From the NCBI RefSeq assembly GCF_000422765.1, contig NZ_KE383917.1, positions 1-64,000 of the forward strand: DNA of 64,000 nt, given 5' to 3'. Shown in pieces: positions 1-64,000 of the stretch. The position numbers and the translations under genes are program-made. Within the stretch, counting starts at the first letter, position 1. Every line of letters begins with the position of its first letter. Source of the stretch: Neptunomonas japonica DSM 18939. Its GTDB lineage: Bacteria; Pseudomonadota; Gammaproteobacteria; Pseudomonadales; Balneatricaceae. The notes beneath the pieces are model-generated. The model had not been told where the DNA came from, did no database searches, and saw nothing but the letters and a program-made list of their open reading frames with translations.

Positions 1-800
1 TCAGCAGAGATGGGCTCGATAACATTAATCGTTTGTGTTACTTGTGTGGCCACATTACCGGCTGCATCAGTGGCGTCAAACGTGGCTGTGAACGAATTTA
101 CACCTGTTGTAACGACCGTATCACCACCCACATCAACCGTAATACTACCATCAACATTATCCGTAGCTGTTGCCGGCGCCTGCGTGTATGTATCGCCAAT
201 CTCAAGCGTAACAATAGCGGGAGCGTTTAGCGTGATAACAGGCTTTACTGTATCCCCAGCGCCAGCAAAGGGAATTGCTTCAAAAGAGGCAACGCGAAAA
301 TCCGCATTATCTAAACGAATACCGACTTGACCGCTGGTATAAGTTGTATCCACTGCGGTTATTTTGGATTCGCCCGCAAAGAACACTTCATGGTTCCCGG
401 CGCCATCTTCTGTATAACGTAAATAGTCTTCTTCGCCAACAATTTGAGCAGGAACAGAAAGCGGAGAAGACCCCAACAGCGTTGAAACATTAGATACACT
501 TTTGTATAGCGACAACGTGCCACCGCTATAATATGCAAAGTAACCATCAGATGGGTTGCTGGGATCTGAATGTATTAAGACTCCGCCAATGCCATTATTA
601 GCAAGGGTATTGCGAAACGGGACAGATACATCAACACCACCCGAACCGAGGTCTACATCATTCAAATACTTTACAATACCGCCGTCTGAACGCGCCTCGT
701 TTTGGCTATTAATAACAATATCACTTGCGCCAATCCACTTTGTCCAACCAGACAAAGCCCCTAACGACGTATTATTAGGCGCTATGAGCATATCCAACAT
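1..800 (-). CDS. Tail-fibre-like protein with DUF5011-type Ig domain (3' end off window)
   Basis: An open frame starts at the ATG complementary to 798-800 and runs to the window edge without a stop, at least 266 codons. Its start overlaps the stop of the upstream gene as TAATG, so the two are translationally coupled. The first 180 or so residues look like a beta-rich lectin or concanavalin-type domain. From about residue 185 there is a DUF5011/HYR-type immunoglobulin fold (PVITLN, then TDNVDGSITV, then DAAGNVAT). Such modules are common in phage tail fibres and bacterial adhesins and probably project from the virion. The function as receptor-binding fibre is inferred from its place at the end of the tail operon. 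Confidence 0.75.
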   Translation of the reverse strand, partial: MLDMLIAPNNTSLGALSGWTKWIGASDIVINSQNEARSDGGIVKYLNDVDLGSGGVDVSVPFRNTLANNGIGGVLIHSDPSNPSDGYFAYYSGGTLSLYKSVSNVSTLLGSSPLSVPAQIVGEEDYLRYTEDGAGNHEVFFAGESKITAVDTTYTSGQVGIRLDNADFRVASFEAIPFAGAGDTVKPVITLNAPAIVTLEIGDTYTQAPATATDNVDGSITVDVGGDTVVTTGVNSFTATFDATDAAGNVATQVTQTINVIEPISA

Positions 801-2953
801 TATGCAATCCTCATTATATAAACTTCCGATAGCCCTTCTGGCGTTACGTTAACGTATAAAATTGCTTCAATACCGCCAACAGACACTCTGAATGCTTTGT
901 TTGATGTTAACCAAGGGGCGCTTGCGTCATACCCGCCAAATGTCACGGCGGTTTGCACACCAGTATCCAAGTCTAATAAATACCAGTCACCTCTCATTGA
1001 GCTATAAGTAAACTGTCGCAGAACCTTGCCAGCCGCGCCCCATTCAGGAATAGAGATTCCCACCTGTAACTCTTGAACTGAGTCATAAGACGGAAGATCT
1101 CCGGACATATCAATCGCCGGCCCCCATGTCTCAGTACTCATGTTGAAAATTGCGAATTTATGCGTGCTGTTTATTGCGCAAATCCGAAGCTCATCAAGCT
1201 GGACAAGCAAATGCTCTGCATTAAAGTAAACCCCAGAAGGAGCACCCGGCATATGAACGGCAACCGGCTGCGTAGGATCGGGCACTTTGTAGAAGCCATA
1301 TGAATCATATTTCTTGTTCATAACGCCGTAGAACGCACCGTTATACCCAAACATGAAATGATTAATATCTGGTCGTAGGTATCCATCTTCATCTGACCAG
1401 TCAGAAACAGTAAACAAATCTGCATCTATGTCATACATCGAATGCACGTTTCGAACAGTGATCAATTTATTGTCGTGAAATAATGTCCCTGCATAATGAT
1501 GGCTTGATGTCGGATGACCGTCGGGCAAGTAATACTCCCGCGTGTATTGCGTAAAACCATCAATGGTTTCAGTAGCACCGCTAACGTAGGGCGTAAAAGA
1601 CCCGCTATCCGCAGGCACTCCATTAAATGGATCACCCGGACGCGCCTTACCTACATCGCGATAAGGTTGCGACCATTCAAGACCAGGCGCATCTGGATTC
1701 GATGGCGCTGCAACTAACCCGTATTCAAGTTTGTTAACGTCGAACTTATCAACATGATTGAGGGATGACTCTGCATGACCACCCGGCCATGCTCTGTATG
1801 CAATTTTAGAAACAGGATCGTAAACCTGACCTGCATAAGCAGTAAATGTGTTGCGCGAACTGCTACCACTGTTACCAAACGTCTGAGTAGCTAAATTAAA
1901 ACCTGTAGCGGTAATAGCCGCATCGATCTGCGCAACAGGGTCAAGCCCGACTATTTTGTGCATTGCCAATGAAGATTCAGACCTAACAGGTAACGACTGC
2001 AAGCTGTCAGCAGTCACGACACCAGAACCATCTCTGTCAGGGTAAAATTCAAAACTCTCAGGGAGCGGCGGCGGACTCATACCGCCGTAAATCGTTTCAC
2101 CTACAACACCCACTGCATCGATCTCAATACCGCCAATGATCGTCTCACCCACCACACCTACCGCATCGATCTCAATACCGCCAATCAGTGTTTCGCCAAC
2201 AACACCAACGACATCATAAACCGGCGCGCCCAGCTCATTAACCGCGATCAATACAATGCCCTCATTCGAGACGGCACCATTATTATCAGCAACGGTATAT
2301 CTGAACTCATCAGGCCCGTAATAATTGGTAGTAGGAATATAAGTGGCTGCGCCCGTTACAGGATGAACAGAAACCGTGCCGTGATTCGGGCCAGCAGTAA
2401 TGGCGGTAGCTGTGTAGTCAATAGAACCGTCGTAGTCAGTTGCTACAATAGCAATAACAACAGAACCATCCTGATCAACGCTTTTAGATATATTGCTTGC
2501 TACTGGTGCAGAATTAACCGCAACTACCTCACTTGATAGCAAACTAAGCGCTTCTGCTTCTGTTAGCAATTCCGCTGGAAGAGCAAACGACGTGAGCTTA
2601 ATGCTAATTCGGTATCTATTACCGTCTAAGACACTTGCGCCTATACCCTTTTTGCTAAACATTGCTGCAACGGTATTAATTCCTGCGCCGGTTAATAACG
2701 GCATAGCAAAGTAGTCATTGCCGTGGTTTAGCTTATTAGCTATCCACCACCTGAAATAGAGCTCCTCGCCCTTCGAGAACAGCAATGAGGCTTGATAATC
2801 GGTAATGGTAAAGCGTGATATTAGGCGCGAGATACCAGGGCCAGAATACATGCTCGACATTTCTCGATTGTCTCGCACCGCGTAGCTGTAGCCGCGCTTT
2901 AGAGGGTAATCTAACTGCTCAAGCGGCCAGGGTTCTAAATCGGTTATATCCAT
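800..2953 (-). CDS. Modular tail protein: tail-type N-domain, Ig-like domain, tandem repeats, kelch-like propeller
   Basis: This 717-residue protein follows the tape measure gene with an 8-base gap. Residues 1 to about 140 resemble a tail-attachment domain. Residues 150-245 form a cadherin-like/Big_9 immunoglobulin domain (APVASN, DQDGSV, YTVADNNGAVSN). Three 16-residue repeats of the type GVVGETIIGGIEIDAV follow at about 248-295. The C-terminal 400 residues look like a galactose-oxidase or kelch beta-propeller (GGHAESSLN, repeated W-G and Y-D blades). The architecture suggests a baseplate-hub or receptor-contact protein. No enzymatic residue could be assigned, so binding rather than catalysis is the safer reading. 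Confidence 0.7.
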   Translation of the reverse strand: MDITDLEPWPLEQLDYPLKRGYSYAVRDNREMSSMYSGPGISRLISRFTITDYQASLLFSKGEELYFRWWIANKLNHGNDYFAMPLLTGAGINTVAAMFSKKGIGASVLDGNRYRISIKLTSFALPAELLTEAEALSLLSSEVVAVNSAPVASNISKSVDQDGSVVIAIVATDYDGSIDYTATAITAGPNHGTVSVHPVTGAATYIPTTNYYGPDEFRYTVADNNGAVSNEGIVLIAVNELGAPVYDVVGVVGETLIGGIEIDAVGVVGETIIGGIEIDAVGVVGETIYGGMSPPPLPESFEFYPDRDGSGVVTADSLQSLPVRSESSLAMHKIVGLDPVAQIDAAITATGFNLATQTFGNSGSSSRNTFTAYAGQVYDPVSKIAYRAWPGGHAESSLNHVDKFDVNKLEYGLVAAPSNPDAPGLEWSQPYRDVGKARPGDPFNGVPADSGSFTPYVSGATETIDGFTQYTREYYLPDGHPTSSHHYAGTLFHDNKLITVRNVHSMYDIDADLFTVSDWSDEDGYLRPDINHFMFGYNGAFYGVMNKKYDSYGFYKVPDPTQPVAVHMPGAPSGVYFNAEHLLVQLDELRICAINSTHKFAIFNMSTETWGPAIDMSGDLPSYDSVQELQVGISIPEWGAAGKVLRQFTYSSMRGDWYLLDLDTGVQTAVTFGGYDASAPWLTSNKAFRVSVGGIEAILYVNVTPEGLSEVYIMRIA
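2082..2222. repeat. Three tandem 48-bp repeats inside tail protein gene
   Basis: Units begin at 2082, 2130 and 2178 with an exact 48-base period. The first two are nearly identical and the third is more diverged. In the protein they encode a 16-residue linker repeat between the Ig-like domain and the propeller-like domain. In-frame repeats of this type can expand or contract and so change stalk length. Confidence 0.85.
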
Positions 2954-2961
2954 TTTTTACC

Positions 2962-5157
2962 CTATCTAATTGCAGTGTTAGCGCGACCACTGCCATTAAC
3001 AGCATCGTTTGCTTGTGAGGTTTGGCCCGTTCCTTCAATAAAGCCTTGAGCAATAAATTCATCTGCGCGCTCTAACCACATTTGAAGATTGCCTTCATCG
3101 TCCATGCTGGCCTCTGCTCTCACTGGTTCGCCGTTGTTGTTCATGATGATGTTGCCAGTCCAGACAAAACCGCCACCAGCCCCCCTACTTTTCCGTAGGT
3201 TGCTGCGATGGCGTGGGTCGTAGGTTGGAAGTATTTCTTCGTCGCGTTCTAATATCGCGGGGACTTCGTTTCTTTTTAAAGAGTCACTGAAGTTATCTGA
3301 GCCATAACCCGCCATACCGCCTGTGTGATAAGTCGGCATGGCTGTGCCTTGAATTGTTGAAATAATGCCTGATGTTGCAGATAGCACGCTCGCCATTGCA
3401 GGGATACCAGCAGGCCACCCCAGCGCGGCCGCTTTAGCTACGCCGGTTTGAATCGCCATGATTGATTCAGCAATAGAGAAAGCTTTGCTAACAGCGAATA
3501 GTGCTTTATATGCGCCGGTTTGCTCGCCACCAAATGTTTTAGCGAGATCAGCCATTGACCCGAACATGCTAGAAGCGGCTTTATACCGCGTCTGCATTCG
3601 AGCTGACTCAATCTTATTAATATTGTCTTGGTATTTTTTATGGTTGTTTTGGCTTAGCGTTAGATACTGACCTTCTAACGCAGCCATTTGAGCCTTATTA
3701 CTTTTTGACGCCTCGTATTCAGCAAGGAACCAATCAGCTAGCTTGCTTTGTCGCTCCTGCCATTGCTCATACTCTAGCTGGTCTTTTTCTAAAAACCCCT
3801 GCCGGATTCGATCCATTTCTAAGCGGTGGCGCTCTAGTGCTTTTTCTTGCTCGGTTGGGCCTTCTTTTGCTGGCTTGCCTTCAGGGGTTAATGCTCCTGC
3901 TGAGGCTGAATTTCGGTTAACGCTGCTGGCCATATCCTGCGCTAACGCTTCGACTCGCGCTTTGTTTTCTTGATACCAATTTTCAATGTTGTCAGAGGGC
4001 AAAGGCTCAGAGAGTAGCGCTCTAAACTCATCTACTGATCGCTTTAGTTCGCTACGCGTTTGATAGGTGTCTTCTAGGTTGAATATTGGCGGGCCACTGA
4101 TCGTGGTTAGTTCACGTAAACTGTCGGCCATCTCTTTAGCTGAGTCATTTACAAGCCCCATAGCATCCAGTGCTTTTAGTGTCGGCCAAACCATATATTG
4201 AACAATGTACGTGCCGAAATCATAAGCGGCACGCACCATTGCGTTCATGGCTTCCATTCCTACGAGCTTTAATTGCAGCCACGCAACCTCTACTGATTTT
4301 AAAATGAATGTCCAGCCTCTATAAGCATCACCAACATAGCTAACCCCTTTGGCTGTTGAGTAAATACCATCAGTCACAACTTTACTCATGCCGCCGTGTT
4401 CTTTCGCCATTCTGACAAACTCATCAGAGAGGCCAGCGATAACCGGCGCGAGTTGTGTTGTAATCTGTTGCTCAAATGCGGTGCTAGCCTTGGTCGCCCG
4501 CAAAAAAGCATCGTTAGCTATCTCAACCTTGGCGGCATCGACACGCGACAATGAAAGCCCTAGATCGTCGGCCTCTTTTGCCATAGCGCGCAAACCATCT
4601 GCGCCACCAGCGAGCATGTTAACCATGCTTACGCCTTCGCGCCCGAACAGATTAAATGCAATTCTTACGCGCTCTGATTGGCTCTCTACGCCTTTGAACG
4701 CATCAGCTAATACATAGAGCTGCTCATCTGGTGTTAGCCGTCCTAACTCTTCAGCATCAAGCCCTAGCTGCCTAAGAGATTTTGCAGCCTCCCCCGTTCC
4801 TTGCTCAGCTTCAGCAAGACGACGAACCATTGCTTGAAGAGAGTTATCAAGTGACTTTTGCCCTACGCCCGTTAATTCTGCCGCATAGCGAAACTGGCTC
4901 AATGACTCTGTGCTAATGCCAATTCGGTCGGCAAACTTTGCGGTTTGATCAATGAGTTTTGATTGCTGCTTATAGATGAGGGTAAGGCTTGCAACGGTTG
5001 CCGCTGCCGCTACAGCTCCGGCTGTTTTAACCGTGTTATAGGCTGCTGAAACTTCACGCTTCCATTCATTAGATTTACGCTGTGATTTTTGCAGTTCACT
5101 AACAAACTGCGCAGAGTTGGCATATAGCGCAACCGTTAGCTTTGCTATATCTGACAT
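2962..5157 (-). CDS. Tail tape measure protein
   Basis: This 731-residue protein sets tail length and helps DNA ejection. The N-terminal 100 residues (LYANSAQFVSELQKSQR, then an Ala-rich hydrophobic stretch) and the following GISTESLSQFRYAAELTG segment are typical of the family. Long alpha-helical and coiled-coil stretches fill residues 380-520, and hydrophobic Gly/Ala-rich segments lie near residues 540-610. It sits directly after the frameshifting tail chaperone, the invariant position for tape measure genes. At 731 residues it predicts a rather short tail, if length scales as in lambda. Confidence 0.9.
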   Translation of the reverse strand: MSDIAKLTVALYANSAQFVSELQKSQRKSNEWKREVSAAYNTVKTAGAVAAAATVASLTLIYKQQSKLIDQTAKFADRIGISTESLSQFRYAAELTGVGQKSLDNSLQAMVRRLAEAEQGTGEAAKSLRQLGLDAEELGRLTPDEQLYVLADAFKGVESQSERVRIAFNLFGREGVSMVNMLAGGADGLRAMAKEADDLGLSLSRVDAAKVEIANDAFLRATKASTAFEQQITTQLAPVIAGLSDEFVRMAKEHGGMSKVVTDGIYSTAKGVSYVGDAYRGWTFILKSVEVAWLQLKLVGMEAMNAMVRAAYDFGTYIVQYMVWPTLKALDAMGLVNDSAKEMADSLRELTTISGPPIFNLEDTYQTRSELKRSVDEFRALLSEPLPSDNIENWYQENKARVEALAQDMASSVNRNSASAGALTPEGKPAKEGPTEQEKALERHRLEMDRIRQGFLEKDQLEYEQWQERQSKLADWFLAEYEASKSNKAQMAALEGQYLTLSQNNHKKYQDNINKIESARMQTRYKAASSMFGSMADLAKTFGGEQTGAYKALFAVSKAFSIAESIMAIQTGVAKAAALGWPAGIPAMASVLSATSGIISTIQGTAMPTYHTGGMAGYGSDNFSDSLKRNEVPAILERDEEILPTYDPRHRSNLRKSRGAGGGFVWTGNIIMNNNGEPVRAEASMDDEGNLQMWLERADEFIAQGFIEGTGQTSQANDAVNGSGRANTAIR

Positions 5158-5175
5158 TTAAATACCTGCGCGTTA

Positions 5176-5729
5176 TTACCCTAAAATACGCTCACAGGCA
5201 GCGACCTGCGAATCGATATCATTGGTGTTTTCGATGGGGGTTTGTGGTTTGTTTTTCAGATTGAAATAAGCACGCCATAAGGCGAGGAGTTCTGCATCTG
5301 CATGATAGATATCGCGCGGATCGGCTAAGCCCAGCATTTCGCCCAGCTCAAAACAAAAGCTTAAGGCTGGAGTGCTGGTTAGTCTTTTTTTGCTTCTTCG
5401 ATACCTTCTACATTACCAAAATTAACCTGCATTATTTTTGTATATGCTTCTTGAATAGAGCAATGATCATAAACCTGGTGAAACTCTTCTAATGCAATGC
5501 TTTTCGATAATGAAACTCCGTCTTCATCAATGATCGAATCAAGAATGAATTGAGTTGTAGTTTTAGCCAACTCATCAGGGTCTTTTTTCCCTTGTAGATC
5601 CCCATTAACCGCATTCACTTTAGCAGCTGACAAACGTGCAACTTGATAGGAATCACCCAAAATAGAAACCGTATGAGGGGCCAACTTAGCGGGGTTTAGT
5701 ACTCTTTCTTTTAATGATTTTGTTTTCAT
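5176..5729 (-). CDS. Tail assembly chaperone GT fusion made by -1 frameshift
   Basis: The 116-codon G frame stops at 5379. A run of seven A on the coding strand (5385-5391) sits three codons before that stop in the phase A AAA AAA. Slipping back one base opens a second frame that continues for about 70 residues (FELGEMLGLADPRDIYHADA onward) to a TAA at 5176-5178, just before the tape measure gene. This matches the lambda gpG/gpGT arrangement, in which a minor frameshift product recruits tail tube subunits to the tape measure. The T-like segment has no start codon or ribosome site of its own, which supports frameshifting. Confidence 0.8.
5379..5729 (-). CDS. Tail assembly chaperone, G product
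   Basis: This 116-residue protein (MKTKSLKERVLNPAKLAPH) is the unshifted product of the G/GT pair. Such chaperones coat the tape measure during tail assembly and are absent from the virion. The N-terminal half is basic, and the C-terminal half is acidic and ends in IEEAKKD at the slippery run. It lies between the tail tube gene (5759) and the tape measure gene (5157), the conserved position for this gene. Confidence 0.8.
   Translation of the reverse strand: MKTKSLKERVLNPAKLAPHTVSILGDSYQVARLSAAKVNAVNGDLQGKKDPDELAKTTTQFILDSIIDEDGVSLSKSIALEEFHQVYDHCSIQEAYTKIMQVNFGNVEGIEEAKKD
5385..5391 (-). promoter_or_regulatory. Slippery heptamer A AAA AAA for -1 ribosomal frameshift
   Basis: On the coding strand the bases are seven consecutive A in the phase GCA AAA AAA GAC TAA. 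A -1 slip on the two AAA codons gives AGA CTA ACC and opens the downstream T-like frame. The stop codon of the zero frame follows two codons after the heptamer. I did not identify a strong downstream pseudoknot by eye. Confidence 0.75.
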
Positions 5730-5758
5730 GATCTATTCCAAATGTTAGTAAAAGGCGA

Positions 5759-6196
5759 CTAAACCATGCCGCGGGAAATTGCGTTCTGCTTTCCAGAGAC
5801 AACCAACATCATCGGCTTGCCTTTATCGAGCTCTTGGGTAGACCAACCGTTAAGAGCTACATCCATATTTGCAAAACGCCCATTAGGGAACTCAATACGC
5901 ACGATAACTGTTTGCTCTGCTTCTGCAGCTGCTAGAAATGCATTTAAATCAGCATCAGTAGGGTCGTCCAGAAAGACGAACTCTTTGTCTTCACCGTCTT
6001 TCATATCTGCGATGTATTTTTTTTCAGTATCAATCAGGCGATCGGCTTCAACAAAGCCGCCTTTTTTACCAGTGGCACCCACCGCGTTGGCATCCTTTAA
6101 AAGCTTTAGATCAACGGTTGGTGTACCAAGTGGCCCCCAGAGGGTGCGCGTCCCTGCGGGGAGTTTTGCATAGGTGCTAGGATCTGCAACGGACAT
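5759..6196 (-). CDS. Major tail tube protein
   Basis: This 145-residue protein (MSVADPSTYAKLPAGTRTLW) fits the size and position of a siphovirus tail tube subunit, upstream of the G/GT chaperone and downstream of the tail terminator. The central part (LDDPTDADLNAFLAAAEAEQ, then VIVRIEFPNGRFANMDVALN) reads as the beta-sandwich core of tail tube proteins, with the C-terminal strand GKPMMLVVSGK. It would polymerise around the tape measure to form the tail lumen. Assignment rests on synteny and general appearance. Confidence 0.75.
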   Translation of the reverse strand: MSVADPSTYAKLPAGTRTLWGPLGTPTVDLKLLKDANAVGATGKKGGFVEADRLIDTEKKYIADMKDGEDKEFVFLDDPTDADLNAFLAAAEAEQTVIVRIEFPNGRFANMDVALNGWSTQELDKGKPMMLVVSGKQNAISRGMV

Positions 6197-6207
6197 GATA
6201 TTTATCC

Positions 6208-6579
6208 TTAGTGGTTAATAAGTAGGTCACGGTTAAACTGATAAACTTTGATGCCGGCCTCTGTATTGAGTATCTGATCAAAGCCACCTGTTGGCTGTAT
6301 GTGCTGGACTGGATAGCTGCCTAAATCACCGTTGAAGTCATTTAATTTTGTTCTGATAATGTCAGCAGCAATTCGGCCTTTTTCGGGGTCGTCGTGGTAA
6401 ACCGTAATTGAATACGTATCGGCTTTTATACCTGGGCTTTTTAGATTACCGCTGATGGTACCGGGGCTAATACAGCGATAAACACAGCAGCGCTTTACTC
6501 CCTCCGGACGCTCTAGCCAATACGCATCAAGACTGAGTTCAGCCTGAAGCCACACGAGCAACCCTTGCTCTATGCTCAT
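6208..6579 (-). CDS. Tail terminator-like protein (DUF3168 type)
   Basis: This 123-residue protein (MSIEQGLLVWLQAELSLDAYW) resembles the DUF3168 group of small tail-completion proteins, in which a DUF-type beta fold follows an N-terminal helix. Its start overlaps the stop of the HK97 gp10-like gene by four bases. In siphoviruses the protein in this slot caps the tail tube and joins it to the head. The function is inferred from size, appearance and position. Confidence 0.65.
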   Translation of the reverse strand: MSIEQGLLVWLQAELSLDAYWLERPEGVKRCCVYRCISPGTISGNLKSPGIKADTYSITVYHDDPEKGRIAADIIRTKLNDFNGDLGSYPVQHIQPTGGFDQILNTEAGIKVYQFNRDLLINH

Positions 6580-7010
6580 TGGGCGTTTTTCCTAACGATG
6601 CGTTCTATCTCAACTGCTAATTTAGTACGCATACCGTCAACGACTCGGTGACGCTGATCGTAAAGCGCGGGGCGCATAAACGGGATGGCTTCTTGATTCT
6701 CGGTACCATACTCTGCCGCTATAGCTTTTTGACTGTGTTTTTTTGTTGGACCAACCCGCACCGCTAATGCATTATTTTTACCGGCTTTGCGTTTGTCGGT
6801 CTTTTTGGTGGTCATGCTGATTTTATCGCGCATATGCTCAGCTTGAGAGTCATCATCAAAGGGAGCATTCGCTATCATCTGCTCTTTTACTGGCTTCATG
6901 GCAGCACGAGACGCACGGCGCAAGGCTGTTAGTCCGTCTTTACCACCTAGTGCAGTGAGCTGCCGCTCAAGATCGTCTAGGCCGGTTATTTCCCAGCTCT
7001 CATTCATCAT
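6576..7010 (-). CDS. HK97 gp10-like tail-completion protein
   Basis: This 144-residue protein starts MMNESWEITGLDDLERQLTA. The motif GLDDLERQL..L followed by a Lys-rich central part, the YGTENQEAIPFMRPAL block and a C-terminal helix is characteristic of the HK97 gp10-like family. The family acts in head-tail joining or tail completion. It overlaps the next gene by four bases and follows the head-closure gene by 23 bases. Confidence 0.85.
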   Translation of the reverse strand: MMNESWEITGLDDLERQLTALGGKDGLTALRRASRAAMKPVKEQMIANAPFDDDSQAEHMRDKISMTTKKTDKRKAGKNNALAVRVGPTKKHSQKAIAAEYGTENQEAIPFMRPALYDQRHRVVDGMRTKLAVEIERIVRKNAQ

Positions 7011-7033
7011 AATTACTAACCCTCATTCACGAC

Positions 7034-7423
7034 TTAGTTCAGTTGTGTAATAGCGCCATCTACCAGAGTGTTTTCGTTGATCCACATTTCTGTAACAGCG
7101 TTTTCAGTTTCTGCTGTTAGCTGCTTTTGCCGTTTTTGTGGGTCGGTATCATCAACGCCAATCACTCTATAAATCTGATCACGCCAAATGCATATCCAGT
7201 TCTTGCCAACCGGCCGCCAACGAAAAGTAATGAGGTGCTTCCCTGTCGCCTGATTTTTTTCGCCGCTGTTGTCTTCGGCAATACCTACCAACTCAACAGC
7301 CGCCCACATTACCCCTACTTTTTCAAATTTATGAGTAATGGGTGCGCCTGAAGCGGTTTTTCCTGTGACCGGCTTATAAAGCGTTATGCGCTGGTTTAGC
7401 TTCCCGGCATGTAATCGCTTCAT
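7034..7423 (-). CDS. Head-tail adaptor / head-closure protein
   Basis: This 129-residue protein starts MKRLHAGKLNQRITLYKPV. The opening with GKLNQRIT, the motif WAAVELVG and the strand ITFRWRP..., then IYRVIGVDD are hallmarks of the SPP1 gp16 / Phage_H_T_join family that seals the filled capsid before tail attachment. Its start overlaps the stop of the connector gene by four bases (ATGA type). Family length is about 110-130 residues, so it looks complete. Confidence 0.85.
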   Translation of the reverse strand: MKRLHAGKLNQRITLYKPVTGKTASGAPITHKFEKVGVMWAAVELVGIAEDNSGEKNQATGKHLITFRWRPVGKNWICIWRDQIYRVIGVDDTDPQKRQKQLTAETENAVTEMWINENTLVDGAITQLN

Positions 7424-7998
7424 ACATTTAAAACTCTGTGGGGTGCTAGTAATGCAGAAACGGAATACTCAACTTCTTTACTGGTGCCACTAAAGGCAAC
7501 TGCACTTCTGTTTTCGTACCAATGAGCCACCAGCAATAAAATGGCCTGCTTCACCCCATAAGGGCATGATGAATTGCCGCTTTCGTCGGTGTCACCCACT
7601 TCAAATTCGATAGTGACCGGCTGCGGGTGTGCCGGGTAGGTGCTAGGCCAAGTACTGAACGGGATAACTGCGCCCATCAGCGAGGCTGAATCAACGTAGT
7701 ATTCTGTATCTGGAAACGATTGTTGTTCGTTGTCATGGTCGCGGTACTGAATAAAGCTAACGGTTTTAAGGTTTGGTGATAATTCAATCTTGCCAGCACA
7801 CCAATTACCGATGTAATGCAGTGTTTTAGCAGCAAAGTGACGCCCTGTATGTTTTTCACAATACTCACGCGCGGTTGATATTAGCCCCTGCAATAACGCG
7901 TCTTCGTCGGTTATATCGCTATCGATACGGCATTGAGCTCGCACTTCTTCGAGCAATACCGGCTCAGTGGTTGCAGGTTCTAGGGTAATGATTGGCAT
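7420..7998 (-). CDS. Head-tail connector protein (gp6-like)
   Basis: This 192-residue protein (MPIITLEPATTEPVLLEEVR) has the family pattern LEEVRAQCRID...DEDALLQGLISTAREYCEKHTGR. It ends with a helix containing KQAILLLVAHWYENRSAV. These features match the phage gp6-like / DNA-packaging connector family, whose members form a ring under the portal. Neighbours are the small acidic gene 8001-8207 upstream and the head-closure gene downstream. Confidence 0.88.
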   Translation of the reverse strand: MPIITLEPATTEPVLLEEVRAQCRIDSDITDEDALLQGLISTAREYCEKHTGRHFAAKTLHYIGNWCAGKIELSPNLKTVSFIQYRDHDNEQQSFPDTEYYVDSASLMGAVIPFSTWPSTYPAHPQPVTIEFEVGDTDESGNSSCPYGVKQAILLLVAHWYENRSAVAFSGTSKEVEYSVSALLAPHRVLNV

Positions 7999-8000
7999 GG

Positions 8001-8207
8001 TTATTCTGCCTGTTCAGCGGCCTGCTTTTCTTGCGCGGCAATAAAATCTGCGGGCTTTGTTTTGCTTTCCTTCGCTACCTTAAGCTGCTTAATTGCAACT
8101 TCAGCACAGCGGTCGCTTACTAGCTGCTCGCCTGCTTCGTATTCAGTAACAGTGTTGCCATCTTCTGAATGTAGAAACTCTTTTTCAGCAATGATTACTT
8201 TAGGCAT
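8001..8207 (-). CDS. Small head-region protein of unknown function
   Basis: This 68-residue, charged protein (MPKVIIAEKEFLHSEDGNTV) lies between the major capsid and connector genes. The central part reads EAGEQLVSDRCAEVAIKQLK, with an Ala/Glu-rich tail. Many HK97-type head clusters carry an acidic small gene in this slot, sometimes a head fibre or decoration protein, but I do not recognise a family. It lies downstream of an intrinsic terminator and keeps the same strand and tight spacing as its neighbours. Confidence 0.6.
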   Translation of the reverse strand: MPKVIIAEKEFLHSEDGNTVTEYEAGEQLVSDRCAEVAIKQLKVAKESKTKPADFIAAQEKQAAEQAE

Positions 8208-8220
8208 TTTATTTACTCCA

Positions 8221-8246
8221 ATAAAAAGGCTCCCGAAGGAGCCTTA
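8221..8246 (-). terminator. Intrinsic terminator between capsid gene and connector genes
   Basis: Read on the minus strand, the stem AAGGCTCC / GGAGCCTT with a TTCG loop is followed by TTTTTATT. It lies 24 bases after the capsid stop codon. A partial terminator here would give high capsid expression relative to the downstream connector and tail genes. Confidence 0.8.
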
Positions 8247-8269
8247 TATTTAACTAATTAAACTACTTC

Positions 8270-9472
8270 TTATGCAGATAAAGTCAGGACTTTAACCGCG
8301 TTAGAGTCGGTCAGCATGCCGCCTACTCGTTTTGTTGTATAAAAGCCTACATAAGGCTTGTTGGTGTATGGGTCACGAAGGATTCGAGTCCCGATTCGAT
8401 CAACAATGGTGTAAGCACGCTTGTAATGCCCGAACATCATGGAGTTTGCATCTGCGGCAACCACTGGCATATCGTCGTTTTCAGCGATTGAATAGCCAAG
8501 TAAAGACGAAGGTTCATCGGCTTGTAAGCCAGGCGCCCACAAGTAGTTACCCTGCGCATCTTTTAATGTGCGGGCTTTATGCAATGTCGTACCTGCCATC
8601 ATGAACTGAGAACCGTTGCGATAGCCTTTTTTCAATCCGTAGATCAGGCTTAACAGGTCGTCACCATCAAAGTCGCCTGATGTGCCGGAATGAATTTTCT
8701 GAATCTGCCCGAAAGCGCGAACATTATCAGCCGTGAGTGTCAATGTGTGAGCCAAGATCCCTTTTGGCTTATTGGTGCCATCACCCAAAAGAAATGCAGA
8801 GCCTTCCTTTTCTGCAAAATCCATTGCTACTTCACCATTAAGCCAAGCCTCTACATTAAAGAACACATCATCCAATGACGTTTGTGTGGCTTGTGGGTTA
8901 GCGTAAATCTCACCCATTGTAGCGATGATCTGAGCCAGTGTTGGTGTGCCAGTAGCAGGTCGCGCAGCTTCTTCGCCTACCCATCCAGAACCTACACCCC
9001 CCAAGTTCACTAATTTTTTATGGTCTGCTGTTGAAATGGTAATGGTGTTGCATACTTGTCGCATAGGCGACTCATTGCGCATCAGCTCAATAATTGTACG
9101 GTCTAGATCTTCAGGAACAGCAAAACCGCCATCTGCATCAGCTGTGATATTCAGCGCTTTTTGTTGTAACTCAAGAAGACCATCATCACTGCCTTTTCGC
9201 ATGAACTGAGTGAATGCGGTTTTGTGCGCTTCCACTTCTTTAGACACGCCCGTTGCACCTGGACGCTTTAAGCCTGCCAATTCTTTTTCTAGCGCGGTTT
9301 TGTATTCATCCAGATCAGACAGCTTGCCGTTAAGCCCGTCAACCTGCTCTGCCAACTTGCCTTTTTCTGCGTCGATAGCATCAAAACGCTTATCGTTTTT
9401 TTCTTTAAATTCATCGAACTTGCCTTTGAATTCGGCGGCGACTTGTTCAATATCTTTTAATTCAACTGACAT
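8270..9472 (-). CDS. Major capsid protein, HK97 fold
   Basis: This 400-residue protein carries an N-terminal delta-domain scaffold of about 100 residues with coiled-coil character (VAAEFKGKFDEFKEKNDKRF onward). The mature capsid domain follows: GGFAVPEDLDRTIIELMRNESPMRQ is the typical start, and GLKKGYRNGSQFMMAGTTL and the closing VGFYTTKRVGG block match HK97 gp5-type capsids. The protease gene immediately upstream should remove the delta domain. The terminator at 8221-8246 follows. Confidence 0.93.
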   Translation of the reverse strand: MSVELKDIEQVAAEFKGKFDEFKEKNDKRFDAIDAEKGKLAEQVDGLNGKLSDLDEYKTALEKELAGLKRPGATGVSKEVEAHKTAFTQFMRKGSDDGLLELQQKALNITADADGGFAVPEDLDRTIIELMRNESPMRQVCNTITISTADHKKLVNLGGVGSGWVGEEAARPATGTPTLAQIIATMGEIYANPQATQTSLDDVFFNVEAWLNGEVAMDFAEKEGSAFLLGDGTNKPKGILAHTLTLTADNVRAFGQIQKIHSGTSGDFDGDDLLSLIYGLKKGYRNGSQFMMAGTTLHKARTLKDAQGNYLWAPGLQADEPSSLLGYSIAENDDMPVVAADANSMMFGHYKRAYTIVDRIGTRILRDPYTNKPYVGFYTTKRVGGMLTDSNAVKVLTLSA

Positions 9473-9474
9473 AT

Positions 9475-10137
9475 TTATTGCTCCGTAAAGAGGTTGGAAA
9501 TTGTTTTAAGGGATTGCAGTGCTTTATCTGTTTCTGCCTCTCGCAGATCGAGAGCACTAAAGCCATGAGCCATAAAGCCTTTGGCTTGCGAACGTGAAAA
9601 CCCAACCTCTCGCAGGGTTCTCTCTATCTCACTGGGACGCGGAATTGTTCCGTGATCCAATGCGGTTTTTACGTTAGAAATTCGGGCTTCATCGTTAGAT
9701 GGAAAAGTAACTAGCGACACCTCCCATAGATCGAGCTCTTTCAATATGAAGGCGTCTTTTTCACTGTCGTAGTCGTAATCATTCAGCATATAACCGATAG
9801 ACATGCCTGACAGAGAGCCCGCTTTCATGTGGGCGTGTGCACGCTTAGCTAATGGGTCATCATCCACCAGCAACCGGCCTTTAACATACAAGCCGGTTTC
9901 GTCTTCTTTCATTTCGGTATAAATACCAATTGGCTCATTCATGTTGTGCTGCCAGAGCAGTGCAGGCATGCGGCCTTTTTCTTTCCAGGCAGCTAAGCTT
10001 TTCTCAAATGCACCGCGTACCACGATATCCATCTGGCTATCTTTAACACCGAATACAGAGCCATAACCTTCAAACTCGCCTGTATCGCTTACGCTCTTGA
10101 TGTTTAGGGCAACATCAAGCCGTTTCTTTGTCAGCAT
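9475..10137 (-). CDS. HK97-family prohead protease
   Basis: This 220-residue serine protease of the S78 family cleaves capsid delta domains during head maturation. Visible signatures are FEGYGSVFGVKD, LWQHN with the likely catalytic His64, KAGSLSGMSIGY with the likely nucleophilic serine at 110 or 113, and ELDLWEVSLVTFPSN with Glu139. Its start lies inside the 3' end of the portal gene (23-base overlap), which implies coupled translation. The C-terminal 60 residues are helical, as in family members with a scaffold-like tail. Confidence 0.92.
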   Translation of the reverse strand: MLTKKRLDVALNIKSVSDTGEFEGYGSVFGVKDSQMDIVVRGAFEKSLAAWKEKGRMPALLWQHNMNEPIGIYTEMKEDETGLYVKGRLLVDDDPLAKRAHAHMKAGSLSGMSIGYMLNDYDYDSEKDAFILKELDLWEVSLVTFPSNDEARISNVKTALDHGTIPRPSEIERTLREVGFSRSQAKGFMAHGFSALDLREAETDKALQSLKTISNLFTEQ

Positions 10138-11332
10138 TGTTATTGCTCTCCGGGTTTGTGGTCATGTTAAGAGGTGTTAAGTAGTGGTCGCCGCCTTCAC
10201 GCGGGTTCATGTCTTCCAGTTCACGGCAATCATTCGGGCTTAAGATTCCCCAGTTAATACCTTGGCCGTATGATTCATAGCGCGCTTTTAGGTTGCCGCG
10301 TAACAAAGCAGCCGCATTAAACTTTGCGTAATACCGGCCACGGTCTGAGGGCTTAAGTAATCCAACATTTATACGGCTTTCAATGCGGGTCATGTATGAA
10401 ACAAGCCCATAATTCACAAAGCTCAAACCAAGCTCTTCAATATTGTTGAAAGATGCTTTTTCAAGGTTGGCTACAAGGTGCGGCGGCACTCGATAGATTG
10501 CGCATATTTCATCACGTTGAAATTTTCGGGTTTCAAGGAACTGCGAATCTTCGGCATTTAGACTGATCGGCTTCCAGTCCAAACCCATTTCAAGAATCAT
10601 TGGCTTATGACTGTTGGCCATGCCTTGATGGTTTTCTTGGAATTGTTCTTTTAAGCGATTAAATGCGGTATCTGATAAAGATTCGGCTGTTTTCAATATC
10701 CCTGTTGGGGTTGCGCCATTTTTGAACATTCTGGCGCCATGCTCTTCTGTCGCTAACCCTAGCGCTATTGCTTCCCGCGCATAGGCCACTGGATTTAATC
10801 CGGTTAGCCCATCCAGCGTTAATCCTCGAACATGCCAAATATCATCTTGTGTTAGCGTTTCAGTAGTGCCATTTTTAAACTTAACTTGGTAACTAGGCTC
10901 ATAATCAGTATCGAGCGTTGGAGTAACCGCCCCCGGATCAATGGGTAATAGCTCGACCACTTCACCCATCACTTTGACTTTATAAGCGTAAAAATTGCCA
11001 CGTAAGCATAAGCACACCATAAGCAATTCCCAAAACTCTTGGGCTGTCATGTAGTCATTAGGCGCTATAGTTAGCAGTGAATAAAGTTTGTGCTTTGTCG
11101 CAGGCTTACGGATTCGGTCTGTTTGTTCAAATAGTTTACAAGGAAGCATCCCCATTGATTCAGATAGCACACGAACGCACGCGAAAACAGTGGTTAATTG
11201 CATCGCCTGACTACTTGAAACGGCCCGACCTGTATAGGTGTCGTGGCCATAGCCAACAACAGCGGCGAGCTTGTCCGGTGTATCTATGATTTCTACCGAT
11301 GATTTACGGCTAAACCAAGAAAATAAGCCCAT
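10115..11332 (-). CDS. Portal protein, HK97 family
   Basis: This 405-residue protein forms the dodecameric portal through which DNA is packaged. Typical elements are the N-terminal TVFACVRVLSESMGMLPCKL, the block DDIWHVRGLTLDGLTGLNPV with AREAIALGLATEEHGARMFK, and FQRDEICAIYRVPPHLV. Its start abuts the terminase large-subunit stop with no gap, and its 3' end overlaps the protease gene. Length is normal for the family. Confidence 0.93.
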   Translation of the reverse strand: MGLFSWFSRKSSVEIIDTPDKLAAVVGYGHDTYTGRAVSSSQAMQLTTVFACVRVLSESMGMLPCKLFEQTDRIRKPATKHKLYSLLTIAPNDYMTAQEFWELLMVCLCLRGNFYAYKVKVMGEVVELLPIDPGAVTPTLDTDYEPSYQVKFKNGTTETLTQDDIWHVRGLTLDGLTGLNPVAYAREAIALGLATEEHGARMFKNGATPTGILKTAESLSDTAFNRLKEQFQENHQGMANSHKPMILEMGLDWKPISLNAEDSQFLETRKFQRDEICAIYRVPPHLVANLEKASFNNIEELGLSFVNYGLVSYMTRIESRINVGLLKPSDRGRYYAKFNAAALLRGNLKARYESYGQGINWGILSPNDCRELEDMNPREGGDHYLTPLNMTTNPESNNNADKETA

Positions 11333-13060
11333 TTATAAAGTCCTGATTCCGTGTGTTTCAAGGTGGTCTGAAATGTCATCTTCATGCGGCGTGTTCTGAT
11401 CAAGCATCGCTCGACCTATCGCCATGATTAAAGCAACGGCTCCATCAATCTTGTTGTCATTGCCTTCTTTAACAGGTCTTACTATGTCGTCATTGCCACG
11501 AACATGAGCGCCTACGGTGTTAGAAATACACCAGGTCATGATGGGGTTGCCGTCATGATGGAAGCGCCCGGTTTTAATCGCGGCTTCAAGCTCTTTCATT
11601 GGGTCTGACATGTTTGTGAAGTTCTGCGTGATCGTGACCGGCTCTAGTCCTTCATCAAGCAAATGATGAGATAAGCTAGTTGCACCAGCGGGGTCGATAC
11701 CGATTGCTCGGATAGGTGCGAGCTCGCGCATTCCAAGGCATTCATGAAGTATTTCGCGGTAATCAATCTCTGCGCCATCCGTCAATATCAACAGATTTTC
11801 GTTAAACCAACCCTGAAAACGGTCGGCCATACGCTGGTTATCAGTATCAAAGGCAGTGTCATAAGGAACAAAGAAGCGAGGCGCTATACAGTAGTAGTGA
11901 AGCTTTCCATCAATATCGCGTACAAACACACGCGGGACCGAGTTCATATCTAGCTTGCGGGCTAAATCGGCGCCTAAATAACTGTCTTCACCTTTGAATT
12001 GTTCAGCAGTGAGTGTTTTATCTTCGCACTTCGCCCACTCTTCCATGTTGAAGAAAGCGCTTTTACTGGATACCCATATGTTTAAATGCTTTGTTTTGAA
12101 CGCGTTTGCCATACGCGGGTTTTTGATCGCTTTCTCTTGACGGGCTAGAAGGTACTCTGCAAAAACTGAGATACCCATATTGGGGTTAGCTTTGCGCAAA
12201 GCAGCTTCAGAAGTCCAATCATCCTCTTTGTCTACGGTATAGATAACACCAAACAGCTCATCGTCTAACGTTATGCCTTCTAGCATTTCAATCACACGGC
12301 GACGATGCTCATAGCAAGGTCCAGCGATATCAGTGCCCGCTGTCGTTATCGCCCATATTAAAGGCTGTTCCCGCGCACCCATGCCGGTAATCATTGTTTC
12401 GTATAGCTTGTCGTCAGTATGTTCGTGATACTCATCAACTATGGCGAAGTGTGGCGAACTACCGTCGCCAGGATCACCAATCAGAGGTTCAAAACGCGAA
12501 TCATCAGAAGCAATGTTCATATTTTTAGCATTAACCTCAATGCTAAAACGCTCTACCAGATCGGGCGTTCTGGTACACATTAACCGCGCGGGGCGAAACA
12601 CCTCCCAAGCTTGCTTTTCTGTTGTGGCACCCGAGTAAACTTCGGCCCCAGCCTCTCCATCTGCAGCGAACATATAGATACCAGAACCTGCCCCAACTAC
12701 TGACTTCCCGTTCTTTCGTGGTATCTCTGAATAAGCCTCTCTAAACCGTCTAAATCCTGATTTCTTTATCTTCCAGCCGAACACACAAGCGAATTGAAAT
12801 AACTGCCAAGGCTCAAGCTTTATACTTAACCTAGACCGTGCCCACTTTCCTTTTGTGTGCGGTAGTTTTTGAACAAATCGACAAGCTCTCTCGCCTGCGG
12901 CCTTATCAAATTTGTATTTATAAGAGCGCTTTTCTGACTCTTTTAAATCGTCAAGGTGTCTTTTGCATGCTAATTGAATGTATCGACAAACTAGGATGCG
13001 ACCGGCTACAACATCGCGCGCGTATTTATTGGCCGCATTGACGTTTGGATAGCTGGCCAT
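11333..13060 (-). CDS. Terminase large subunit
   Basis: This 575-residue DNA-packaging motor belongs to the Terminase_1 family. The ATPase domain has a Walker A-like IPRKNGKS at residues 113-120 and a Walker [11 protein letters not shown] with Asp209-Glu210. The C-terminal nuclease domain shows an RNase H-like start [12 protein letters not shown], the segment [10 protein letters not shown] and an Asp near [18 protein letters not shown]. It lies three bases after the small subunit and directly before the portal, the standard order. Confidence 0.93.
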
Positions 13061-13063
13061 TAA

Positions 13064-13540
13064 TTAAAATTCCTCGAATGCATTCCCTTTCTTATTGCCA
13101 CCAGTGGAGCCCATCAAGCGACCGCGCGCTGCGGGAGACAATCCAAGAGATGACCCGATTGAGTCAATTTGTCGAATCGCTTCATTTTTTGCGGTTAGCG
13201 CTGGGTTTTTTATCGGACCACCTGTGGCGCCCGTTACAACAATTCCATCTTTTAAGGCAAGAGCATCTGCATCCCGAAAGGTCTGGTATGCAGAGCAAAA
13301 GATTTCAAGGTTATGCAGATCGGTAGCGGCTAATATTTTCTGACTACATAAATGAGGACATAACCTTTCCCACATCTCGCGAGCAAGTTCGCGGCCTTCT
13401 TCCTGCATCCACCAGGGCGGATCAATATTTACGACGAGATCAAAAACAACTGCGTCCGGGTTCGCATTCCTACTACCAGATAATAATTTTTGCTCGTTCG
13501 GCTTTTTCTTCGCGCCCGATTTTCCAGCGACGCCAGCCAT
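13064..13540 (-). CDS. Terminase small subunit, P27 family
   Basis: This 158-residue protein starts MAGVAGKSGAKKKPNEQKLL. The motif GVAGKSG..K, the helices around GRELAREMWERLCPHLCSQK, and the closing KNEAIRQIDSIGSSLGLSPAARGRL are diagnostic of P27-type small terminases, which bind the packaging site. It is preceded by an HNH nuclease gene and an 87-base spacer. In HK97-like phages the HNH protein assists TerL-TerS cleavage at cos, so this pairing suggests cos packaging (inference). Confidence 0.9.
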   Translation of the reverse strand: MAGVAGKSGAKKKPNEQKLLSGSRNANPDAVVFDLVVNIDPPWWMQEEGRELAREMWERLCPHLCSQKILAATDLHNLEIFCSAYQTFRDADALALKDGIVVTGATGGPIKNPALTAKNEAIRQIDSIGSSLGLSPAARGRLMGSTGGNKKGNAFEEF

Positions 13541-13627
13541 TTGAATTCCCCAGTTTTAAATTTATATTCTAGACACGTAAAAAATTGACTAAGGGGGACG
13601 GTGTCCGTGTGCGTAGGTTGTAGAGAT

Positions 13628-14008
13628 TTACCCCGCCCCTCCCCTTGTGGGTGTGCGTGATACTCCACGCTTTGATTCCTTAGCGGTTTTCTCGTTGTGG
13701 CAAGGCTCACACAACCATTGAAGGTTGCTCATGTCTGAGCTGCCGCCTTCGGCCTCTGGCACGATGTGATCACAGATAGAACCTGTCGAAACAATTCCCT
13801 TCAACCGACACAAGACACACAACCCATCAGCATTAGCTTTAACTATGTCGCGCTTACGTCGCCAAGGCCTGCCGCCTCTTCCTTTGCCTGAGTTGGACCA
13901 TGCCTTGCGCTCTGCCTTGTGCGCGTGTTCATCACAGTAGCCATGCTTATGCTGTGTGGTGTGGCGGCATCCTTGCAGCCTGCATGCTTTCGGCGTCCGT
14001 GGCGGCAT
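13628..14008 (-). CDS. Phage HNH endonuclease next to terminase
   Basis: The likely start is the ATG at 14008 (MPPRTPKACRLQGCRH), preceded by AAGGAGTG. It gives 126 residues. The N-terminal zinc-like cluster CRLQGCRH...HGYCDEH is followed by the HNH core: CVLCRLKGIVSTGSICDHIV, the EAEGGSSDMSNLQWLC block, and EPCHNEKTA. The DH, N and H of the HNH motif are all present. A longer frame upstream exists but overlaps Rz1 and adds an unlikely hydrophobic leader. The position beside TerS matches HNH proteins required for cos cleavage in HK97-type phages. Confidence 0.88.
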   Translation of the reverse strand: MPPRTPKACRLQGCRHTTQHKHGYCDEHAHKAERKAWSNSGKGRGGRPWRRKRDIVKANADGLCVLCRLKGIVSTGSICDHIVPEAEGGSSDMSNLQWLCEPCHNEKTAKESKRGVSRTPTRGGAG

Positions 14009-14012
14009 GCTT

Positions 14013-14282
14013 TCACTCCTTAACTTTGCAGTCTTTAATTCGTCCGCTATTAATCTCCCGAGCACATAGAAGACGAGCATTACAAAGATCACTCGCTTCA
14101 TGCTGGTCTAATCCCCACTCAAGTAATAACTGCTTACTGAATCCCATTGCTAATGGTTGGTGGCAGTCGGCTAGGTATCGATCAGGGATCACTACACGCC
14201 GAGGGGTGAGCCAATCCGTTAGAGCACAGGATGATACTGATAGACTCATCAGTAAGATCATTAGTGTTTGTATTGGTCGCAT
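14013..14282 (-). CDS. Rz1-like outer-membrane spanin lipoprotein
   Basis: Starting at 14282 (MRPIQTLMILLMSLSVSSCA), the 89-residue frame has a signal peptide with lipobox SVSSC, so the mature protein would begin at that cysteine and be outer-membrane anchored. It overlaps the 3' part of the upstream Rz-like gene in another frame by about 100 bases, the classical overlapping Rz/Rz1 layout. With Rz it would fuse the inner and outer membranes in the last lysis step. The mature part is longer and more Cys-rich than lambda Rz1. Confidence 0.72.
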   Translation of the reverse strand: MRPIQTLMILLMSLSVSSCALTDWLTPRRVVIPDRYLADCHQPLAMGFSKQLLLEWGLDQHEASDLCNARLLCAREINSGRIKDCKVKE

Positions 14283-14511
14283 GCCGTACCGCCGCTTTGA
14301 TCTGTTCTGCATTACGTTTAAGTGCTGCCTCAACCTGCACTAAGCCATGATCAGCAGTATTAACAACCGCTTGGTTGTCTTTGATATCCTTAAGTTCTTT
14401 CTCGATAACGGCCTTGGCTTGCAGCTCTGAATAGATGAACCAAGCACCACCACCCATCATCAGCACTAACACAACAGTCACTACCTTTGATGCTAGAAAC
14501 CTACTTATCAT
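14182..14511 (-). CDS. Rz-like inner-membrane spanin
   Basis: The start at 14511 (MISRFLASKVVTVVLVLMM) overlaps the stop of the 61-residue upstream gene, giving 109 residues. One N-terminal transmembrane helix (about residues 9-28) is followed by a predicted coiled-coil periplasmic domain (SELQAKAVIEKELKDIKDNQ onward). That is the usual Rz topology. The 3' end overlaps the lipoprotein gene in a different frame. The pair is identified by topology and nesting, since spanins diverge strongly in sequence. Confidence 0.72.
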   Translation of the reverse strand: MISRFLASKVVTVVLVLMMGGGAWFIYSELQAKAVIEKELKDIKDNQAVVNTADHGLVQVEAALKRNAEQIKAAVRHATNTNTNDLTDESISIILCSNGLAHPSACSDP

Positions 14512-14686
14512 TACTAACATAGAGCTCACCAACATTAGCGCCGTTATACATGGCAAGAATCAATGCTTGAGCTGCCACCCATGTTCCACCGTCTAACTTC
14601 CCAGCAAACAATGCGATATGAGAAACCAAATCAGCAGTGGCAGCCAGCCAGAACTTACGGCTACGATAGCGATTATCAGCAGTCAT
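14501..14686 (-). CDS. Small membrane protein of lysis cassette (holin-like)
   Basis: This 61-residue protein starts MTADNRYRSRKFWLAATADL. A short basic N-terminus is followed by two hydrophobic stretches (FWLAATADLVSHIALF and VAAQALILAMYNGANV) separated by a GKLDGG turn. The size, topology and place between endolysin and spanins fit a holin or antiholin, but similar small phage proteins exist with unproven roles. Its start overlaps the upstream stop (ATGA) and its stop overlaps the Rz start. Confidence 0.55.
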   Translation of the reverse strand: MTADNRYRSRKFWLAATADLVSHIALFAGKLDGGTWVAAQALILAMYNGANVGELYVSNDK

Positions 14687-15003
14687 AACTCTGTCCGGTG
14701 CTGTTCTTTATCAATCACATATTCAGCGTGCGTATAACCCTCGTCTTTAAAGTACTGACGAGTATCAGCAATCATTCGCGTGAGGTGTCCGTTACCTGGC
14801 TTTTGAGAGAGAGCAATGCACACATACATAGTGCGACTACCATCATCAGCAGCCGGTCTATCTTCAACGGTGACGGTGGCAGTGAAAGTGGACTCATCAA
14901 CAAAGTCATACCTCAACACATACCGGAAGCAGTGAGGGCAAGAATAGCGCTTCTCAACAGTCGTTCTTCCGAACAATAGATAATCGGCTTTATACGCTGC
15001 CAT
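14683..15003 (-). CDS. Unrecognised protein in lysis cassette
   Basis: This 106-residue protein starts MAAYKADYLLFGRTTVEKRY. A single CPHC pair near residue 22 could be half of a metal site or a disulfide. The rest is polar with no signal peptide or membrane segment. It is coupled to the next gene by an ATGA overlap and lies 13 bases after the endolysin stop. I do not recognise a family. Confidence 0.55.
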   Translation of the reverse strand: MAAYKADYLLFGRTTVEKRYSCPHCFRYVLRYDFVDESTFTATVTVEDRPAADDGSRTMYVCIALSQKPGNGHLTRMIADTRQYFKDEGYTHAEYVIDKEQHRTEL

Positions 15004-15016
15004 GACTCACCCCGTC

Positions 15017-15478
15017 TTAATTTCCTATGCACTGCTTATATTCAGAATTCCGCCGCTTGATTAACCCTTTAAGCTTTCGCCCCTTGAAGTACGACCATCG
15101 CTTGATTTGCTCACATGCTGCCGAGTATTCACCCGCATTCAGCTTACGAACTAGAGTTGATCTACAGAACGCACTACTACCAATGTTATAAGCGAGGGAT
15201 ATATAAGCGTCGTATTCATACTGATGGAGCGGAACCTTTACACAAGAGCGCAATGCGCCCTCGAATCTGGTTACATCATGAAGAGCTCTAGCAAGTGCCC
15301 GCTCTGGCGTTATGGTGTCGCCAGCTTTCACACCTTCGGTTGTGCCAAATCCTATCGTGGGCACATCGCCAACAACGGGTATATACGCTTTCTCTCGGTA
15401 TCCTTCGTAGCCCGTAATGCTGACAAACCCCAAAGCGCTTATCGTTAAAGCCGACACAGCAAATCTATTCTGGTTCAT
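15017..15478 (-). CDS. SAR-type endolysin (GH24 lysozyme)
   Basis: The start at 15478 (MNQNRFAVSALTISALGFVS) gives 153 residues. The weakly hydrophobic, Ala/Ser/Gly-rich N-terminal helix (6-22) looks like a signal-arrest-release anchor rather than a cleaved signal peptide. It is followed at once by the catalytic Glu25 in GYEGYRE and by GDVPTIGFGTT, the second active-site segment of this lysozyme branch. The C-terminal part (YEYDAYISLAYNIGSSAFC onward) is typical of P22-like GH24 enzymes. It would cleave peptidoglycan glycan strands after release from the inner membrane. Its start overlaps the upstream gene by 14 bases. Confidence 0.88.
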   Translation of the reverse strand: MNQNRFAVSALTISALGFVSITGYEGYREKAYIPVVGDVPTIGFGTTEGVKAGDTITPERALARALHDVTRFEGALRSCVKVPLHQYEYDAYISLAYNIGSSAFCRSTLVRKLNAGEYSAACEQIKRWSYFKGRKLKGLIKRRNSEYKQCIGN

Positions 15479-15830
15479 GATATTCGCTCGGCAAGTTGCC
15501 ATGTGTTTTAAGCGTATTCACCCTGATTGCGTGTAATTCCTTCTCACGCTTATCGCGGCGCGCCAGCGCATACGAATTCACTATCAAGCCAAGCACAACG
15601 CCCATCATGCCAAACACAACACCCATATCAGCAAATGACATTACATCAACACCACTATCGGCGGCTTTTTGAATTACATCAACGCCATTCTCTGCTATGC
15701 CTTTAGCAACATCAGCCGAGTCATTTGCTGATTTCTGCGATGCGCCGCCAGCAACTGCAACCAACCCCGAGCCTTTCGTGAAGTAACTACTCCCTGTAAT
15801 AACGATCTGCTCGGTAGAATGCTGGTTCAT
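15465..15830 (-). CDS. Holin-like single-span membrane protein
   Basis: With the start at 15830 (MNQHSTEQIVITGSSYFTKG) the product is 121 residues. An in-frame ATG at 15842 is possible, but the 15830 start has a GGA seven bases before it. A polar Ser/Ala/Asp-rich N-terminal half precedes one transmembrane helix (FADMGVVFGMMGVVLGLIV) and a strongly charged cytoplasmic tail (ARRDKREKE). It is the first gene after the presumed late terminator and overlaps the endolysin gene, the usual holin slot. The holin role is inferred from topology and position. Confidence 0.6.
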   Translation of the reverse strand: MNQHSTEQIVITGSSYFTKGSGLVAVAGGASQKSANDSADVAKGIAENGVDVIQKAADSGVDVMSFADMGVVFGMMGVVLGLIVNSYALARRDKREKELHAIRVNTLKTHGNLPSEYHEPE

Positions 15831-15856
15831 ATCCCTATCCATAATTATCAACGCGC

Positions 15857-15888
15857 ACAAAAAAGCCCCGCATAAGCGAGGCTCTAAA
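15857..15888 (-). terminator. Intrinsic terminator ahead of lysis genes (tR'-like)
   Basis: On the minus strand the stem AGCCTCGC / GCGGGGCT with a TTAT loop is followed by six T. It lies between the Q-like gene (stop at 16004) and the first lysis gene (15830). In lambdoid phages the late transcript ends here unless Q modifies RNA polymerase. Confidence 0.82.
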
Positions 15889-15959
15889 ATCAGTGTACAA
15901 ACAATATAAGGGAGTGCTTTCGCAACCGTCCCACAATACAAAATACGGTACTCTTTCTG

Positions 15960-15985
15960 CCTTGATTAATCAAGGCACTATATCA
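15960..15985 (-). promoter_or_regulatory. Candidate late promoter with 16-bp perfect palindrome
   Basis: On the minus strand an extended -10 element TGA-TATAGT (15977-15985) lies 19 bases after the Q-like stop codon. Immediately downstream is the perfect palindrome CCTTGATTAATCAAGG at 15960-15975, around the expected start point. A second, imperfect copy (TTGATTAATTGAT) overlaps the -10 region. The layout resembles a lambdoid late promoter with a protein-binding element. The assignment is inference from position and motifs. Confidence 0.5.
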
Positions 15986-16003
15986 ATTAATCAAAATAAA
16001 GTT

Positions 16004-16465
16004 TCACGCGGCCTCAATATTCCGCAAATCAACCAAGTCTCTAACGTATTGAGCACCCTTATATACGTTGTCCTGGTACGCCGCACGACTTAAGCCAACC
16101 ATAGCGGCTATCTCTGCTTGTGAGTGAAAATCAGATCCAGTCTCTATATTTGGACGCTTAGAGTAATACACATCAGCTACTAGGCAATCATGGCGCTTGC
16201 TGTTCTGCTTTTGGAGTAGCTCCATTGCTTTAGTGCACCATTGGCTATACGGGCTCACAATTCGATCAAACATCATCGAGACTTGATTAATCATCTGATC
16301 GTCATGCTCACCAATGCCGCCAGTACAGCGCGGCAAGTCGCCTTTATAAGCAATTAGCTGATCAATTTGGTGTGAACGTCTCCATCCAGCATCCTTATTA
16401 AGATCATCCACCAGCACTACAGATAAATATCGATCAACTACATTTGTTACTTTGCTGTCCATCAA
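16004..16465 (-). CDS. Q-like late antitermination protein
   Basis: This 153-residue protein (MMDSKVTNVVDRYLSVVLVD) lies directly before the late promoter and terminator region. The pattern W....QID...Y.GDLPRC, then HDDQMI..VS..FDRIV, a YY-containing strand and a C-terminal helix-turn-helix (QAEIAAMVGLSRAAYQDNVY) recalls the phage 82 type Q family, which binds DNA near the late promoter and makes polymerase resistant to the terminator. It overlaps the upstream gene by four bases. Confidence comes from the combined position and domain pattern. Confidence 0.68.
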   Translation of the reverse strand: MMDSKVTNVVDRYLSVVLVDDLNKDAGWRRSHQIDQLIAYKGDLPRCTGGIGEHDDQMINQVSMMFDRIVSPYSQWCTKAMELLQKQNSKRHDCLVADVYYSKRPNIETGSDFHSQAEIAAMVGLSRAAYQDNVYKGAQYVRDLVDLRNIEAA

Positions 16466-16779
16466 TCGCCCCTGTATGTACCGCCATGCCTTTTTGAAGC
16501 GCCCGCATGAGGGTTAAACTCTGGCGCGGGCTTCTGGTTTGCTTCTAACGCTTTAATCTTTATCTGTAGCTGTTTTATCTGCTCCGTTAGCGCGTAGACC
16601 ATTAAAACAGGATCAACCGCCTCTACTGTGTTTTTATCCAGTAGACCAGAACCATTACATTTATAACAAGGGTTTTTGCTGCCAAACAAACCGCTAATAA
16701 CGCCCCCATGACATGCAGGGTTATCACAACGGATTAGATCAGGGATAACAACGGCTAAAGGTTTTGATTTTTCTTTCAT
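16462..16779 (-). CDS. Zinc-cluster phage protein (DnaJ-like CxxCxGxG)
   Basis: This 105-residue protein starts MKEKSKPLAVVIPDLIRCDN. Residues 18-45 carry a zinc-binding pattern (C-DNPA-C-HGG, then C-YK-C-NGSG) similar to the DnaJ-like finger in lambda Q. A short predicted coiled coil (TEQIKQLQIKIKALEANQ) follows. It is coupled to the RuvC-like gene upstream and the Q-like gene downstream by four-base overlaps. It might be an accessory of late gene control, but that is speculative. Confidence 0.6.
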   Translation of the reverse strand: MKEKSKPLAVVIPDLIRCDNPACHGGVISGLFGSKNPCYKCNGSGLLDKNTVEAVDPVLMVYALTEQIKQLQIKIKALEANQKPAPEFNPHAGASKRHGGTYRGD

Positions 16780-17231
16780 CTGCCAAGCTTCCTTGGAGGC
16801 TCTCCATACAGAGCCAGCAACCCAGCATCGCGCTTATCTTCATTAGTGCGACCAACCCAGCCCGTTAATTGGTTAAAGAATTCTGAATCCTTTTTAGCCC
16901 GCTTTAAGTGACCTTTTAGGGGCTTAACCAAGATGTAATCAGCATCACTATCACGTAGGTAATTAGCCAATAAGCGCCCAATAGCTTTAACCTGACCAAC
17001 GTTCTGAGCAATCTTCCTCATGCCGGCTTGCGTTGTTCCAGGACGGTAGTACGTGGCTTTGTCGTGCTCTACATCTTCAACAACAAATCTAGCCACTCTA
17101 ATATGCTCGTTAATGAAAGTTATCAACTCAAAGAATGACATAGCATCGAGCGCAACTATCTTGTTATCCAAGACAGTTGCTACACCGCTTTTTTCTAAAT
17201 CAGGATCAATACCAATAATGAATTCTTTCAA
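16776..17231 (-). CDS. RuvC-like Holliday-junction resolvase
   Basis: This 151-residue protein has an RNase H/RuvC fold pattern: IIGIDPDLEKSGVA with catalytic Asp9, FVVEDVEH with Glu52, and a C-terminal acidic motif NEDKRDAGLLAL with Asp135 and neighbours. A middle helix contains KIAQNVGQVKAIGRLL. Lambdoid phages often carry a RuvC- or Rap/RusA-type resolvase in this ninR-like region to process recombination or branched packaging substrates. All candidate metal ligands are present, so activity is plausible. Confidence 0.8.
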   Translation of the reverse strand: MKEFIIGIDPDLEKSGVATVLDNKIVALDAMSFFELITFINEHIRVARFVVEDVEHDKATYYRPGTTQAGMRKIAQNVGQVKAIGRLLANYLRDSDADYILVKPLKGHLKRAKKDSEFFNQLTGWVGRTNEDKRDAGLLALYGEPPRKLGR

Positions 17232-17512
17232 TGCTGTATCTCCCGAATAATTGCCGGACCGCCGTATTGGTGTTGATGCTTAATCCTATGGACGCACTCG
17301 GGGCAGAAATGCCCATGCTCGGTATAGTGAGTTGCTAACCTCGTCGAGTGTCCTGGTGCTTTGCATCGCTGGCGACCATCTGAAACAGGGAGTATTTCAA
17401 CCTCCATTGACGCTTTTAATGCTTGAAAAGCGCAAGCCACCGCTTTGATCGATTTATTAAAATCTGCTGCGCTCGCTGTAATGTTAAAACCCTTCAGCTC
17501 TCTCTTGCTCAT
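17228..17512 (-). CDS. Unrecognised Cys/His-rich protein of ninR-like region
   Basis: This 94-residue protein starts MSKRELKGFNITASAADFNK. The C-terminal half has C-KAPGH, HYTEHGHFCPECVHRIKHQH, which could bind zinc. It overlaps its neighbours by four bases on both sides, so it is clearly part of the coupled operon. No family is recognised. Confidence 0.55.
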   Translation of the reverse strand: MSKRELKGFNITASAADFNKSIKAVACAFQALKASMEVEILPVSDGRQRCKAPGHSTRLATHYTEHGHFCPECVHRIKHQHQYGGPAIIREIQH

Positions 17513-17787
17513 ACCTCCACCCCTTCACTAATTGCTTGCGCTAAGGTACGGGCGACATATTCCCATTGGTCGGGCCATAGCTCAGGATTTCGGTGCATTT
17601 CAGCATGGCAATTTCGACACATAGGCATAACGAAGTTGTCGGGAGCTGTCATTGATCCCCCACTAAGGTGGCCGACACCTTTTATATGGTGAGGATCGTC
17701 CGCATTACCGAAACACATGCAGCAAGGAAGAGACTTAACCCACTTTAGATACTTAGGGCTTCTGAATGCCTTCTGTTTAGCTGCCAT
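17509..17787 (-). CDS. HNH nuclease-like protein (DUF968/Ref type)
   Basis: This 92-residue protein starts MAAKQKAFRSPKYLKWVKSL. The core PCCMCFGNADDPHHIKG, the APDNFVMPMC block and RNCHAEMHRNPELW carry the two CxxC-like pairs and the HH...N...H of an HNH fold, similar to DUF968 and Ref-type recombination nucleases common in ninR regions. It is coupled to the neighbouring genes by short overlaps. Confidence 0.75.
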   Translation of the reverse strand: MAAKQKAFRSPKYLKWVKSLPCCMCFGNADDPHHIKGVGHLSGGSMTAPDNFVMPMCRNCHAEMHRNPELWPDQWEYVARTLAQAISEGVEV

Positions 17788-18007
17788 TGTTTGCCTCAGC
17801 CGCTATGCGCTCTAAAACTTCCTTAATCTGCTGGTGGTCTTTATGGTCACCAGAACGGCACCCATCAACAACTTGACGGCCTATATGGACAACGAGCGGG
17901 CCATCTTTTAGCCCTAGCTCCATCTGGCGCCTGACCTTATTCAGAACAGCAGGAATATCGCGCTGCGTTGTCAGTACGTATTCAACGACCTTTTCAGGAT
18001 CTTTCAT
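17777..18007 (-). CDS. Unrecognised small protein of ninR-like region
   Basis: The ATG at 18005-18007 gives 76 residues (MKDPEKVVEYVLTTQRDIPA). A TTG one codon upstream is also possible. The protein is charged and mostly helical, with no clear motif. Its start overlaps a TGA (18007-18009) that closes the alternative C-terminal frame of the preceding gene, as TGATG, which is typical of coupled genes. Confidence 0.6.
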   Translation of the reverse strand: MKDPEKVVEYVLTTQRDIPAVLNKVRRQMELGLKDGPLVVHIGRQVVDGCRSGDHKDHQQIKEVLERIAAEANNGS

Positions 18008-18524
18008 CAAACACAGCTCCGTTCTGATTTTTCTCGCGCTGCCGCTCGCTTTAACTTTTGTAGTGACATGGTTGATTTAACCCACTCATAACCGTCATGA
18101 CGGAAAACGCCGCGTTCTGTGGTTTTGTAATAGAGTGAACTAACACGCTGCTGCGCATCGCGTGGGCGGGACTGACAACTTTAGGCGGTGCAGTAATAAC
18201 CGGCGTAATTACGGGCTTTTTCATCTTGTAGTTGTTGTTTCCTGTCATGTGTTTACCACGGCATATGTTGTTGCAGAATTTTCTTACTTTGAAATTTCCA
18301 GAGGGCTCATCGCTCCGCCTGACCAAAGGTTTGTCGCATTGCTCACACGACTTTTCACTCTCATTCTTGCTCTTTAGTAGACCTGTGCATTTTCGGTCAC
18401 AGGTTTTACGGGCTTTAAACATAGCTAGCGCTTCTAGCCTGCCGCCGTTGTACGTTTTACGGGCCAGCGGGGTTCCGCAGCATCCACAAAATCGAGTGAT
18501 TGAGTTAGGAGTAGTGCTATTCAT
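18007..18524 (-). pseudogene. Double zinc-cluster phage protein, probably frameshifted near its C-terminus
   Basis: As read, the frame from 18524 stops at 18051 with 157 residues. It carries two similar zinc-type modules (CGCCGTPLARKT with CDRKC, then CEQCDKPLVRRS with CNNIC). After about residue 115 its codons look out of frame. A second frame, shifted by -1, is open from about 18180 and encodes SSLYYKTTERGVFRHDGYEW, then VKSTMSLQKLKRAAAREK. It stops at TGA 18007-18009, overlapping the next start as TGATG. That frame has no start codon near its beginning. The simplest reading is a one-base indel, real or from assembly, between about 18150 and 18200. Confidence 0.6.
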
Positions 18525-18661
18525 AATGTTTGCTCCATCATCTTTTTGATTGCATAGTTCGCTATTACTATTGCGTGCATCATCTCGATGATTTCCTTGC
18601 GACTCATTGGCGCAGAAGGCAGCAAAACAACGGCTTCTAGTCCAGGCTTATAGGCGGTCAT
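18521..18661 (-). CDS. 46-residue phage protein
   Basis: A short frame of 46 codons (MTAYKPGLEAVVLLPSAPMS onward) fills the gap between two operon genes. Its start overlaps the stop of the 18658-18864 gene (ATGA), and its own stop overlaps the ATG of the zinc-cluster gene (ATGA). This double coupling argues that it is translated. The sequence ends in a Met-rich helix (EIIEMMHAIVIANYAIKKMM). Function unknown. Confidence 0.65.
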   Translation of the reverse strand: MTAYKPGLEAVVLLPSAPMSRKEIIEMMHAIVIANYAIKKMMEQTL

Positions 18662-18864
18662 GATTTCAAAGCCTCTTCTTTCTCCGCTTTGGCGGCGAGC
18701 TCGCCCATGATTTGGATGCTTTGATTAATCAGCGCTAATTTGTGGGCTGGGCCTTTAACTGGCATAGCAACAAAATCTACACCCAGATCAGCAGTTGTAA
18801 GAGTCTCTTTCTTAGGACGATCAGGATTGCTTATGCTGAATCGGACACGCTCTTGAGTACTCAC
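18658..18864 (-). CDS. Unrecognised small phage protein
   Basis: This 68-residue protein starts MSTQERVRFSISNPDRPKKE. It follows the replication gene with a four-base overlap. The N-terminal half is basic and polar, and the C-terminal half is a helix (LALINQSIQIMGELAAKAEK). Its position directly after the replication initiator is where lambda carries P or ren, but no similarity is visible. Confidence 0.58.
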   Translation of the reverse strand: MSTQERVRFSISNPDRPKKETLTTADLGVDFVAMPVKGPAHKLALINQSIQIMGELAAKAEKEEALKS

Positions 18865-19787
18865 CAGTCTGTATCCCCTAAGTTCATGACCGCCGCCGAC
18901 ACTTCAGCCCGCTTGTTTTTAGGGCTTAGCACCTGTTCTGAGCGCTTATCCTGCAAATACTTGAGCTGCTTAATAAATCGCTGCTCCCACTGGGCCTGAG
19001 TAAACTCTTTGCCCGAGGCCAGCCAATGAGAAACAAACTCTCTCAACGCATCTTCACGATCCATATCATCAAACTTGGAAAGATTGACGCGATTTAAGCG
19101 GCATTGCTCAGTCAGGTTTTTGATGTCTGGTTGCCAGTCGGCATGCAATGGGAAAAAGCGTTGTTGATCAGTGAGCGAGGTGTTAAATAAATCTGGTGGT
19201 GCGATTTGTGGAATAGATCCTAAAACAGGGGCCATCTCGCCTGCTGTGATGTGTGTTGTTTTCTCTGTTGTATTCTCTGTTAACATACCGTCATTTTGAT
19301 GTGATCTGATACCGTCATTTTGACATTCAGAATCCGTCAAACTGCCACTCCCCATACCGTCAATTTGAGGTAATGGGCCACCACTGGAGCGGGTTGTTTC
19401 TGGTGTATCCATACCATCATTTTGACGGTATGGGTTGCTGTTGGCCTCTAGCTCTATTTTGGCTAAATTTTCATAATTAGGGGTGTAGTAAATGGTTTGA
19501 TCAAAACTTGTACGATTGAAATGCTTTGCCAGCTTTTCAGCCTTTATTAAACCCTGTGCTTTTAATGACTTAATAGCCCTCTCAAGCGTGCTTTTCGACC
19601 AAAACCTAAAGGTGCTTTGCCACTCTTCCATTGTGCGATAAAACCACTTATGACCCTTATGTTCCTTATCAGATACGTTAGCCCAAAAATGTACCTGCTG
19701 AAGTACCATAGCTTCGTTTAAGCCAATAGCAGCAGCCAAAGAAGGCAACACAATCAAAGGGTGTTCATTGACTAGCAAGCGACTCAT
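18861..19787 (-). CDS. Replication initiator: winged helix plus DnaT-like domain
   Basis: This 308-residue protein combines an N-terminal winged-helix DNA-binding region (about 10-110: LNEAMVLQQVHFWANVS, then KSTLERAIKSLKAQGLIKAE) with a C-terminal DnaT-like domain (about 215-280: FPLHADWQPDI, then REDALREFVSHWLASGKEFT). Such proteins act like lambda O plus part of P, binding the phage origin and loading host DnaB. The linker (about 130-180) is low in complexity because its DNA carries repeated iterons at 19285-19425. It is the second protein gene after cro in the rightward operon. Confidence 0.82.
   Translation of the reverse strand: MSRLLVNEHPLIVLPSLAAAIGLNEAMVLQQVHFWANVSDKEHKGHKWFYRTMEEWQSTFRFWSKSTLERAIKSLKAQGLIKAEKLAKHFNRTSFDQTIYYTPNYENLAKIELEANSNPYRQNDGMDTPETTRSSGGPLPQIDGMGSGSLTDSECQNDGIRSHQNDGMLTENTTEKTTHITAGEMAPVLGSIPQIAPPDLFNTSLTDQQRFFPLHADWQPDIKNLTEQCRLNRVNLSKFDDMDREDALREFVSHWLASGKEFTQAQWEQRFIKQLKYLQDKRSEQVLSPKNKRAEVSAAVMNLGDTDW
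19285..19425. repeat. Iteron array: candidate phage replication origin
   Basis: Four copies of ATACCRTCAWTTTGA lie on the plus strand at 19285-19299, 19309-19323, 19354-19368 and 19411-19425, with a degenerate copy near 19331-19344. The first four, counting the degenerate one, are spaced 22-24 bases apart, close to two helical turns. The last is followed by CGGTAT, which gives it dyad symmetry. Placement inside the initiator gene repeats the lambda ori design. AT-rich sequence lies next to it at about 19440-19500. Confidence 0.75.
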
Positions 19788-19828
19788 ACGCTGGAACCTG
19801 TATTGCTTTTAATCGGTGTCTGTTTCAT
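19784..19828 (-). CDS. Possible 14-codon leader peptide before replication gene
   Basis: A frame of 14 codons (MKQTPIKSNTGSSV) has a good ribosome site (CGAGGTAATT then ATG), and its TGA overlaps the ATG of the replication initiator. The initiator has no strong ribosome site of its own, so this leader may serve to couple its translation. The call rests only on spacing and overlap. Confidence 0.38.
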   Translation of the reverse strand: MKQTPIKSNTGSSV

Positions 19829-19852
19829 AATTACCTCGACTTTTGAGTTACT

Positions 19853-19889
19853 AGCCCCGGCGTCCTCCACAGATATCGGGGCTTTTTAT
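19853..19889 (+). terminator. Hairpin with T tract, plus-strand orientation
   Basis: AGCCCCG and CGGGGCT pair across a 17-base loop and are followed by TTTTTATT on the plus strand. All nearby genes read on the minus strand, so it would stop antisense transcription into the cro region. It could also act as a structural element in the leader of the replication gene. Confidence 0.45.
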
Positions 19890-19896
19890 TGCCTGC

Positions 19897-20109
19897 TTAT
19901 AAATCGTGACATGTCACGTTTGGTTTAACTTGTATCTTCTTAGGCGACGTTCCAACCCAGTAAGACTGAGAAGCGCCGCACTTTGGGCATCTTGTTCTCA
20001 TAATGCTCATGTGATGATCAAACCCAACAAACTCATCATCATGAATGCAAAATAACTGCTTGATAAACTGCGCTGCTTTTAAAGTGTGCTGCTTAATTCG
20101 ATCAATCAT
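19897..20109 (-). CDS. Unrecognised small protein between cro and replication gene
   Basis: This 70-residue protein starts MIDRIKQHTLKAAQFIKQLF. It contains a C-terminal CPKCGASQSYWVG knuckle and an earlier CIHDDEF, possibly a zinc ribbon. It lies in the cII-equivalent slot of the lambdoid map but has no cII-like helix-turn-helix that I can see. It is preceded by an ACGAGGT ribosome site. Confidence 0.6.
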   Translation of the reverse strand: MIDRIKQHTLKAAQFIKQLFCIHDDEFVGFDHHMSIMRTRCPKCGASQSYWVGTSPKKIQVKPNVTCHDL

Positions 20110-20167
20110 CCCGATACCTCGTTAGCTGTTATGAACAACTTTTTAAAAACCACTCATTGAATGATCT

Positions 20168-20192
20168 TTAAAAAAAGCCGGTAAGAACCGGC
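20168..20192 (-). terminator. Intrinsic terminator after cro (tR1-like)
   Basis: On the minus strand the stem GCCGGT / ACCGGC with a four- to five-base loop is followed by seven T. It lies about 85 bases after the cro stop and before the replication operon, the same place as lambda tR1. Rightward early transcription must read through it, which implies some antitermination or leakiness. Confidence 0.8.
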
Positions 20193-20274
20193 AAACGCCA
20201 AGGGTCACGCTGTACTGTATAAATTCACATGAAACACGTTGTATAAAAAAACGATTGAAAATATGGATAATGGG

Positions 20275-20511
20275 TTATGTGGCTTGGGGTAGTGGTTTAG
20301 GAAATGCTTTTGGGTTGATCTGATTAGGATCAGTGCTGAAAGAGCCCATTTCGCAGAGCGTGTACAGGTTGTCACTCGGAACGCGTCCAACCTGCCACCA
20401 TTTGCGGACTGAGCGAGCACCGACATTAAAGCGAGCTGCAACAGCATCAACGCCGCCAGCATCGGTAATAGCTTTCTTAATCAATGTCTGTATTGCTTTG
20501 CTGTTATTCAT
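20275..20511 (-). CDS. cro: Cro-like repressor
   Basis: This 78-residue protein starts MNNSKAIQTLIKKAITDAGG. It has one helix-turn-helix (GVDAVAARFNVGARSVRKWW, then QVGRVPSDNL) of the YdaS/Cro type. It is the first gene of the rightward operon, divergent from cI across an operator region with three AGAAC-N5-GTTCY-like sites, and is followed by a tR1-like terminator. It should oppose CI at the same operators. The ribosome site is GGGG six bases before the ATG. Confidence 0.85.
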   Translation of the reverse strand: MNNSKAIQTLIKKAITDAGGVDAVAARFNVGARSVRKWWQVGRVPSDNLYTLCEMGSFSTDPNQINPKAFPKPLPQAT

Positions 20512-20536
20512 AACTACCCCTGATTATTCAGAAAAT

Positions 20537-20565
20537 ATATTAGAACCAATAGTTCCAATTGTAAA
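20537..20565 (-). promoter_or_regulatory. PR: early promoter for cro and replication
   Basis: On the minus strand TTTACA (20560-20565), a 17-base spacer and TAATAT (20537-20542) form a near-consensus promoter. The spacer holds the operator dyad GGAAC-N5-GTTCT (20542-20556), so a bound repressor would block polymerase. The cro ATG lies about 25 bases beyond the -10. Confidence 0.85.
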
Positions 20566-20612
20566 GAACTGATACTTCCATTAATTTGCTAGAAAATAGA
20601 ACCTCAAGTTCT
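20542..20612. promoter_or_regulatory. OR: three repressor operators between cro and cI
   Basis: Three 15-base dyads of the form AGAAC-N5-GTTCY lie at 20542-20556 (AGAAC CAATA GTTCC), 20565-20579 (AGAAC TGATA CTTCC, one weak half) and 20598-20612 (AGAAC CTCAA GTTCT). The first sits in the PR spacer, the second in the PRM spacer, and the third in the cI leader. The same dyad occurs three times again at OL, 2 kb away, which supports recognition by the prophage repressor. Confidence 0.85.
20559..20587 (+). promoter_or_regulatory. PRM: promoter for cI
   Basis: TTGTAA (20559-20564), a 17-base spacer and TAATTT (20582-20587) precede cI. The -35 overlaps the PR -35 on the opposite strand, so the two promoters are mutually exclusive. 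The middle operator fills the spacer exactly. The predicted start point near 20594 leaves a leader of about 30 bases that contains the third operator. Confidence 0.78.
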
Positions 20613-20624
20613 AACCGGTGTCTG

Positions 20625-21407
20625 ATGACAATGAACTCAAGCTTAGAAAAAGCCGCATTCGGCAAAAGAATGAGCGCCCTACTTATTGAAAATGGTTTTT
20701 CAAAGCCTGGTCGTGGCAAAAATAAAGGCGAGACGATGCCGGATCACAACGCATTCGCGGTTGCGTATGTAAAAAAGGCAAACGAGTCCCTTAATTACAA
20801 GTCAGTTGAAAAGTGGTGTAAGGGAGAGTCTTTTTGTGAAACAAAGAGGTTTCCTGTGATTTGCGAACTTCTAGATGTTAATCAAGAATGGTTGGCAACA
20901 GGCAGAGGTGAGGCTAGATACTCTGATGACTCAGAAGGCGGGGCTCATGAAGATCCACAGCTCTACAGCCCTTATTCTAAATTTATAAAAATCCCTATCA
21001 TTGAGGCATCTTTGGCTGCGGGTGCTGGATCATACGCAACAGAAGATGTAATAAGTGAATATATGGAAATAGGTCGCGATAGACTGGAAAAGTACCAAAT
21101 CAACGAGAACACAGCAACAATCGCTCCGATTCGAGGAGAGTCGATGGAGCCAACGTTAATTTCAGGCGACTTATTACTAGTCAATACGTCGGTTCGCAAG
21201 CCTATAAGTGGTAAAATATTTGCGTTCGATTTTGATGGTGATCTTAGAATAAAGCGCTTTAATAAGCGCTTAGATGGATCGTGGCTTATCAGTAGTGATA
21301 ATGAAGATAAAAACCTATATCGTGACGAAGTTGTTTCGGCACACAACATCAACCAACTTAGAATTATTGGGCAGGCTGCTTTTGTGGTTGAGAGAAGCTT
21401 GCTATAA
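20625..21407 (+). CDS. cI: CI-like repressor with S24 autoprotease domain
   Basis: With the start at 20625 (MTMNSSLEKAAFGKRMSALL) the product is 260 residues. An ATG two codons later is also possible. The N-terminal domain has a helix-turn-helix (about 45-75: NYKSVEKWCKGESFCETKRF). An Ala-Gly cleavage site lies in SLAAGAG near residue 132. The C-terminal LexA/S24 domain shows RGESMEPTL with the nucleophilic Ser at about 173 and LRIKRF with the Lys general base 37 residues on. It should hold the lysogenic state and be inactivated by RecA-stimulated self-cleavage on DNA damage. No strong ribosome site is visible. Confidence 0.93.
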   Translation: MTMNSSLEKAAFGKRMSALLIENGFSKPGRGKNKGETMPDHNAFAVAYVKKANESLNYKSVEKWCKGESFCETKRFPVICELLDVNQEWLATGRGEARYSDDSEGGAHEDPQLYSPYSKFIKIPIIEASLAAGAGSYATEDVISEYMEIGRDRLEKYQINENTATIAPIRGESMEPTLISGDLLLVNTSVRKPISGKIFAFDFDGDLRIKRFNKRLDGSWLISSDNEDKNLYRDEVVSAHNINQLRIIGQAAFVVERSLL

Positions 21408-21420
21408 ACGAGAGAGAGAA

Positions 21421-21846
21421 ATGAAAAAAGGGATTTTAATATTTGCGGCCGCTTTTACCTTGCTTTCTGGTTGCACTCCAAACGTAACAAAAGAGCAGCT
21501 TGAAAACGCATCCTACGGACATCCGCCTACTGCCTACAAAGCAACCATTAATGACTATCTAGATGGCTCATTAAAAGACCCTGAATCAAAGCGGGTAAAA
21601 TACGCGGGCGAGCCTAAAAAAGGCCACTGGTACTATTCTGGCGATAAATTCGGCTACTTCGTATGCGCAACTGTAAATGCGAAAAACAGCTACGGCGGTT
21701 ATGCAGGAAAAAGCGCTTATTTCTTTGGCTTTCAAGACAACCAAATGCAGGCAGTATTCAGCGATGATGAGTATTTGAGCACACAATATATCAATTGTAT
21801 GTGTGCGCAAAAACCAATTAATTCGATTACCCTGAGTTGCAAATAG
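21421..21846 (+). CDS. Prophage lipoprotein downstream of cI (possible lysogenic-conversion gene)
   Basis: The start at 21421 follows GAGAGAGA, 13 bases after cI, giving 141 residues. The leader MKKGILIFAAAFTLLSGCTP is a signal peptide with lipobox LLSGC. The mature protein has a compact motif set (YLDGSLKDPESKRVKY, then GYFVCATVNAKNSYGGYAGK) seen in uncharacterised bacterial lipoproteins. As part of the cI transcript it should be made in the lysogen. Known proteins in that slot (lambda Rex, phage Cor and Llp) exclude other phages, so a surface-exclusion role is a reasonable guess only. Confidence 0.75.
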   Translation: MKKGILIFAAAFTLLSGCTPNVTKEQLENASYGHPPTAYKATINDYLDGSLKDPESKRVKYAGEPKKGHWYYSGDKFGYFVCATVNAKNSYGGYAGKSAYFFGFQDNQMQAVFSDDEYLSTQYINCMCAQKPINSITLSCK

Positions 21847-21851
21847 GCGCT

Positions 21852-22514
21852 TCAGCTAGATAGCAGTTCAGCCCAGTTCTTTTCACTAATAATTTTTATA
21901 GGGTGGCCAGCTTCTCGCATGGCCACTGCTTTTTCTATCTTTCGGCCCGATGATGTGCTTGCCCAATCCCTGCTGCCAAGATCGCCAATGATCAAATAAT
22001 TGGTCTTTTTAGTTGGACTTTTCGCGCACGATCCACCACCAGAAATAACCATTGCCTCGCACTCTGTTCTAGTCCCTGATGCAAACTTCCCCGTCAAAAC
22101 AAAGGCCGCGCCTTCAGTCTTAATCTCATCTATTTCTATGACTGGCAAGCTGGTACTTATTGAGTCCGTCAGCACCTCTCCGGTACTTGTATCGATACAT
22201 TCTTGCTTTTGCTTATCCCCTACAGCATCACGCAACAGCTTTAGTAAAGCCGCGGCGTTTTCTTGATTAAGCCCACCGTTAGAAAGGGTTTCTGTAAGCT
22301 GCTTATAAATAACATTCGCCGGCCAATGCTGAGTAAGCTCAGGGTTGGTGTTCAGCCATAGTAAAAGATTTTCGGCTTCAGCTTGATTTACTTCACCATC
22401 AAAGATAATCCCGCGACATATGCCGTACAGCTCATTTTTTTCGCGAGTCATGCGTTTAGCGGCGTGCAACCGAGCGGTTACAGACTGGCCATTAACATCG
22501 TTCCCTATCGTCAT
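21852..22514 (-). CDS. BRCT-domain protein in the prophage immunity region
   Basis: The start at 22514 (MTIGNDVNGQSVTARLHAAK) has AAAAGGGA eight bases upstream, giving 220 residues. The N-terminal half is helical with a possible TerB-like or helical-repeat character (LYGICRGIIFDGEVNQAEAE). The C-terminal 85 residues form a BRCT domain as in bacterial DNA ligase (GAAFVLTGKF, TRTECEAMVISGGGSCAKSP, TNYLIIGDLGS, GRKIEKAVAMREAGHPIKII). It is convergent with the lipoprotein and reads away from OL. Its own promoter overlaps an operator. The role is unknown. DNA-end binding or a defence or anti-defence activity are possibilities without direct evidence. Confidence 0.8.
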   Translation of the reverse strand: MTIGNDVNGQSVTARLHAAKRMTREKNELYGICRGIIFDGEVNQAEAENLLLWLNTNPELTQHWPANVIYKQLTETLSNGGLNQENAAALLKLLRDAVGDKQKQECIDTSTGEVLTDSISTSLPVIEIDEIKTEGAAFVLTGKFASGTRTECEAMVISGGGSCAKSPTKKTNYLIIGDLGSRDWASTSSGRKIEKAVAMREAGHPIKIISEKNWAELLSS

Positions 22515-22554
22515 TAATAAATCCCTTTTCAAAATACTTCGTTATCACTCACAA

Positions 22555-22582
22555 ACTATACTCCGCAAAAATAAAGAACCAA
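22555..22582 (-). promoter_or_regulatory. Promoter of the BRCT gene overlapping an OL operator
   Basis: On the minus strand TTGGTT (22577-22582), a 16-base spacer and TATAGT (22555-22560) precede the BRCT gene by about 40 bases. The -35 lies inside the operator at 22575-22589, so the prophage repressor could control this gene. Confidence 0.6.
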
Positions 22583-22654
22583 ATATTCCATTAAAGCTTT
22601 ACTAATGGAACTATCGGTTCTATTATTCACTCAACAAACAGAACAATTGGTTCC
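22575..22654. promoter_or_regulatory. OL: three repressor operators
   Basis: Dyads lie at 22575-22589 (AGAAC CAAAT ATTCC), 22607-22621 (GGAAC TATCG GTTCT) and 22640-22654 (AGAAC AATTG GTTCC), with 32-33 base periodicity. They share the half-sites of the OR operators. The middle one sits in the spacer of the PL promoter and the first overlaps the BRCT gene promoter. Confidence 0.85.
22598..22626 (+). promoter_or_regulatory. PL: early promoter for plus-strand operon
   Basis: TTTACT (22598-22603), a 17-base spacer and TATTAT (22621-22626) precede the first early gene at 22660. The spacer is filled by an operator, the same design as PR. The predicted start point is near 22633. Confidence 0.82.
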
Positions 22655-22659
22655 ATATC

Positions 22660-23151
22660 ATGATTGAACGAACAGCAGAAGGATATGCGCGAGCAAAGTG
22701 GGAATGCCGACCAATGAAACTGCCCAACGGTCGCAATCTTACACCCACAGAGGCTCGTACTGTTTTATGCCGAATGGGTGGACTTTCTCAGAAAGAGGCA
22801 GCTCAAGAGATGCATTGCAGTAAAAGCAACATCGTTCAAATGTGGCAGTCCATCTACTTCAAAACCTCCACCAGCGATGTGGTACTTGCTATCAACTCAT
22901 TAATGGATCTTGGAGCGCTTCACCGTCTTGGTTTGATTCTGATTATGAGTTTTACCTGGTTAACGCTTCCAGCCCTGCAAATAGACGCTGACGCCGATAT
23001 TGAACTAAGCCGCCGCACTCGTACCAGTCGACGTACAAGAACCACCAGCAGAACACGAAACACACGCTTAGACGATATTGAAAAGCTGGTGGGTGATGCT
23101 GTTTACGACCTCTATAACGGTTCAGATTTTGGAGCCTCTTATGCTGCCTGA
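22660..23151 (+). CDS. First PL gene: helix-turn-helix, membrane span and Arg-rich segment
   Basis: This 163-residue protein starts MIERTAEGYARAKWECRPMK. Residues 30-65 hold a LuxR-like helix-turn-helix (LSQKEAAQEMHCSKSNIVQM). Residues 85-105 are hydrophobic (LGLILIMSFTWLTLPAL). Residues 116-135 are an arginine-rich run of SRRTRT-type repeats. As the first gene after PL it occupies the slot of lambda N, and the Arg-rich run could be an RNA-binding motif, but the membrane span is unlike N. Its function is not known to me. Confidence 0.68.
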   Translation: MIERTAEGYARAKWECRPMKLPNGRNLTPTEARTVLCRMGGLSQKEAAQEMHCSKSNIVQMWQSIYFKTSTSDVVLAINSLMDLGALHRLGLILIMSFTWLTLPALQIDADADIELSRRTRTSRRTRTTSRTRNTRLDDIEKLVGDAVYDLYNGSDFGASYAA

Positions 23152-23299
23152 ATACTTCGCTCTACTTATGTTTGGATTTGGTTTTTTAGCGCTGGTGGTT
23201 GTGTGCATCCCGGTTACTGCTGTGATTCATGGCGTTATTCAGTATCACCACGGCGCGCCTTTTGTTGCATCCGTTATGCACTGCTTGAGGAACTTTTAA
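23141..23299 (+). CDS. 52-residue membrane protein
   Basis: The ATG at 23141 follows GGAG by six bases and overlaps the end of the upstream gene. The product (MLPEYFALLMFGFGFLALVV) is almost wholly hydrophobic at its N-terminus, with one or two membrane spans, and ends HCLRNF. Its stop overlaps the next start as TAATG. The size and topology resemble early phage membrane peptides, but no family is recognised. Confidence 0.6.
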   Translation: MLPEYFALLMFGFGFLALVVVCIPVTAVIHGVIQYHHGAPFVASVMHCLRNF

Positions 23300-23577
23300 T
23301 GATCGGCACACATACAACAGCACGTTTAGTCTGCCTACCTTCAAGCACTCTTATGTGCAATGTGACTTATAGCGTCACTGATCGTATGGGTGGCCAGTAT
23401 GGGTGCGGCCAAACCGTCGTTGACCTTATCTCAATAAAAACACCTTCAGGCATAAATTTGCTGGATAAAGTCCCAGCTACAGAGCGCCTGATATTAGAAA
23501 TGGGCCTATACGAAAGAGAAGCCCGCAAAGTATTTGATGAAACTCAACCCAAAAAGGAAGGAACCGAACAATGCTAA
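23299..23577 (+). CDS. Unrecognised early phage protein
   Basis: This 92-residue protein starts [20 protein letters not shown]. It is coupled to the upstream membrane peptide by TAATG and overlaps csrA by seven bases. It contains a strand-rich central part ([20 protein letters not shown]) and a helical C-terminus. I see no known motif. Confidence 0.6.
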
Positions 23578-23801
23578 TTCTTACTCGTCGTGTTGGTGAA
23601 ACGTTAATGGTAGGTGATGAGGTGACCGTCACTGTGTTGGGCACTAAGGGCAACCAAGTGCGTATTGGTGTTAATGCTCCTAAAGATGTTGCTGTGCACC
23701 GTGAAGAGATTTATGAGCGCATTCAGGCTGAGAAAAACACTGAAAGCAAAGCTGGTCCAGATGGCGACAATCTTCGCGTTGAAAGCGGTAGAGGCGAATA
23801 A
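23571..23801 (+). CDS. csrA: Phage-encoded CsrA-family RNA-binding regulator
   Basis: This 76-residue protein opens with [20 protein letters not shown], the nearly invariant CsrA/RsmA start, including Leu4 and Arg7 used in RNA binding. [16 protein letters not shown] contains the second binding Arg (in HRE). CsrA dimers bind GGA motifs in mRNA leaders and change translation or stability. The C-terminal 20 residues are an acidic extension beyond the usual 60-residue core. Expressed from PL, it could redirect host carbon and biofilm regulation during early infection, or control phage mRNAs (inference). Confidence 0.92.
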
Positions 23802-23803
23802 CC

Positions 23804-24079
23804 ATGGCCCTAACAGTCAATCAGCGTAAGAAGAAACAGCGTGATGGCGAAAGAGAGCACCTTGAAGCAGTCGGCGCAAAGGCTTTCAACATGGATATGT
23901 TCCGTGGCACTAGCGACGCACTAGCCAGAATTAAAGAAGCTGGTGGCTATGAGCAAGATGCTGAAGTCCTAACAGTGCTTATTCACAGCATGGACGCGTG
24001 GCTTGATTGTGACAAGTCACGTTTTGATGAATTAGTAAGCCTTGAAAGCTTGCGGAAGATGGGGGTTATTGCAGCATGA
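23804..24079 (+). CDS. Unrecognised early phage protein
   Basis: This 91-residue protein starts MALTVNQRKKKQRDGEREHL. A basic N-terminus is followed by helical segments (TSDALARIKEAGGYEQDAEV). It is two bases after csrA and overlaps the DUF3850 gene by four bases. Phage early regions often carry similar small proteins with a basic head, without known role. Confidence 0.6.
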   Translation: MALTVNQRKKKQRDGEREHLEAVGAKAFNMDMFRGTSDALARIKEAGGYEQDAEVLTVLIHSMDAWLDCDKSRFDELVSLESLRKMGVIAA

Positions 24080-24342
24080 AAAAGCACCACCTAAAAACAG
24101 ACCCGCAAATATTTCAGCAAAACCTTGCGGGGCTTAAGCCCTTTGAGATTCGCCTTAATGACCGTGATTTTGCTGTAGGTGACATATTGGTTCTTCAAGA
24201 AACCACCACTACAGGCTTCAGAATTCAAGAAGGTGCACCGCTTGAGTATACCGGTAGCGAGTTAGTAACAGAGATTACATCGATCGTGTCCGGCTACGGT
24301 CTTTCTGATGGGTGGGTAGTTATGGGAGTAAAGCCAGCATGA
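24076..24342 (+). CDS. DUF3850 (PUA/ASCH-like) protein
   Basis: This 88-residue protein has the DUF3850 pattern: HHLKTDPQIF, GLKPFEIRLNDRDFAVGDIL, VLQE, and the C-terminal LSDGWVVMGVKP. The family has a PUA/ASCH-like beta barrel that probably binds RNA or nucleotides, and is common in phages and plasmids. It overlaps both neighbours by four bases. Confidence 0.85.
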   Translation: MKKHHLKTDPQIFQQNLAGLKPFEIRLNDRDFAVGDILVLQETTTTGFRIQEGAPLEYTGSELVTEITSIVSGYGLSDGWVVMGVKPA

Positions 24343-24473
24343 ACTACGCCATATTCAACCAGGACGGAAAGCCTATCGGTAATATCAGCTCCCTTCGCAT
24401 GACCAAAGAAGCAGCTAAGTCTCTTGTGGTTCAGTGGTTCGGTGTAGGTAGTTCAGTGAGGATTGTGAAATGA
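24339..24473 (+). CDS. 44-residue early phage protein
   Basis: A 44-codon frame (MNYAIFNQDGKPIGNISSLR onward) starts on an ATGA overlap with the DUF3850 stop. Its own TGA overlaps the ATG of the DUF2786 gene. The amphipathic composition and the exact coupling on both sides support expression. Function unknown. Confidence 0.65.
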   Translation: MNYAIFNQDGKPIGNISSLRMTKEAAKSLVVQWFGVGSSVRIVK

Positions 24474-25177
24474 GCGACGAAAAGATTTTATCGCGCATAA
24501 AAAACCTTCTAGCAATGGCGGGCGATCTATCTAGCCCGAACGAGGCAGTAATTGCAGCAAGGCGTGCGCGTAGCTTGATGGATAAGCATCAGATCTCTAA
24601 AAAAGATCTGCTAAAGGCTGAAGGTATGGTGTTTGGAGAAACGACTGGGCACAAGCAAACAAAAAACAAGCCTTCCTGGTTAGCGCAGATAGCCGCCAGC
24701 ATTGCTTACTTGAATGACTGTGAATGCATCACGCAGCGGAGCGGGTTTGTTTCATTTAATTTCAGAGGATTTAAAGCAGACGCTGTTGTGGCTAAGCATA
24801 TGCACGATTACATAGTAGAAGCGTGCGAGCGATTGCTAGAAAAAACAGAAATAACAGGCCGCTCAGAAAGAAATTTCTACCGCTTAGGTTTTGCCGATGA
24901 GATCGCTCGCAGAATACTTGCAATAGTAAAAGACAGAGAAAAAATCATAACTACAGATGGAAAATCTTTAGTCATATGCAAGAAAGAATTAATCAAAGCC
25001 CATTTTGAGCCAGTAAAAATCGCAGCAAGGCCGCGCATAAGAACACCCAGCTGGCAAGAGCAGGCTGCTGCAAGCAAAGGGCACGCAGATGCCCAAAAAG
25101 TAAGCTTAGATGCGCAGCTTTCTAGTAGAGATCCGCAGTGTGGCATTGATAGCAATCTAGGTGAGATGAGCGCATGA
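24470..25177 (+). CDS. DUF2786-domain phage protein
   Basis: This 235-residue protein begins with the DUF2786 signature: KILSRIKNLLAMAGDLSSPN, EAVIAARRARSLMDKHQISK. A middle domain (KPSWLAQIAASIAYLNDCEC, then FRGFKADAVVAKHMHDYIVE) is conserved in phage and plasmid relatives. The C-terminal tail is Gln/Ala/Ser-rich and probably disordered. Function is unknown for the family. Confidence 0.78.
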   Translation: MSDEKILSRIKNLLAMAGDLSSPNEAVIAARRARSLMDKHQISKKDLLKAEGMVFGETTGHKQTKNKPSWLAQIAASIAYLNDCECITQRSGFVSFNFRGFKADAVVAKHMHDYIVEACERLLEKTEITGRSERNFYRLGFADEIARRILAIVKDREKIITTDGKSLVICKKELIKAHFEPVKIAARPRIRTPSWQEQAAASKGHADAQKVSLDAQLSSRDPQCGIDSNLGEMSA

Positions 25178-25767
25178 ATAATTCAGATGAGGTATTTGGC
25201 GCTGTATCGGTTTATGGAAACCGTGGCGCTAACCAGTCTGCAGAACTACCTGTGAAAACAACACAAGATGACTTGCTGCACTATGAGCTGTTAACTCTGG
25301 CTACATATGAATCATCCGATATTGAAGATGATTCTATCGAGGTATGCGGAGAAGACGCTAATGGAAATGAAGGATGCTGGACTGTATCAATAACTCAGCT
25401 CGCTAGATTGGCATGTGGGCGCATTAATCAACAAGGACTACGCGTCAAAGAGCTAGAGGCTCATCTATTTGCGGTCACCGAATCACTTAAGAACTTTACG
25501 CATGCCGCTAAAACTGGTGAAGGCTTAATGCAAGCGGTTATGTCTGCTGAGACTGTTTTAGAGTCTACGCCAAAGCAGAGCCTTGAAAGTGTTACTCGAG
25601 CAGGAAGTCTGGACCTAAAGGCGCGGGTGGCCGGGTTTGAAGAATTATGGAAAGAGGTCAGTGCAAATGCTGTAGTCGGCTTGAGTTATGCAGCTATTAG
25701 CGGTGCTGATTATGAAGCGATGAGTAAATTCGCTAAAGAAACTCTAGAGCAGGAGCTTAAATCATGA
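25174..25767 (+). CDS. Unrecognised early phage protein
   Basis: This 197-residue protein starts MNNSDEVFGAVSVYGNRGAN. The N-terminal half is acidic. The middle has a helical coiled-coil-like part (LRVKELEAHLFAVTESLKNF) of the type seen in phage Ea22-like proteins. It is coupled to its neighbours by four-base overlaps. No motif allows a functional call. Confidence 0.58.
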   Translation: MNNSDEVFGAVSVYGNRGANQSAELPVKTTQDDLLHYELLTLATYESSDIEDDSIEVCGEDANGNEGCWTVSITQLARLACGRINQQGLRVKELEAHLFAVTESLKNFTHAAKTGEGLMQAVMSAETVLESTPKQSLESVTRAGSLDLKARVAGFEELWKEVSANAVVGLSYAAISGADYEAMSKFAKETLEQELKS

Positions 25768-25958
25768 GCCATACACCTAAAGGCTCTATGTGTGCCGCTT
25801 GCACTAAGGCTAATGATAATTGCAGCGACCTACCGTTCTCAGATATGCGAGTAATCGAAAAAGTTAAGCCTGGTATTAAAGTTGTGCGCTGTACTCATTT
25901 TGAATCTACAGCAGAGCGTTGCGATGACACTCCTGACATGTTCGGGGGTGAGAAGTGA
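25764..25958 (+). CDS. Unrecognised Cys-rich small protein
   Basis: This 64-residue protein (MSHTPKGSMCAACTKANDNC) has CAACTKANDNC and a later C-THF...C, a possible metal site. It overlaps both neighbours by four bases. Many lambdoid early regions carry similar small Cys-rich proteins of unknown function. Confidence 0.58.
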   Translation: MSHTPKGSMCAACTKANDNCSDLPFSDMRVIEKVKPGIKVVRCTHFESTAERCDDTPDMFGGEK

Positions 25959-26206
25959 AGCAAACAACTCTTATGGCATTCTCTGATGGATTTGGATGCA
26001 TGGCTGTAACTGATGTGGAAAAAACAGATCAGGAAATCGTACAGCTATTAAATGACGAAAGCCCTTGGGAAGTTATTGATGGTATCGACAATCTCCCCAA
26101 AGGCCATTATCTAGTAACCGTTGAATATTGGTGGGAAGACAATTTTCCAGAAGCCGGTTGCAGCCTGATATCAGAGGTTTCTACCTATGAAAAAGCGAAT
26201 CATTAA
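25955..26206 (+). CDS. Unrecognised small protein with GTG start
   Basis: The GTG at 25955-25957 overlaps the upstream TGA, giving 83 residues (MKQTTLMAFSDGFGCMAVTD). The protein is acidic and Trp/Tyr-rich near the end (YLVTVEYWWEDNFPEAG). Its last seven codons overlap the next small gene in another frame. No family recognised. Confidence 0.55.
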   Translation: MKQTTLMAFSDGFGCMAVTDVEKTDQEIVQLLNDESPWEVIDGIDNLPKGHYLVTVEYWWEDNFPEAGCSLISEVSTYEKANH

Positions 26207-26285
26207 AAGCATGGATCAGCTGTATTTGTTAGAGCAGCCAAAGCGTAAAGCTAAAAAGAAACCAGCGGGAGATAAGAAGTCATGA
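26187..26285 (+). CDS. 32-residue Lys-rich peptide
   Basis: A 32-codon frame (MKKRIIKSMDQLYLLEQPKR onward) overlaps the end of the previous gene and is coupled to the next by ATGA. Eleven of the 32 residues are Lys and three are Arg, so it may bind nucleic acid or be a translated linker. Support is the coupling only. Confidence 0.5.
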   Translation: MKKRIIKSMDQLYLLEQPKRKAKKKPAGDKKS

Positions 26286-26803
26286 GTTCAACTTTAATTT
26301 ATGCGGTTAAGCAGGATGAAGAGCCAATCTCAATAGGCGAATGCCGCAACGCATTTCGTGGCGCCATGTATGTTTGGAACGATATTGCTAAGCGCTATTT
26401 CGGCCTTGAGAGCTTCCCGCACTTTGATGAAGACATGCAGCGCCGAGTATGGAACGCTGGAAACGAGAAGCCTTTAACCACTGCTGAGCTAATAGTTCTT
26501 GCGTCAACTATGGATAAAGCGATTGTAGATAAAGCTGGAATCGATGGCTTACTCACTGCTTTTAAAGAATATGGCGAAAATAATGAGAACTCCTCTATTT
26601 CAGATCAGGCAGACCTGATCAAGAAAAGCTTAGACAGTATTCCAGATGGCTATTCGATTGCCTGGATACAAACCTCTGTATGTGGCGACTACTGGTTCGG
26701 CGAATGGGATGAAGAAAAGGAAATATACACATGTGATTTATCTCAGTCTTTCGAGGTCATGCAGCAAGCAAAAGAAGTTGAAGAGTACGGGAAGGAATCA
26801 TGA
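26282..26803 (+). CDS. Unrecognised early phage protein
   Basis: This 173-residue protein starts MSSTLIYAVKQDEEPISIGE. The segment FRGAMYVWNDIAKRYFGLES and the block FDEDMQRRVWNAGNEKPLTT are distinctive, but I cannot place them in a family. The C-terminus is acidic. It is coupled on both sides by ATGA overlaps. Confidence 0.58.
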   Translation: MSSTLIYAVKQDEEPISIGECRNAFRGAMYVWNDIAKRYFGLESFPHFDEDMQRRVWNAGNEKPLTTAELIVLASTMDKAIVDKAGIDGLLTAFKEYGENNENSSISDQADLIKKSLDSIPDGYSIAWIQTSVCGDYWFGEWDEEKEIYTCDLSQSFEVMQQAKEVEEYGKES

Positions 26804-26964
26804 CCGCGTTTACGGTCCGGTTTTATCACAATGGTAATCTTGAAAGCTATTGGCAAGGCGAGGCATACGATGAGCTAAGGGCGCTAGCTACCGCTTTAGA
26901 CAAGATAAACGTTGCACTATGGGGTGTTGATTCAGGGATGAAAGTTGAGATTGAGCGCAATTAA
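26800..26964 (+). CDS. 54-residue early phage protein
   Basis: A 54-codon frame (MTAFTVRFYHNGNLESYWQG onward) starts in an ATGA overlap with the previous stop. Alternating hydrophobic strands and one helix (YDELRALATALDKI) give it a small alpha-beta look. Function unknown. Confidence 0.6.
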   Translation: MTAFTVRFYHNGNLESYWQGEAYDELRALATALDKINVALWGVDSGMKVEIERN

Positions 26965-26993
26965 AAACGTTATGAGCGATAAGTGAGGTAGGT

Positions 26994-27362
26994 ATGGGCG
27001 AGCAAAGCTTTAAAGAATACACCGAGTCCGAAGAGTGCAAATCCATAGTTTTTCAAATTAGCGAACAGCAGAAAGTAGAGCGCCAAGAGAATCAAAAGAT
27101 TCTAAGCCAAGTAAAAGACATGGTTTCAGCTAAAGACTTTTTAAACATAACTGAAGAGCTTTCAGAAGGTGGCTTTACAGACCAGTTTGAAATTGTTTCT
27201 CAGCCTACTGGTGATATTCAAGACTGTGAAGAAGGCTTTGAGCATGGTTATCGGCATGTTAACCAAGTATGCAATGGTGGCTATTCAGGCGACGACTATG
27301 CAGGTGATGTTTATATTCCAGTTTCAATAGACCGCTGGTTTAAATTCTCATACAGCATGTAA
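26994..27362 (+). CDS. Unrecognised early phage protein
   Basis: This 122-residue protein starts MGEQSFKEYTESEECKSIVF. It has a helical acidic N-terminal half (EQQKVERQENQKILSQVKDM) and a Gly/Tyr-rich C-terminal part (YSGDDYAGDVYIP). It has its own leader with AAGTGAGGTAGGT before the ATG, a sequence repeated before the next genes. Confidence 0.55.
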   Translation: MGEQSFKEYTESEECKSIVFQISEQQKVERQENQKILSQVKDMVSAKDFLNITEELSEGGFTDQFEIVSQPTGDIQDCEEGFEHGYRHVNQVCNGGYSGDDYAGDVYIPVSIDRWFKFSYSM

Positions 27363-27384
27363 GCAAGCGATAAGCGAGGTAAGT

Positions 27385-27600
27385 ATGGCAAAAAAACATT
27401 TCAAAGTAATCGGTGTTGATTGCAGGAATCAAGGACAAACCGAATTTGAATACTCTCATCAAGCGGCCTGTGGGTATGTGAGAAAAGAAGTAACTACCGA
27501 TGGCGACCAGGTTGATTGTTTTTATTGCTTACGATCAGAAGGAATGAAGCATTATCACCAGATTAATGCAGCTCTAACTGACTCTCAAGGGTGCTACTGA
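27385..27600 (+). CDS. Unrecognised Cys/His small protein
   Basis: This 71-residue protein starts MAKKHFKVIGVDCRNQGQTE. It contains C-GYVRKEV and CFYCLRSEGMKHYH, a possible zinc site. The ATG follows AAGCGAGGTAAGT, a near copy of the leader before 26994. The stop codon lies in the loop-side arm of a small hairpin (27590-27605). Confidence 0.58.
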   Translation: MAKKHFKVIGVDCRNQGQTEFEYSHQAACGYVRKEVTTDGDQVDCFYCLRSEGMKHYHQINAALTDSQGCY

Positions 27601-27643
27601 GCACCAAGTAACAACCCTGTTCGCGGGCTCTGTCCCGCGCAAC
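27590..27643 (+). other. Two adjacent hairpins upstream of xis
   Basis: GGTGCT/AGCACC (27590-27605) spans the stop codon of the upstream gene. CGCGGG/CCCGCG with flanking GTT/AAC (27619-27643) follows. Neither has a T tract, so they are not standard terminators. They sit just before xis-int and could affect RNA processing or readthrough into those genes. Confidence 0.55.
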
Positions 27644-27684
27644 GAAGCGTTAAGCAAAATACCAGTTATTGAAGTGAGGTAATT

Positions 27685-27900
27685 ATGGCAAAGCTACTAG
27701 AAACAGACGCATTTCGTCGCCGTTACTTTGAGAGCAAAGGCCCAACAGATGACGAACTAGAACAAGCGGTCGAGTCTGGAACAATGCGCGGCACTATCGT
27801 TTGTGGGAAAGTCTGGATTGCTGATGATGCTCTATACAACAAAGAGCCGTGGCAACCAGAGAAGAAAAGCAGAAACCCGTTATTAAGAGCTGTTAGTTAA
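27685..27900 (+). CDS. xis: Probable excisionase
   Basis: This 71-residue protein starts MAKLLETDAFRRRYFESKGP. The pattern of a short winged-helix (RRRYF..KGPTDDELEQAVES, then G.VWIADDAL) resembles phage excisionases of the AlpA/Xis size class. It ends nine bases before the integrase gene, the usual place for xis. It would bend DNA at attR/attL and steer recombination to excision. Confidence 0.68.
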   Translation: MAKLLETDAFRRRYFESKGPTDDELEQAVESGTMRGTIVCGKVWIADDALYNKEPWQPEKKSRNPLLRAVS

Positions 27901-27909
27901 GGAAGAGTT

Positions 27910-29070
27910 ATGGCTAAGACATTGTATTTTAATGGCGTTCCACTGGCTGAGAATCTGCTTCAAGATAACAGGAAGCGTGAAGGCCGGTGGCGTTATCGCT
28001 GGCCTGATGGTTCTCTTCAGAACTTTGAAGCCAAAACGGTACAAGAAGCCAACAATTTTGCAATGGAAGCCAATCAGCAGCGCGAGAAATTAGCTGATCC
28101 GGCCATACCTGAAAACGCTTGTGAGTTTTGGGCAGAAAAATACATTACTCACCGTGAAGCTATCGACCCTAATTTAGTAAATAAAGCCGCATGGAAAACC
28201 AGAAACCGTTCAGCAATACGTGAATTTTCAAAAGAGTTCGCCGGGGTTCCAATTTACCACCTATCGTTAAAACATATACGCCCTTGGTGGGACTCGCTAA
28301 CAGGTAACGCTCAGCGTAATAAGAAATCAGAGCTAAATAGATTCTGCAATCACCTGATAGCTGAAGAAGTAGCAAACAATTTACAGCCGCACCCTTTCAA
28401 CCTGTTAATGATGCGGCCTGCTGGGGCTAAACTACGCCCACGCATGACGCTTAAAGAATATTGGACAATCTATAACGCTGCGCCTGAAGTCGGCTTGGAT
28501 TACATTCAAGATGCTATGGCACTCGCTTTACTTACATTTATGCGCCGTGCCGACCTCTGCGCCCTACGCTTTGATGAACACTCGGACGGCGAAAGTCTAT
28601 GGAAGCTAATTAGTAAATCAACAGCTCAGGGCAAGCCACGCCGCTTAAGGTGGTTATTCAGTCAGTGGCCTGAACTGAGAAGCATTGTTTCACGGTGCAG
28701 AGAGAAATCAATGCGCCACCAGCGGTGCCCTTTCCTGCTGTCTCATATGTCAAAGCGTTCTGTTATGGGTGATGTGAAAATCCACCAGCACCAAATACTA
28801 CCAGACAGACTTTCTGATGATTTCGCTTTAGTGCGGGACCACACCGGTATATACAACAAATTACCTAAAGCTAATCGCCCAGGGTTACATGAAGTTCGCT
28901 CTCTTGGTTCGCATCTTTATGAAGACGAAGACGACCAAACAAAGCTTATGAATGCTATGGCCCACAGTGATATTGAAATGACTAAGCATTACCAGTCAGG
29001 TCACAAGATAGAAGATATTGAAATAGGAATTGAAGAGTTGAGTTTAAAGAAATTAGGAGGAAGCTTTTAA
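27910..29070 (+). CDS. int: Tyrosine integrase
   Basis: This 386-residue site-specific recombinase has an N-terminal arm-binding region (1-60), a core-binding domain (about 65-165) and a catalytic domain. Visible active-site residues are Arg212 in LLTFMRRADLCALR, a likely beta-hairpin Lys near 236, His327 and Arg330 in LHEVR, His352 in MAHSD and the nucleophile Tyr361 in KHYQ. It sits beside the tRNA-Val gene and should integrate the phage at the tRNA 3' end. It lies at the far end of the PL transcript. Confidence 0.95.
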   Translation: MAKTLYFNGVPLAENLLQDNRKREGRWRYRWPDGSLQNFEAKTVQEANNFAMEANQQREKLADPAIPENACEFWAEKYITHREAIDPNLVNKAAWKTRNRSAIREFSKEFAGVPIYHLSLKHIRPWWDSLTGNAQRNKKSELNRFCNHLIAEEVANNLQPHPFNLLMMRPAGAKLRPRMTLKEYWTIYNAAPEVGLDYIQDAMALALLTFMRRADLCALRFDEHSDGESLWKLISKSTAQGKPRRLRWLFSQWPELRSIVSRCREKSMRHQRCPFLLSHMSKRSVMGDVKIHQHQILPDRLSDDFALVRDHTGIYNKLPKANRPGLHEVRSLGSHLYEDEDDQTKLMNAMAHSDIEMTKHYQSGHKIEDIEIGIEELSLKKLGGSF

Positions 29071-29246
29071 TGAGCGACAAGCTAGAGCCTATTATAACGG
29101 GCGATTTTCATTGCGACCCTTCTTGCCCATTTATGGCTGATGGCGGTAGTGAAAATATTGATGGATTATGTAAACGTGACAACAAGCCGCTTGATTGGTA
29201 TGACTACTATATAGCGCACTGCTTAGAAGGAGATGGTTTTGAGTGA
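29070..29246 (+). CDS. 58-residue Cys-rich protein after integrase
   Basis: A 58-codon frame (MSDKLEPIITGDFHCDPSCP onward) begins in a TAATG overlap with the integrase stop. Four Cys (CDPSC, GLC, HC) could form a metal site. It is the last phage gene before the attachment site. Coupling is the main support. Confidence 0.55.
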   Translation: MSDKLEPIITGDFHCDPSCPFMADGGSENIDGLCKRDNKPLDWYDYYIAHCLEGDGFE

Positions 29247-29338
29247 AGCTGATGACAAAAACGAGCACTTAAGCCGTGTCCCGTTCGTGTCCCTGCGGTG
29301 TCCCGATAGTGATTACTTACTGTCGAAACCCTGTAATT

Positions 29339-29415
<77 letters not shown>

Positions 29416-29429
29416 AAAGTGTGGTGCGT

Positions 29430-29457
29430 ATTATAGTGATGCGGGAGGCGGACGCAA
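29430..29457 (-). promoter_or_regulatory. Promoter of tRNA-Val
   Basis: On the minus strand TTGCGT (29452-29457), a 16-base spacer and a perfect TATAAT (29430-29435) lie 14 bases upstream of the tRNA. Confidence 0.88.
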
Positions 29458-29485
29458 GTGCTTCTTTTCACTTTTCATCTTTTTT

Positions 29486-30127
29486 TTATACGATGTCATT
29501 TTCAATAGCATATTTCGCCAAACCTGCAGCGGTTTGTATATTTAATTTCTGTTTTATATTCTGGCGATGCGTTTCAACCGTGCGCACCGAAATATCAAGC
29601 TCACGCGCTATATCTTTATTACTGCCACCTTCTGCTAATAGCTTAAGTACTGTTTCTTCTCGCTTTGTCAGGTTCGGGCGCGAGTCGTCTGTCACTGAGT
29701 GGCGGCGCCCTGAATCAAAATGTTTTACCAGCGTTTCTGATGCACGTGAGCTAAAATAAGTCCCGCCTTGATGTACCACTTCAATCGCTTTTACGAGCTC
29801 TTCAGAGGATACATCTTTCAACACATAACCTGCCGCACCGGATTGAATCAGTTGCAAAATATATTCACGGTTTTCATGCATTGATAGTATCAACACCCGA
29901 AAATCCGGAAAGCGTATTTTAAGCTCTTTAGTCGCTTCTAAGCCGTTCATGACCGGCATAGAAACATCCATCAAGACAACATCTGGCGTTAGTGCTTCTG
30001 CAAGTTCTAATGCCTCAAGACCATTGTTTGCTTGGCCTACTACTTCTATACCCTCTTGGCTGGATAAACAGGCGTTTATACCGTCCAGTACTAAGGGGTG
30101 ATCATCTACCAGTAAAACCCGTATCAT
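29486..30127 (-). CDS. NarL/FixJ-family response regulator
   Basis: The ATG at 30127 with GGGGA five bases upstream gives 213 residues (MIRVLLVDDHPLVLDGINAC). The receiver domain has Asp8/Asp9, phospho-acceptor Asp54 in VVLMDVSMP and Lys in GYVLKD. The C-terminal LuxR-type helix-turn-helix reads LTKREETVLKLLAEGGSNKD, then VRTVETHRQNIKQKL. It follows the sensor kinase gene with an 18-base gap and forms a two-component operon with it. The target genes are not evident here. Confidence 0.92.
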   Translation of the reverse strand: MIRVLLVDDHPLVLDGINACLSSQEGIEVVGQANNGLEALELAEALTPDVVLMDVSMPVMNGLEATKELKIRFPDFRVLILSMHENREYILQLIQSGAAGYVLKDVSSEELVKAIEVVHQGGTYFSSRASETLVKHFDSGRRHSVTDDSRPNLTKREETVLKLLAEGGSNKDIARELDISVRTVETHRQNIKQKLNIQTAAGLAKYAIENDIV

Positions 30128-30145
30128 CCTATTCCCCAAACATCT

Positions 30146-31492
30146 TTACACTAAAGGTAGCTTTACCCGCAGTTGAGTGCCTTGACCTACCTCAGAGGTT
30201 AGTACAAATTCACCACTTAACAATTCTATTCGGTCATGCATGTTGCGTAATCCAATGCCTTCTTTAAGCACGGCGCCTTTGATATCAAAGCCATCTCCAT
30301 TGTCTTTTAGCGATACCCACACGTACTTTCCTTGCACCCATGTTTTCAGACGCACTTCATCTGCACCAGAATGTTTATCTATATTACACAGTGCTTCCTG
30401 AATAACTCTATACAAGGTGATCTCTATATCATCGGGCAAACGTGCTTGCGGAAAATCCAGATCCGTTTCTACCATAATGCCCGTTCGTGATTCATACTCA
30501 TCGAGTAAGCTTTTAAGTGCAGAGGTCAGCCCCATGTCATCAAGCAGGCTGGGGCGCAGATCATGGGAGATCAAACGCACTTCTTGTATCGCTTGATTGA
30601 GCACATCCATCCCTTTTGAAAGGTCTTGAATGGCACTCTCGTCACCCTTTTTAATTTTATTAATACCCAACTCTACACGGAATTTAACCGAGACCATTAG
30701 CTGATTAATACCGTCGTGAAGTTCTCTGGCAAAGCGGCGCCGCTGGCTAACTTGGAATTGCACCGATTTATGCGCGAGGTGACGCAAACGAGCATCGGCT
30801 AATCGGCTTTCATGCACGTTAATAGCGATACCTATCATCACGATAATAATCGCCGTTGCTGCCGTGATAACCAATACGGTAAAAAAAGTATTACGTATAT
30901 TTAGTGTCACTTCTTGCCGAGCCCTGGCCACCTCTTTGGCGATGTCATCAACATACAGGCCAGTACCTACCATCCAACCCCACTCTGGCAACAAAACCAC
31001 ATAACTCAGCTTATCTTCATTGCCACCTTTTGAAGGCTTACGCCATACATAACGATGAAAGCCGCCGCCCTTCTTGGCAACGGCAAATAGATCCCGAAAT
31101 ACGTAAGTGTCGTTATCATCTTGAAGGTCAAACAGGTTTTGCCCAACCAGCTCAGGCTGCGCGGGGTGAACTAAGTTAACACCATCGGCATCGTAAACAA
31201 AAAAGTAACCATCTTCGCCGTAAGTTAAACTATCAAGAATCCGCTTCACCTCTTCCTGCGCTTCAAAGTCATGCAGCCATGGAGCATTCATAACATGATC
31301 AATAGAGGTTAAAGCCAACCCAACGTAGTTTTGCAATTCACTTCGCTTGGAAGCCAGCAGGTTTTGTTCGAATGTTTTGATTTCAAGCTCAGAGAGGGAT
31401 TGCGACTGCTTAACGCTCATCAAGGTGATGATGCCTGTTACCAATAACAGCGGTAACAAAGCCAATGTAAGTATTTTGAGCTTAAGTGGCAT
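30146..31492 (-). CDS. Cache-domain sensor histidine kinase (HisKA_3)
   Basis: The start at 31492 (MPLKLKILTLALLPLLLVTG) follows AAGGCG, giving 448 residues. A GTG 60 bases upstream is possible. Two membrane helices (about 5-25 and 203-226) flank a periplasmic sCache_2 domain (GYFFVYDADGVNLVHP, WGWMVGTGLYVDDI). The cytoplasmic part has a HisKA_3 phosphotransfer helix with His259 in RRRFARELHDGINQ and an ATPase domain (QEALCNIDKHSGA, GIGLRNMHDRI). Cache domains of this type bind small organic acids or amino acids. The signal here is unknown. Confidence 0.9.
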   Translation of the reverse strand: MPLKLKILTLALLPLLLVTGIITLMSVKQSQSLSELEIKTFEQNLLASKRSELQNYVGLALTSIDHVMNAPWLHDFEAQEEVKRILDSLTYGEDGYFFVYDADGVNLVHPAQPELVGQNLFDLQDDNDTYVFRDLFAVAKKGGGFHRYVWRKPSKGGNEDKLSYVVLLPEWGWMVGTGLYVDDIAKEVARARQEVTLNIRNTFFTVLVITAATAIIIVMIGIAINVHESRLADARLRHLAHKSVQFQVSQRRRFARELHDGINQLMVSVKFRVELGINKIKKGDESAIQDLSKGMDVLNQAIQEVRLISHDLRPSLLDDMGLTSALKSLLDEYESRTGIMVETDLDFPQARLPDDIEITLYRVIQEALCNIDKHSGADEVRLKTWVQGKYVWVSLKDNGDGFDIKGAVLKEGIGLRNMHDRIELLSGEFVLTSEVGQGTQLRVKLPLV

Positions 31493-31798
31493 AATGAACG
31501 CCTTGTGTTTAAAACTCAGCGTATCCTGCCTGACCTTAGGTTGTTGTTCCACTTTTGTATCCAGGTTTACGTAGTAATCAGGAGGAAACTACGTAGTTAC
31601 CGCAACATGTACGCCTATAATACGCTGTATTTTAGACTATAGTGTGCTGCTCATCATCCGTTAAGCTGGTGTATTATATTTTGTATTAAAGTTGAATGAA
31701 AAATAGCCGATTTACTATGTGTGGTCATCGTTTCAAACGTTTGGCTTCAAATACCAAGCGAATTTTAGCCCACATCTAAGTGCATATAGGTGCATATC

Positions 31799-32245
31799 AT
31801 GGCTTCTGATCTAACGCACGGTTACATTCGTCATCCTAATGACATCCCCGCTCAGATCTCACTCTGTTCACAGAACATTCTTTCTTCAAATACAGCCAGT
31901 CACTCAGGAAGAATAGGCGTCAGTCTCTCTACAGAGAACTTTTACGCTATCGGTACCGCCCTTGAGATTGAAATTGCCATTAATGATCCCGCTTTCAAAG
32001 CTTCTGGGTATGTCGCATGGTGTATCCCTGAAAGAGATGGAAACTTTCGTACCGGGTTAGTGTTTGATGATCCGGCAACCGCTTATGCCGTAAGAATGAT
32101 TGAGCAGATTTGTCATATCGAGCAGTACCGACAAGAGATAAAGCACGATGAAGGCAGAACATTAAGTAGCGAAGATGCGGCTCACGAATGGATTATAAGA
32201 TTTGCTAAAGACTTTCCCGAGCTAAACTCAGCAGTCCATTCGTAA
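31799..32245 (+). CDS. PilZ-domain protein
   Basis: The ATG at 31799 with AGGTG seven bases upstream gives 148 residues. HGYIRHPNDIPAQISL has a PilZ-like start, although the first Arg of the usual RxxxR is not obvious. Later signatures are SGRIGVSLST, FKASGYVAWC and NFRTGLVFDD. PilZ proteins often bind cyclic di-GMP. With the altered motif, binding here is uncertain. It converges with uvrB, and the two stops are 27 bases apart. Confidence 0.72.
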   Translation: MASDLTHGYIRHPNDIPAQISLCSQNILSSNTASHSGRIGVSLSTENFYAIGTALEIEIAINDPAFKASGYVAWCIPERDGNFRTGLVFDDPATAYAVRMIEQICHIEQYRQEIKHDEGRTLSSEDAAHEWIIRFAKDFPELNSAVHS

Positions 32246-32272
32246 GCACTACTTGTCGTTCTTTAATAAAAA

Positions 32273-34288
32273 TTAAATAGCGGCGTGTTTTAACTGTTCT
32301 AGCTGGTCTCTGTAATGGCCGGCCAGTTCAAATTCAAGATTTTTAGATGCTTCATACATCTTATCTTCCAGCTGATTCATCGCTTTAACCAACTGCTTGG
32401 ATGTCATAGTACTTGGATCAAACTCAATATCACCGGCTTTATCTGCTACTTTCTTCGCCGTACGTGCAGCCTTTCGTCCAGGAATTGTAGAAGCACCTTC
32501 CATGATGTCCGCAACTGATTTAGTAATCCCTTTTGGTGTAATTCCATGTCGCTCATTATGTGCGACTTGCTTCTCGCGGCGCCTGTCAGTCTCTGCAATC
32601 GCACGCTCCATTGAACCTGTAACTCGGTCTGCATAAAGAATTGCACGCCCATTAATGTTACGAGCAGCACGTCCGATTGTCTGAATCAAAGCAGTATCTG
32701 AACGTAAGAAACCTTCTTTATCAGCATCTAGAATCGTCACCAGCCCGACCTCAGGCATATCAATACCTTCTCTTAATAGGTTAATACCTACCAGCACATC
32801 GAACTCACCAATACGTAAGTCACGGATAATTTCTACACGTTCAACCGTATCAATATCAGAATGCACATATCGCACCCTGACACCGTGCTCAGCTAAATAC
32901 TCCGTTAAGTCTTCTGCCATGCGCTTGGTTAATACGGTCACAATAACTCTGCAGTTATCGACAACAACCTTATTAATTTCTTCTAACAGGTCATCCACCT
33001 GAGTAGAAGCAGGACGTATCTCAACAATAGGGTCTATCAGGCCTGTTGGACGTACAACCTGCTCTACAATTTGTCCGGCATTTGCCGCTTCATATCTACT
33101 TGGCGTAGCTGAAACAAAGATCATTTGAGGTGCGAGGCTTTCCCACTCTTCAAAACGTAGAGGGCGGTTATCCAACGCAGACGGCAAACGGAACCCATAC
33201 TCAACCAGTGTTTCTTTACGTGAGCGGTCACCTTTATACATTGCCCCTAGCTGCGGAATAGTGACATGTGATTCATCAATCACCACCAGCGCATTATCAG
33301 GAAGATAATCAAAAAGAGTAGGTGGCGCTCCGCCTGGCTCGCGTCCCGACAAGTACCGTGAATAGTTTTCAATACCTGAACAGTAACCAAGCTCCATGAT
33401 CATTTCCATGTCGTACATGGTGCGCTGCTCTAAGCGCTGTAGCTCAACTAGCTTCTCTATCTCTTTTAAAAACGTAAGGCGTTCATGTAGCTCAACTTTT
33501 ATTTTCTCGACCGCTTCTACCAATATTTCACGTGGTGTGACGTAATGCGATTTAGGATAAACAGTGGCGCGCGGAACCTTACGCAGTACTTCTCCTGTTA
33601 AAGGGTCGAAGTAACTTAAGTTTTCAATTTCATCATCAAACAGCTCAATGCGTAGTGCGTCTCTTTCCGATTCGGCAGGAAAAACGTCAATAACATCACC
33701 ACGTACGCGATATGTACCACGGTGTAATTCCACATCATTGCGCTTGTATTGCAGCTCGGCTAAGCGACGCAAAATTTTACGCTGGTCAGCCACATCACCA
33801 CGATCTAGATGTAACATCATCGATAAATATGATTCAGGATCACCCAGACCATAAATAGAAGATACCGTTGCTACGATAATAACGTCGCTACGCTCCAGCA
33901 ACGCTTTGGTAGCTGACAAACGCATCTGCTCAATATGCTCGTTAATCGATGCATCTTTATCTATAAAGGTATCTGAAGAAGGAACATAAGCTTCTGGCTG
34001 ATAATAGTCGTAGTAAGATACGAAATACTCAACGGCATTATCAGGAAAGAACTCTTTAAACTCACCGTATAACTGTGCCGCCAATGTTTTATTATGTGCT
34101 AAAACAATAGTAGGTCGCTGTACTTCTGAGATTACATTGGCAATGGTAAATGTCTTACCTGAACCGGTCACACCTAACAGGGTTTGTGCAGCCAAGCCGT
34201 CGTTGATCCCTTGAACCAGCCCTTTAATAGCTTCTGGCTGATCGCCAGCAGGCGAAAAAGGTGAATTAACTTTGAAACGTTCTTTCAT
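32273..34288 (-). CDS. uvrB: Excinuclease ABC subunit B
   Basis: This 671-residue protein of nucleotide excision repair is delivered to lesions by UvrA and loads UvrC. Visible features are Walker A GVTGSGKT (39-46), the damage-probing beta-hairpin [14 protein letters not shown] (about 88-101), helicase motifs ([47 protein letters not shown]) and the C-terminal UVR domain ([20 protein letters not shown]) for UvrC contact. Length matches the family. It is divergent from the aminotransferase gene. Confidence 0.98.
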
Positions 34289-34492
34289 AATACCCTGCTA
34301 TCTGTTGATCGCGTGCGCCAAAGAATCGAACGCGCTAGTATACCCACTCAAATCCTTAACGTCTTGGTTATTGAAGCTGTAACCTATACCCCTTCTAAAA
34401 AACGCTCGTGAGTCATTCTTTTTTATAAATTCAAACTTGAAGATTTTTACGACTAAATATTAGGTTTTTTGATGTTTTGCTTATGCCTAATC

Positions 34493-34508
34493 CTGTATAA
34501 TTTTTCAG
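34493..34508. promoter_or_regulatory. LexA-like box over a -10 element between uvrB and aminotransferase
   Basis: CTG-N10-CAG (CTGTATAATTTTTCAG) matches the gammaproteobacterial SOS half-sites. It contains a perfect TATAAT on the plus strand at 34496-34501, so it may overlap the aminotransferase promoter. It is about 205 bases from the uvrB start, farther than usual, but no closer box was seen. Confidence 0.5.
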
Positions 34509-34553
34509 CTTTATTTAGCGACTTTCCTTAATTTTTTCATAGAGGACTATGAA

Positions 34554-35741
34554 TTGGACGTCCAACTTTCAGATCGTGTTAACAGCATTAAACCTTCTCC
34601 TACATTAGCTGTAACCAACCGTGCAGCAGAACTGCGCGCCGCAGGCAAAGATATTATTGGCCTAGGCGCTGGCGAGCCGGATTTCGACACTCCCGAGCAT
34701 ATTAAAGATGCTGCTATTGAAGCCCTTCATAATGGCTTCACTAAGTACACAGCTGTTGATGGTACACCGAGTCTGAAAAATGCAATTATTAACAAGTTTA
34801 AGAATGATAATGGCTTAAACTACGAAGCTAATCAGATTTTGGTTTCTTGCGGTGGAAAGCAGAGCTTCTTCAACCTGTCTCTGGCGCTACTCAATGACGG
34901 TGATGAAGTTATTATCCCTGCACCATACTGGGTCTCGTACCCTGATATGGTACTGGTTGCTAACGGCAAGCCAGTGGTTATTACTACAACCCAAGCTCAG
35001 CGCTTCAAAATCACTGCGGCTCAGCTGGAAGAAGCGATTACTCATCGCACCCGTCTAGTGGTATTAAACAGCCCATCCAACCCAACAGGGGTTGCGTATA
35101 CGCTACAAGAGCTAAAAGAACTTGGCGAAGTACTTAAACGATTCCCTAATATACTCGTCGTTACTGACGACATGTACGAGCATATTCGTTTTAACGACTT
35201 ACCATTTTGCAACATTCTAAACGCTTGCCCTGAGCTATATGATCGCACCATCGTGCTTAACGGTGTTTCAAAAGCTTATTCGATGACTGGCTGGCGTATT
35301 GGTTATGCAGCAGGCCCGGCTAAACTGATTGGCGCCATGAAAAAAGTGCAATCACAAAGCACCTCAAACCCGACATCTATCTCCCAAGTAGCTTCGCAAG
35401 CAGCTCTTGAAGGCGGTAATGCCTGTGTTGATAAAATGGTGGTCGCTTTTAAAGAGCGTCATGAATATGTTGTGTCTGCATTAAACGAGATCAAAGGTGT
35501 TGAGTGCATCCCTGCCGATGGTACTTTCTACGCTTTCCCAAGTTTTCAGCAAGTAATTGATAACGACGAGCGCTTTAATAATGATATCGAGCTTGCCGAA
35601 TTCTTGCTGAACGACGCGGGTGTTGCTCTGGTGCCGGGTTCTGCTTTTGGTGCCCCTGGTAACATGCGTCTTTCTTTTGCTACCAGCATGAGCATTTTAG
35701 AAGATGCTATTGGCCGTATAAAAGCAGCGCTCAAAGCCTAA
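34554..35741 (+). CDS. Aspartate aminotransferase (class I, PLP-dependent)
   Basis: This 395-residue enzyme interconverts aspartate/oxaloacetate with glutamate/2-oxoglutarate. The start appears to be TTG (34554) with GAGGA seven bases upstream. The nearest ATG (34548) is out of frame. Signatures are LGAGEPDFDTPEHIKDAA, the LNSPSNPTG motif, and the PLP lysine in GVSKAYSMTGWRIGYA near residue 240. Length and ending (NMRLSFATSM) are typical of the bacterial 1-beta subgroup. It is followed by a strong terminator. Confidence 0.93.
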   Translation: MDVQLSDRVNSIKPSPTLAVTNRAAELRAAGKDIIGLGAGEPDFDTPEHIKDAAIEALHNGFTKYTAVDGTPSLKNAIINKFKNDNGLNYEANQILVSCGGKQSFFNLSLALLNDGDEVIIPAPYWVSYPDMVLVANGKPVVITTTQAQRFKITAAQLEEAITHRTRLVVLNSPSNPTGVAYTLQELKELGEVLKRFPNILVVTDDMYEHIRFNDLPFCNILNACPELYDRTIVLNGVSKAYSMTGWRIGYAAGPAKLIGAMKKVQSQSTSNPTSISQVASQAALEGGNACVDKMVVAFKERHEYVVSALNEIKGVECIPADGTFYAFPSFQQVIDNDERFNNDIELAEFLLNDAGVALVPGSAFGAPGNMRLSFATSMSILEDAIGRIKAALKA

Positions 35742-35769
35742 TATGCTTTCTTAATAGTTAACCACCTTC

Positions 35770-35794
35770 AACGCCGGATTTATCCGGCGTTTTT
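35770..35794 (+). terminator. Intrinsic terminator of aminotransferase gene
   Basis: AACGCCGGA / TCCGGCGTT with a TTTA loop is followed by TTTT. It lies about 30 bases after the stop codon. Confidence 0.9.
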
Positions 35795-35898
35795 AATTCC
35801 GCAATCATCAACAGTCTATTGCTAAAAAAACAACAATTTTCACCTTCCCTCTACTTGAGTCTCATTCTTATCCGCGTACAATACAATTCAAATTTAGA

Positions 35899-35912
35899 AC
35901 GACCGGTCTAGT
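35899..35912. promoter_or_regulatory. NemR/AcuR-like operator before tetR
   Basis: ACGACCGGTCTA contains the perfect eight-base palindrome GACCGGTC and matches 10 of 12 bases of the NemR box TAGACCGGTCTA. It lies 7-16 bases before the ATG of the TetR gene, so the regulator probably represses its own operon here. Confidence 0.68.
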
Positions 35913-35917
35913 TAAAT

Positions 35918-36538
35918 ATGATTCAAGGTAGACGCCCAGAGCATAGTCGCCAACAAGTCTTAGAAAAAGGTATGGAACTCTTTAACCAACAGGGTTATCA
36001 CGGAACTGGCTTAACCGCCATTCTAAAAGCCTGCCAGGTATCTAAAGGCTCCTTCTATAACTTTTTTGGCAGTAAAGAAGAGTTTGCTGTTGAGATTATC
36101 GATCATTATCACTCAATAGAGTGTGAGCGCTGGGAAGTGGAGCTATCTAAGCTGGATTGCCCGCAGTTTGAAAAAATGCGCGTAATGCTCGAAAGAGAAA
36201 TTCAGGAATTTGAATCTGAAAAAGAACATTTTGGTTGTCTAATTGCCAATCTATCTGGCGAGTTGGGCAATGCCTCACATGCATTTAAAGAAGCGATTCG
36301 TCGCTCAACATCTGATGTATTACAAGCCATAGAAAAGGATTTTCAACAATGCCAAACAGATGGGGACCTCCGCGCTGACCTTAGCGCGCAACAGCTAGCA
36401 CACCTTTTTTGGGATAGCTGGCAAGGCGCACTACTGCGCATGAAAGTAGAAAGCTCAACAGCGCCACTACGAGAATTGCTCGACCTTTATTGGAATCACA
36501 TTCTACCGCCACAAAATGGAACAAAAACATATGTTTAA
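35918..36538 (+). CDS. TetR-family regulator of the efflux operon
   Basis: This 206-residue protein has an N-terminal TetR helix-turn-helix (QGYHGTGLTAILKACQVSKG, then SFYNFFGSKEEF) and a C-terminal ligand domain of the AcuR/NemR type (FGCLIANLSGELGN). Such regulators sense reactive electrophiles or small unsaturated acids, often by Cys residues. It is first in the operon, overlaps the adaptor gene, and has a NemR-like operator over its start. Confidence 0.88.
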   Translation: MIQGRRPEHSRQQVLEKGMELFNQQGYHGTGLTAILKACQVSKGSFYNFFGSKEEFAVEIIDHYHSIECERWEVELSKLDCPQFEKMRVMLEREIQEFESEKEHFGCLIANLSGELGNASHAFKEAIRRSTSDVLQAIEKDFQQCQTDGDLRADLSAQQLAHLFWDSWQGALLRMKVESSTAPLRELLDLYWNHILPPQNGTKTYV

Positions 36539-37592
36539 TCATAAAAAAAAGTGGTTGATCACCACGCTACTACTGATTTCTACAGCACCTATGTTAGCCA
36601 CGGCGGCAGAAAAACCAGGTGGTTTACCAGCAGAGGTTGTCAAAATCCAACCCGAAACACTTCGTCATGAGCTAAACGCAGTCGGTACGCTAGAAGCATG
36701 GGAAAGTGTCGTCATTCGTCCAGAACAAAACGGTCTCATTACAAAAATTCTGTTTAAAGAAAGCCATGCGGTAAAGCAAGGCGACACCTTATTCGAGCTT
36801 AATGCCGACTCTTATCGTGCAGAGGTATCTCAAGCGAAAGCACGCGTTAGCCTCAGCCTTAATGAGTTTAAACGGGCTGAAAAGCTGCTCAAAAAACGTG
36901 TTGGATCTGTCAATGATAGAGATACAACACTGGCACAATTACGTGTTGATGAGGCACAACTGGAAGTGGCCAGAACACTCTTAAAGAAAATGACTATCAA
37001 AACACCTTTTAATGGAGTCATCGGATTAAGAAATGTAAGCCCCGGTGATTATGTAACCTCAGGTCAAGATCTGGTTCAACTGACAGACATTAGCAAAATG
37101 AAAGTTGAATTCAGCCTGCCTGAAACAACACTTAGCCAAATCAAAACCGGCCAAACCGTTTCATTGAATGTAGCGGCCTACCCGCAGGCAAAATTCAGTG
37201 GTGAGATATATGCTATTTCTCCCGTTGCTGATGTCCGCAGTCATAACATTAAGATTAAAGCCATTGTAAACAATGAATCTGGTCAATTACGTCCGGGACT
37301 ATTCAGTAAAATTAGCGTTTTATTAAGCGCTGATAACAACGCCCTGCTCGTCCCCGAAGAAGCCATCATCCCAAACAACGGTGCTTTTCTTGTTATGCGT
37401 ATGGATAAAAATAACAGCGTTGCCATGGTTCCTGTCACGCTAGGCTTACGCCAAGGCGACCAGGTACAAATACTGAATGGCTTGAATGCAGACGATGTCA
37501 TTGTCACTGCAGGACACTTAAAACTACGCCCGGGTATGCCAATCACTCCTATATTCCCACAACCCAAGAATACTCCTAAGCAGGAAGGCTAA
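36531..37592 (+). CDS. RND efflux periplasmic adaptor (MFP)
   Basis: The ATG at 36531 overlaps the tetR stop. An ATG at 36516 is also possible. The product of 353 residues has a signal peptide (KKWLITTLLLISTAPMLATA), a lipoyl/barrel-sandwich domain (NGLITKILFKESHAVKQGDT, TIKTPFNGVIGLRNVSPGDY), an alpha hairpin, and a membrane-proximal domain (GQVQ-like LRQGDQVQILNGL). It links the inner-membrane pump to the outer-membrane channel. No lipobox is present. Confidence 0.92.
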   Translation: MFNHKKKWLITTLLLISTAPMLATAAEKPGGLPAEVVKIQPETLRHELNAVGTLEAWESVVIRPEQNGLITKILFKESHAVKQGDTLFELNADSYRAEVSQAKARVSLSLNEFKRAEKLLKKRVGSVNDRDTTLAQLRVDEAQLEVARTLLKKMTIKTPFNGVIGLRNVSPGDYVTSGQDLVQLTDISKMKVEFSLPETTLSQIKTGQTVSLNVAAYPQAKFSGEIYAISPVADVRSHNIKIKAIVNNESGQLRPGLFSKISVLLSADNNALLVPEEAIIPNNGAFLVMRMDKNNSVAMVPVTLGLRQGDQVQILNGLNADDVIVTAGHLKLRPGMPITPIFPQPKNTPKQEG

Positions 37593-37598
37593 ACGCTC

Positions 37599-40500
37599 AT
37601 GGTTTTATCAGATATCAGTATAAAACGCCCGGTGCTCGCTATGGTCATGAGCCTGATGCTGCTTTTAATAGGCGTTATCTCTTATGACAAACTTACCGTT
37701 CGTGAGTACCCCAAAATTGATGTACCTGTCATTACCGTAGAAACAAACTACTCCGGTGCCAGCGCCTCTATTATTGAAACTCAGGTCACGCAGATTATTG
37801 AAGACTCTCTCTCAGGTATTGAGGGGATCGATTTCATGACATCGATCAGCCGCTCGCAAAAGAGCCAAATTACTATTAATTTCAAACTCGACCGCGATCC
37901 AGATGCAGCAGCCAGTGACGTGCGAGACCGTGTCGGCCGCGTCCGCGGCGCATTACCTGATGATATAGATGAACCCATTGTTGCTAAATCTGAAGCAGAT
38001 GCTCAGCCCATTATCTGGCTGGCATTTTCATCTGATCGCCACACACCAATGGAAGTATCTTCTTTCGCTGATAAGCGTGTTAAAGATCCGCTGCAGACTG
38101 TACCAGGTGTTGCCAGTATCCGTATCGCCGGCGAGCGTCGCTACTCTATGCGCGTATGGCTGGATCCCGATCGCTTAACGTCTTATGGAATGACGCCTGT
38201 TGATGTTGAATCGGCATTGCGAACACAAAACCTTGAAGTACCCGCAGGTAGAATCGAAAGCGCTGAACGTGAATTTAGCGTGCTAACTAACAGCGATTTG
38301 AATACGGTTGAGCAGTTCGAACAGGTTATCGTTCGTAATGATGCAAACTACCCTATTCGTATCCAAGATGTAGCGACAGTAGAAATAGCACCTGAATCAG
38401 AGCGTATTATAGGCCGCTATAATGGCAAAAATGCTGTTGCGATGGGTATCGTTAAGCAATCTACAGCGAACCCTCTCGACGTATCTAATGGTATTAAAGC
38501 CGAGATGGAGCGCATTAAACAGGTCTTGCCTGAAGGCATGCAAGTTAACGTCGCTTATGACTCATCTATCTTTATCCAAGCATCGATTGATTCCGTGTTT
38601 ACCACATTGATTGAAGCCGGCATTCTCGTTGTTATCGTTATATTCTTCTTCTTACGTAATCTACGCGCTACCTTGATTCCCGTTGTTACTATTCCTCTCT
38701 CATTAGTCGGCGCGTTTGCTGTCATGTATGTGTTGGATTACTCCATTAATACACTCACATTACTGGCAATGGTGTTAGCTATAGGACTGGTAGTGGATGA
38801 TGCCATCGTCATGCTGGAGAATATCTTCCGGCATGTCGAAAACGGCATGTCTCCCGTTAAAGCAGCATTCGTAGGAAGCCGTGAAGTAGGGTTTGCCGTT
38901 ATTGCGACCACATTAACACTGGTTGCTGTTTACGTGCCCGTAGCACTCACCCCAGGAAGAACAGGAAAACTGTTTACTGAATTTGCTTTAACGCTCGCCG
39001 GTGCTGTACTCATATCAGGATTCATTGCTTTAACACTTTCGCCCATGATGGGCTCAAAAATGCTGAAGCATGAGAAAAAGCATTCATTCATCTTTAATAT
39101 TATTGAGCGCTTCCTCAACAGTATTACTAATGGCTACCAAGCACTGCTTAACAAGCTATTACGTAACGGTTTTTTGGCCCTCATCATCATGGTAGCCAGC
39201 GCTTCTGGTGCTTGGTATTACTATGATTTATTACCAAAAGAGCTCGCACCAGTAGAAGACCGCGGTACTATCATGTCATTTTCAATCAACCCTGATGGAG
39301 CATCTGTTGATTATGTAAATAGATACTCTAAAGGTGTTGAAGGCATTATATCGACCGTGCCAGAACATAACCGCTACTTTACTGTGGTCGGCTTTCCTTC
39401 TGAAACCAATTCCCTTGCATTCCTAGGTTTAAAACCATGGGATGAGCGCGAAAGGAAGCAACAAGATATTGCGGCAGAACTAACCCCTAAACTGTTCGGT
39501 GGCGTTACCGGCAATATGTCGTTTGCGATGAATCTCCCCTCCTTAGGACAGAGCATTATTTCTCGCCCTGTTGAGTTCATTATCAAATCCAATGGTACTT
39601 ACGACGAATTGAAAGCTATCACTGACAAAGTGCTCGCCAAAGTTTATCAAAGCCCGATGTTTGTTCAACCAGATACCGACCTGAAGCTTAATAAGCCAGA
39701 GCTACATATCGACATTGATCGTAATAAAGCATCTGAAATAGGCGTTCCAATTGAGCGTATAGGTCGCACTTTAGAAAGCTATATAGCAGGTCGTGATGTG
39801 ACTCGCTTCAAAAAAGAAGGTGATCAGTACGATGTTATTGTGCAGGTTCAAAAACAACAACGTGATAACCCTGCTGATTTATCCAACCTGTATGTACGCA
39901 GTGATCGAGGTGACATGATCCAGATGTCTAACCTGACAAGTGTCACAGAAACAGTAGCGCCTCGAGAACTAAACCACTTTGATAAGGTGAAAGCCGTTAA
40001 GCTGCAAGCCATGTTAGCACCAGGCTTTAGTATTGGCGAAGCGCTCGAATTTTTAGAGAAAACCCTCCAGGAAGTAGCACCTGAAGCATCACAAGACTTT
40101 GGTGGGCAATCACGAGAGTTTAAAGATTCTAGCAATAGCCTACAAATGACTTTTGTATTAGCTCTTACCTTTATTTTCTTAGTGATGGCCGCGCAATTTG
40201 AGAGTTTTAGAAACCCATTCATTATTTTACTTTCTGTTCCACCCGCTATATTCGGCGCCCTCTTCGCTTTGTACTACACTGGAGGAAGCATGAGTATTTA
40301 TAGCCAGATTGGCCTCATTACATTGATTGGTTTGATCGCCAAACATGGTATTCTGATTGTTGAGTTTGCGAACCAACTTCAGGAGCAAGGACACAGTGTA
40401 CGCGAAGCCATAATGGAAGCCGCAACATTGCGTTTACGCCCTATTTTAATGACGACCGGTGCTACCGTTTTAGGTGCATTACCGTTAGCATGGGCCGTTG

Positions 40501-40661
40501 GTGCAGGCGCAGAATCTCGCCAACAGATCGGCTGGGTTATTGTCGGAGGAATGTTATTTGGTACCTTGATGACATTATTTGTTATTCCGACCGTTTACAG
40601 CTTCTTGGGTAAACGCACCCCAAACACAACTGAACAAGCATACGCAGAAACGATACAGTAA
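37599..40661 (+). CDS. RND efflux pump, HAE1 family inner-membrane transporter
   Basis: This 1020-residue protein has 12 membrane helices and two large periplasmic loops. Signatures are ISIKRPVLAMVMSLMLLLIG at the start, GLVVDDAIVMLENIFRHVENG with the two Asp used in proton transport in helix 4, and ALTLSPMMGSKML. The second half has GLIAKHGILIVEFANQLQEQ with the helix-10 Lys and RPILMTTGATVLGALPLAW. It pumps hydrophobic compounds from periplasm and membrane. The operon order tetR-MFP-RND-OMF makes a complete tripartite pump. Confidence 0.96.
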   Translation: MVLSDISIKRPVLAMVMSLMLLLIGVISYDKLTVREYPKIDVPVITVETNYSGASASIIETQVTQIIEDSLSGIEGIDFMTSISRSQKSQITINFKLDRDPDAAASDVRDRVGRVRGALPDDIDEPIVAKSEADAQPIIWLAFSSDRHTPMEVSSFADKRVKDPLQTVPGVASIRIAGERRYSMRVWLDPDRLTSYGMTPVDVESALRTQNLEVPAGRIESAEREFSVLTNSDLNTVEQFEQVIVRNDANYPIRIQDVATVEIAPESERIIGRYNGKNAVAMGIVKQSTANPLDVSNGIKAEMERIKQVLPEGMQVNVAYDSSIFIQASIDSVFTTLIEAGILVVIVIFFFLRNLRATLIPVVTIPLSLVGAFAVMYVLDYSINTLTLLAMVLAIGLVVDDAIVMLENIFRHVENGMSPVKAAFVGSREVGFAVIATTLTLVAVYVPVALTPGRTGKLFTEFALTLAGAVLISGFIALTLSPMMGSKMLKHEKKHSFIFNIIERFLNSITNGYQALLNKLLRNGFLALIIMVASASGAWYYYDLLPKELAPVEDRGTIMSFSINPDGASVDYVNRYSKGVEGIISTVPEHNRYFTVVGFPSETNSLAFLGLKPWDERERKQQDIAAELTPKLFGGVTGNMSFAMNLPSLGQSIISRPVEFIIKSNGTYDELKAITDKVLAKVYQSPMFVQPDTDLKLNKPELHIDIDRNKASEIGVPIERIGRTLESYIAGRDVTRFKKEGDQYDVIVQVQKQQRDNPADLSNLYVRSDRGDMIQMSNLTSVTETVAPRELNHFDKVKAVKLQAMLAPGFSIGEALEFLEKTLQEVAPEASQDFGGQSREFKDSSNSLQMTFVLALTFIFLVMAAQFESFRNPFIILLSVPPAIFGALFALYYTGGSMSIYSQIGLITLIGLIAKHGILIVEFANQLQEQGHSVREAIMEAATLRLRPILMTTGATVLGALPLAWAVGAGAESRQQIGWVIVGGMLFGTLMTLFVIPTVYSFLGKRTPNTTEQAYAETIQ

Positions 40662-40672
40662 GGATTAGCTCA

Positions 40673-41974
40673 ATGAAATTTGTCTCATATGCCATTCGTG
40701 CAGCCATGTTTGCCAGCCTTTGCGGCTCAGCAACACTAGCAAATGCCGCTGCCCTAGAAGATATCTACCTAAAAGCACTGAGCAACGATGCTCAGTTAAA
40801 AGTTGCGGAAGCTACGTTTCGTGCGAATAAAGAAGCGCTTCCGCAGGCGCGTGCAGGATTGCTACCTAACATTAACGCAACAGCGAACACCAGCTATACA
40901 GATTCTGATCTAGCCTCTTTTAACAACCATGGCTACACCGTTAGCTTGGTCCAACCTGTTTTTTCTGCAGCACGATGGTTTACCTACCAGCAAGGAGAAA
41001 CACTTGATGAGCAGGCGCAATTACGTTTCGACCTAGCGCAACAAAATCTGATCCTTCAGTCCGTAGAAACATACCTCAACGTACTACGAGCCAAAAGCAA
41101 CCTAGAAACAGCGGAGTCGCAAGAGCGCGCCATCAAGCGTCGCCTAGACCAGGTCAACGCACAATTTGAAGTTGGGCTAATTGCCATTACTGACGTACAC
41201 GAAGCTCAGGCATCTTATGATAATGCTCGTGTTAACCTAATTGAAGCGGAAGGCGCACTGGATAATAGTTATGAAGCGATAGAGCGCCTGACAGGTGAAA
41301 CCATCACTAGAACAGACCTACTAAGCGAAGAATATCCTATTCAGGAACTAACACCCGCAGCGCCAGAAGAGTGGCTGACCAAAGCACTTTCCAGCAATAT
41401 CGCACTAAAAGTAGTCAAAGCCGATATTAATGTAAGCCGAAAGAGTGCACAAATAGCTAAAGCAGGCCACTACCCAACGCTTGATCTTAATGCCACCTAC
41501 GATCGTGATAAAGGCACCACCAACAGTAATAACTGGAATGACGGCCACGTTGTTGGCTTAACGTTTAGCCTACCTCTTTATCAAGGCGGTGCAACAAGCT
41601 CACGTTCGCGCCAAGCTTACGCCCAACTTGATGCTGCCACTCAAACGTATGACGACACTGCACGCGGTGTAAAACAGTCGACACGTAGCCTGCTTCGTAA
41701 CATTAAAACCAATGTACAGAGCGTTTACGCGCGCCAGCAAAGCATTATTTCTAGCCAAGCAGCTCTTGATGCTACCAGCGAAGGCTTTTCGGTTGGTACC
41801 CGTAACGTTGTCGATGTATTAGCGGCAGAACAAGCACTCTATACAGCTAAACGAGACTATGCGACGGCACGATTTGACTACGTTTTAAACCTATTCACTT
41901 TTAAGCAACAGGTAGGGACACTCAACCCTGAAGACCTATCTGGTTTAGATAAATGGCTTGTCATTGAAAGTTAA
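40673..41974 (+). CDS. TolC-family outer-membrane efflux channel
   Basis: This 433-residue protein has a signal peptide (MFASLCGSATLANA), then TolC repeats with long helices and NTSYTDSDL / DRDKGTTN-type strands. Typical family phrases are DIYLKALSNDAQLKVAEATF, ARAGLLPNINATANTSY, and GFSVGTRNVVDVLAAEQALY near the end. It should form the outer-membrane trimer for the pump encoded just upstream and ends the operon. Confidence 0.94.
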   Translation: MKFVSYAIRAAMFASLCGSATLANAAALEDIYLKALSNDAQLKVAEATFRANKEALPQARAGLLPNINATANTSYTDSDLASFNNHGYTVSLVQPVFSAARWFTYQQGETLDEQAQLRFDLAQQNLILQSVETYLNVLRAKSNLETAESQERAIKRRLDQVNAQFEVGLIAITDVHEAQASYDNARVNLIEAEGALDNSYEAIERLTGETITRTDLLSEEYPIQELTPAAPEEWLTKALSSNIALKVVKADINVSRKSAQIAKAGHYPTLDLNATYDRDKGTTNSNNWNDGHVVGLTFSLPLYQGGATSSRSRQAYAQLDAATQTYDDTARGVKQSTRSLLRNIKTNVQSVYARQQSIISSQAALDATSEGFSVGTRNVVDVLAAEQALYTAKRDYATARFDYVLNLFTFKQQVGTLNPEDLSGLDKWLVIES

Positions 41975-42018
41975 AGCTGAAGACTGATTTCTGACTATAT
42001 AAACCTGTTTTTACACAC

Positions 42019-42046
42019 AAAAAAGCCCGGTATTCTGGGCTTTTTT
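42019..42046. terminator. Bidirectional terminator after efflux operon
   Basis: AAAAAAGCCCGG / CTGGGCTTTTTT with a TATT loop has an A tract on one side and a T tract on the other, so it can serve both the tolC-like gene and the converging 42081 gene. Confidence 0.9.
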
Positions 42047-42080
42047 ATATCTGCTATTCACTTTGCCATTAAAGCTAATG

Positions 42081-42881
42081 TCAGTGAATGACTGGGCTAT
42101 CGTCATCGCCTTCTGGCAAGATAATATGCCCCGCGCCATCTCGTGCCAACGCCCCTTTACTTTCTGCTAGCTCTAACAACTGATCCAGTAGAATATGCGT
42201 CAAGTGTCCACTGATGATAATCCCCGCTGGAGGGTCACCCTCAAACAGCTCCTCATCCACCATATCGTCCGGCCTTAGCCCTAACAACAGAGGGTTTTCA
42301 GCGACTAATGGCGCGATATCTTCAGGTGCAAAAATTGCATAGTTTCCTGATACTTGCAACGCCAACTGGTAAGCATCATGCACTTCGCTTTCCAGCAGCT
42401 CCATAAATTCACTTTCTGCTGCCTGCAGCAACAAACTTAATCGGCTAGCGCCTTTTTTAGTCAAGTTTTTCGTTGCTGTATCTGATTGGCTATAATCAGC
42501 CAAAACCTTATATTCACGATGCGGATTAAGCTCCGCCTCTTCTACCAAAATATGCCCTTCAGCATCTACTTCTAACCATTTATTACTGACCGCTAATGCC
42601 AACAAACTCTCTAAAGCCGCCATCACAATATTACTACTGATGATCGCGCCAACAGCCGGATTGTCTCTCTCTTTTGAGTCAGCGATCAAATCACTAGCAC
42701 GGGTCGCCAGCAAGGTAGGGTCTTCTTCAACTATTTGCGCTAAAACGTCTGTTTCCAGATAAAGCTTCTCATGACAGAGCTTTTCTGCCGTCAAAAATGG
42801 CTGAGTACGCTGGCTAGCATCCATCAGTTGCAGATATTCTTGTCGAATATTTTCAAGAATATCGCTCAGTATCTGGCTCAT
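42081..42881 (-). CDS. Unrecognised acidic protein with internal duplication
   Basis: This 266-residue protein starts MSQILSDILENIRQEYLQLM. Two halves are related: residues about 43-117 (VLAQIVEEDPTLLATRASDL, AVGAIISSNIVMAALESLLA, AEGHILVEEAE) and about 186-260 (DIAPLVAENPLLLGLRPDDM, PAGIIISGHLTHILLDQLLE, GAGHIILPEGD). The protein is strongly acidic, with no signal peptide. It lies upstream of nothing obvious and convergent with tolC. I do not recognise the family. Confidence 0.7.
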   Translation of the reverse strand: MSQILSDILENIRQEYLQLMDASQRTQPFLTAEKLCHEKLYLETDVLAQIVEEDPTLLATRASDLIADSKERDNPAVGAIISSNIVMAALESLLALAVSNKWLEVDAEGHILVEEAELNPHREYKVLADYSQSDTATKNLTKKGASRLSLLLQAAESEFMELLESEVHDAYQLALQVSGNYAIFAPEDIAPLVAENPLLLGLRPDDMVDEELFEGDPPAGIIISGHLTHILLDQLLELAESKGALARDGAGHIILPEGDDDSPVIH

Positions 42882-42993
42882 GTGGTTTTCTCAGAATAAT
42901 AAACGTCCATACTGTTATTGAAGCACAACAACGCCATGAAGTTTAGTGCGGCTTTCGCCATGTTTAATTTAATAACGTATCGCTGCAGAAAAA

Positions 42994-43641
42994 TCAGTGG
43001 ACGGTAATGCCAATCGGTGTAGCCGCATGCTTTAGCTGGTCGAAGCCTTCGCGTAATTCTGACAAAGGCCTAAGATGAAAGTCTACTGGGTCAGTAGGCA
43101 GCTCCAACCAATCCAATGACCATACACGAGTCATAAGCTCATATTCACCAATCAACGCGTCAAGAAAGATCATGACAGCCTCAACTCTTGGGTCGATATC
43201 CAGCATAAAAGAAACATCATGCATATAGATACTCAGGTGGAGCTTGTTCTCGATAGTGTGTAGTGAATACCAGTAATCTGAAAGCTCACAAACTTCATCA
43301 GCAACATTGATATAATTTGGAATAGGGTCGTAACGATGGTTGAACGCGGTAAAGCGAATACCGCTAAGGTCAGGCGCAGCCCCTACAAGGCTTAAGACTG
43401 AATGGATAGACTCGGGGTAGCCATCACAACCAAAAATCATCTCTACTGGCCCATCATCTTCATCTCGTTCGAAATGAAATGTCAGGTTTTCATCAATTTT
43501 TTGCAATGTATCTCGATAGTCTGACAACAAACTATCCGCATCAAATTGATTATCTTGCCGACTACTCAACAACTGATCAATTGTCAGCTCTAACTGCTGC
43601 CAGAAATCTTGAATTCTTTTAATGTCTTGCTGCATCATCAA
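42994..43641 (-). CDS. Unrecognised acidic protein next to dcd
   Basis: This 215-residue protein starts [20 protein letters not shown]. The block [20 protein letters not shown] and [20 protein letters not shown] is distinctive, without recognised catalytic motif. It overlaps the dcd stop by four bases, so both are co-translated. Together with the 42081 gene it may form a small unknown locus downstream of dcd. Confidence 0.7.
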
Positions 43642-44204
43642 GTACGTGGCACTACGACGCCAGTCTGGCCCTGATATTTGCCATTACGATCACGGTAAGA
43701 TGTTTCACACACTTCATCAGCACCGAGAAATAGCATTTGAGCGACGCCTTCATGTGCATAAATTTTTGCAGGAAGCGGCGTCGTATTAGAAAATTCAAGT
43801 GTAACGTGACCTTCCCATTCAGGCTCCAATGGCGTTACGTTTACAATAATACCGCAACGAGCATAAGTACTCTTACCTAAACAAATAGTCAGTACATCAC
43901 GAGGAATTTTAAAGTACTCAACAGTACGTGCTAACGCAAAAGAATTCGGCGGAATGATACAAATATCAGAGTGCACATCAACAAAACTGCCCGCATCAAA
44001 GTCTTTGGGATCAACAATCGTAGAGTTGATATTAGTAAAGACTTTAAACTCGCTTGCACAACGAACATCATATCCATAGCTTGAAGTACCATAGGAGACA
44101 ATAGGCCCGTTTTCAGTCGTGCGAACCTGATTAGACTCAAACGGAGAGATCATCCCGTGATCCTGCGCCATACGACGAATCCAGCTATCTGATTTAATGC
44201 CCAT
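43638..44204 (-). CDS. dcd: dCTP deaminase
   Basis: This 188-residue trimeric enzyme converts dCTP to dUTP and ammonia, supplying dUMP for thymidylate. Signatures are [65 protein letters not shown] with the catalytic Glu region, and [12 protein letters not shown]. Length is close to the E. coli protein (193). Confidence 0.97.
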
Positions 44205-44263
44205 TACACCTTCCGCAAACTAAAAATTAAAAGCACGCAATTATAGTGTTTTTTATAAAAAAA

Positions 44264-44293
44264 AACCGCATTTATCTAATAGAAAATGCGGTT
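44264..44293 (-). terminator. Intrinsic terminator after mrp
   Basis: On the minus strand AACCGCATTT / AAATGCGGTT is followed by a run of nine T. It lies about 27 bases after the mrp stop codon and before dcd. Confidence 0.88.
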
Positions 44294-44319
44294 TAAGTGA
44301 TCAGGCTGTTATCAGCAGG

Positions 44320-45159
44320 CTAATCTTCAACAATATTGATCTGCGGTATTTTAGAAGCACCATCAGGCTGGCTCTGTACTTTTGCCATCAATTTTTTTGC
44401 AACATCGCGATATATAAGAGAAACCGCGCTTTCAGGCTCTGCTGCAACAGTAGGAGTACCCGAATCAGCCTGCTGGCAAATTTCCATAGTTAATGGCAAC
44501 GAGCCGAGTAATTCAGTATCGTAGTCACGCGCAATCCGTTGCCCACCTCCTGCGCCAAAAACATGCTCTTCATGCCCACATGCGCTACAGATATGAGTGC
44601 TCATGTTTTCAACAACACCTAACACGGGAATATTCACTTTATTGAACATTTCAATGCCTTTTTTAGCATCCAACAAAGCAATATCCTGAGGCGTAGTAAC
44701 AACAACAGCCCCATCTACAGCAACTTTTTGTGAAAGAGTTAACTGAATATCACCCGTTCCTGGTGGCATGTCGATCAATAGATAATCAAGGTTTTCCCAC
44801 TGTGTTTGAGTTATTAGCTGCTGCAAGGCACCACTGGCCATTGGGCCGCGCCACACCATCGGTGTATTCTCATCGATCAGCAAGCTAATCGACATCGCCT
44901 GCAATCCATGAATAGAGACCGGCTTCATGGCATTTTCGCCTACAGGCTGGGGTCGTGTGCCTGAAGGTATACCGAGCATCATCCCCTGGCTTGGACCATA
45001 AATATCCGCATCCAAAACACCAACATTTTGACCTTCTGCCATCAAGGCTAAAGCTAGATTTGCAGTCGTTGTTGACTTGCCTACGCCACCTTTTCCGGAC
45101 GCTATAGCTATAACGTATTTAACCCCTGGCAAACCAGAAGCTTTTGCGGGTGCTTGCAT
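44320..45159 (-). CDS. mrp: Mrp/ApbC/NBP35-type iron-sulfur carrier ATPase
   Basis: The ATG at 45159 with GTGGAGA upstream gives 279 residues. A deviant Walker A (GKGGVGKSTT) starts near residue 22, followed by LDADIYGPSQ and the GTGDIQLTL loop. The cluster-binding CSAC motif is HICSACGHEEH near residue 193. The protein carries and transfers Fe-S clusters. It is shorter than E. coli Mrp (369) because the N-terminal MIP18-like domain is absent, a normal variant. Confidence 0.94.
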   Translation of the reverse strand: MQAPAKASGLPGVKYVIAIASGKGGVGKSTTTANLALALMAEGQNVGVLDADIYGPSQGMMLGIPSGTRPQPVGENAMKPVSIHGLQAMSISLLIDENTPMVWRGPMASGALQQLITQTQWENLDYLLIDMPPGTGDIQLTLSQKVAVDGAVVVTTPQDIALLDAKKGIEMFNKVNIPVLGVVENMSTHICSACGHEEHVFGAGGGQRIARDYDTELLGSLPLTMEICQQADSGTPTVAAEPESAVSLIYRDVAKKLMAKVQSQPDGASKIPQINIVED

Positions 45160-45354
45160 TATATTCTCCACTTGAAGGCGACATCGCCGCCAATAACCCA
45201 GTATTATAGTTGGTTATTATGCATAGATTTTGATTGAATGCCAATGACCAACCTGCATTCATACTAGAACCAGGCAATGACTAATTTTGGCATGAAAGGG
45301 GTTATTCCGCACACTCCGAATACAAAGCTATTTAGCAACTAATTTGGAGCACGA

Positions 45355-46617
45355 CTAAGCAGCATTACGTTTCATCGATATTGTATGAAAAGCACCAATC
45401 ATAGCAAGCACGCCAATAGCATATAACAACCACGTTTCATCCAGCTTTAATAATGAAAACATGACGGTCAGCACTAAACCACACAGCATGGAAATATTTT
45501 GAATAAAGTTACTTCCCGCTAGTACCTTGCCCATATTATCAACGGGTGCATGAAATTGGATCAAAGCATTTAAAGGGATCGTCATTAAAGCGCCGCTAAT
45601 GCCTATCAACAAAAAAGCAACGCTAGCCCATTGTAATGAACTCACCAAAGGTAAACTAAACACCCCAAGCATCACGCCGATAGCACCTAAAGGAATCAGC
45701 CCTTGGTTAATACTCTGTTTTGACCAGCGCCCCACTAAGAATGAGCCAAACATTATACCGACACCCGCTAACGCCATAGTTCCTTGAATCACAAAAGTAT
45801 TCTGTTCTGCTAGCGTCTCTTCTGCAAAAGAGGGAAATACAGCAAGCATCACTTGGCTGATTGTCCAAAAAATCGACAGACCAAGAACACATTTAAAAAT
45901 CAACTTGCGCTCAATAATGGCATTCATGTTGCTCTTCAATAAAGCAGCACGCCGATAAGCTGACCAATCAAACGCTAGCGAAGACTTCGCGTAAGATGTA
46001 ACCGGTAAGCGTTGCGCTAATCCAGCCTCCATTACTGTTGCCAACACTAAAGCCCAGCCTAATGGTGCTATATGCTGAAGAATAACGGCAGGATCTTCTC
46101 CAGTTACATATAAGTCAGTCAATAGTATTTCAAAAAGTAATGAAAAAACCACAATGCCTGACAATATAGCCACCATGGTTGCTGATTGTATCCATGCATT
46201 ACCTTTGGAAAGATTATCCGTGCCGACTAATTCACGAATAAATCCATATTTTGCAGGAGAATATAGTGCGCTCTGCAAGGCCAAAAATAGCGTCATAGTA
46301 AAGGCTAACTCAAACCACCCCTGATAATAACTTAACGTAATAATGAGCGTGAAGATCACCGCTAACCGCGCAGACCAACGCATCACTATCGGTTTTGAGA
46401 ATCGATCACTAATGAACCCTGCTGGCGAGAGTAGTAGAATAAATGGCAATAGAATCAGGCTATTAACAATAGCCGTTAAGATAATCTGCTCAGGCCCTTC
46501 ATAAGACTTAAACAAGGTATTCTGAACAATAATCTTATGGCCAAGATCAACAAAAGCATTGATAAATGCGACACCTATAAACGCTAAAAAACCCTTAACC
46601 CTTAAAAGTGCTAGCAC
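45355..46617 (-). CDS. lplT: LplT-like lysophospholipid transporter (MFS)
   Basis: This 420-residue protein has 12 predicted membrane spans. Its start (FLAFIGVAFINAFVDLGHKI) and LYSPAKYGFIRELVGTDNLS match the LplT branch of the major facilitator family that flips lysophospholipids across the inner membrane for re-acylation. The usual partner acyltransferase aas is not adjacent here, although an acyltransferase fusion lies at 60.2 kb. The name is given by similarity, and substrate is inferred. Confidence 0.82.
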   Translation of the reverse strand: MLALLRVKGFLAFIGVAFINAFVDLGHKIIVQNTLFKSYEGPEQIILTAIVNSLILLPFILLLSPAGFISDRFSKPIVMRWSARLAVIFTLIITLSYYQGWFELAFTMTLFLALQSALYSPAKYGFIRELVGTDNLSKGNAWIQSATMVAILSGIVVFSLLFEILLTDLYVTGEDPAVILQHIAPLGWALVLATVMEAGLAQRLPVTSYAKSSLAFDWSAYRRAALLKSNMNAIIERKLIFKCVLGLSIFWTISQVMLAVFPSFAEETLAEQNTFVIQGTMALAGVGIMFGSFLVGRWSKQSINQGLIPLGAIGVMLGVFSLPLVSSLQWASVAFLLIGISGALMTIPLNALIQFHAPVDNMGKVLAGSNFIQNISMLCGLVLTVMFSLLKLDETWLLYAIGVLAMIGAFHTISMKRNAA

Positions 46618-46731
46618 ACATGCCCCTACTTAAAAGACCACTAATTTAAGAAGCCATTTATAAATGGTGAGGCACTTAGCAACACAGCCAAGTGCCCAAA
46701 CTTAACGCTCAACATAAGCGTCGCATCAATT

Positions 46732-47820
46732 CTATTTTCGCGTCAAGTAAACACCACACTCAAGATGGTGGGTATAAGGGAATTGATCAAACACAGCGAA
46801 ACGCTCAATCTTATGGGTATTAGTTATCGACATTAGATTGTCATGCAATGTATCTGGATTACAGCTGATATAAACAATATTTTCGTATTCAGTAATCTGC
46901 GCGACAGTTTCATCGTCGAGCCCTGAACGCGGTGGATCTACTAAGACTGTTGAAAACTCACACGTTTCTAATTCAAGCCCCTGTACTTTACGTGTTTCTT
47001 TCTTCCCTTGAAGCACTAACGTTAAGTCTTCTGAGGGCATTCTCAGTACGTCCAGATTAGTTATCCCATTAACCTCAATGTTGTACTCAGCAGCCCGAAC
47101 CGAGGTCTTAGAGATTTCAGTTGCGACCACTCGTCGAAAATTTTGCGCTAGAGGCAAAGTAAAATTGCCACTACCACAATAAAATTCAACTAAATCACCA
47201 CCGGCATCTTTAGTTACATCCAAAGCCCAGCGAATCATGTCTTTACATACTTCCCCATTAGGCTGTGTGAAGCTATTCTCTACCTGTTTAAACTCGTAAG
47301 TTCTACCATTAATATCAAGGTTTTCAATAACAAAGTCCCGCTCAACAATCAGTTTCTTCTTACGTGAACGGCCAACGATATCAATATTAAACTGCTTACG
47401 AAGCCCTTGTACTTCCTCAGCCCAACTATTATCAATTGGACGATGATATAGCAAGCTAACTAACAGCTCGCCAGACAAGGTGCTAAGAAAATCAACTTGG
47501 AATAACTTAAAGCGCAACGAAGAATTTGCTCGAATTACATCTAGTAAATCAAACATCACTTCGTGAATACGAGGAGCCACCATGGCACACTCATCAACAC
47601 GAATAGGGTTACGATTATCACCCGGCTCAAACATCACATAGTAGAGATCATCTCCTTCATGCCACACCCGAAACTCTGCACGTAATCGATAATGGGTTTT
47701 AGGTGATGCGAAGGTTTCTATATCGGGAAGCTCAAAGGCAGTAAAATTATCACGCACTCCTGCAACCTTTTCAGCCAATAATTCATCATAGCGTTCGGGC
47801 TGGATGTCAGATAGTGCCAT
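46732..47820 (-). CDS. trmA: tRNA (uracil-5-)-methyltransferase
   Basis: This 362-residue enzyme makes m5U54 in the T-loop of tRNA using SAM. Signatures are the SAM site VEFYCGSGNFTLPLAQNFRR, VDPPRSGLD, and the catalytic Cys in YISCNPDTL near residue 324, followed by the C-terminal DQFPYTHHLE with the general-base Glu. E. coli TrmA has 366 residues. Its RumA-type Fe-S ligands are absent, as expected for TrmA. Confidence 0.96.
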   Translation of the reverse strand: MALSDIQPERYDELLAEKVAGVRDNFTAFELPDIETFASPKTHYRLRAEFRVWHEGDDLYYVMFEPGDNRNPIRVDECAMVAPRIHEVMFDLLDVIRANSSLRFKLFQVDFLSTLSGELLVSLLYHRPIDNSWAEEVQGLRKQFNIDIVGRSRKKKLIVERDFVIENLDINGRTYEFKQVENSFTQPNGEVCKDMIRWALDVTKDAGGDLVEFYCGSGNFTLPLAQNFRRVVATEISKTSVRAAEYNIEVNGITNLDVLRMPSEDLTLVLQGKKETRKVQGLELETCEFSTVLVDPPRSGLDDETVAQITEYENIVYISCNPDTLHDNLMSITNTHKIERFAVFDQFPYTHHLECGVYLTRK

Positions 47821-47903
47821 TGAATACCTCTAAACTTTTAAAAATAGGAAGGGGGGGTAAATAAGAAGGCCGCATTTTATCAGTCATCACATCGAGGTCA
47901 ATC

Positions 47904-47930
47904 GAAAAAAAAGAGGCTCAAAGCCTCTTT
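47904..47930 (-). terminator. Intrinsic terminator after HDOD gene
   Basis: On the minus strand AGAGGCT / AGCCTCT with a three-base loop is followed by eight T. Confidence 0.88.
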
Positions 47931-47954
47931 ATTTATAACCATAAGAAATCAAAG

Positions 47955-49196
47955 CTAATCAGCTACTTTTACTGCATACTCGTTGGCCATCATTTCCCAC
48001 TGATTCAAATGATTTTTCAAACCTAACCGCTCAACATACTTTAGCGCTAGCTGGCTAGAGACAGAACAACCAATCCCATTACCAACGGAAGGTAGCAAGG
48101 CATCAGCAATATGCACTGCCGTGAGTGGCTGAAAGTCATTGGACGGGCTACTTCCCGGAAAGTGATGAAACAGTACTGCTTCTATTACCTTAGGCGGCAA
48201 ATTCCATAAACCCAACATATACGCCCCTGCTTCTGCATGAGATACGCCGATGTTCATTTTCTCTACCACATACAGTGGCTGAGATAACTCAGTCGCTTTA
48301 CTCATTACAATTCGATATTTTTCAGGATCATGCGAGGCTAGAACAATCATACCAAAATCGTGTAACAAGCCAGCCAGGAAGGCTTGCCCTTGTAAATGTC
48401 TATCAGCTTTTACTGACCGGCAAATATCTTGAGCGAACCGTGCGACTAGCATTGAGCGGCTATGTATTTCTGAAAAAGAAAAACTAGTCCATGCGGAGCT
48501 TTGTGGAAACGCCTCAAAAAGATGAGATGCTAAGGTCAAATCACGAATAAGTCGAACACCTAAAATAGTCACAGCTTCATTCAAACGATAGATTTGCCTT
48601 TCCAAACCAAAAAAAGCCGAGTTCACCAGCTGCAACACTTTGGCCGACATAACAGGATCACGCTCTACAATTTGAGCTATCTCACGAGCACTGGACTGGC
48701 CAGACATAAGCGCCCTATTTAAGGCTTCATATATATCAGGCAAAGACGGCAGACGTTCAATACGGCCTATAAAGTCCCTAATCTCTGGCTTGTGAATCAG
48801 GCCAGCAACTTTTAAGGCCTGCTCTACCGACAAAGAAAGTTGAACGTCGGTACAATTTTCAGGTAATGAAGAGTGTGCAACTTCCGAAACACGAGCAGCA
48901 ATAGTCGGAGATAAATTTCCCGATACTACTATTCGTATCGAATTTGGGCTTTTTTGTATAACCAACATTAACGCCGCCAGCATCTGCTCTGGATTATCAG
49001 ACACCCCAACAATGATAATATCAAAATGCTGCTGCTGAATACGTTCAAGCATTTTCTCAGCGGAATCTACACGACACACTGACCAATTGTTAAGATCAGC
49101 TACGGTATTGATATCCTCATCCTTGAGCGAAGCTGAGCGACAGACCAAGATATTTTTGTCATGCAGCGTGAGCTTCACTTTTGCATCCATATGCAT
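47955..49196 (-). CDS. HDOD-domain protein with degenerate receiver-like N-terminus
   Basis: This 413-residue protein has a receiver-like region (about 10-125: NILVCRSASLKDED, FDIIIVGVSDNPEQM), which lacks a clear phospho-acceptor Asp. An HDOD domain follows (about 140-350: IERLPSLPDIYEALNRALMS, VNSAFFGLERQIYRLNEAVT, FLAGLLHDFGMIVLA). HDOD proteins regulate motility, biofilm or stress responses without being hydrolases. It is divergent from metG across 156 bases and ends at a terminator. Confidence 0.88.
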   Translation of the reverse strand: MHMDAKVKLTLHDKNILVCRSASLKDEDINTVADLNNWSVCRVDSAEKMLERIQQQHFDIIIVGVSDNPEQMLAALMLVIQKSPNSIRIVVSGNLSPTIAARVSEVAHSSLPENCTDVQLSLSVEQALKVAGLIHKPEIRDFIGRIERLPSLPDIYEALNRALMSGQSSAREIAQIVERDPVMSAKVLQLVNSAFFGLERQIYRLNEAVTILGVRLIRDLTLASHLFEAFPQSSAWTSFSFSEIHSRSMLVARFAQDICRSVKADRHLQGQAFLAGLLHDFGMIVLASHDPEKYRIVMSKATELSQPLYVVEKMNIGVSHAEAGAYMLGLWNLPPKVIEAVLFHHFPGSSPSNDFQPLTAVHIADALLPSVGNGIGCSVSSQLALKYVERLGLKNHLNQWEMMANEYAVKVAD

Positions 49197-49352
49197 AACC
49201 CCTTAACTCAATATTAACCACTTATTGGTATAAGGTTTAGTCAAGCATAAGGAAACTGTCCACTAATTTTATGCAAATTAGGTTCATTAACCTCACTTAA
49301 CACCGTAAACTATCCTTTTTATATTCACTCACGTAGCTACGTCTTTAAAATC

Positions 49353-51389
49353 ATGCCAGATACTCAGCGAAAAATACTCGTTACAAGCGCCCTGCCGTAT
49401 GCCAACGGCCCTATTCATCTCGGCCATTTGGTTGAATATATTCAGACCGATATCTGGGTGCGATTCCAAAAACAACGCGGCCATAATTGCACGTACGTTT
49501 GTGCTGATGATGCGCACGGCACACCCATTATGCTTAAAGCCGACCAGCTAGGCATTACCCCTGAAGAGCTGATCCAGAAAGTCAGCCAAGACCACCAGAA
49601 AGATTTTTCGGGTTTTATGGTGGGATTCGATAATTACTATTCGACTCACTCAGAAGAAAATAAGCATTTTGCATCGCTGATTTACACGCGACTACGCGAT
49701 AAAGGTCATATTTCTAAAAAGACCATCACACAAGCTTACGATCCTGAAAAAGAGATGTTTCTACCCGATCGCTTTGTAAAAGGCGACTGCCCTAAATGTG
49801 GCGCTCTTGACCAATATGGCGACTCATGTGAAAAATGTGGTGCTACATACAGCCCGGTAGATCTAAAAAATGCTTATTCTGCTGTTTCTGGTGCTAAGCC
49901 AATAGAAAGAGAGTCTGAGCACTATTTCTTTAAACTCGGAGATTTTGAAGAGTTTCTACGCAACTGGGTTGATAAGCATGTTCAATCGCAGATGGTTCAT
50001 AAACTAAATGAATGGTTTGAGTCTGGTTTACAGAACTGGGACATTTCCCGTGACGCTCCTTATTGGGGCTTTGAAATCCCAGATGCTCCGGGTAAGTATT
50101 TCTACGTTTGGTTAGACGCTCCTATTGGCTACATGGCTAGCTTTAAGAACTGGTGCGATAAAACGGGTGTAGAGTTTGATGAATACTGGGATGAAGCGTC
50201 AAACACCGAGCTATATCACTTTATTGGTAAAGATATCGCTTACTTCCATACATTATTCTGGCCAGCAATGCTTGAAGGCGCAGGCTTTAAAAAGCCAGAT
50301 GGTGTGTTCTGCCACGGCTTCTTGACCGTAGATGGCCAAAAGATGTCGAAGTCACGTGGCACGTTCATCATGGCGGAAACATATCTTAATCACCTTCGCC
50401 CAGAATACCTGCGTTACTATTTTGCCGCTAAACTGGGCTCAGGCATTGACGATATTGACCTAAACCTTGAAGACTTTCGCATGCGCGTTAATGCAGACTT
50501 AGTTAATAAGGTGGTCAATATAGCATCTCGTTGTGCCGGTTTTATTCACAAGAAATTTGATGGGAAACTTTCAGCAGAGCTTTCATCTCCTGAGCTATAC
50601 CAAGAAGCAGTCACTGCTGGTGACTCCATAGCCGATGCTTATGAGAAACGTGAATTTGGACGAGCCATGCGTGAAATCATGGCGATTGCTGATAAAGCCA
50701 ACCAATACATTGATACAGCTGAACCCTGGGTACTCGCAAAGCAGGAAGACAAACAACAAGAAGTTCAAGACTGCTGCTCCATGGGTATTAACCTCTTCCG
50801 CGTTATCTGCACCTACTTAGCCCCTGTACTTCCTCAGGTTTCTGAAGATGTAAAAGCGTTCCTAAACCTGGACTCGCTTGCATGGGATACAGTCAAACAG
50901 CCGCTAACCAGCCATACTGTTAATAAATTCAAACCGCTGATGCAGCGTGTGGATGAAGATAAAATAGCAGCACTGATTGAAGATAGCCGTCAAACAATGG
51001 AAGCAACCCCTGCCGTACAAGCTCCAGCAGAATCATCACCGCTAAGTGATGACCCTATCAGCGATACTATTTCTTTTGATGACTTTGCAAAAGTTGATCT
51101 TCGAGTAGCACTGATAGCTAAAGCTGAGCATGTCGATGGTGCAAAGAAGCTACTACGCTTGACACTGGATCTAGGTGGAGAGACACGTAACGTCTTTGCT
51201 GGCATAAAATCAGCCTATGCACCTGAAGACCTGCAAGGGAAGCTAACCGTTATGGTTGCTAACCTAGCGCCTCGTAAAATGAAGTTTGGCATGTCTGAGG
51301 GTATGGTATTAGCAGCAGGTCCAGGCGGTGAAGAGCTGTGGATTTTAGAGCCTCATCAAGGAGCTCAACCGGGTATGCGTATTAAATAG
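49353..51389 (+). CDS. metG: Methionyl-tRNA synthetase
   Basis: This 678-residue enzyme charges tRNA-Met. It has the HIGH-like PIHLGHL motif (about residues 20-26), a zinc knuckle ([22 protein letters not shown]), the KMSKSRGT loop and the anticodon domain. It has the C-terminal tRNA-binding/dimerisation domain ([20 protein letters not shown], then [14 protein letters not shown]). Length matches the E. coli protein (677). It is followed by a terminator. Confidence 0.98.
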
Positions 51390-51403
51390 CTATCTAATAC
51401 TCC

Positions 51404-51432
51404 AATAAAAAGGCCCGTACGGGCCTTTTTTT
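51404..51432 (+). terminator. Intrinsic terminator after metG
   Basis: AAAGGCCC GTAC GGGCCTTT is followed by TTTTT. The A tract before it could also allow function on the other strand. Confidence 0.92.
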
Positions 51433-51815
51433 CGCCTAAAGACTTAATTACTACAGACTTTTTAAACGACTTAATTATGCGCTAAACCAGTGCAGCGCAC
51501 CTAGTTTACTCACCTGACAAAGCCCCTATAAACAAATTCAAACACGCCCTTACAAAAAATAAGTAATAACCCCTACGTAGTATAAGCGTTGTATTAGCTG
51601 TTCATTTTTGGAAATATAATTCACTAGATAAAGCAAAAACCCTTAGGCGGGGAATTTATCAAATATCAACTACACTGAAATTGACAACTATAAAACCAAC
51701 AATAATAAAAATAGGTACGACTTTTGCATTATTCTCCAACGGGTGCTGCATCTAAATGCAGCACACAACAGACCACTATAAAAATAATTTCCCTGATCCT
51801 AGGAGGATTACTCTA
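51433..51815 (+). promoter_or_regulatory. Leader region of aapJ: candidate sigma-54 promoter and 5' hairpin
   Basis: This 383-base stretch holds no gene. Near its end AGGTACG-N4-TTTGCA-like sequence has GG at 51714-51715 and GC at 51726-51727, exactly 10 bases apart as in -24/-12 sigma-54 promoters. The predicted start point near 51739 lies next to a perfect nine-base-pair hairpin (GTGCTGCAT / ATGCAGCAC, 51743-51764, CTAA loop). The rest is AT-rich, and I could not identify convincing NtrC sites. Amino-acid importers of this type are often under nitrogen control, which fits (inference). Confidence 0.55.
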
Positions 51816-52832
51816 ATGATGAAAACGAGTTTGATTACAGCAGCAATTCTTACAGTAAGCTTTGCTGGCCACGCTATGGCAGAAGGAACTTTAGATGCAG
51901 TTAAAGCCCGAGGTGTTGTTCAGTGTGGGGTTACCACTGGGCTCGCAGGCTTTTCTAATCCGGATGAAAAGGGTAACTGGAATGGTTTAGATGTTGATCT
52001 ATGCCGTGCAGTTGCAGCAGCAGCGTTAGGTGATGCCAGTAAAGTTAAATATATTCCTCTAACCGCTAAGGAACGCTTTACCGCTCTACAATCTGGTGAA
52101 ATCGATGTTCTATCTCGTAACACTACATGGACGCAGACTCGTGATACTCAACTAGGCCTTAACTTTGCCGGCGTAAATTACTATGACGGCCAAGGCTTTA
52201 TGGTAGCTAAATCTCTGGGTGTTAAAAGTGCAACAGAGCTTGATGGTGCAGCATTCTGTATTCAGGCAGGTACAACAACAGAGCTAAACTTAGCAGACTA
52301 TTTTCGCCAAAATGGTATGACATACTCTCCTGTTGTATTCGACACATCTGATCAGACGGCCAAAGGTTTCGATGCAGGACGTTGTGACGTACTAACCTCT
52401 GACCAATCTCAGCTATATGCTATTCGCATCAAACTAGAAAAACCTGATGCTGCCATGGTATTACCAGAAGTCATTTCTAAAGAACCACTCGGCCCTGTCG
52501 TACGCCAAGGTGACGATCAGTGGTTTAACGTTGTGAAATGGACTCACAATGCCATGCTAAACGCAGAAGAGCTGGGTATTACTTCAGAAAATGCAGATGA
52601 AATGCTGAAGTCTTCTAATCCAAACGTACGTCGCCTACTAGGCCTTGAAGGACCAAAAGGAACAGGACTTGGACTTAATGACGACTGGGCTTACCAAATT
52701 GTTAAGCAAGTAGGTAACTACGGCGAAGCATTTGAAAACAATGTCGGTGCTAACTCACCATTGAAAGTAAGTCGCGGTATTAATGCACTATGGACAAATG
52801 GTGGCCTACAGTACGCACCACCTATGCGTTAA
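51816..52832 (+). CDS. aapJ: General L-amino-acid ABC transporter, periplasmic binding protein
   Basis: The ATG at 51816 lies nine bases after AGGAGG, giving 338 residues. The signal peptide MMKTSLITAAILTVSFAGHA(MA) is followed by EGTLDAVKARGVVQCGVTTG, then NWNGLDVDLCRAVAAAALGD, the family 3 solute-binding pattern. It should bind broad-range L-amino acids in the periplasm and deliver them to AapQM. It is first in the aapJQMP operon and probably made in excess of the permeases. Confidence 0.95.
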   Translation: MMKTSLITAAILTVSFAGHAMAEGTLDAVKARGVVQCGVTTGLAGFSNPDEKGNWNGLDVDLCRAVAAAALGDASKVKYIPLTAKERFTALQSGEIDVLSRNTTWTQTRDTQLGLNFAGVNYYDGQGFMVAKSLGVKSATELDGAAFCIQAGTTTELNLADYFRQNGMTYSPVVFDTSDQTAKGFDAGRCDVLTSDQSQLYAIRIKLEKPDAAMVLPEVISKEPLGPVVRQGDDQWFNVVKWTHNAMLNAEELGITSENADEMLKSSNPNVRRLLGLEGPKGTGLGLNDDWAYQIVKQVGNYGEAFENNVGANSPLKVSRGINALWTNGGLQYAPPMR

Positions 52833-52936
52833 TCATTTTTAGTTGGATATGGAGCTCAGGTTCCATATCCCTCTATAGTTGATTCCAGATAGGGGTTCTT
52901 CTTAGACCCCTTTCTACCTGTTCCGTGGAGAATTCG

Positions 52937-54139
52937 ATGTCGACACTTGATCGATCAAACCAAAAGAATTCTGCAACTCAACCAAGCAGTGGTCGTTTCT
53001 GGAACGACCCGGATAAACGCGCCCTGTTTTTCCAAGTATTACTTGTCTTGGGGCTTGCAGCCTTCTTCCTCTATATTATAAACAATACGCTAAGTAACCT
53101 TGAGCAACGCGGTATTACTACCGGCTTTGCTTTCCTTGATGTGGAAGCGGGTTTCGGTATTCTACAATCTCTCATCCCTTATACTGAAACAGACAGTTAT
53201 GGTCGTACATTCTTAGTCGGTTTGTTAAACACTGTTCTTGTATCTTTAATGGGTATAGTTGCTGCGACATTCCTAGGTTTTTTCTTAGGTGTTGGCCGGC
53301 TATCAAAAAACTGGCTAATCGCAAAAATTTGTACTGTCTATATTGAAATTTTTCGTAATATCCCTCTTTTACTACAAATCTTTTTTTGGTACTTCGCTGT
53401 TCTTCGAACACTACCAAGCCCACGGCAAAGTATTGAGTTTCTAGGAAGCTTTATAAACGTTCGCGGTATATATATGCCTGAACCTATAGGGACTGATGGA
53501 TTCAATTACGTGTGGATAGCCTTTTTCTTAGGCATAGTTGCTACATGGCTACTAAAACGCTGGGCAGATAAACGCCAAGATGATACTGGGCAGGATTTTC
53601 CTACTTTATATGCAGGTTTAGGGCTTATCATAGGCTTACCTTTTGTTGTGTTCCTCATTATGGGAATGCCATTAGAGATTGAGCAACCAGCACTTAAAGG
53701 CTTTAATTTTGTAGGCGGGATGGTATTAATTCCCGAGCTGATGGCTCTGTGGCTTGCACTCACAATTTACACAGCCGCTTTTATCGCAGAAATAGTACGT
53801 GGTGGTATTCTTTCTGTGCCAAACGGCCAGCTAGAAGCAGCAAGCGCTTTAGGTCTTCCTCGTGCAAGAACACTAAGGTTCATTATTCTTCCTCAAGCAC
53901 TGCGCGTCATAATACCTCCGCTTACTAGCCAATACCTTAACCTCACAAAAAACTCATCTCTAGCAACCGCTATTGGTTACCCTGATCTGGTTTCAGTATT
54001 TGCAGGCACAACACTAAACCAAACGGGACAAGCCATTGAGGTTATTTTCATGACCATGGCCGTATACCTGACGCTTAGTATTCTGACGTCGATCTTTATG
54101 AACTGGTATAACAGCCGTAAAGCCTTGATTGAGCGATAG
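52937..54139 (+). CDS. aapQ: General L-amino-acid ABC transporter permease AapQ
   Basis: The ATG at 52937 with GTGGAG upstream gives 400 residues. Membrane helices begin near residue 28. The long N-terminal part with an intervening segment before the permease core, and the EAA loop (QLEAASALGLPRARTLRFII, PQALRVIIPPLTSQYL), identify the larger Aap-type permeases. It pairs with AapM as a heterodimer in the inner membrane. Confidence 0.95.
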   Translation: MSTLDRSNQKNSATQPSSGRFWNDPDKRALFFQVLLVLGLAAFFLYIINNTLSNLEQRGITTGFAFLDVEAGFGILQSLIPYTETDSYGRTFLVGLLNTVLVSLMGIVAATFLGFFLGVGRLSKNWLIAKICTVYIEIFRNIPLLLQIFFWYFAVLRTLPSPRQSIEFLGSFINVRGIYMPEPIGTDGFNYVWIAFFLGIVATWLLKRWADKRQDDTGQDFPTLYAGLGLIIGLPFVVFLIMGMPLEIEQPALKGFNFVGGMVLIPELMALWLALTIYTAAFIAEIVRGGILSVPNGQLEAASALGLPRARTLRFIILPQALRVIIPPLTSQYLNLTKNSSLATAIGYPDLVSVFAGTTLNQTGQAIEVIFMTMAVYLTLSILTSIFMNWYNSRKALIER

Positions 54140-54152
54140 GTGGAGAGAAAAT

Positions 54153-55250
54153 ATGAAATATGATTTAGAACCCACCCTACCAGCACCTCCCAGTACAACG
54201 GGAGTATTAGGCTGGCTAAAAAGAAATCTATTTAGTAATGCGACTAACTCAATTGCCACACTTATTATTGGCTATTTTTTAGTCACACTACTTGGTCCAG
54301 CATTACAATGGACATTTATAGACTCAGACTGGTTTGGTGATTCACCTGCAGCCTGCACCAGTGGAGGTGCTTGTTGGGCATTTATCACTTACCGTATGGA
54401 CCAATTCATGTATGGGTTTTACCCTGATACTGAATATTGGCGCATCAATACTACCTTCCTTATCTTTGCCGTTGCTATTGTCTGGCTGGTTGTTGATAAA
54501 ACACCCTACAAAGGCTATGTCTCAGTATTTGTTCTTTTCATCTACCCTATCATCGCTTTTTACCTGCTTTATGGTGGCAGCTTTGGCTTAGAGGTGGTGG
54601 AGACTCACAAATGGGGAGGCCTGAGCCTCACACTGGTACTTGCCGTTATTGGTATTGTTGCAGCGATGCCCTTCGGTATACTGCTGGCGTTAGGTCGACG
54701 CTCTAATATGCCAATCGTGAAGTCCTTTTCAGTGATATACATTGAGTTTTGGCGCGGTATTCCACTAATCACAGTTCTGTTTATGGCTTCGGTCATGCTA
54801 CCTCTGTTTGTCCCTGAAGAGATCACCTTCGACAAACTACTACGAGCTTTGATCGGCATCATACTTTTCCAGTCAGCTTATATGGCAGAGGTTATTCGTG
54901 GAGGTCTTCAAGCAATACCCAAAGGTCAATATGAAGCAGCTGATGCATTAGGTTTAGGTTATTGGAAATCGATGTCATTAATCATTCTTCCGCAAGCACT
55001 TAAACTGATGATTCCGGGTATCGTGAACACCTTTATTGCACTGTTCAAAGATACCAGCCTAGTACTTATCATTGGCCTGTTCGATATCCTTGCGATCGTC
55101 CAAGCAGCGAATAGTGATTCTGCTTGGCTCGGGTTCTCAACGGAAGGCTATATTTTTGTTGCTTTTGTTTTCTGGGTCTTTTGTTTTGGTATGTCTCGTT
55201 ATAGCCAAAACCTTGAGAAACGCTTACAAACCGGACACAACACGCGCTAA
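54153..55250 (+). CDS. aapM: General L-amino-acid ABC transporter permease AapM
   Basis: The ATG at 54153 follows GGTGGAGAG, 13 bases after aapQ, giving 365 residues. Several helices and a conserved periplasmic loop ([20 protein letters not shown]) precede the permease core with the EAA loop ([36 protein letters not shown]). It forms the second half of the membrane channel. Confidence 0.95.
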
Positions 55251-55267
55251 AAGACGTGGAGATTATT

Positions 55268-56038
55268 ATGAGTACACAAGAAACACACGAAGCATCAGAT
55301 CAACTGATGATAGAACTAAAAGAAATGAATAAGTGGTATGGCGATTTCCACGTCTTAAAAAATATAAATCTTCAGGTTAAAAAAGGGGAACGTATTGTTA
55401 TTTGCGGTCCTTCAGGTTCAGGAAAATCAACGATGATTCGTTGTATTAACCGCCTAGAAGAACATCAAAAAGGTGACATTATTGTAAATGGAATGGAGCT
55501 AACGAACGACCTAAAAAACATTGAAACGATCCGTAAAGATGTAGGCATGGTCTTCCAGCACTTCAACCTTTTCCCACATCTCACGGTTCTTGAAAACTGC
55601 TGCTTAGCCCCTATTTGGGTCAGGAAAGAGCCGCGTAAACAAGCAGAAGCCGCTGCGATGAAATACCTAGAGCGCGTAAAGATACCGGAACAGGCTTTAA
55701 AATTCCCAGGGCAATTATCAGGAGGGCAACAACAACGTGTTGCCATTGCACGCTCCCTTTGCATGAACCCTGACGTAATGCTTTTTGATGAACCTACATC
55801 GGCACTTGACCCAGAAATGATTAAGGAAGTGCTCGATGTAATGATTGAACTGGCAGATGAGGGTGGTATGACCATGCTATGCGTAACTCATGAAATGGGT
55901 TTTGCAAAAACAGTGGCCGACCGTGTTATTTTCATGGATGCAGGACAAATTATTGAAGAAAATGAGCCTCATGAGTTCTTCAACAACCCGCAACATGAAC
56001 GTACACAGCTCTTCCTTAGCCAGATTATCCAACATTAA
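55268..56038 (+). CDS. aapP: General L-amino-acid ABC transporter ATPase AapP
   Basis: The ATG at 55268 follows GTGGAG, giving 256 residues. Walker A is GPSGSGKST, the signature [15 protein letters not shown], Walker [14 protein letters not shown], and the switch His is in CVTHEMGFA. It powers import through AapQM. It is last in the operon and is followed by a strong terminator. Confidence 0.97.
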
Positions 56039-56054
56039 CTGGGTAACATTTTTA

Positions 56055-56080
56055 AAAGGCGACCATTAGGTCGCTTTTTT
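56055..56080 (+). terminator. Intrinsic terminator of aap operon
   Basis: GCGACC ATTA GGTCGC is followed by six T, about 20 bases after the aapP stop. Confidence 0.92.
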
Positions 56081-56173
56081 ATGCCTCTTAACCGTGATTA
56101 ACGAACCTATCCATGTTACAAACAGCCTTTATTTTCATACAGATAGTTATTAATCATTAAAAGTGGAGCTCCT

Positions 56174-56536
56174 ATGACACCTGAAATTTTTATTTCACAA
56201 CTCATGTCTCAATCTAGCACATCAGGAAAAATTGATTTCGAAGACACCATGGCCGTCATCAATGAGCACTTTAATTATGTGCCTACCGCTTTTACTAACG
56301 GTCTAAGTGACAAAAAAGTAGCTAATGAAGCGGGTAAGAATGAAGGCTCATGCAAAATCTTTGCTTTTTCACAACTATTAGAGCTTGGCGAAGAGCAGAC
56401 ATTACGCTGCTTTGGTAGGTTTTATCAGGATGTTCTCAACACACCTGAAGGTGATGACCACGGTAATATTCGTAACTTTATGTGTGATGGCTGGAAAGGC
56501 ATTCGCTTTGAAGGACAAGCGCTCACTAAAAAGTAA
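56174..56536 (+). CDS. HopJ-family protein
   Basis: This 120-residue protein has the family pattern FEDTMAVINEHFNYVPTAFT, NEAGKNEGSCKIFAFSQLL, FGRFYQDVLNTPEGDDHGNI, RNFMCDGWKGIRFEG. The family is named after a Pseudomonas type III effector candidate but is widespread in free-living marine bacteria, so a secreted effector role is not implied. It stands alone, convergent with the SulP gene. Confidence 0.9.
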   Translation: MTPEIFISQLMSQSSTSGKIDFEDTMAVINEHFNYVPTAFTNGLSDKKVANEAGKNEGSCKIFAFSQLLELGEEQTLRCFGRFYQDVLNTPEGDDHGNIRNFMCDGWKGIRFEGQALTKK

Positions 56537-56567
56537 GCGCCCACCCGTTTATACAACCGACTTACAA

Positions 56568-58127
56568 CTATGCGAGTCGGTCGTCTGCAATTTTATAATC
56601 AGGGTCTTCTATCAAGTTAACCTCAACCAGACTCCCCGCCTTCTCAAGCAACACGACACATTCTTGGCTTAAGTGACGTAAATGCAGCGTTTTTCCTGCT
56701 GCCATATAACGCTCAGCTACCGCATCAATGGCCTCAATGCCCGAATGATCCATTACCTGCGAGTCTTTGAAGTCAATAATCACATCATCAGGATCACTTT
56801 TAGGTTTGAAGTTATCTCTAAAGCTTTGCGCTGACGCAAAAAACAACGGCCCGTGAGAAAGGTAAACTTTTGTTTGTCCTTCGCTTTCAGTCCATGTTTC
56901 AAACTCAACATGTTTAGCATGCTTCCAAGCAAACATAAGAGCTGACATGATAACGCCCACCACAACAGCAATAGCCAGATCACTCATTACAGTAACTACA
57001 GTTACGGTTAAGACGACCAGTAAGTCTGCTTTAGGCACCTTGCCCCACAAGCGAAAGCTAGCCCACTCAAACGTTGCTATTACAACAATAAACATCACGC
57101 CAACTAATGCAGCAACAGGAATCATCTCTATAAGAGATGCACCTACGACAATAAACGCCAGCAAGAACAGAGCGGCAGAAATACCCGATGCACGACCTCG
57201 CCCACCTGAATTAATATTGATCATACTTTGACCAATCATGGCACAACCACCCATACCGCCAAAGAAACCTGTAACGATATTTGCAACACCCTGGCCCACA
57301 CACTCTTTATTACCGCGCCCACGGGTTTCAGTTACTTCATCAATCAAGGTCAATGTTAGTAAGGATTCAATCAAACCAATCGCAGCTAAAATCACAGCAT
57401 AAGGCAAGATGATATAAAACGTTTCAAACGTCATTGGTACGCTTGGAATACTAAAAGCAGGTAAACCACCAGCTATCGTAGCATCGGCATTACCTGTCAT
57501 GTTGGCCAACACATCCTGAACCGTCCGCGTATCTAAATCGAGGAAAATAACCAACAAAGAGACCACTAAAATAGCAGCGAGTGACGATGGAATGGCACGT
57601 GTTAATTTTGGTAGAAAGTGAATAATCGCCATGGTTAAAGCGACTAGCCCTAACATCATGCCCATTTCACTGCCCTGCAGCCATTGAAACGCTCCCGTTT
57701 CATCAGCAAATTTAAACTGCTTCATCTGCGCTAAGAAGATAACGATAGCTAAACCGTTTACAAAACCCAGCATAACGGGGTGAGGCACTAAACGGATAAA
57801 TTTCCCTAATCGGAACGCCCCTGCAAGCATTTGTAAAATACCCATCAACACCACAGTAGCAAACAGATATTCAACGCCATGCTGAGCAACCAAGCTCACC
57901 ATAACAACAGCAAGAGCACCTGTGGCACCCGAAATCATTCCTGGACGGCCACCTATAGTCGCGGTAATTAAACCAACAAGAAATGCGGCATACAGCCCCA
58001 CCAAAGGCTCGACGCCGGCAACAAAAGCAAAGGCAACGGCTTCAGGCACCAACGCCAGAGACACAGTTAACCCAGAAAGCACATCGTTTTTCATACTTTG
58101 AGTTTTAGATACGAGCAGTTGAAACAT
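56568..58127 (-). CDS. SulP-family inorganic anion transporter
   Basis: This 519-residue inner-membrane protein has about 12-14 helices ([40 protein letters not shown]) and a C-terminal STAS domain (about 405-510: [20 protein letters not shown]). Substrates of this family include sulfate, bicarbonate or dicarboxylates. The substrate here cannot be told from the sequence. A helix-1 pattern [13 protein letters not shown] is typical of the marine bicarbonate/sulfate branch. Confidence 0.93.
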
Positions 58128-58324
58128 TCATAGCCCCGATTGAATTTTTTAAGGGATGTTTGAAATTAAAAATAATTTCTAGGGAAATTTAAAAGGCGCA
58201 AATTTTAACAGAAATGCATAGCACTGTCAGAAAAGACTCAACCATATACGGCATCTAAAAGCATTAGGCTCTCATAAAATCATGACAACTTTGTGGCACC
58301 ACCCAACTCTGCTACAAAGTATAA

Positions 58325-58882
58325 TTACGCACCGTTACTACGCTGCTGTAATAGAGCCGTGCGTAAGTAGGTAAGGTTATGCTGTGAGAGTTCCTTTGCT
58401 AGCTGACGTAGCTCAGGACTCACATGGGCATGATAAAACGATTGCAAACTCGCTAAGTTTTGCCAAGCAGGTGGCATACGGCTCATGTGACTCACCATGC
58501 CACCCGCAACATCTTCTACTACATACTTAACGATACCAATACCACTAAGCAATATGCGGGACAGACACATAGGACAAGGCTCCAAAGATACAACTAGCTT
58601 CAGCTGGGCCGCTGGGTACTCTTTTATAAAGCAGGCCTCATACCGATCAAGCACTCTCATCTCTGCATGCGCGGAAGAGCAAAACTGAGTAGAAAAAACA
58701 GCGTTCTTTTCTTCTATCAAAACCTGACCATCTGCATCTAACAACACAGCACCCACACCGTAATTTCCTGATAGCAGTGCACTCAATGCTAATTCACAAC
58801 AACGAAAGCTAACCTCTTCATCACGAAAGTGTGGATTAATTTGATATTTTTTTACGAGTTGGACCAGTTCATCGATATCCAT
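58325..58882 (-). CDS. Zinc-dependent nucleoside/base deaminase family protein
   Basis: This 185-residue protein has the CMP/dCMP-deaminase fold: SAHAEMRVLD supplies His and catalytic Glu, and SLEPCPMCLSRIL supplies two Cys zinc ligands. GVGAVLLDADGQVLIEEKNA is the usual first strand. The extended N- and C-termini differ from TadA and from guanine deaminase, so the substrate is uncertain. It ends 60 bases before dinB on the same strand. Confidence 0.82.
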   Translation of the reverse strand: MDIDELVQLVKKYQINPHFRDEEVSFRCCELALSALLSGNYGVGAVLLDADGQVLIEEKNAVFSTQFCSSAHAEMRVLDRYEACFIKEYPAAQLKLVVSLEPCPMCLSRILLSGIGIVKYVVEDVAGGMVSHMSRMPPAWQNLASLQSFYHAHVSPELRQLAKELSQHNLTYLRTALLQQRSNGA

Positions 58883-58942
58883 TATCTCTACCTTACTCTT
58901 AGTCGATCCTTACCCTAAATTTCATAGCGCTCATACGAGAGT

Positions 58943-59998
58943 TTAAGACCAAAAATCTAACTGTTGTAGCGACTCGGCTTCTTGGCCTTTTAAGCGAAAG
59001 CCAACACCGAGTAACCTGACAGGTTTGTTTACCCGTTGGTAGCCTTGGCTCATAAGAGCTGACCACAGCTCTTCATTATGTATTAAAGAACGATGCTCAA
59101 TGGTTGTTTGGCTAAAGTCATTAAATTTAAGCTTAACGAACAAGCCTTGCATTGACCGTTGTTGCTGAAGCTTACCAAAGCGCTGTAGTAATTCGTCACT
59201 TAGCGCAGGGATATGAGATAAGCATTCATTCAAGCTAAGAAGGTCACTTGCAAAGGTATGCTCAACACTAATAGACTTTCTTACCCTATCTGTAATTATC
59301 TCACGCTCATCAATACCGCGGCTCAATTCATAAAGCCTTTGTCCGAAACGGCCAAAATTTTCAGTTAATTGGACTATTGAAAGCTCTCTCAAGTCGCCAC
59401 ACGTTTGTACATGAATTGACTCTAGTTTCTCCGCAGTTTTACGCCCCACACCAAAAAGCTTTCCAACCGGTAAGGTTTGCACAAAACTATCTACCTGATT
59501 GGGTGTTATTACGAATAAACCATTGGGTTTATTCCAATCACTGGCTATTTTGGCCAGAAACTTATTAGGGGCAACTCCTGCTGAAATAGTGATTCCCGTT
59601 TCCTCAAAGACTCTTTCACGCAGCATCTGCGCTATACGAGTTGCACTTCCTTGATACTCTTCACTATCAGTCACATCCAAATACGCTTCATCTAAAGATA
59701 AGGGCTCAATACAGCTTGAGACATCACGATAAATGGCCATAATTTGAGCCGATACTTTCCGGTATTTTTCCATCTGCCCAGGTATAACCGTCAATGTAGG
59801 GCAAAGTTTAAACGCATGTGCAGTTGCCATAGCAGAACGAACACCATATGCACGTGCTGGGTAGTTACATGTCGCTATGACCCCTCGCCTATCAGCACGC
59901 CCACCAATCGCTAGTGGAATATCTATATATTCAGGGTTGTCACGCATTTCAACAGCTGCAAAAAAGCAGTCACAATCACAGTGAATAATTTTTCTCAT
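58943..59998 (-). CDS. dinB: DNA polymerase IV (Y family)
   Basis: The ATG at 59998 gives 351 residues (MRKIIHCDCDCFFAAVEMRD), the length of E. coli DinB. Catalytic residues are Asp8 (in HCDCDCFFAAVE) and the SLDEAYLDVT pair Asp/Glu near residue 103. ISAGVAPNKFLAKIASDWNK and PVGKLFGVGRKTAEKLESIH follow. The little-finger domain is at the end, with a clamp-binding C-terminus (LQQLDFW). It does error-prone bypass of lesions and is under a LexA box. Confidence 0.97.
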   Translation of the reverse strand: MRKIIHCDCDCFFAAVEMRDNPEYIDIPLAIGGRADRRGVIATCNYPARAYGVRSAMATAHAFKLCPTLTVIPGQMEKYRKVSAQIMAIYRDVSSCIEPLSLDEAYLDVTDSEEYQGSATRIAQMLRERVFEETGITISAGVAPNKFLAKIASDWNKPNGLFVITPNQVDSFVQTLPVGKLFGVGRKTAEKLESIHVQTCGDLRELSIVQLTENFGRFGQRLYELSRGIDEREIITDRVRKSISVEHTFASDLLSLNECLSHIPALSDELLQRFGKLQQQRSMQGLFVKLKFNDFSQTTIEHRSLIHNEELWSALMSQGYQRVNKPVRLLGVGFRLKGQEAESLQQLDFWS

Positions 59999-60025
59999 AT
60001 ATTTTTCGCACAACGGAACACATTA

Positions 60026-60043
60026 ACTGTGTATAAAAACAGT
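60026..60043. promoter_or_regulatory. LexA (SOS) box of dinB
   Basis: ACTGTGTATAAAAACAGT matches CTG-N10-CAG with outer A/T pairs, about 28-45 bases upstream of the dinB start. On the minus strand the centre is T-rich and could overlap the promoter. Confidence 0.88.
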
Positions 60044-60193
60044 ATAACTAAAACTTTACATACCGCCTAGTGCCCGTTATATGAGTCAGGTGAACATAGT
60101 TCTTTCGTCACACCTTTGTCATTTTCTCGTCAAATAATTGCCACATAACTGCCATATTATTTTCTACATATTGTTTTTTGACAGGGTCACCAT

Positions 60194-61936
60194 GTGATTA
60201 ATGTAGAGCAAGTTTTAACCCATAAATATCCTGCTTTTTCCCAAAAGCCAGCACCCTTTCGCCGCTCAGCTGTTTATTGCTTACGCCGTTTAGTTCATGA
60301 AGATGAAATCAATACATTCTTAACTCAAAACCAAGGAGCTACAGGTTTCGAGTTTGTTGATAAAGTTCTAGATTATTTTAATTTCAGCTACAGTCTCAGT
60401 CATGCTGACAGAATGAATATCCCATCATCAGGCCGAGTTGTTATTGTTGCAAATCATCCTTTAGGTGCTTTAGATGGCTTAGCACTGCTTAAACTTATCG
60501 GTGAGATTCGCCGTGATGTGCGTATTGTTGCCAATGATATGCTAAGTAATTTTGAACAGCTCCATTCGCTATTTTTACCCGTCGATAATTTGGGACAAAG
60601 TACCCGAAAAAATGACATTGAACGCATTACAGGCTCTCTGCAAAACGAAGAAGCGGTGATTGTCTTCCCGGCGGGGGAAGTTTCTAGAGCGGGCATGACA
60701 GGCATTAAAGATGGAAAATGGAATAGTGGATTTTTACGCTTTGCACGCAAAGCCAATGCACCCATTTTACCTGTTTATTTAGGCGGAAAAAACTCCCCTC
60801 TTTTTTACGGCATGTCTTATATTAATAAGTCACTATCCGCACTGCTCTTACCTAGAGAGATGTTCAATAAGCAATCGGTCATCATTCCGATTCGTATAGG
60901 CCAAGCAATTCCGTATAGCCACATAGATGCCGTTCCTGTCTCTACCGCCGAAAAGACCAAGCTTTTACGTAAACATTTATACCGTATAGCAAAACGCAAA
61001 AGCCCTCTCTTTATCACAGAAAAAACTATTGCTCACCCTCAAGACCGACGTATACTAAAACACGAACTCAGATCATCAGAGCTTTTGGGTGAAACAGCTG
61101 ACGGAAAAAAAATATACCTATTTGACTACCGTCCCGACTCAGCCGTTATGCAAGAAGTAGGAAGATTACGAGAAATATCTTTTCGCTGTGTTGGTGAAGG
61201 CACCGGCGAGAAAAAAGATTTAGATAAGTATGATCACTACTACCGACATCTGATTCTATGGGACGAGGAAGATCTCGAGATCGCTGGGGCGTACAGGTTA
61301 GCAGAAGTACACAAGCTCATTCATGACCCCGCAAGCCCTCTCTATAGCGAAACCCTGTTTCAATACAATGATGCTATGGTTCCCTACTTTGAACAAGGAA
61401 TAGAGCTAGGACGCAGTTTTGTACAACCTCGTTACTGGGGAAGGCGAAGTTTAGATTATCTATGGTATGGTATCGGCGCATATTTGAAGAAACACCCTGA
61501 GGTACGCTATATGTTCGGCCCAGTGAGCCTAAGCAATAGCTACCCAAAACCCGCTAAAGATATGCTGGTCTGGTTTTACCAACATTATTTTGCTGCCAGT
61601 GCCCAATTGGCAAAAGCCAATATGCCCTATAGATTATCAGGCGAAGAAACAGACAACTTACATACCCTGTTTTCTGGTAACGATTACAAGTCTGATTTTA
61701 AAATTCTTAAAGAACAGCTGGACTATTTAGGTGTATCAGTCCCCACACTTTATAAACAATACAGTGAACTTTGCTCTGCTGGCGGTGTTTGCTTTATGGA
61801 TTTTGGTATTGATGCCGATTTTAACTATTGCGTCGATGGCTTAGTAATGGTCGATATGCATTTTGTTAAAGACAAAAAATACCAACGATATGTAGGCGCT
61901 CGGCTACCAGCGCATGAAAAACCAGTAACAACATAA
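60194..61936 (+). CDS. Bifunctional acyltransferase, OlsF-like (ornithine lipid synthesis candidate)
   Basis: The start is GTG at 60194 with AGGGT upstream, since the ATG one base before runs at once into TGA. The 580 residues split into an N-terminal PlsC-like O-acyltransferase (about 80-260: VANHPLGALDGL with an HX5D motif, FPAGEVSR) and a C-terminal GNAT-like N-acyltransferase (about 300-560: LREISFRCVGEGTGEKKDLD, AGAYRLAEVHKL, RSFVQPRYWGRRSLDYLWYG). This fused order is that of OlsF, which makes ornithine lipid. A lyso-lipid hemolysin-type role is the alternative. Confidence 0.8.
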   Translation: MINVEQVLTHKYPAFSQKPAPFRRSAVYCLRRLVHEDEINTFLTQNQGATGFEFVDKVLDYFNFSYSLSHADRMNIPSSGRVVIVANHPLGALDGLALLKLIGEIRRDVRIVANDMLSNFEQLHSLFLPVDNLGQSTRKNDIERITGSLQNEEAVIVFPAGEVSRAGMTGIKDGKWNSGFLRFARKANAPILPVYLGGKNSPLFYGMSYINKSLSALLLPREMFNKQSVIIPIRIGQAIPYSHIDAVPVSTAEKTKLLRKHLYRIAKRKSPLFITEKTIAHPQDRRILKHELRSSELLGETADGKKIYLFDYRPDSAVMQEVGRLREISFRCVGEGTGEKKDLDKYDHYYRHLILWDEEDLEIAGAYRLAEVHKLIHDPASPLYSETLFQYNDAMVPYFEQGIELGRSFVQPRYWGRRSLDYLWYGIGAYLKKHPEVRYMFGPVSLSNSYPKPAKDMLVWFYQHYFAASAQLAKANMPYRLSGEETDNLHTLFSGNDYKSDFKILKEQLDYLGVSVPTLYKQYSELCSAGGVCFMDFGIDADFNYCVDGLVMVDMHFVKDKKYQRYVGARLPAHEKPVTT

Positions 61937-62003
61937 CCTAAAACTTCCCTAAGAGAGCACTGCGCGATATTCTGTAATAACTATTAGAAACGCTGAGTAC
62001 ATA

Positions 62004-62474
62004 ATGAGTCCTGTAGTTATTATCATTTTAGGAATAATTCTGATCACAGGAATGCTCTGGATAAAAGCATTGCCTGCACAACGGCGCAGTTTTGCTCTTT
62101 TTAAACTAGTGGTTTTACTACTAATAGCCATCATTGTGATTTTGACAATCACAGGGCGTCTTCATTGGATAGGCGCATTACTGGCCAGTTTTTTTCTTCT
62201 CTTTAAAAAATATAATTTTATTTTCAGGGCGCTACCTTTTCTAAAACACTTATTCAAAAGCCCAAATCAACGCCAAAATGAAAGCTCACAAAGCCGTTCA
62301 AATATGACTCGCCAGGATGCACTAGACATTCTGGGGTTAGCTGAAGGCTGCACTAAAGAAGATATTATTAAGGCGCATAGAAAACTCATGCAAAAACTTC
62401 ACCCCGACCAAGGTGGCAGCGACTACCTAGCGGCTCAAATTAACGAAGCTAGATCCTTACTCCTAGAAGAATAA
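62004..62474 (+). CDS. Membrane-anchored J-domain protein
   Basis: This 156-residue protein has three hydrophobic segments in the first 80 residues ([42 protein letters not shown]). A C-terminal J-domain follows (about 102-156: [34 protein letters not shown]) with the HPD motif intact. It probably recruits DnaK to the inner membrane, as TIM14/DjlC-type proteins do. Its stop abuts the converging lipoprotein stop with no gap. Confidence 0.86.
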
Positions 62475-63437
62475 TTACTCTGAGCGCTTGAGTGAAAGAC
62501 CCGCTCGCCCAAATGCTGCAGAGAAGCCTTCTTGCACAAACTCACCAGAGCGCGCTCTTTTCAATAACAAAACTGACTCCTGCTTACGACCATCTTGCTG
62601 CGTAAAATGAAGTATTAATTTATCGCTGCTTTTCCATTGCCAAGTTCCCTGCATGACAATGAGTGACTGACCATTACGGTAGTCCAACAACATAAATACG
62701 GCATTTTCAGGAAGTAAATCCAACACAACAAATGCTTCGTTATCAGTCAAAACATTGCTATAGCGACCCAATAAAGCTCGGTTAGTTAAATCACCCTGTC
62801 GAGCACAACCTTGAAAAGACTTACCATCCAAAGTCATACTTGCGCTCCAGCGATACCAAATATTCAGAACATCAGTACATGATTGATCACGAACTTCTAA
62901 ACGGAATGAGTGAGACTGGCCGTTAGTATTTTCAAGTGAGCTTTCCCAAATACCCTGAACACCTTCGTATTCATCGATAGGGAAGTTTAATGTTTGTAAT
63001 GTCTCATAAGATTGAACGCGAACTCGATCAGGCAAAATATCGGCTAACCATGGTGGATTAACCCCTTGCGCACGAAAGCGAATAGCAGATAAATTAACAT
63101 GACACATTTTACTGCCACCACCTGCAATCATCACATCATCCACCCGCCATACTAAATCAACACCCTGCTCAGCTTTTACCTCCATATATACAGGAAGCTC
63201 CACACTTGATGACTGGGCAGAAAATCGTTTAGCTAATAACCCTCGTGAGTCATTTAACCGGCGGCGCTCTTGGCTATAACAAGGAGTCATAGCAAATCCA
63301 TCACCGTCTTTACTTACCACTCCTCTTACAAACTCAACCTCAGTGTTTTGGGGTTTTATACCAAGAGAATCTATACAACCTGATAAGAAAAAAGCAGTGA
63401 AAACACATAAAACAGAAGACTTATTTATTCCATTCAT
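62475..63437 (-). CDS. Lipoprotein with META/HslJ-like C-terminal part
   Basis: This 320-residue protein has a signal peptide with lipobox FLSGC (Cys21). The middle reads VYMEVKAEQGVDLVWRVDDV. A block of the type W-A-S-M-T-L-DGKSFQGCARQG recalls COG3650-type or HslJ-like envelope proteins, which contain a G-x-GCA motif. The protein should be outer- or inner-membrane attached. The exact function is not known to me. Confidence 0.72.
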   Translation of the reverse strand: MNGINKSSVLCVFTAFFLSGCIDSLGIKPQNTEVEFVRGVVSKDGDGFAMTPCYSQERRRLNDSRGLLAKRFSAQSSSVELPVYMEVKAEQGVDLVWRVDDVMIAGGGSKMCHVNLSAIRFRAQGVNPPWLADILPDRVRVQSYETLQTLNFPIDEYEGVQGIWESSLENTNGQSHSFRLEVRDQSCTDVLNIWYRWSASMTLDGKSFQGCARQGDLTNRALLGRYSNVLTDNEAFVVLDLLPENAVFMLLDYRNGQSLIVMQGTWQWKSSDKLILHFTQQDGRKQESVLLLKRARSGEFVQEGFSAAFGRAGLSLKRSE

Positions 63438-63518
63438 GGTTGACGAAACCCTTTCTATGTACCATAAATTAAACTTAATAATTTTTCTAACACGCTACTA
63501 ACTCAGGGACCATGATAA

Positions 63519-64000
63519 ATGGCAAGACCAGCAGAGTTTGATAGAAGCGAAGTACTCAATAAAGCCATGGAGGTTTTTTGGCGCACAGGGTATAACGCCA
63601 CATCGGTTACTGATCTTGTGCATGCGACTAGTCTTAAACCAGGATCCCTATACGGAGCATTCAATAGTAAACGGGGGCTCTTTCTTGAAGTTATCGATAA
63701 TTACGCGAACCGCAGCTTAACACGCATCAGCGAATGTATGGAACAATCAGATTCTGCCATCGATGCTATTGCACATTTTTTTTCCCGCATATGCAAAGAA
63801 ATGGAATGTGATGAAATAGGTAAAGGCTGCCTGATGGTAAACACACTTCTAGAGCTTGCCACAGAAGACGACGACATCAGAGTTAGAGTCACTGAATACT
63901 TAAACCGGATAGAACACCATTTTTATCTCTCACTTGAAAATGCTCGCCTACGAGGTGAAATAAAGTCAGATACTGACTGTGATAGCTTAGCAAAAATGCT
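63519..64000 (+). CDS. TetR-family regulator (3' end off window)
   Basis: The ATG at 63519 (MARPAEFDRSEVLNKAMEVF) opens a frame that reaches the window edge without a stop, 160 codons. It has a TetR helix-turn-helix (WRTGYNATSVTDLVHATSLK, PGSLYGAFNSKRGLF) and a C-terminal ligand domain with CDEIGKGCLMVNTLLEL typical of the subgroup that includes stress-linked regulators. It is divergent from the lipoprotein gene. Its target, probably downstream, is outside the window. Confidence 0.86.
   Translation, partial: MARPAEFDRSEVLNKAMEVFWRTGYNATSVTDLVHATSLKPGSLYGAFNSKRGLFLEVIDNYANRSLTRISECMEQSDSAIDAIAHFFSRICKEMECDEIGKGCLMVNTLLELATEDDDIRVRVTEYLNRIEHHFYLSLENARLRGEIKSDTDCDSLAKM

What the first reader, a model, noticed from the sequence alone, without database searches (positions are those of the whole stretch)
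21852..22589. BRCT-domain gene in the immunity region with promoter overlapping a repressor operator
A ligase-type BRCT domain fused to a helical N-terminal region is rare as a stand-alone phage gene. It sits where lambdoid phages keep exclusion or accessory genes, reads against cI, and its -35 box lies in an OL operator. It could act on DNA ends, block host or rival-phage recombination, or take part in a defence response.
Basis: partly seen in the sequence, partly recalled or inferred. Interest (0 to 1): 0.7.

Follow-up and report, generated by a model that had tools for sequence, protein, structure and literature searches.

The report
Phage gene that may sense DNA ends
A small gene next to the master switch of a dormant virus in this bacterium encodes a protein that probably grips broken DNA ends; relatives sit beside the same kind of switch in many other viruses, so it is likely a real but unstudied part of how such viruses guard or manage their dormant state.

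Summary
The gene is real: 21852-22514 (-) from ATG, or 22532 from TTG. It encodes a helical domain plus one BRCT domain, inside an integrated prophage. It is not rare: all 38 aligned homologues match PHROG 3989 (unknown function). It is no ligase fragment: 0 of 41 phage or viral records, some of them fragments, hold a ligase adenylation domain. Each of the four residues that bind a DNA 5' phosphate in yeast Rfc1 is kept in at least 133 of 134 aligned homologues.

The place is the strongest result. In 23 of 23 records with an S24 repressor the gene lies on the 3' side of cI, 21 within 3 kb (6.4 expected). It is either co-directional behind cI, or convergent with cI and starting at the second operator cluster. 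A matrix from three OR sites ranks exactly the three OR and three OL sites highest in 64 kb. One OL site covers the weak (8/12) -35 box. Operator-like copies precede the gene in some, not all, convergent relatives.

Best reading: a CI-linked, DNA-end-binding accessory protein, more likely for exclusion or defence than for DNA metabolism. Neither DNA binding nor defence was shown. A 2026 preprint mentions BRCT genes with cI in Roseobacter prophages.

The parts
21852..22514 (-). helical domain + BRCT gene (ATG start; TTG 22532 possible), 220 aa
   Evidence: phrog_3989 E 8e-55
22215..22514 (-). N-terminal four-helix domain, residues 1-100
   Evidence: AlphaFold of residues 8-104: pLDDT 93.3, pTM 0.82; no significant PDB fold match; TerB relation not established
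21855..22133 (-). BRCT domain, residues about 128-220, RFC1/LigA type
21939..22094 (-). stretch holding the phosphate-pocket residues T141, G142, R149, K192
   Evidence: T 133, G 133, R 134, K 133 of 134 aligned homologues; matching residues in yeast Rfc1 T166/G167/R174/K209 (PMC9359705 passages)
22576..22589 (.). OL operator nearest to the BRCT gene, over its proposed -35 box; lowest-scoring of the three OL sites
   Evidence: score 11.35
22607..22620 (.). highest-scoring OL operator, in the spacer of PL
   Evidence: score 17.36, highest in 64 kb
22640..22653 (.). third OL operator
   Evidence: score 12.66
22598..22626 (+). PL promoter of the early-left operon, TTTACT-17-TATTAT
   Evidence: 9 of 12 (6 sites found in the region, 4.5 expected in shuffles)
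22555..22582 (-). proposed BRCT-gene promoter, TTGGTT-16-TATAGT (weak)
   Evidence: 8 of 12; below the threshold
20543..20612 (.). OR operator cluster: 20543-20556, 20566-20579, 20599-20612
   Evidence: PR promoter 20565-20537 (-), 9 of 12
20625..21407 (+). cI-like S24 repressor gene
   Evidence: PF00717 E 3e-18; start from the gene call on L012
21421..21846 (+). lipoprotein-like gene behind cI (phrog_2320, unknown function)
   Evidence: E 3e-22; relatives next to BRCT genes in L033 and L034
20275..20511 (-). Cro/YdaS-like gene
   Evidence: weak match PF15943, E 4e-5, below cut-off
22660..23151 (+). first gene of the early-left operon, sigma-region-4-like HTH protein, divergent from the BRCT gene
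   Evidence: phrog_3282 E 6e-8; same divergent place in L013, L014, L015, L119
27910..29070 (+). integrase gene at the end of the prophage, next to tRNA-Val (29339-29415)
   Evidence: PF00589 E 2e-10; tRNA

Best explanation
The gene encodes a single-BRCT protein of the immunity region that most likely captures 5'-phosphorylated DNA ends or nicks through the T141-G142-R149-K192 pocket and brings a partner through its helical N-terminal domain. It is tied to the CI switch: in some phages it lies directly behind cI on the same strand; in this one its start region lies in the OL operator cluster. I think its net effect is to act on foreign or damaged DNA in lysogens (exclusion or defence), more than to serve the phage's own replication. 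Shown: domain, residue conservation, place relative to cI, operator cluster at its start. Inferred: DNA-end binding, partner recruitment, regulation by CI and its direction, and the exclusion role. The lowest-scoring OL site overlies the proposed BRCT promoter while the highest lies in PL, as OR3 does to PRM in lambda (recalled), so some expression in the lysogen is possible.
For: BRCT best matches by profile: RFC1 2ebu/2k6g/2k7f E 1e-8, then LigA; by fold LigA 9a6z, RFC1 2ebu and 2k7f are the only three at E<=0.001. Pocket residues each in at least 133 of 134 homologues. Yeast Rfc1 uses the equivalent T, G, R, K for the phosphate. S24 repressor within 3 kb in 21 of 23 S24-bearing records (the window's own included), 6.4 expected, maximum 15 in 20,000 draws; 23 of 23 on the 3' side of cI. 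Operators. K139 record: lysogenic operon cI-orf2(BRCT)-glo-int, with glo noted as involved in phage exclusion. Defence company: 29 of 38 members match PADLOC candidate PDC-S48 at E<=0.01; genes of one SngB-like cluster within 6 kb in 5 of the 80 genome loci kept (4 Hymenobacter, 1 Marinobacter), of which L169 and L192 were scanned and named SngB; HicB between BRCT and cI in L119.
Against: No binding or phage-challenge data. The window protein itself has no PADLOC match at E<=1 or 0.01, and PDC-S48 is only a candidate whose match may rest on the BRCT part. The own genome has no SngB. By my reading of the translations many chromosomal relatives lie among ordinary genes. If CI simply represses the gene here, it would be off in the lysogen, against an exclusion role. 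The same pocket binds phosphopeptides or poly(ADP-ribose) in other BRCTs, and XRCC1 BRCT1 binds DNA with another face and with little effect of a 5' phosphate, so conserved residues do not prove DNA-end binding. The OR-OL word control failed or was weak in 4 of 14 convergent loci.
Confidence: 0.42

Rival explanations
1. A lysis-lysogeny regulator: the protein senses DNA breaks and tunes the RecA-dependent cleavage of CI or otherwise adjusts induction.
For: Positional lock to cI; 23 of 41 records hold S24 repressors (the self-cleaving type, recalled); a 2026 preprint groups cI and BRCT genes of Roseobacter prophages as DNA-damage-sensing modules replacing quorum-sensing modules.
Against: The gene also sits within 3 kb of HTH_3 genes without a nearby S24 in 9 of 41 records and beside K139 cI, where no S24 was found, and in chromosomes without a visible phage switch; the preprint gives no test of a BRCT gene in the passages and section read.
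Confidence: 0.28
2. A DNA-metabolism helper of the phage (end protection, repair, replication or integration), for example an early end-blocking protein working like lambda Gam (recalled).
For: DNA-end type BRCT; if CI represses the OL-side promoter, the gene would be expressed early after infection or induction.
Against: In the co-directional layout it lies behind cI, in K139 in the annotated lysogenic operon. Recombination genes were not searched for at these loci.
Confidence: 0.17
3. A truncated or split NAD-dependent DNA ligase (as several records are annotated).
For: LigA-type BRCT; Foldseek lists phage ligase subunit B 9hu3 at E 0.008; annotations 'NAD-dependent DNA ligase'.
Against: 0 of 41 phage or viral records, the window's own among them, hold the adenylation domain; the host's only one is in another contig. 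Some records are fragments. Helical domain + BRCT is conserved as a unit.
Confidence: 0.02
4. A neutral passenger whose place near cI reflects only the slot where spare genes are tolerated.
For: The genes between BRCT and cI vary from phage to phage; relatives also occur in chromosomes.
Against: BRCT stays while its neighbours change; pocket residues near-invariant in homologues from several phyla; 23 of 23 on one side of cI.
Confidence: 0.11

Closest known systems
PHROG 3989 (K139 orf2, kappa kp3, Pseudomonas phi1 'NAD-dependent DNA ligase')
   Same: Same family: 38 of 38 aligned viral homologues match at E<=1e-5; K139, kappa and phi1 genes are tblastn relatives and lie next to the repressor in K139 and phi1
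   Different: K139 carries the helical unit twice; there the gene is co-directional with cI, here convergent
RFC1 / LigA single BRCT domain
   Same: Sequence profile, fold and TG-R-K phosphate pocket
   Different: No clamp-loader or ligase domains; the pocket lysine is 51 residues after the threonine here against 43 in yeast Rfc1, with an invariant tryptophan in the longer loop
Lambda-type immunity region with OR/OL and rex/exclusion genes (recalled)
   Same: Two operator clusters of three sites each, cI between them, accessory genes between cI and OL
   Different: The accessory gene reads from OL towards cI; no Rex-like protein was looked for
Shango (TerB-like protein, ATPase, helicase; SngA/B/C in PADLOC)
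   Same: Some chromosomal relatives lie near SngB/SngC in Hymenobacter and Marinobacter
   Different: No SngB in the window's genome; the helical domain is not shown to be TerB
PADLOC candidate PDC-S48
   Same: 29 of 38 relatives match; K139 orf2 matches positions 233-375 of 411, and a Hymenobacter exonuclease encoded next to a BRCT gene matches 6-168
   Different: No exonuclease part here; the window protein itself does not match

Membership tests
BRCT superfamily, RFC1/LigA type | Pfam BRCT above cut-off | tested here: met
   24.5 bits against 21.3; PF00533 at E<=1 in 32 of 38 relatives
BRCT superfamily, RFC1/LigA type | TG...R...K phosphate pocket | tested here: met
   T141 G142 R149 K192; each in 133-134 of 134 homologues; roles from passages of PMC9359705
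BRCT superfamily, RFC1/LigA type | binds 5'-phosphorylated DNA ends | not testable with these tools
   needs a binding assay
NAD-dependent DNA ligase | adenylation domain in the protein or elsewhere in the phage | tested here: not met
   0 of 41 records, some fragments; host copy only in contig C6
PHROG 3989 | profile match over most of the protein | tested here: met
   E 8e-55, residues 20-219 on profile 102-293 of 296
TerB | sequence profile relation of the helical domain | tested here: inconclusive
   hhalign with 14 TerB sequences: probability 4%, E 0.011, 41 columns; PF05099 in 4 of 38 members, best E 0.014
TerB | fold match | tested here: inconclusive
   best PDB match E 0.5, S100 protein; no TerB among the 50 rows shown of 86
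Lambda-type immunity region | S24 repressor with two operator clusters flanking it | tested here: met
   (sequence only, no binding test)
Shango | SngA/SngB/SngC genes | tested here: not met
   no SngB in own genome at E<=1e-10; BRCT protein no PADLOC match
PDC-S48 | exonuclease part plus C-terminal part in one protein | tested here: not met
   no exonuclease match in the protein; window protein unmatched
Superinfection exclusion gene | blocks another phage in a lysogen | not testable with these tools
   needs phage challenge

The most novel reading that the evidence does not exclude
Temperate phages of many bacterial groups carry a dedicated, CI-linked DNA-end sentinel: a BRCT protein that recognises 5'-phosphorylated ends of invading or broken DNA and couples this to exclusion of rivals or to the induction decision, and that is a phage-borne relative of modules used with exonucleases and Shango-like defence in chromosomes.
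Probability: 0.3. Interest if true: 0.78.

Novelty: new variant of a known kind. Interest (0 to 1): 0.55.

Why it matters
BRCT domains are best known from eukaryotic DNA-damage signalling (general knowledge). A BRCT gene held at the 3' side of cI in different temperate phages, with operator copies at its start in several of them, would point to a bacterial-virus use of the same DNA-end-sensing trick at the lysogeny switch. It makes a concrete, cheap test possible: one gene, a four-residue pocket, and two readouts (phage challenge, induction).

Tried and rejected
TerB identity of the N-terminal domain was my first impression. Pfam TerB matched 4 of 38 members (best E 0.014); profile-profile comparison with 14 TerB sequences gave probability 4%, E 0.011; Foldseek gave no significant match. 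Not established, so I call it only a helical domain.

Truncated or split ligase: rejected for this prophage.

PDC-S48 as a fused form: the class-wide search (263 of 274 genomes matched) was swamped by exonuclease-part matches; the matches listed (the list was cut) end by position 229 of 411, so no full-length fusion was seen.

Palindrome search for operators, first version, missed even the window's own sites because its symmetry threshold was too strict; replaced. At width 16 the OR-OL similarity was reached by at most 1 of 200 random places in 6 of 14 convergent loci (L015, L016, L030, L033, L042, L071), by 3-7 in L013, L036, L045 and L012 (the window's own), and by 16, 131, 132 and 172 in L119, L014, L028 and L041. 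Widths 14 and 18 were run too and change single loci (L012: 20 and 3 of 200; L119: 58 and 0; L014: 92 and 8). L036, L045 and L071 share the same operator word. The listing of copies and distances covered 7 of those 14 loci, chosen because or 38 had given a word, and has no chance control.

Pattern count with up to 3 mismatches was no better than chance (81 against 75), too loose; the matrix replaced it.

Gene calls in scripts are heuristic. In one search two viral loci (L032, L057) and two of 16 fetched genome regions (L126, L127) had no usable BRCT call, 4 of 80 genome loci. The position count does not use those calls but the ORFs. The 134 sequences hold some genes twice, because the 76 genome loci were not dereplicated against the 58.

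Full report
The gene. ORF 21852-22532 (-) is intact; ATG 22514 is the likelier start. It lies in an integrated prophage: portal-, capsid- and terminase-like ORFs to the left (my reading of the translations), a DnaT-like replication gene, a Cro-like gene, cI, the BRCT gene, an early-left operon and an integrase, then tRNA-Val at 29339-29415. A gene with 100% identity is in IMG/VR contig 2523533624_000003, perhaps the same genome. In the genus 2 of 8 genomes carry it, the own one included. In the class sample 26 of 369 genomes match PHROG 3989 at E<=1e-10: 16 strongly (E<=1e-46), 10 weakly.

What the protein is. The C-terminal 90 residues are a BRCT domain (PF00533; AlphaFold on 38 sequences, pLDDT 90.1, pTM 0.62). 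By profile the nearest solved chains are RFC1 BRCT (E 1e-8), then bacterial LigA. By fold a LigA model and two RFC1 entries are the only matches at E<=0.001, with modest TM-scores (0.53-0.54 on the RFC1 domain, rmsd 7.6-8.4). The N-terminal 100 residues form four helices; no solved structure matches significantly. The guess that it is TerB was not established. In K139 orf2 the helical unit is present twice.

The pocket. [quoted passage not shown] The window's T141, G142 and R149 keep the same spacing, and K192 is the equivalent lysine by alignment, after a longer loop. Counts over 134 aligned homologues (58 dereplicated plus 76 genome loci, some genes present in both): T 133, G 133, R 134, K 133, and W184 134. 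The same pocket binds phosphopeptides or poly(ADP-ribose) in other BRCTs, and XRCC1 BRCT1 binds DNA by another face with little effect of a 5' phosphate (PMC6334254, passages). DNA-end binding is therefore the likeliest function, not a proven one.

How common. The viral scan found 207 relatives among 259 candidate stretches and kept 80; the genome scan found 104 among 194 and kept 80, in Proteobacteria, Bacteroidota, Planctomycetota and others. Annotated phage records: 20 hold a match at E<=1e-5, 17 over at least 80% of the query, including Vibrio K139 and kappa, Pseudomonas phi1 and PG1, and Sulfurimonas SNW-1; the weakest three are a satellite-phage exonuclease-type protein (two records) and an unannotated record.

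Where it sits. I dereplicated 106 ORFs at 85% identity to 58. Of these, 41 are phage or viral records, the window's own contig among them; the other 17 (L003, plasmid L008, 15 genome loci) were left out of the position count. An S24 repressor is present in 23 of 41 records. It is within 3 kb of the BRCT gene in 21, and 3.8 and 4.5 kb away in two. Random placement of the gene on the same records gives 6.4 within 3 kb on average, at most 15 in 20,000 draws; on the 14 records of 30 kb or more, 12 against 2.5. In all 23 the gene lies on the 3' side of the repressor domain. Of the other 18 records, 9 have an HTH_3 match within 3 kb (E<=0.01; some below the family cut-off, and some may be Cro rather than CI) and 9 have neither; among those 9 is K139, whose record annotates cI directly upstream. 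The records are not all independent.

Two layouts. Co-directional: cI -> BRCT, as in phi1 and in K139, whose record labels PL as the promoter of the lysogenic operon cI-orf2-glo-int. Convergent: early-left genes <- OL -> BRCT -> ... <- cI, as here and in L013-L016, L119, L033, L036, L045 and L071 (heuristic gene calls). What lies between BRCT and cI varies: a lipoprotein gene here, HicB in L119, a sub-threshold HipA-like match in L016, DUF3037 in L042, nothing in L036, L045 and L071.

Operators. A matrix built from the three OR sites has as its six best hits in 64 kb those three and the three OL sites (sites picked by eye beforehand). The highest-scoring OL site (22607-22620) is in the PL spacer; the lowest (22576-22589) is over the proposed BRCT -35 box. 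That promoter is weak (8 of 12). In relatives with other operator words the OR word recurs upstream of the BRCT gene: three copies of 13-15 of 16 letters in L015 and L016, two in L033 and in L030, one good and one weaker in L013 (no chance control). The random-place control supports 6 of 14 loci strictly, is middling in four and fails or is weak in four (numbers under Tried and rejected). Whether CI represses or permits the gene is open. The geometry resembles lambda PRM with its weak OR3 (recalled), which would allow expression in a lysogen and reconcile the two layouts; plain repression would make it an early gene instead.

Function. For defence: 29 of 38 family members match the PADLOC candidate PDC-S48 (best E 3e-8). 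A Hymenobacter DEDDh-type exonuclease matches positions 6-168 of that profile and K139 orf2 matches 233-375, so the profile seems to join an exonuclease to a part like this family (inference). The exonuclease cluster c12 directly precedes the BRCT gene in five Hymenobacter loci (full length in L169, L174, L178, L184; a 93-residue piece in L180; only L169's was scanned). A SngB/BrxD-like cluster (c11) lies within 6 kb in 5 of 80 genome loci: L169, L176, L178, L184 and L192. Of these I scanned L169 (SngB, SngC), L192 (SngC, and SngB in two pieces of which one was scanned) and L176 (SngA). Plasmid L008 is annotated with a TerB C-terminal protein, an ATPase and a helicase upstream of the gene. Shango is a tested anti-phage system of a TerB-like protein, an ATPase and a helicase (PMC10250203, passages). 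Against: the window protein has no PADLOC match, the own genome has no SngB, four of the five linked loci are one genus, and many chromosomal relatives have ordinary neighbours by my reading. For a switch regulator: the place by cI, and a 2026 preprint on Roseobacter prophages that lists cI and BRCT genes in modules replacing quorum-sensing modules (PMC13345283, passages and section 14). I give exclusion/defence through DNA-end binding 0.42, a regulator 0.28, phage DNA metabolism 0.17, passenger 0.11, ligase remnant 0.02.

Print record. Searches 'BRCT prophage repressor' (6 papers), 'TerB BRCT' (7), 'BRCT domain phage superinfection' (0) and 'BRCT lysogenic phage genome' (3). Of these lists I opened PMC13345283 (above) and PMC4012209 (one passage: WYL domains combine with BRCT and TerB among others); the other listed papers were not opened. 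From 'bacteriophage K139 orf2' (6 papers) I looked for terms in two: both mention glo, neither BRCT. The library holds only open-licence papers, so an earlier description elsewhere cannot be excluded.

Noticed in passing
window 23571-23801 (+): A CsrA-family gene (PF02599, E 3e-25) in the early-left operon of the prophage, a host-type RNA regulator carried by a phage.
   Followed up: no
window 21421-21846 (+): Lipoprotein-like gene of PHROG 2320 behind cI; relatives lie next to BRCT genes in L033 and L034 on the BRCT strand, so the two genes may travel together.
   Followed up: partly
window 22660-23151 (+): Sigma-region-4-like HTH protein with a hydrophobic stretch (my reading), first gene after PL; a relative stands divergent to the BRCT gene in L013, L014, L015 and L119.
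   Followed up: partly
L004:5639-6070 and L026:4004-4501: Thermonuclease-like proteins downstream of the BRCT gene in Sulfurimonas phage SNW-1 (annotated so) and viral contig L026 (my reading), both with signal-peptide-like starts.
   Followed up: no
L169, L174, L178, L180, L184: Hymenobacter chromosomes have an exonuclease gene (a short piece in L180) about 90-110 bp before the BRCT gene, with Shango-like genes nearby in L169, L178 and L184.
   Followed up: partly
L204, L207, L213, L214: An ion-channel-like membrane protein (cluster c24, my reading) next to BRCT genes in four chromosomal loci.
   Followed up: no
L119:5681-6616: The congener's BRCT protein has a zinc-ribbon-like N-terminal extension (on the same gene in L003, my reading).
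   Followed up: no
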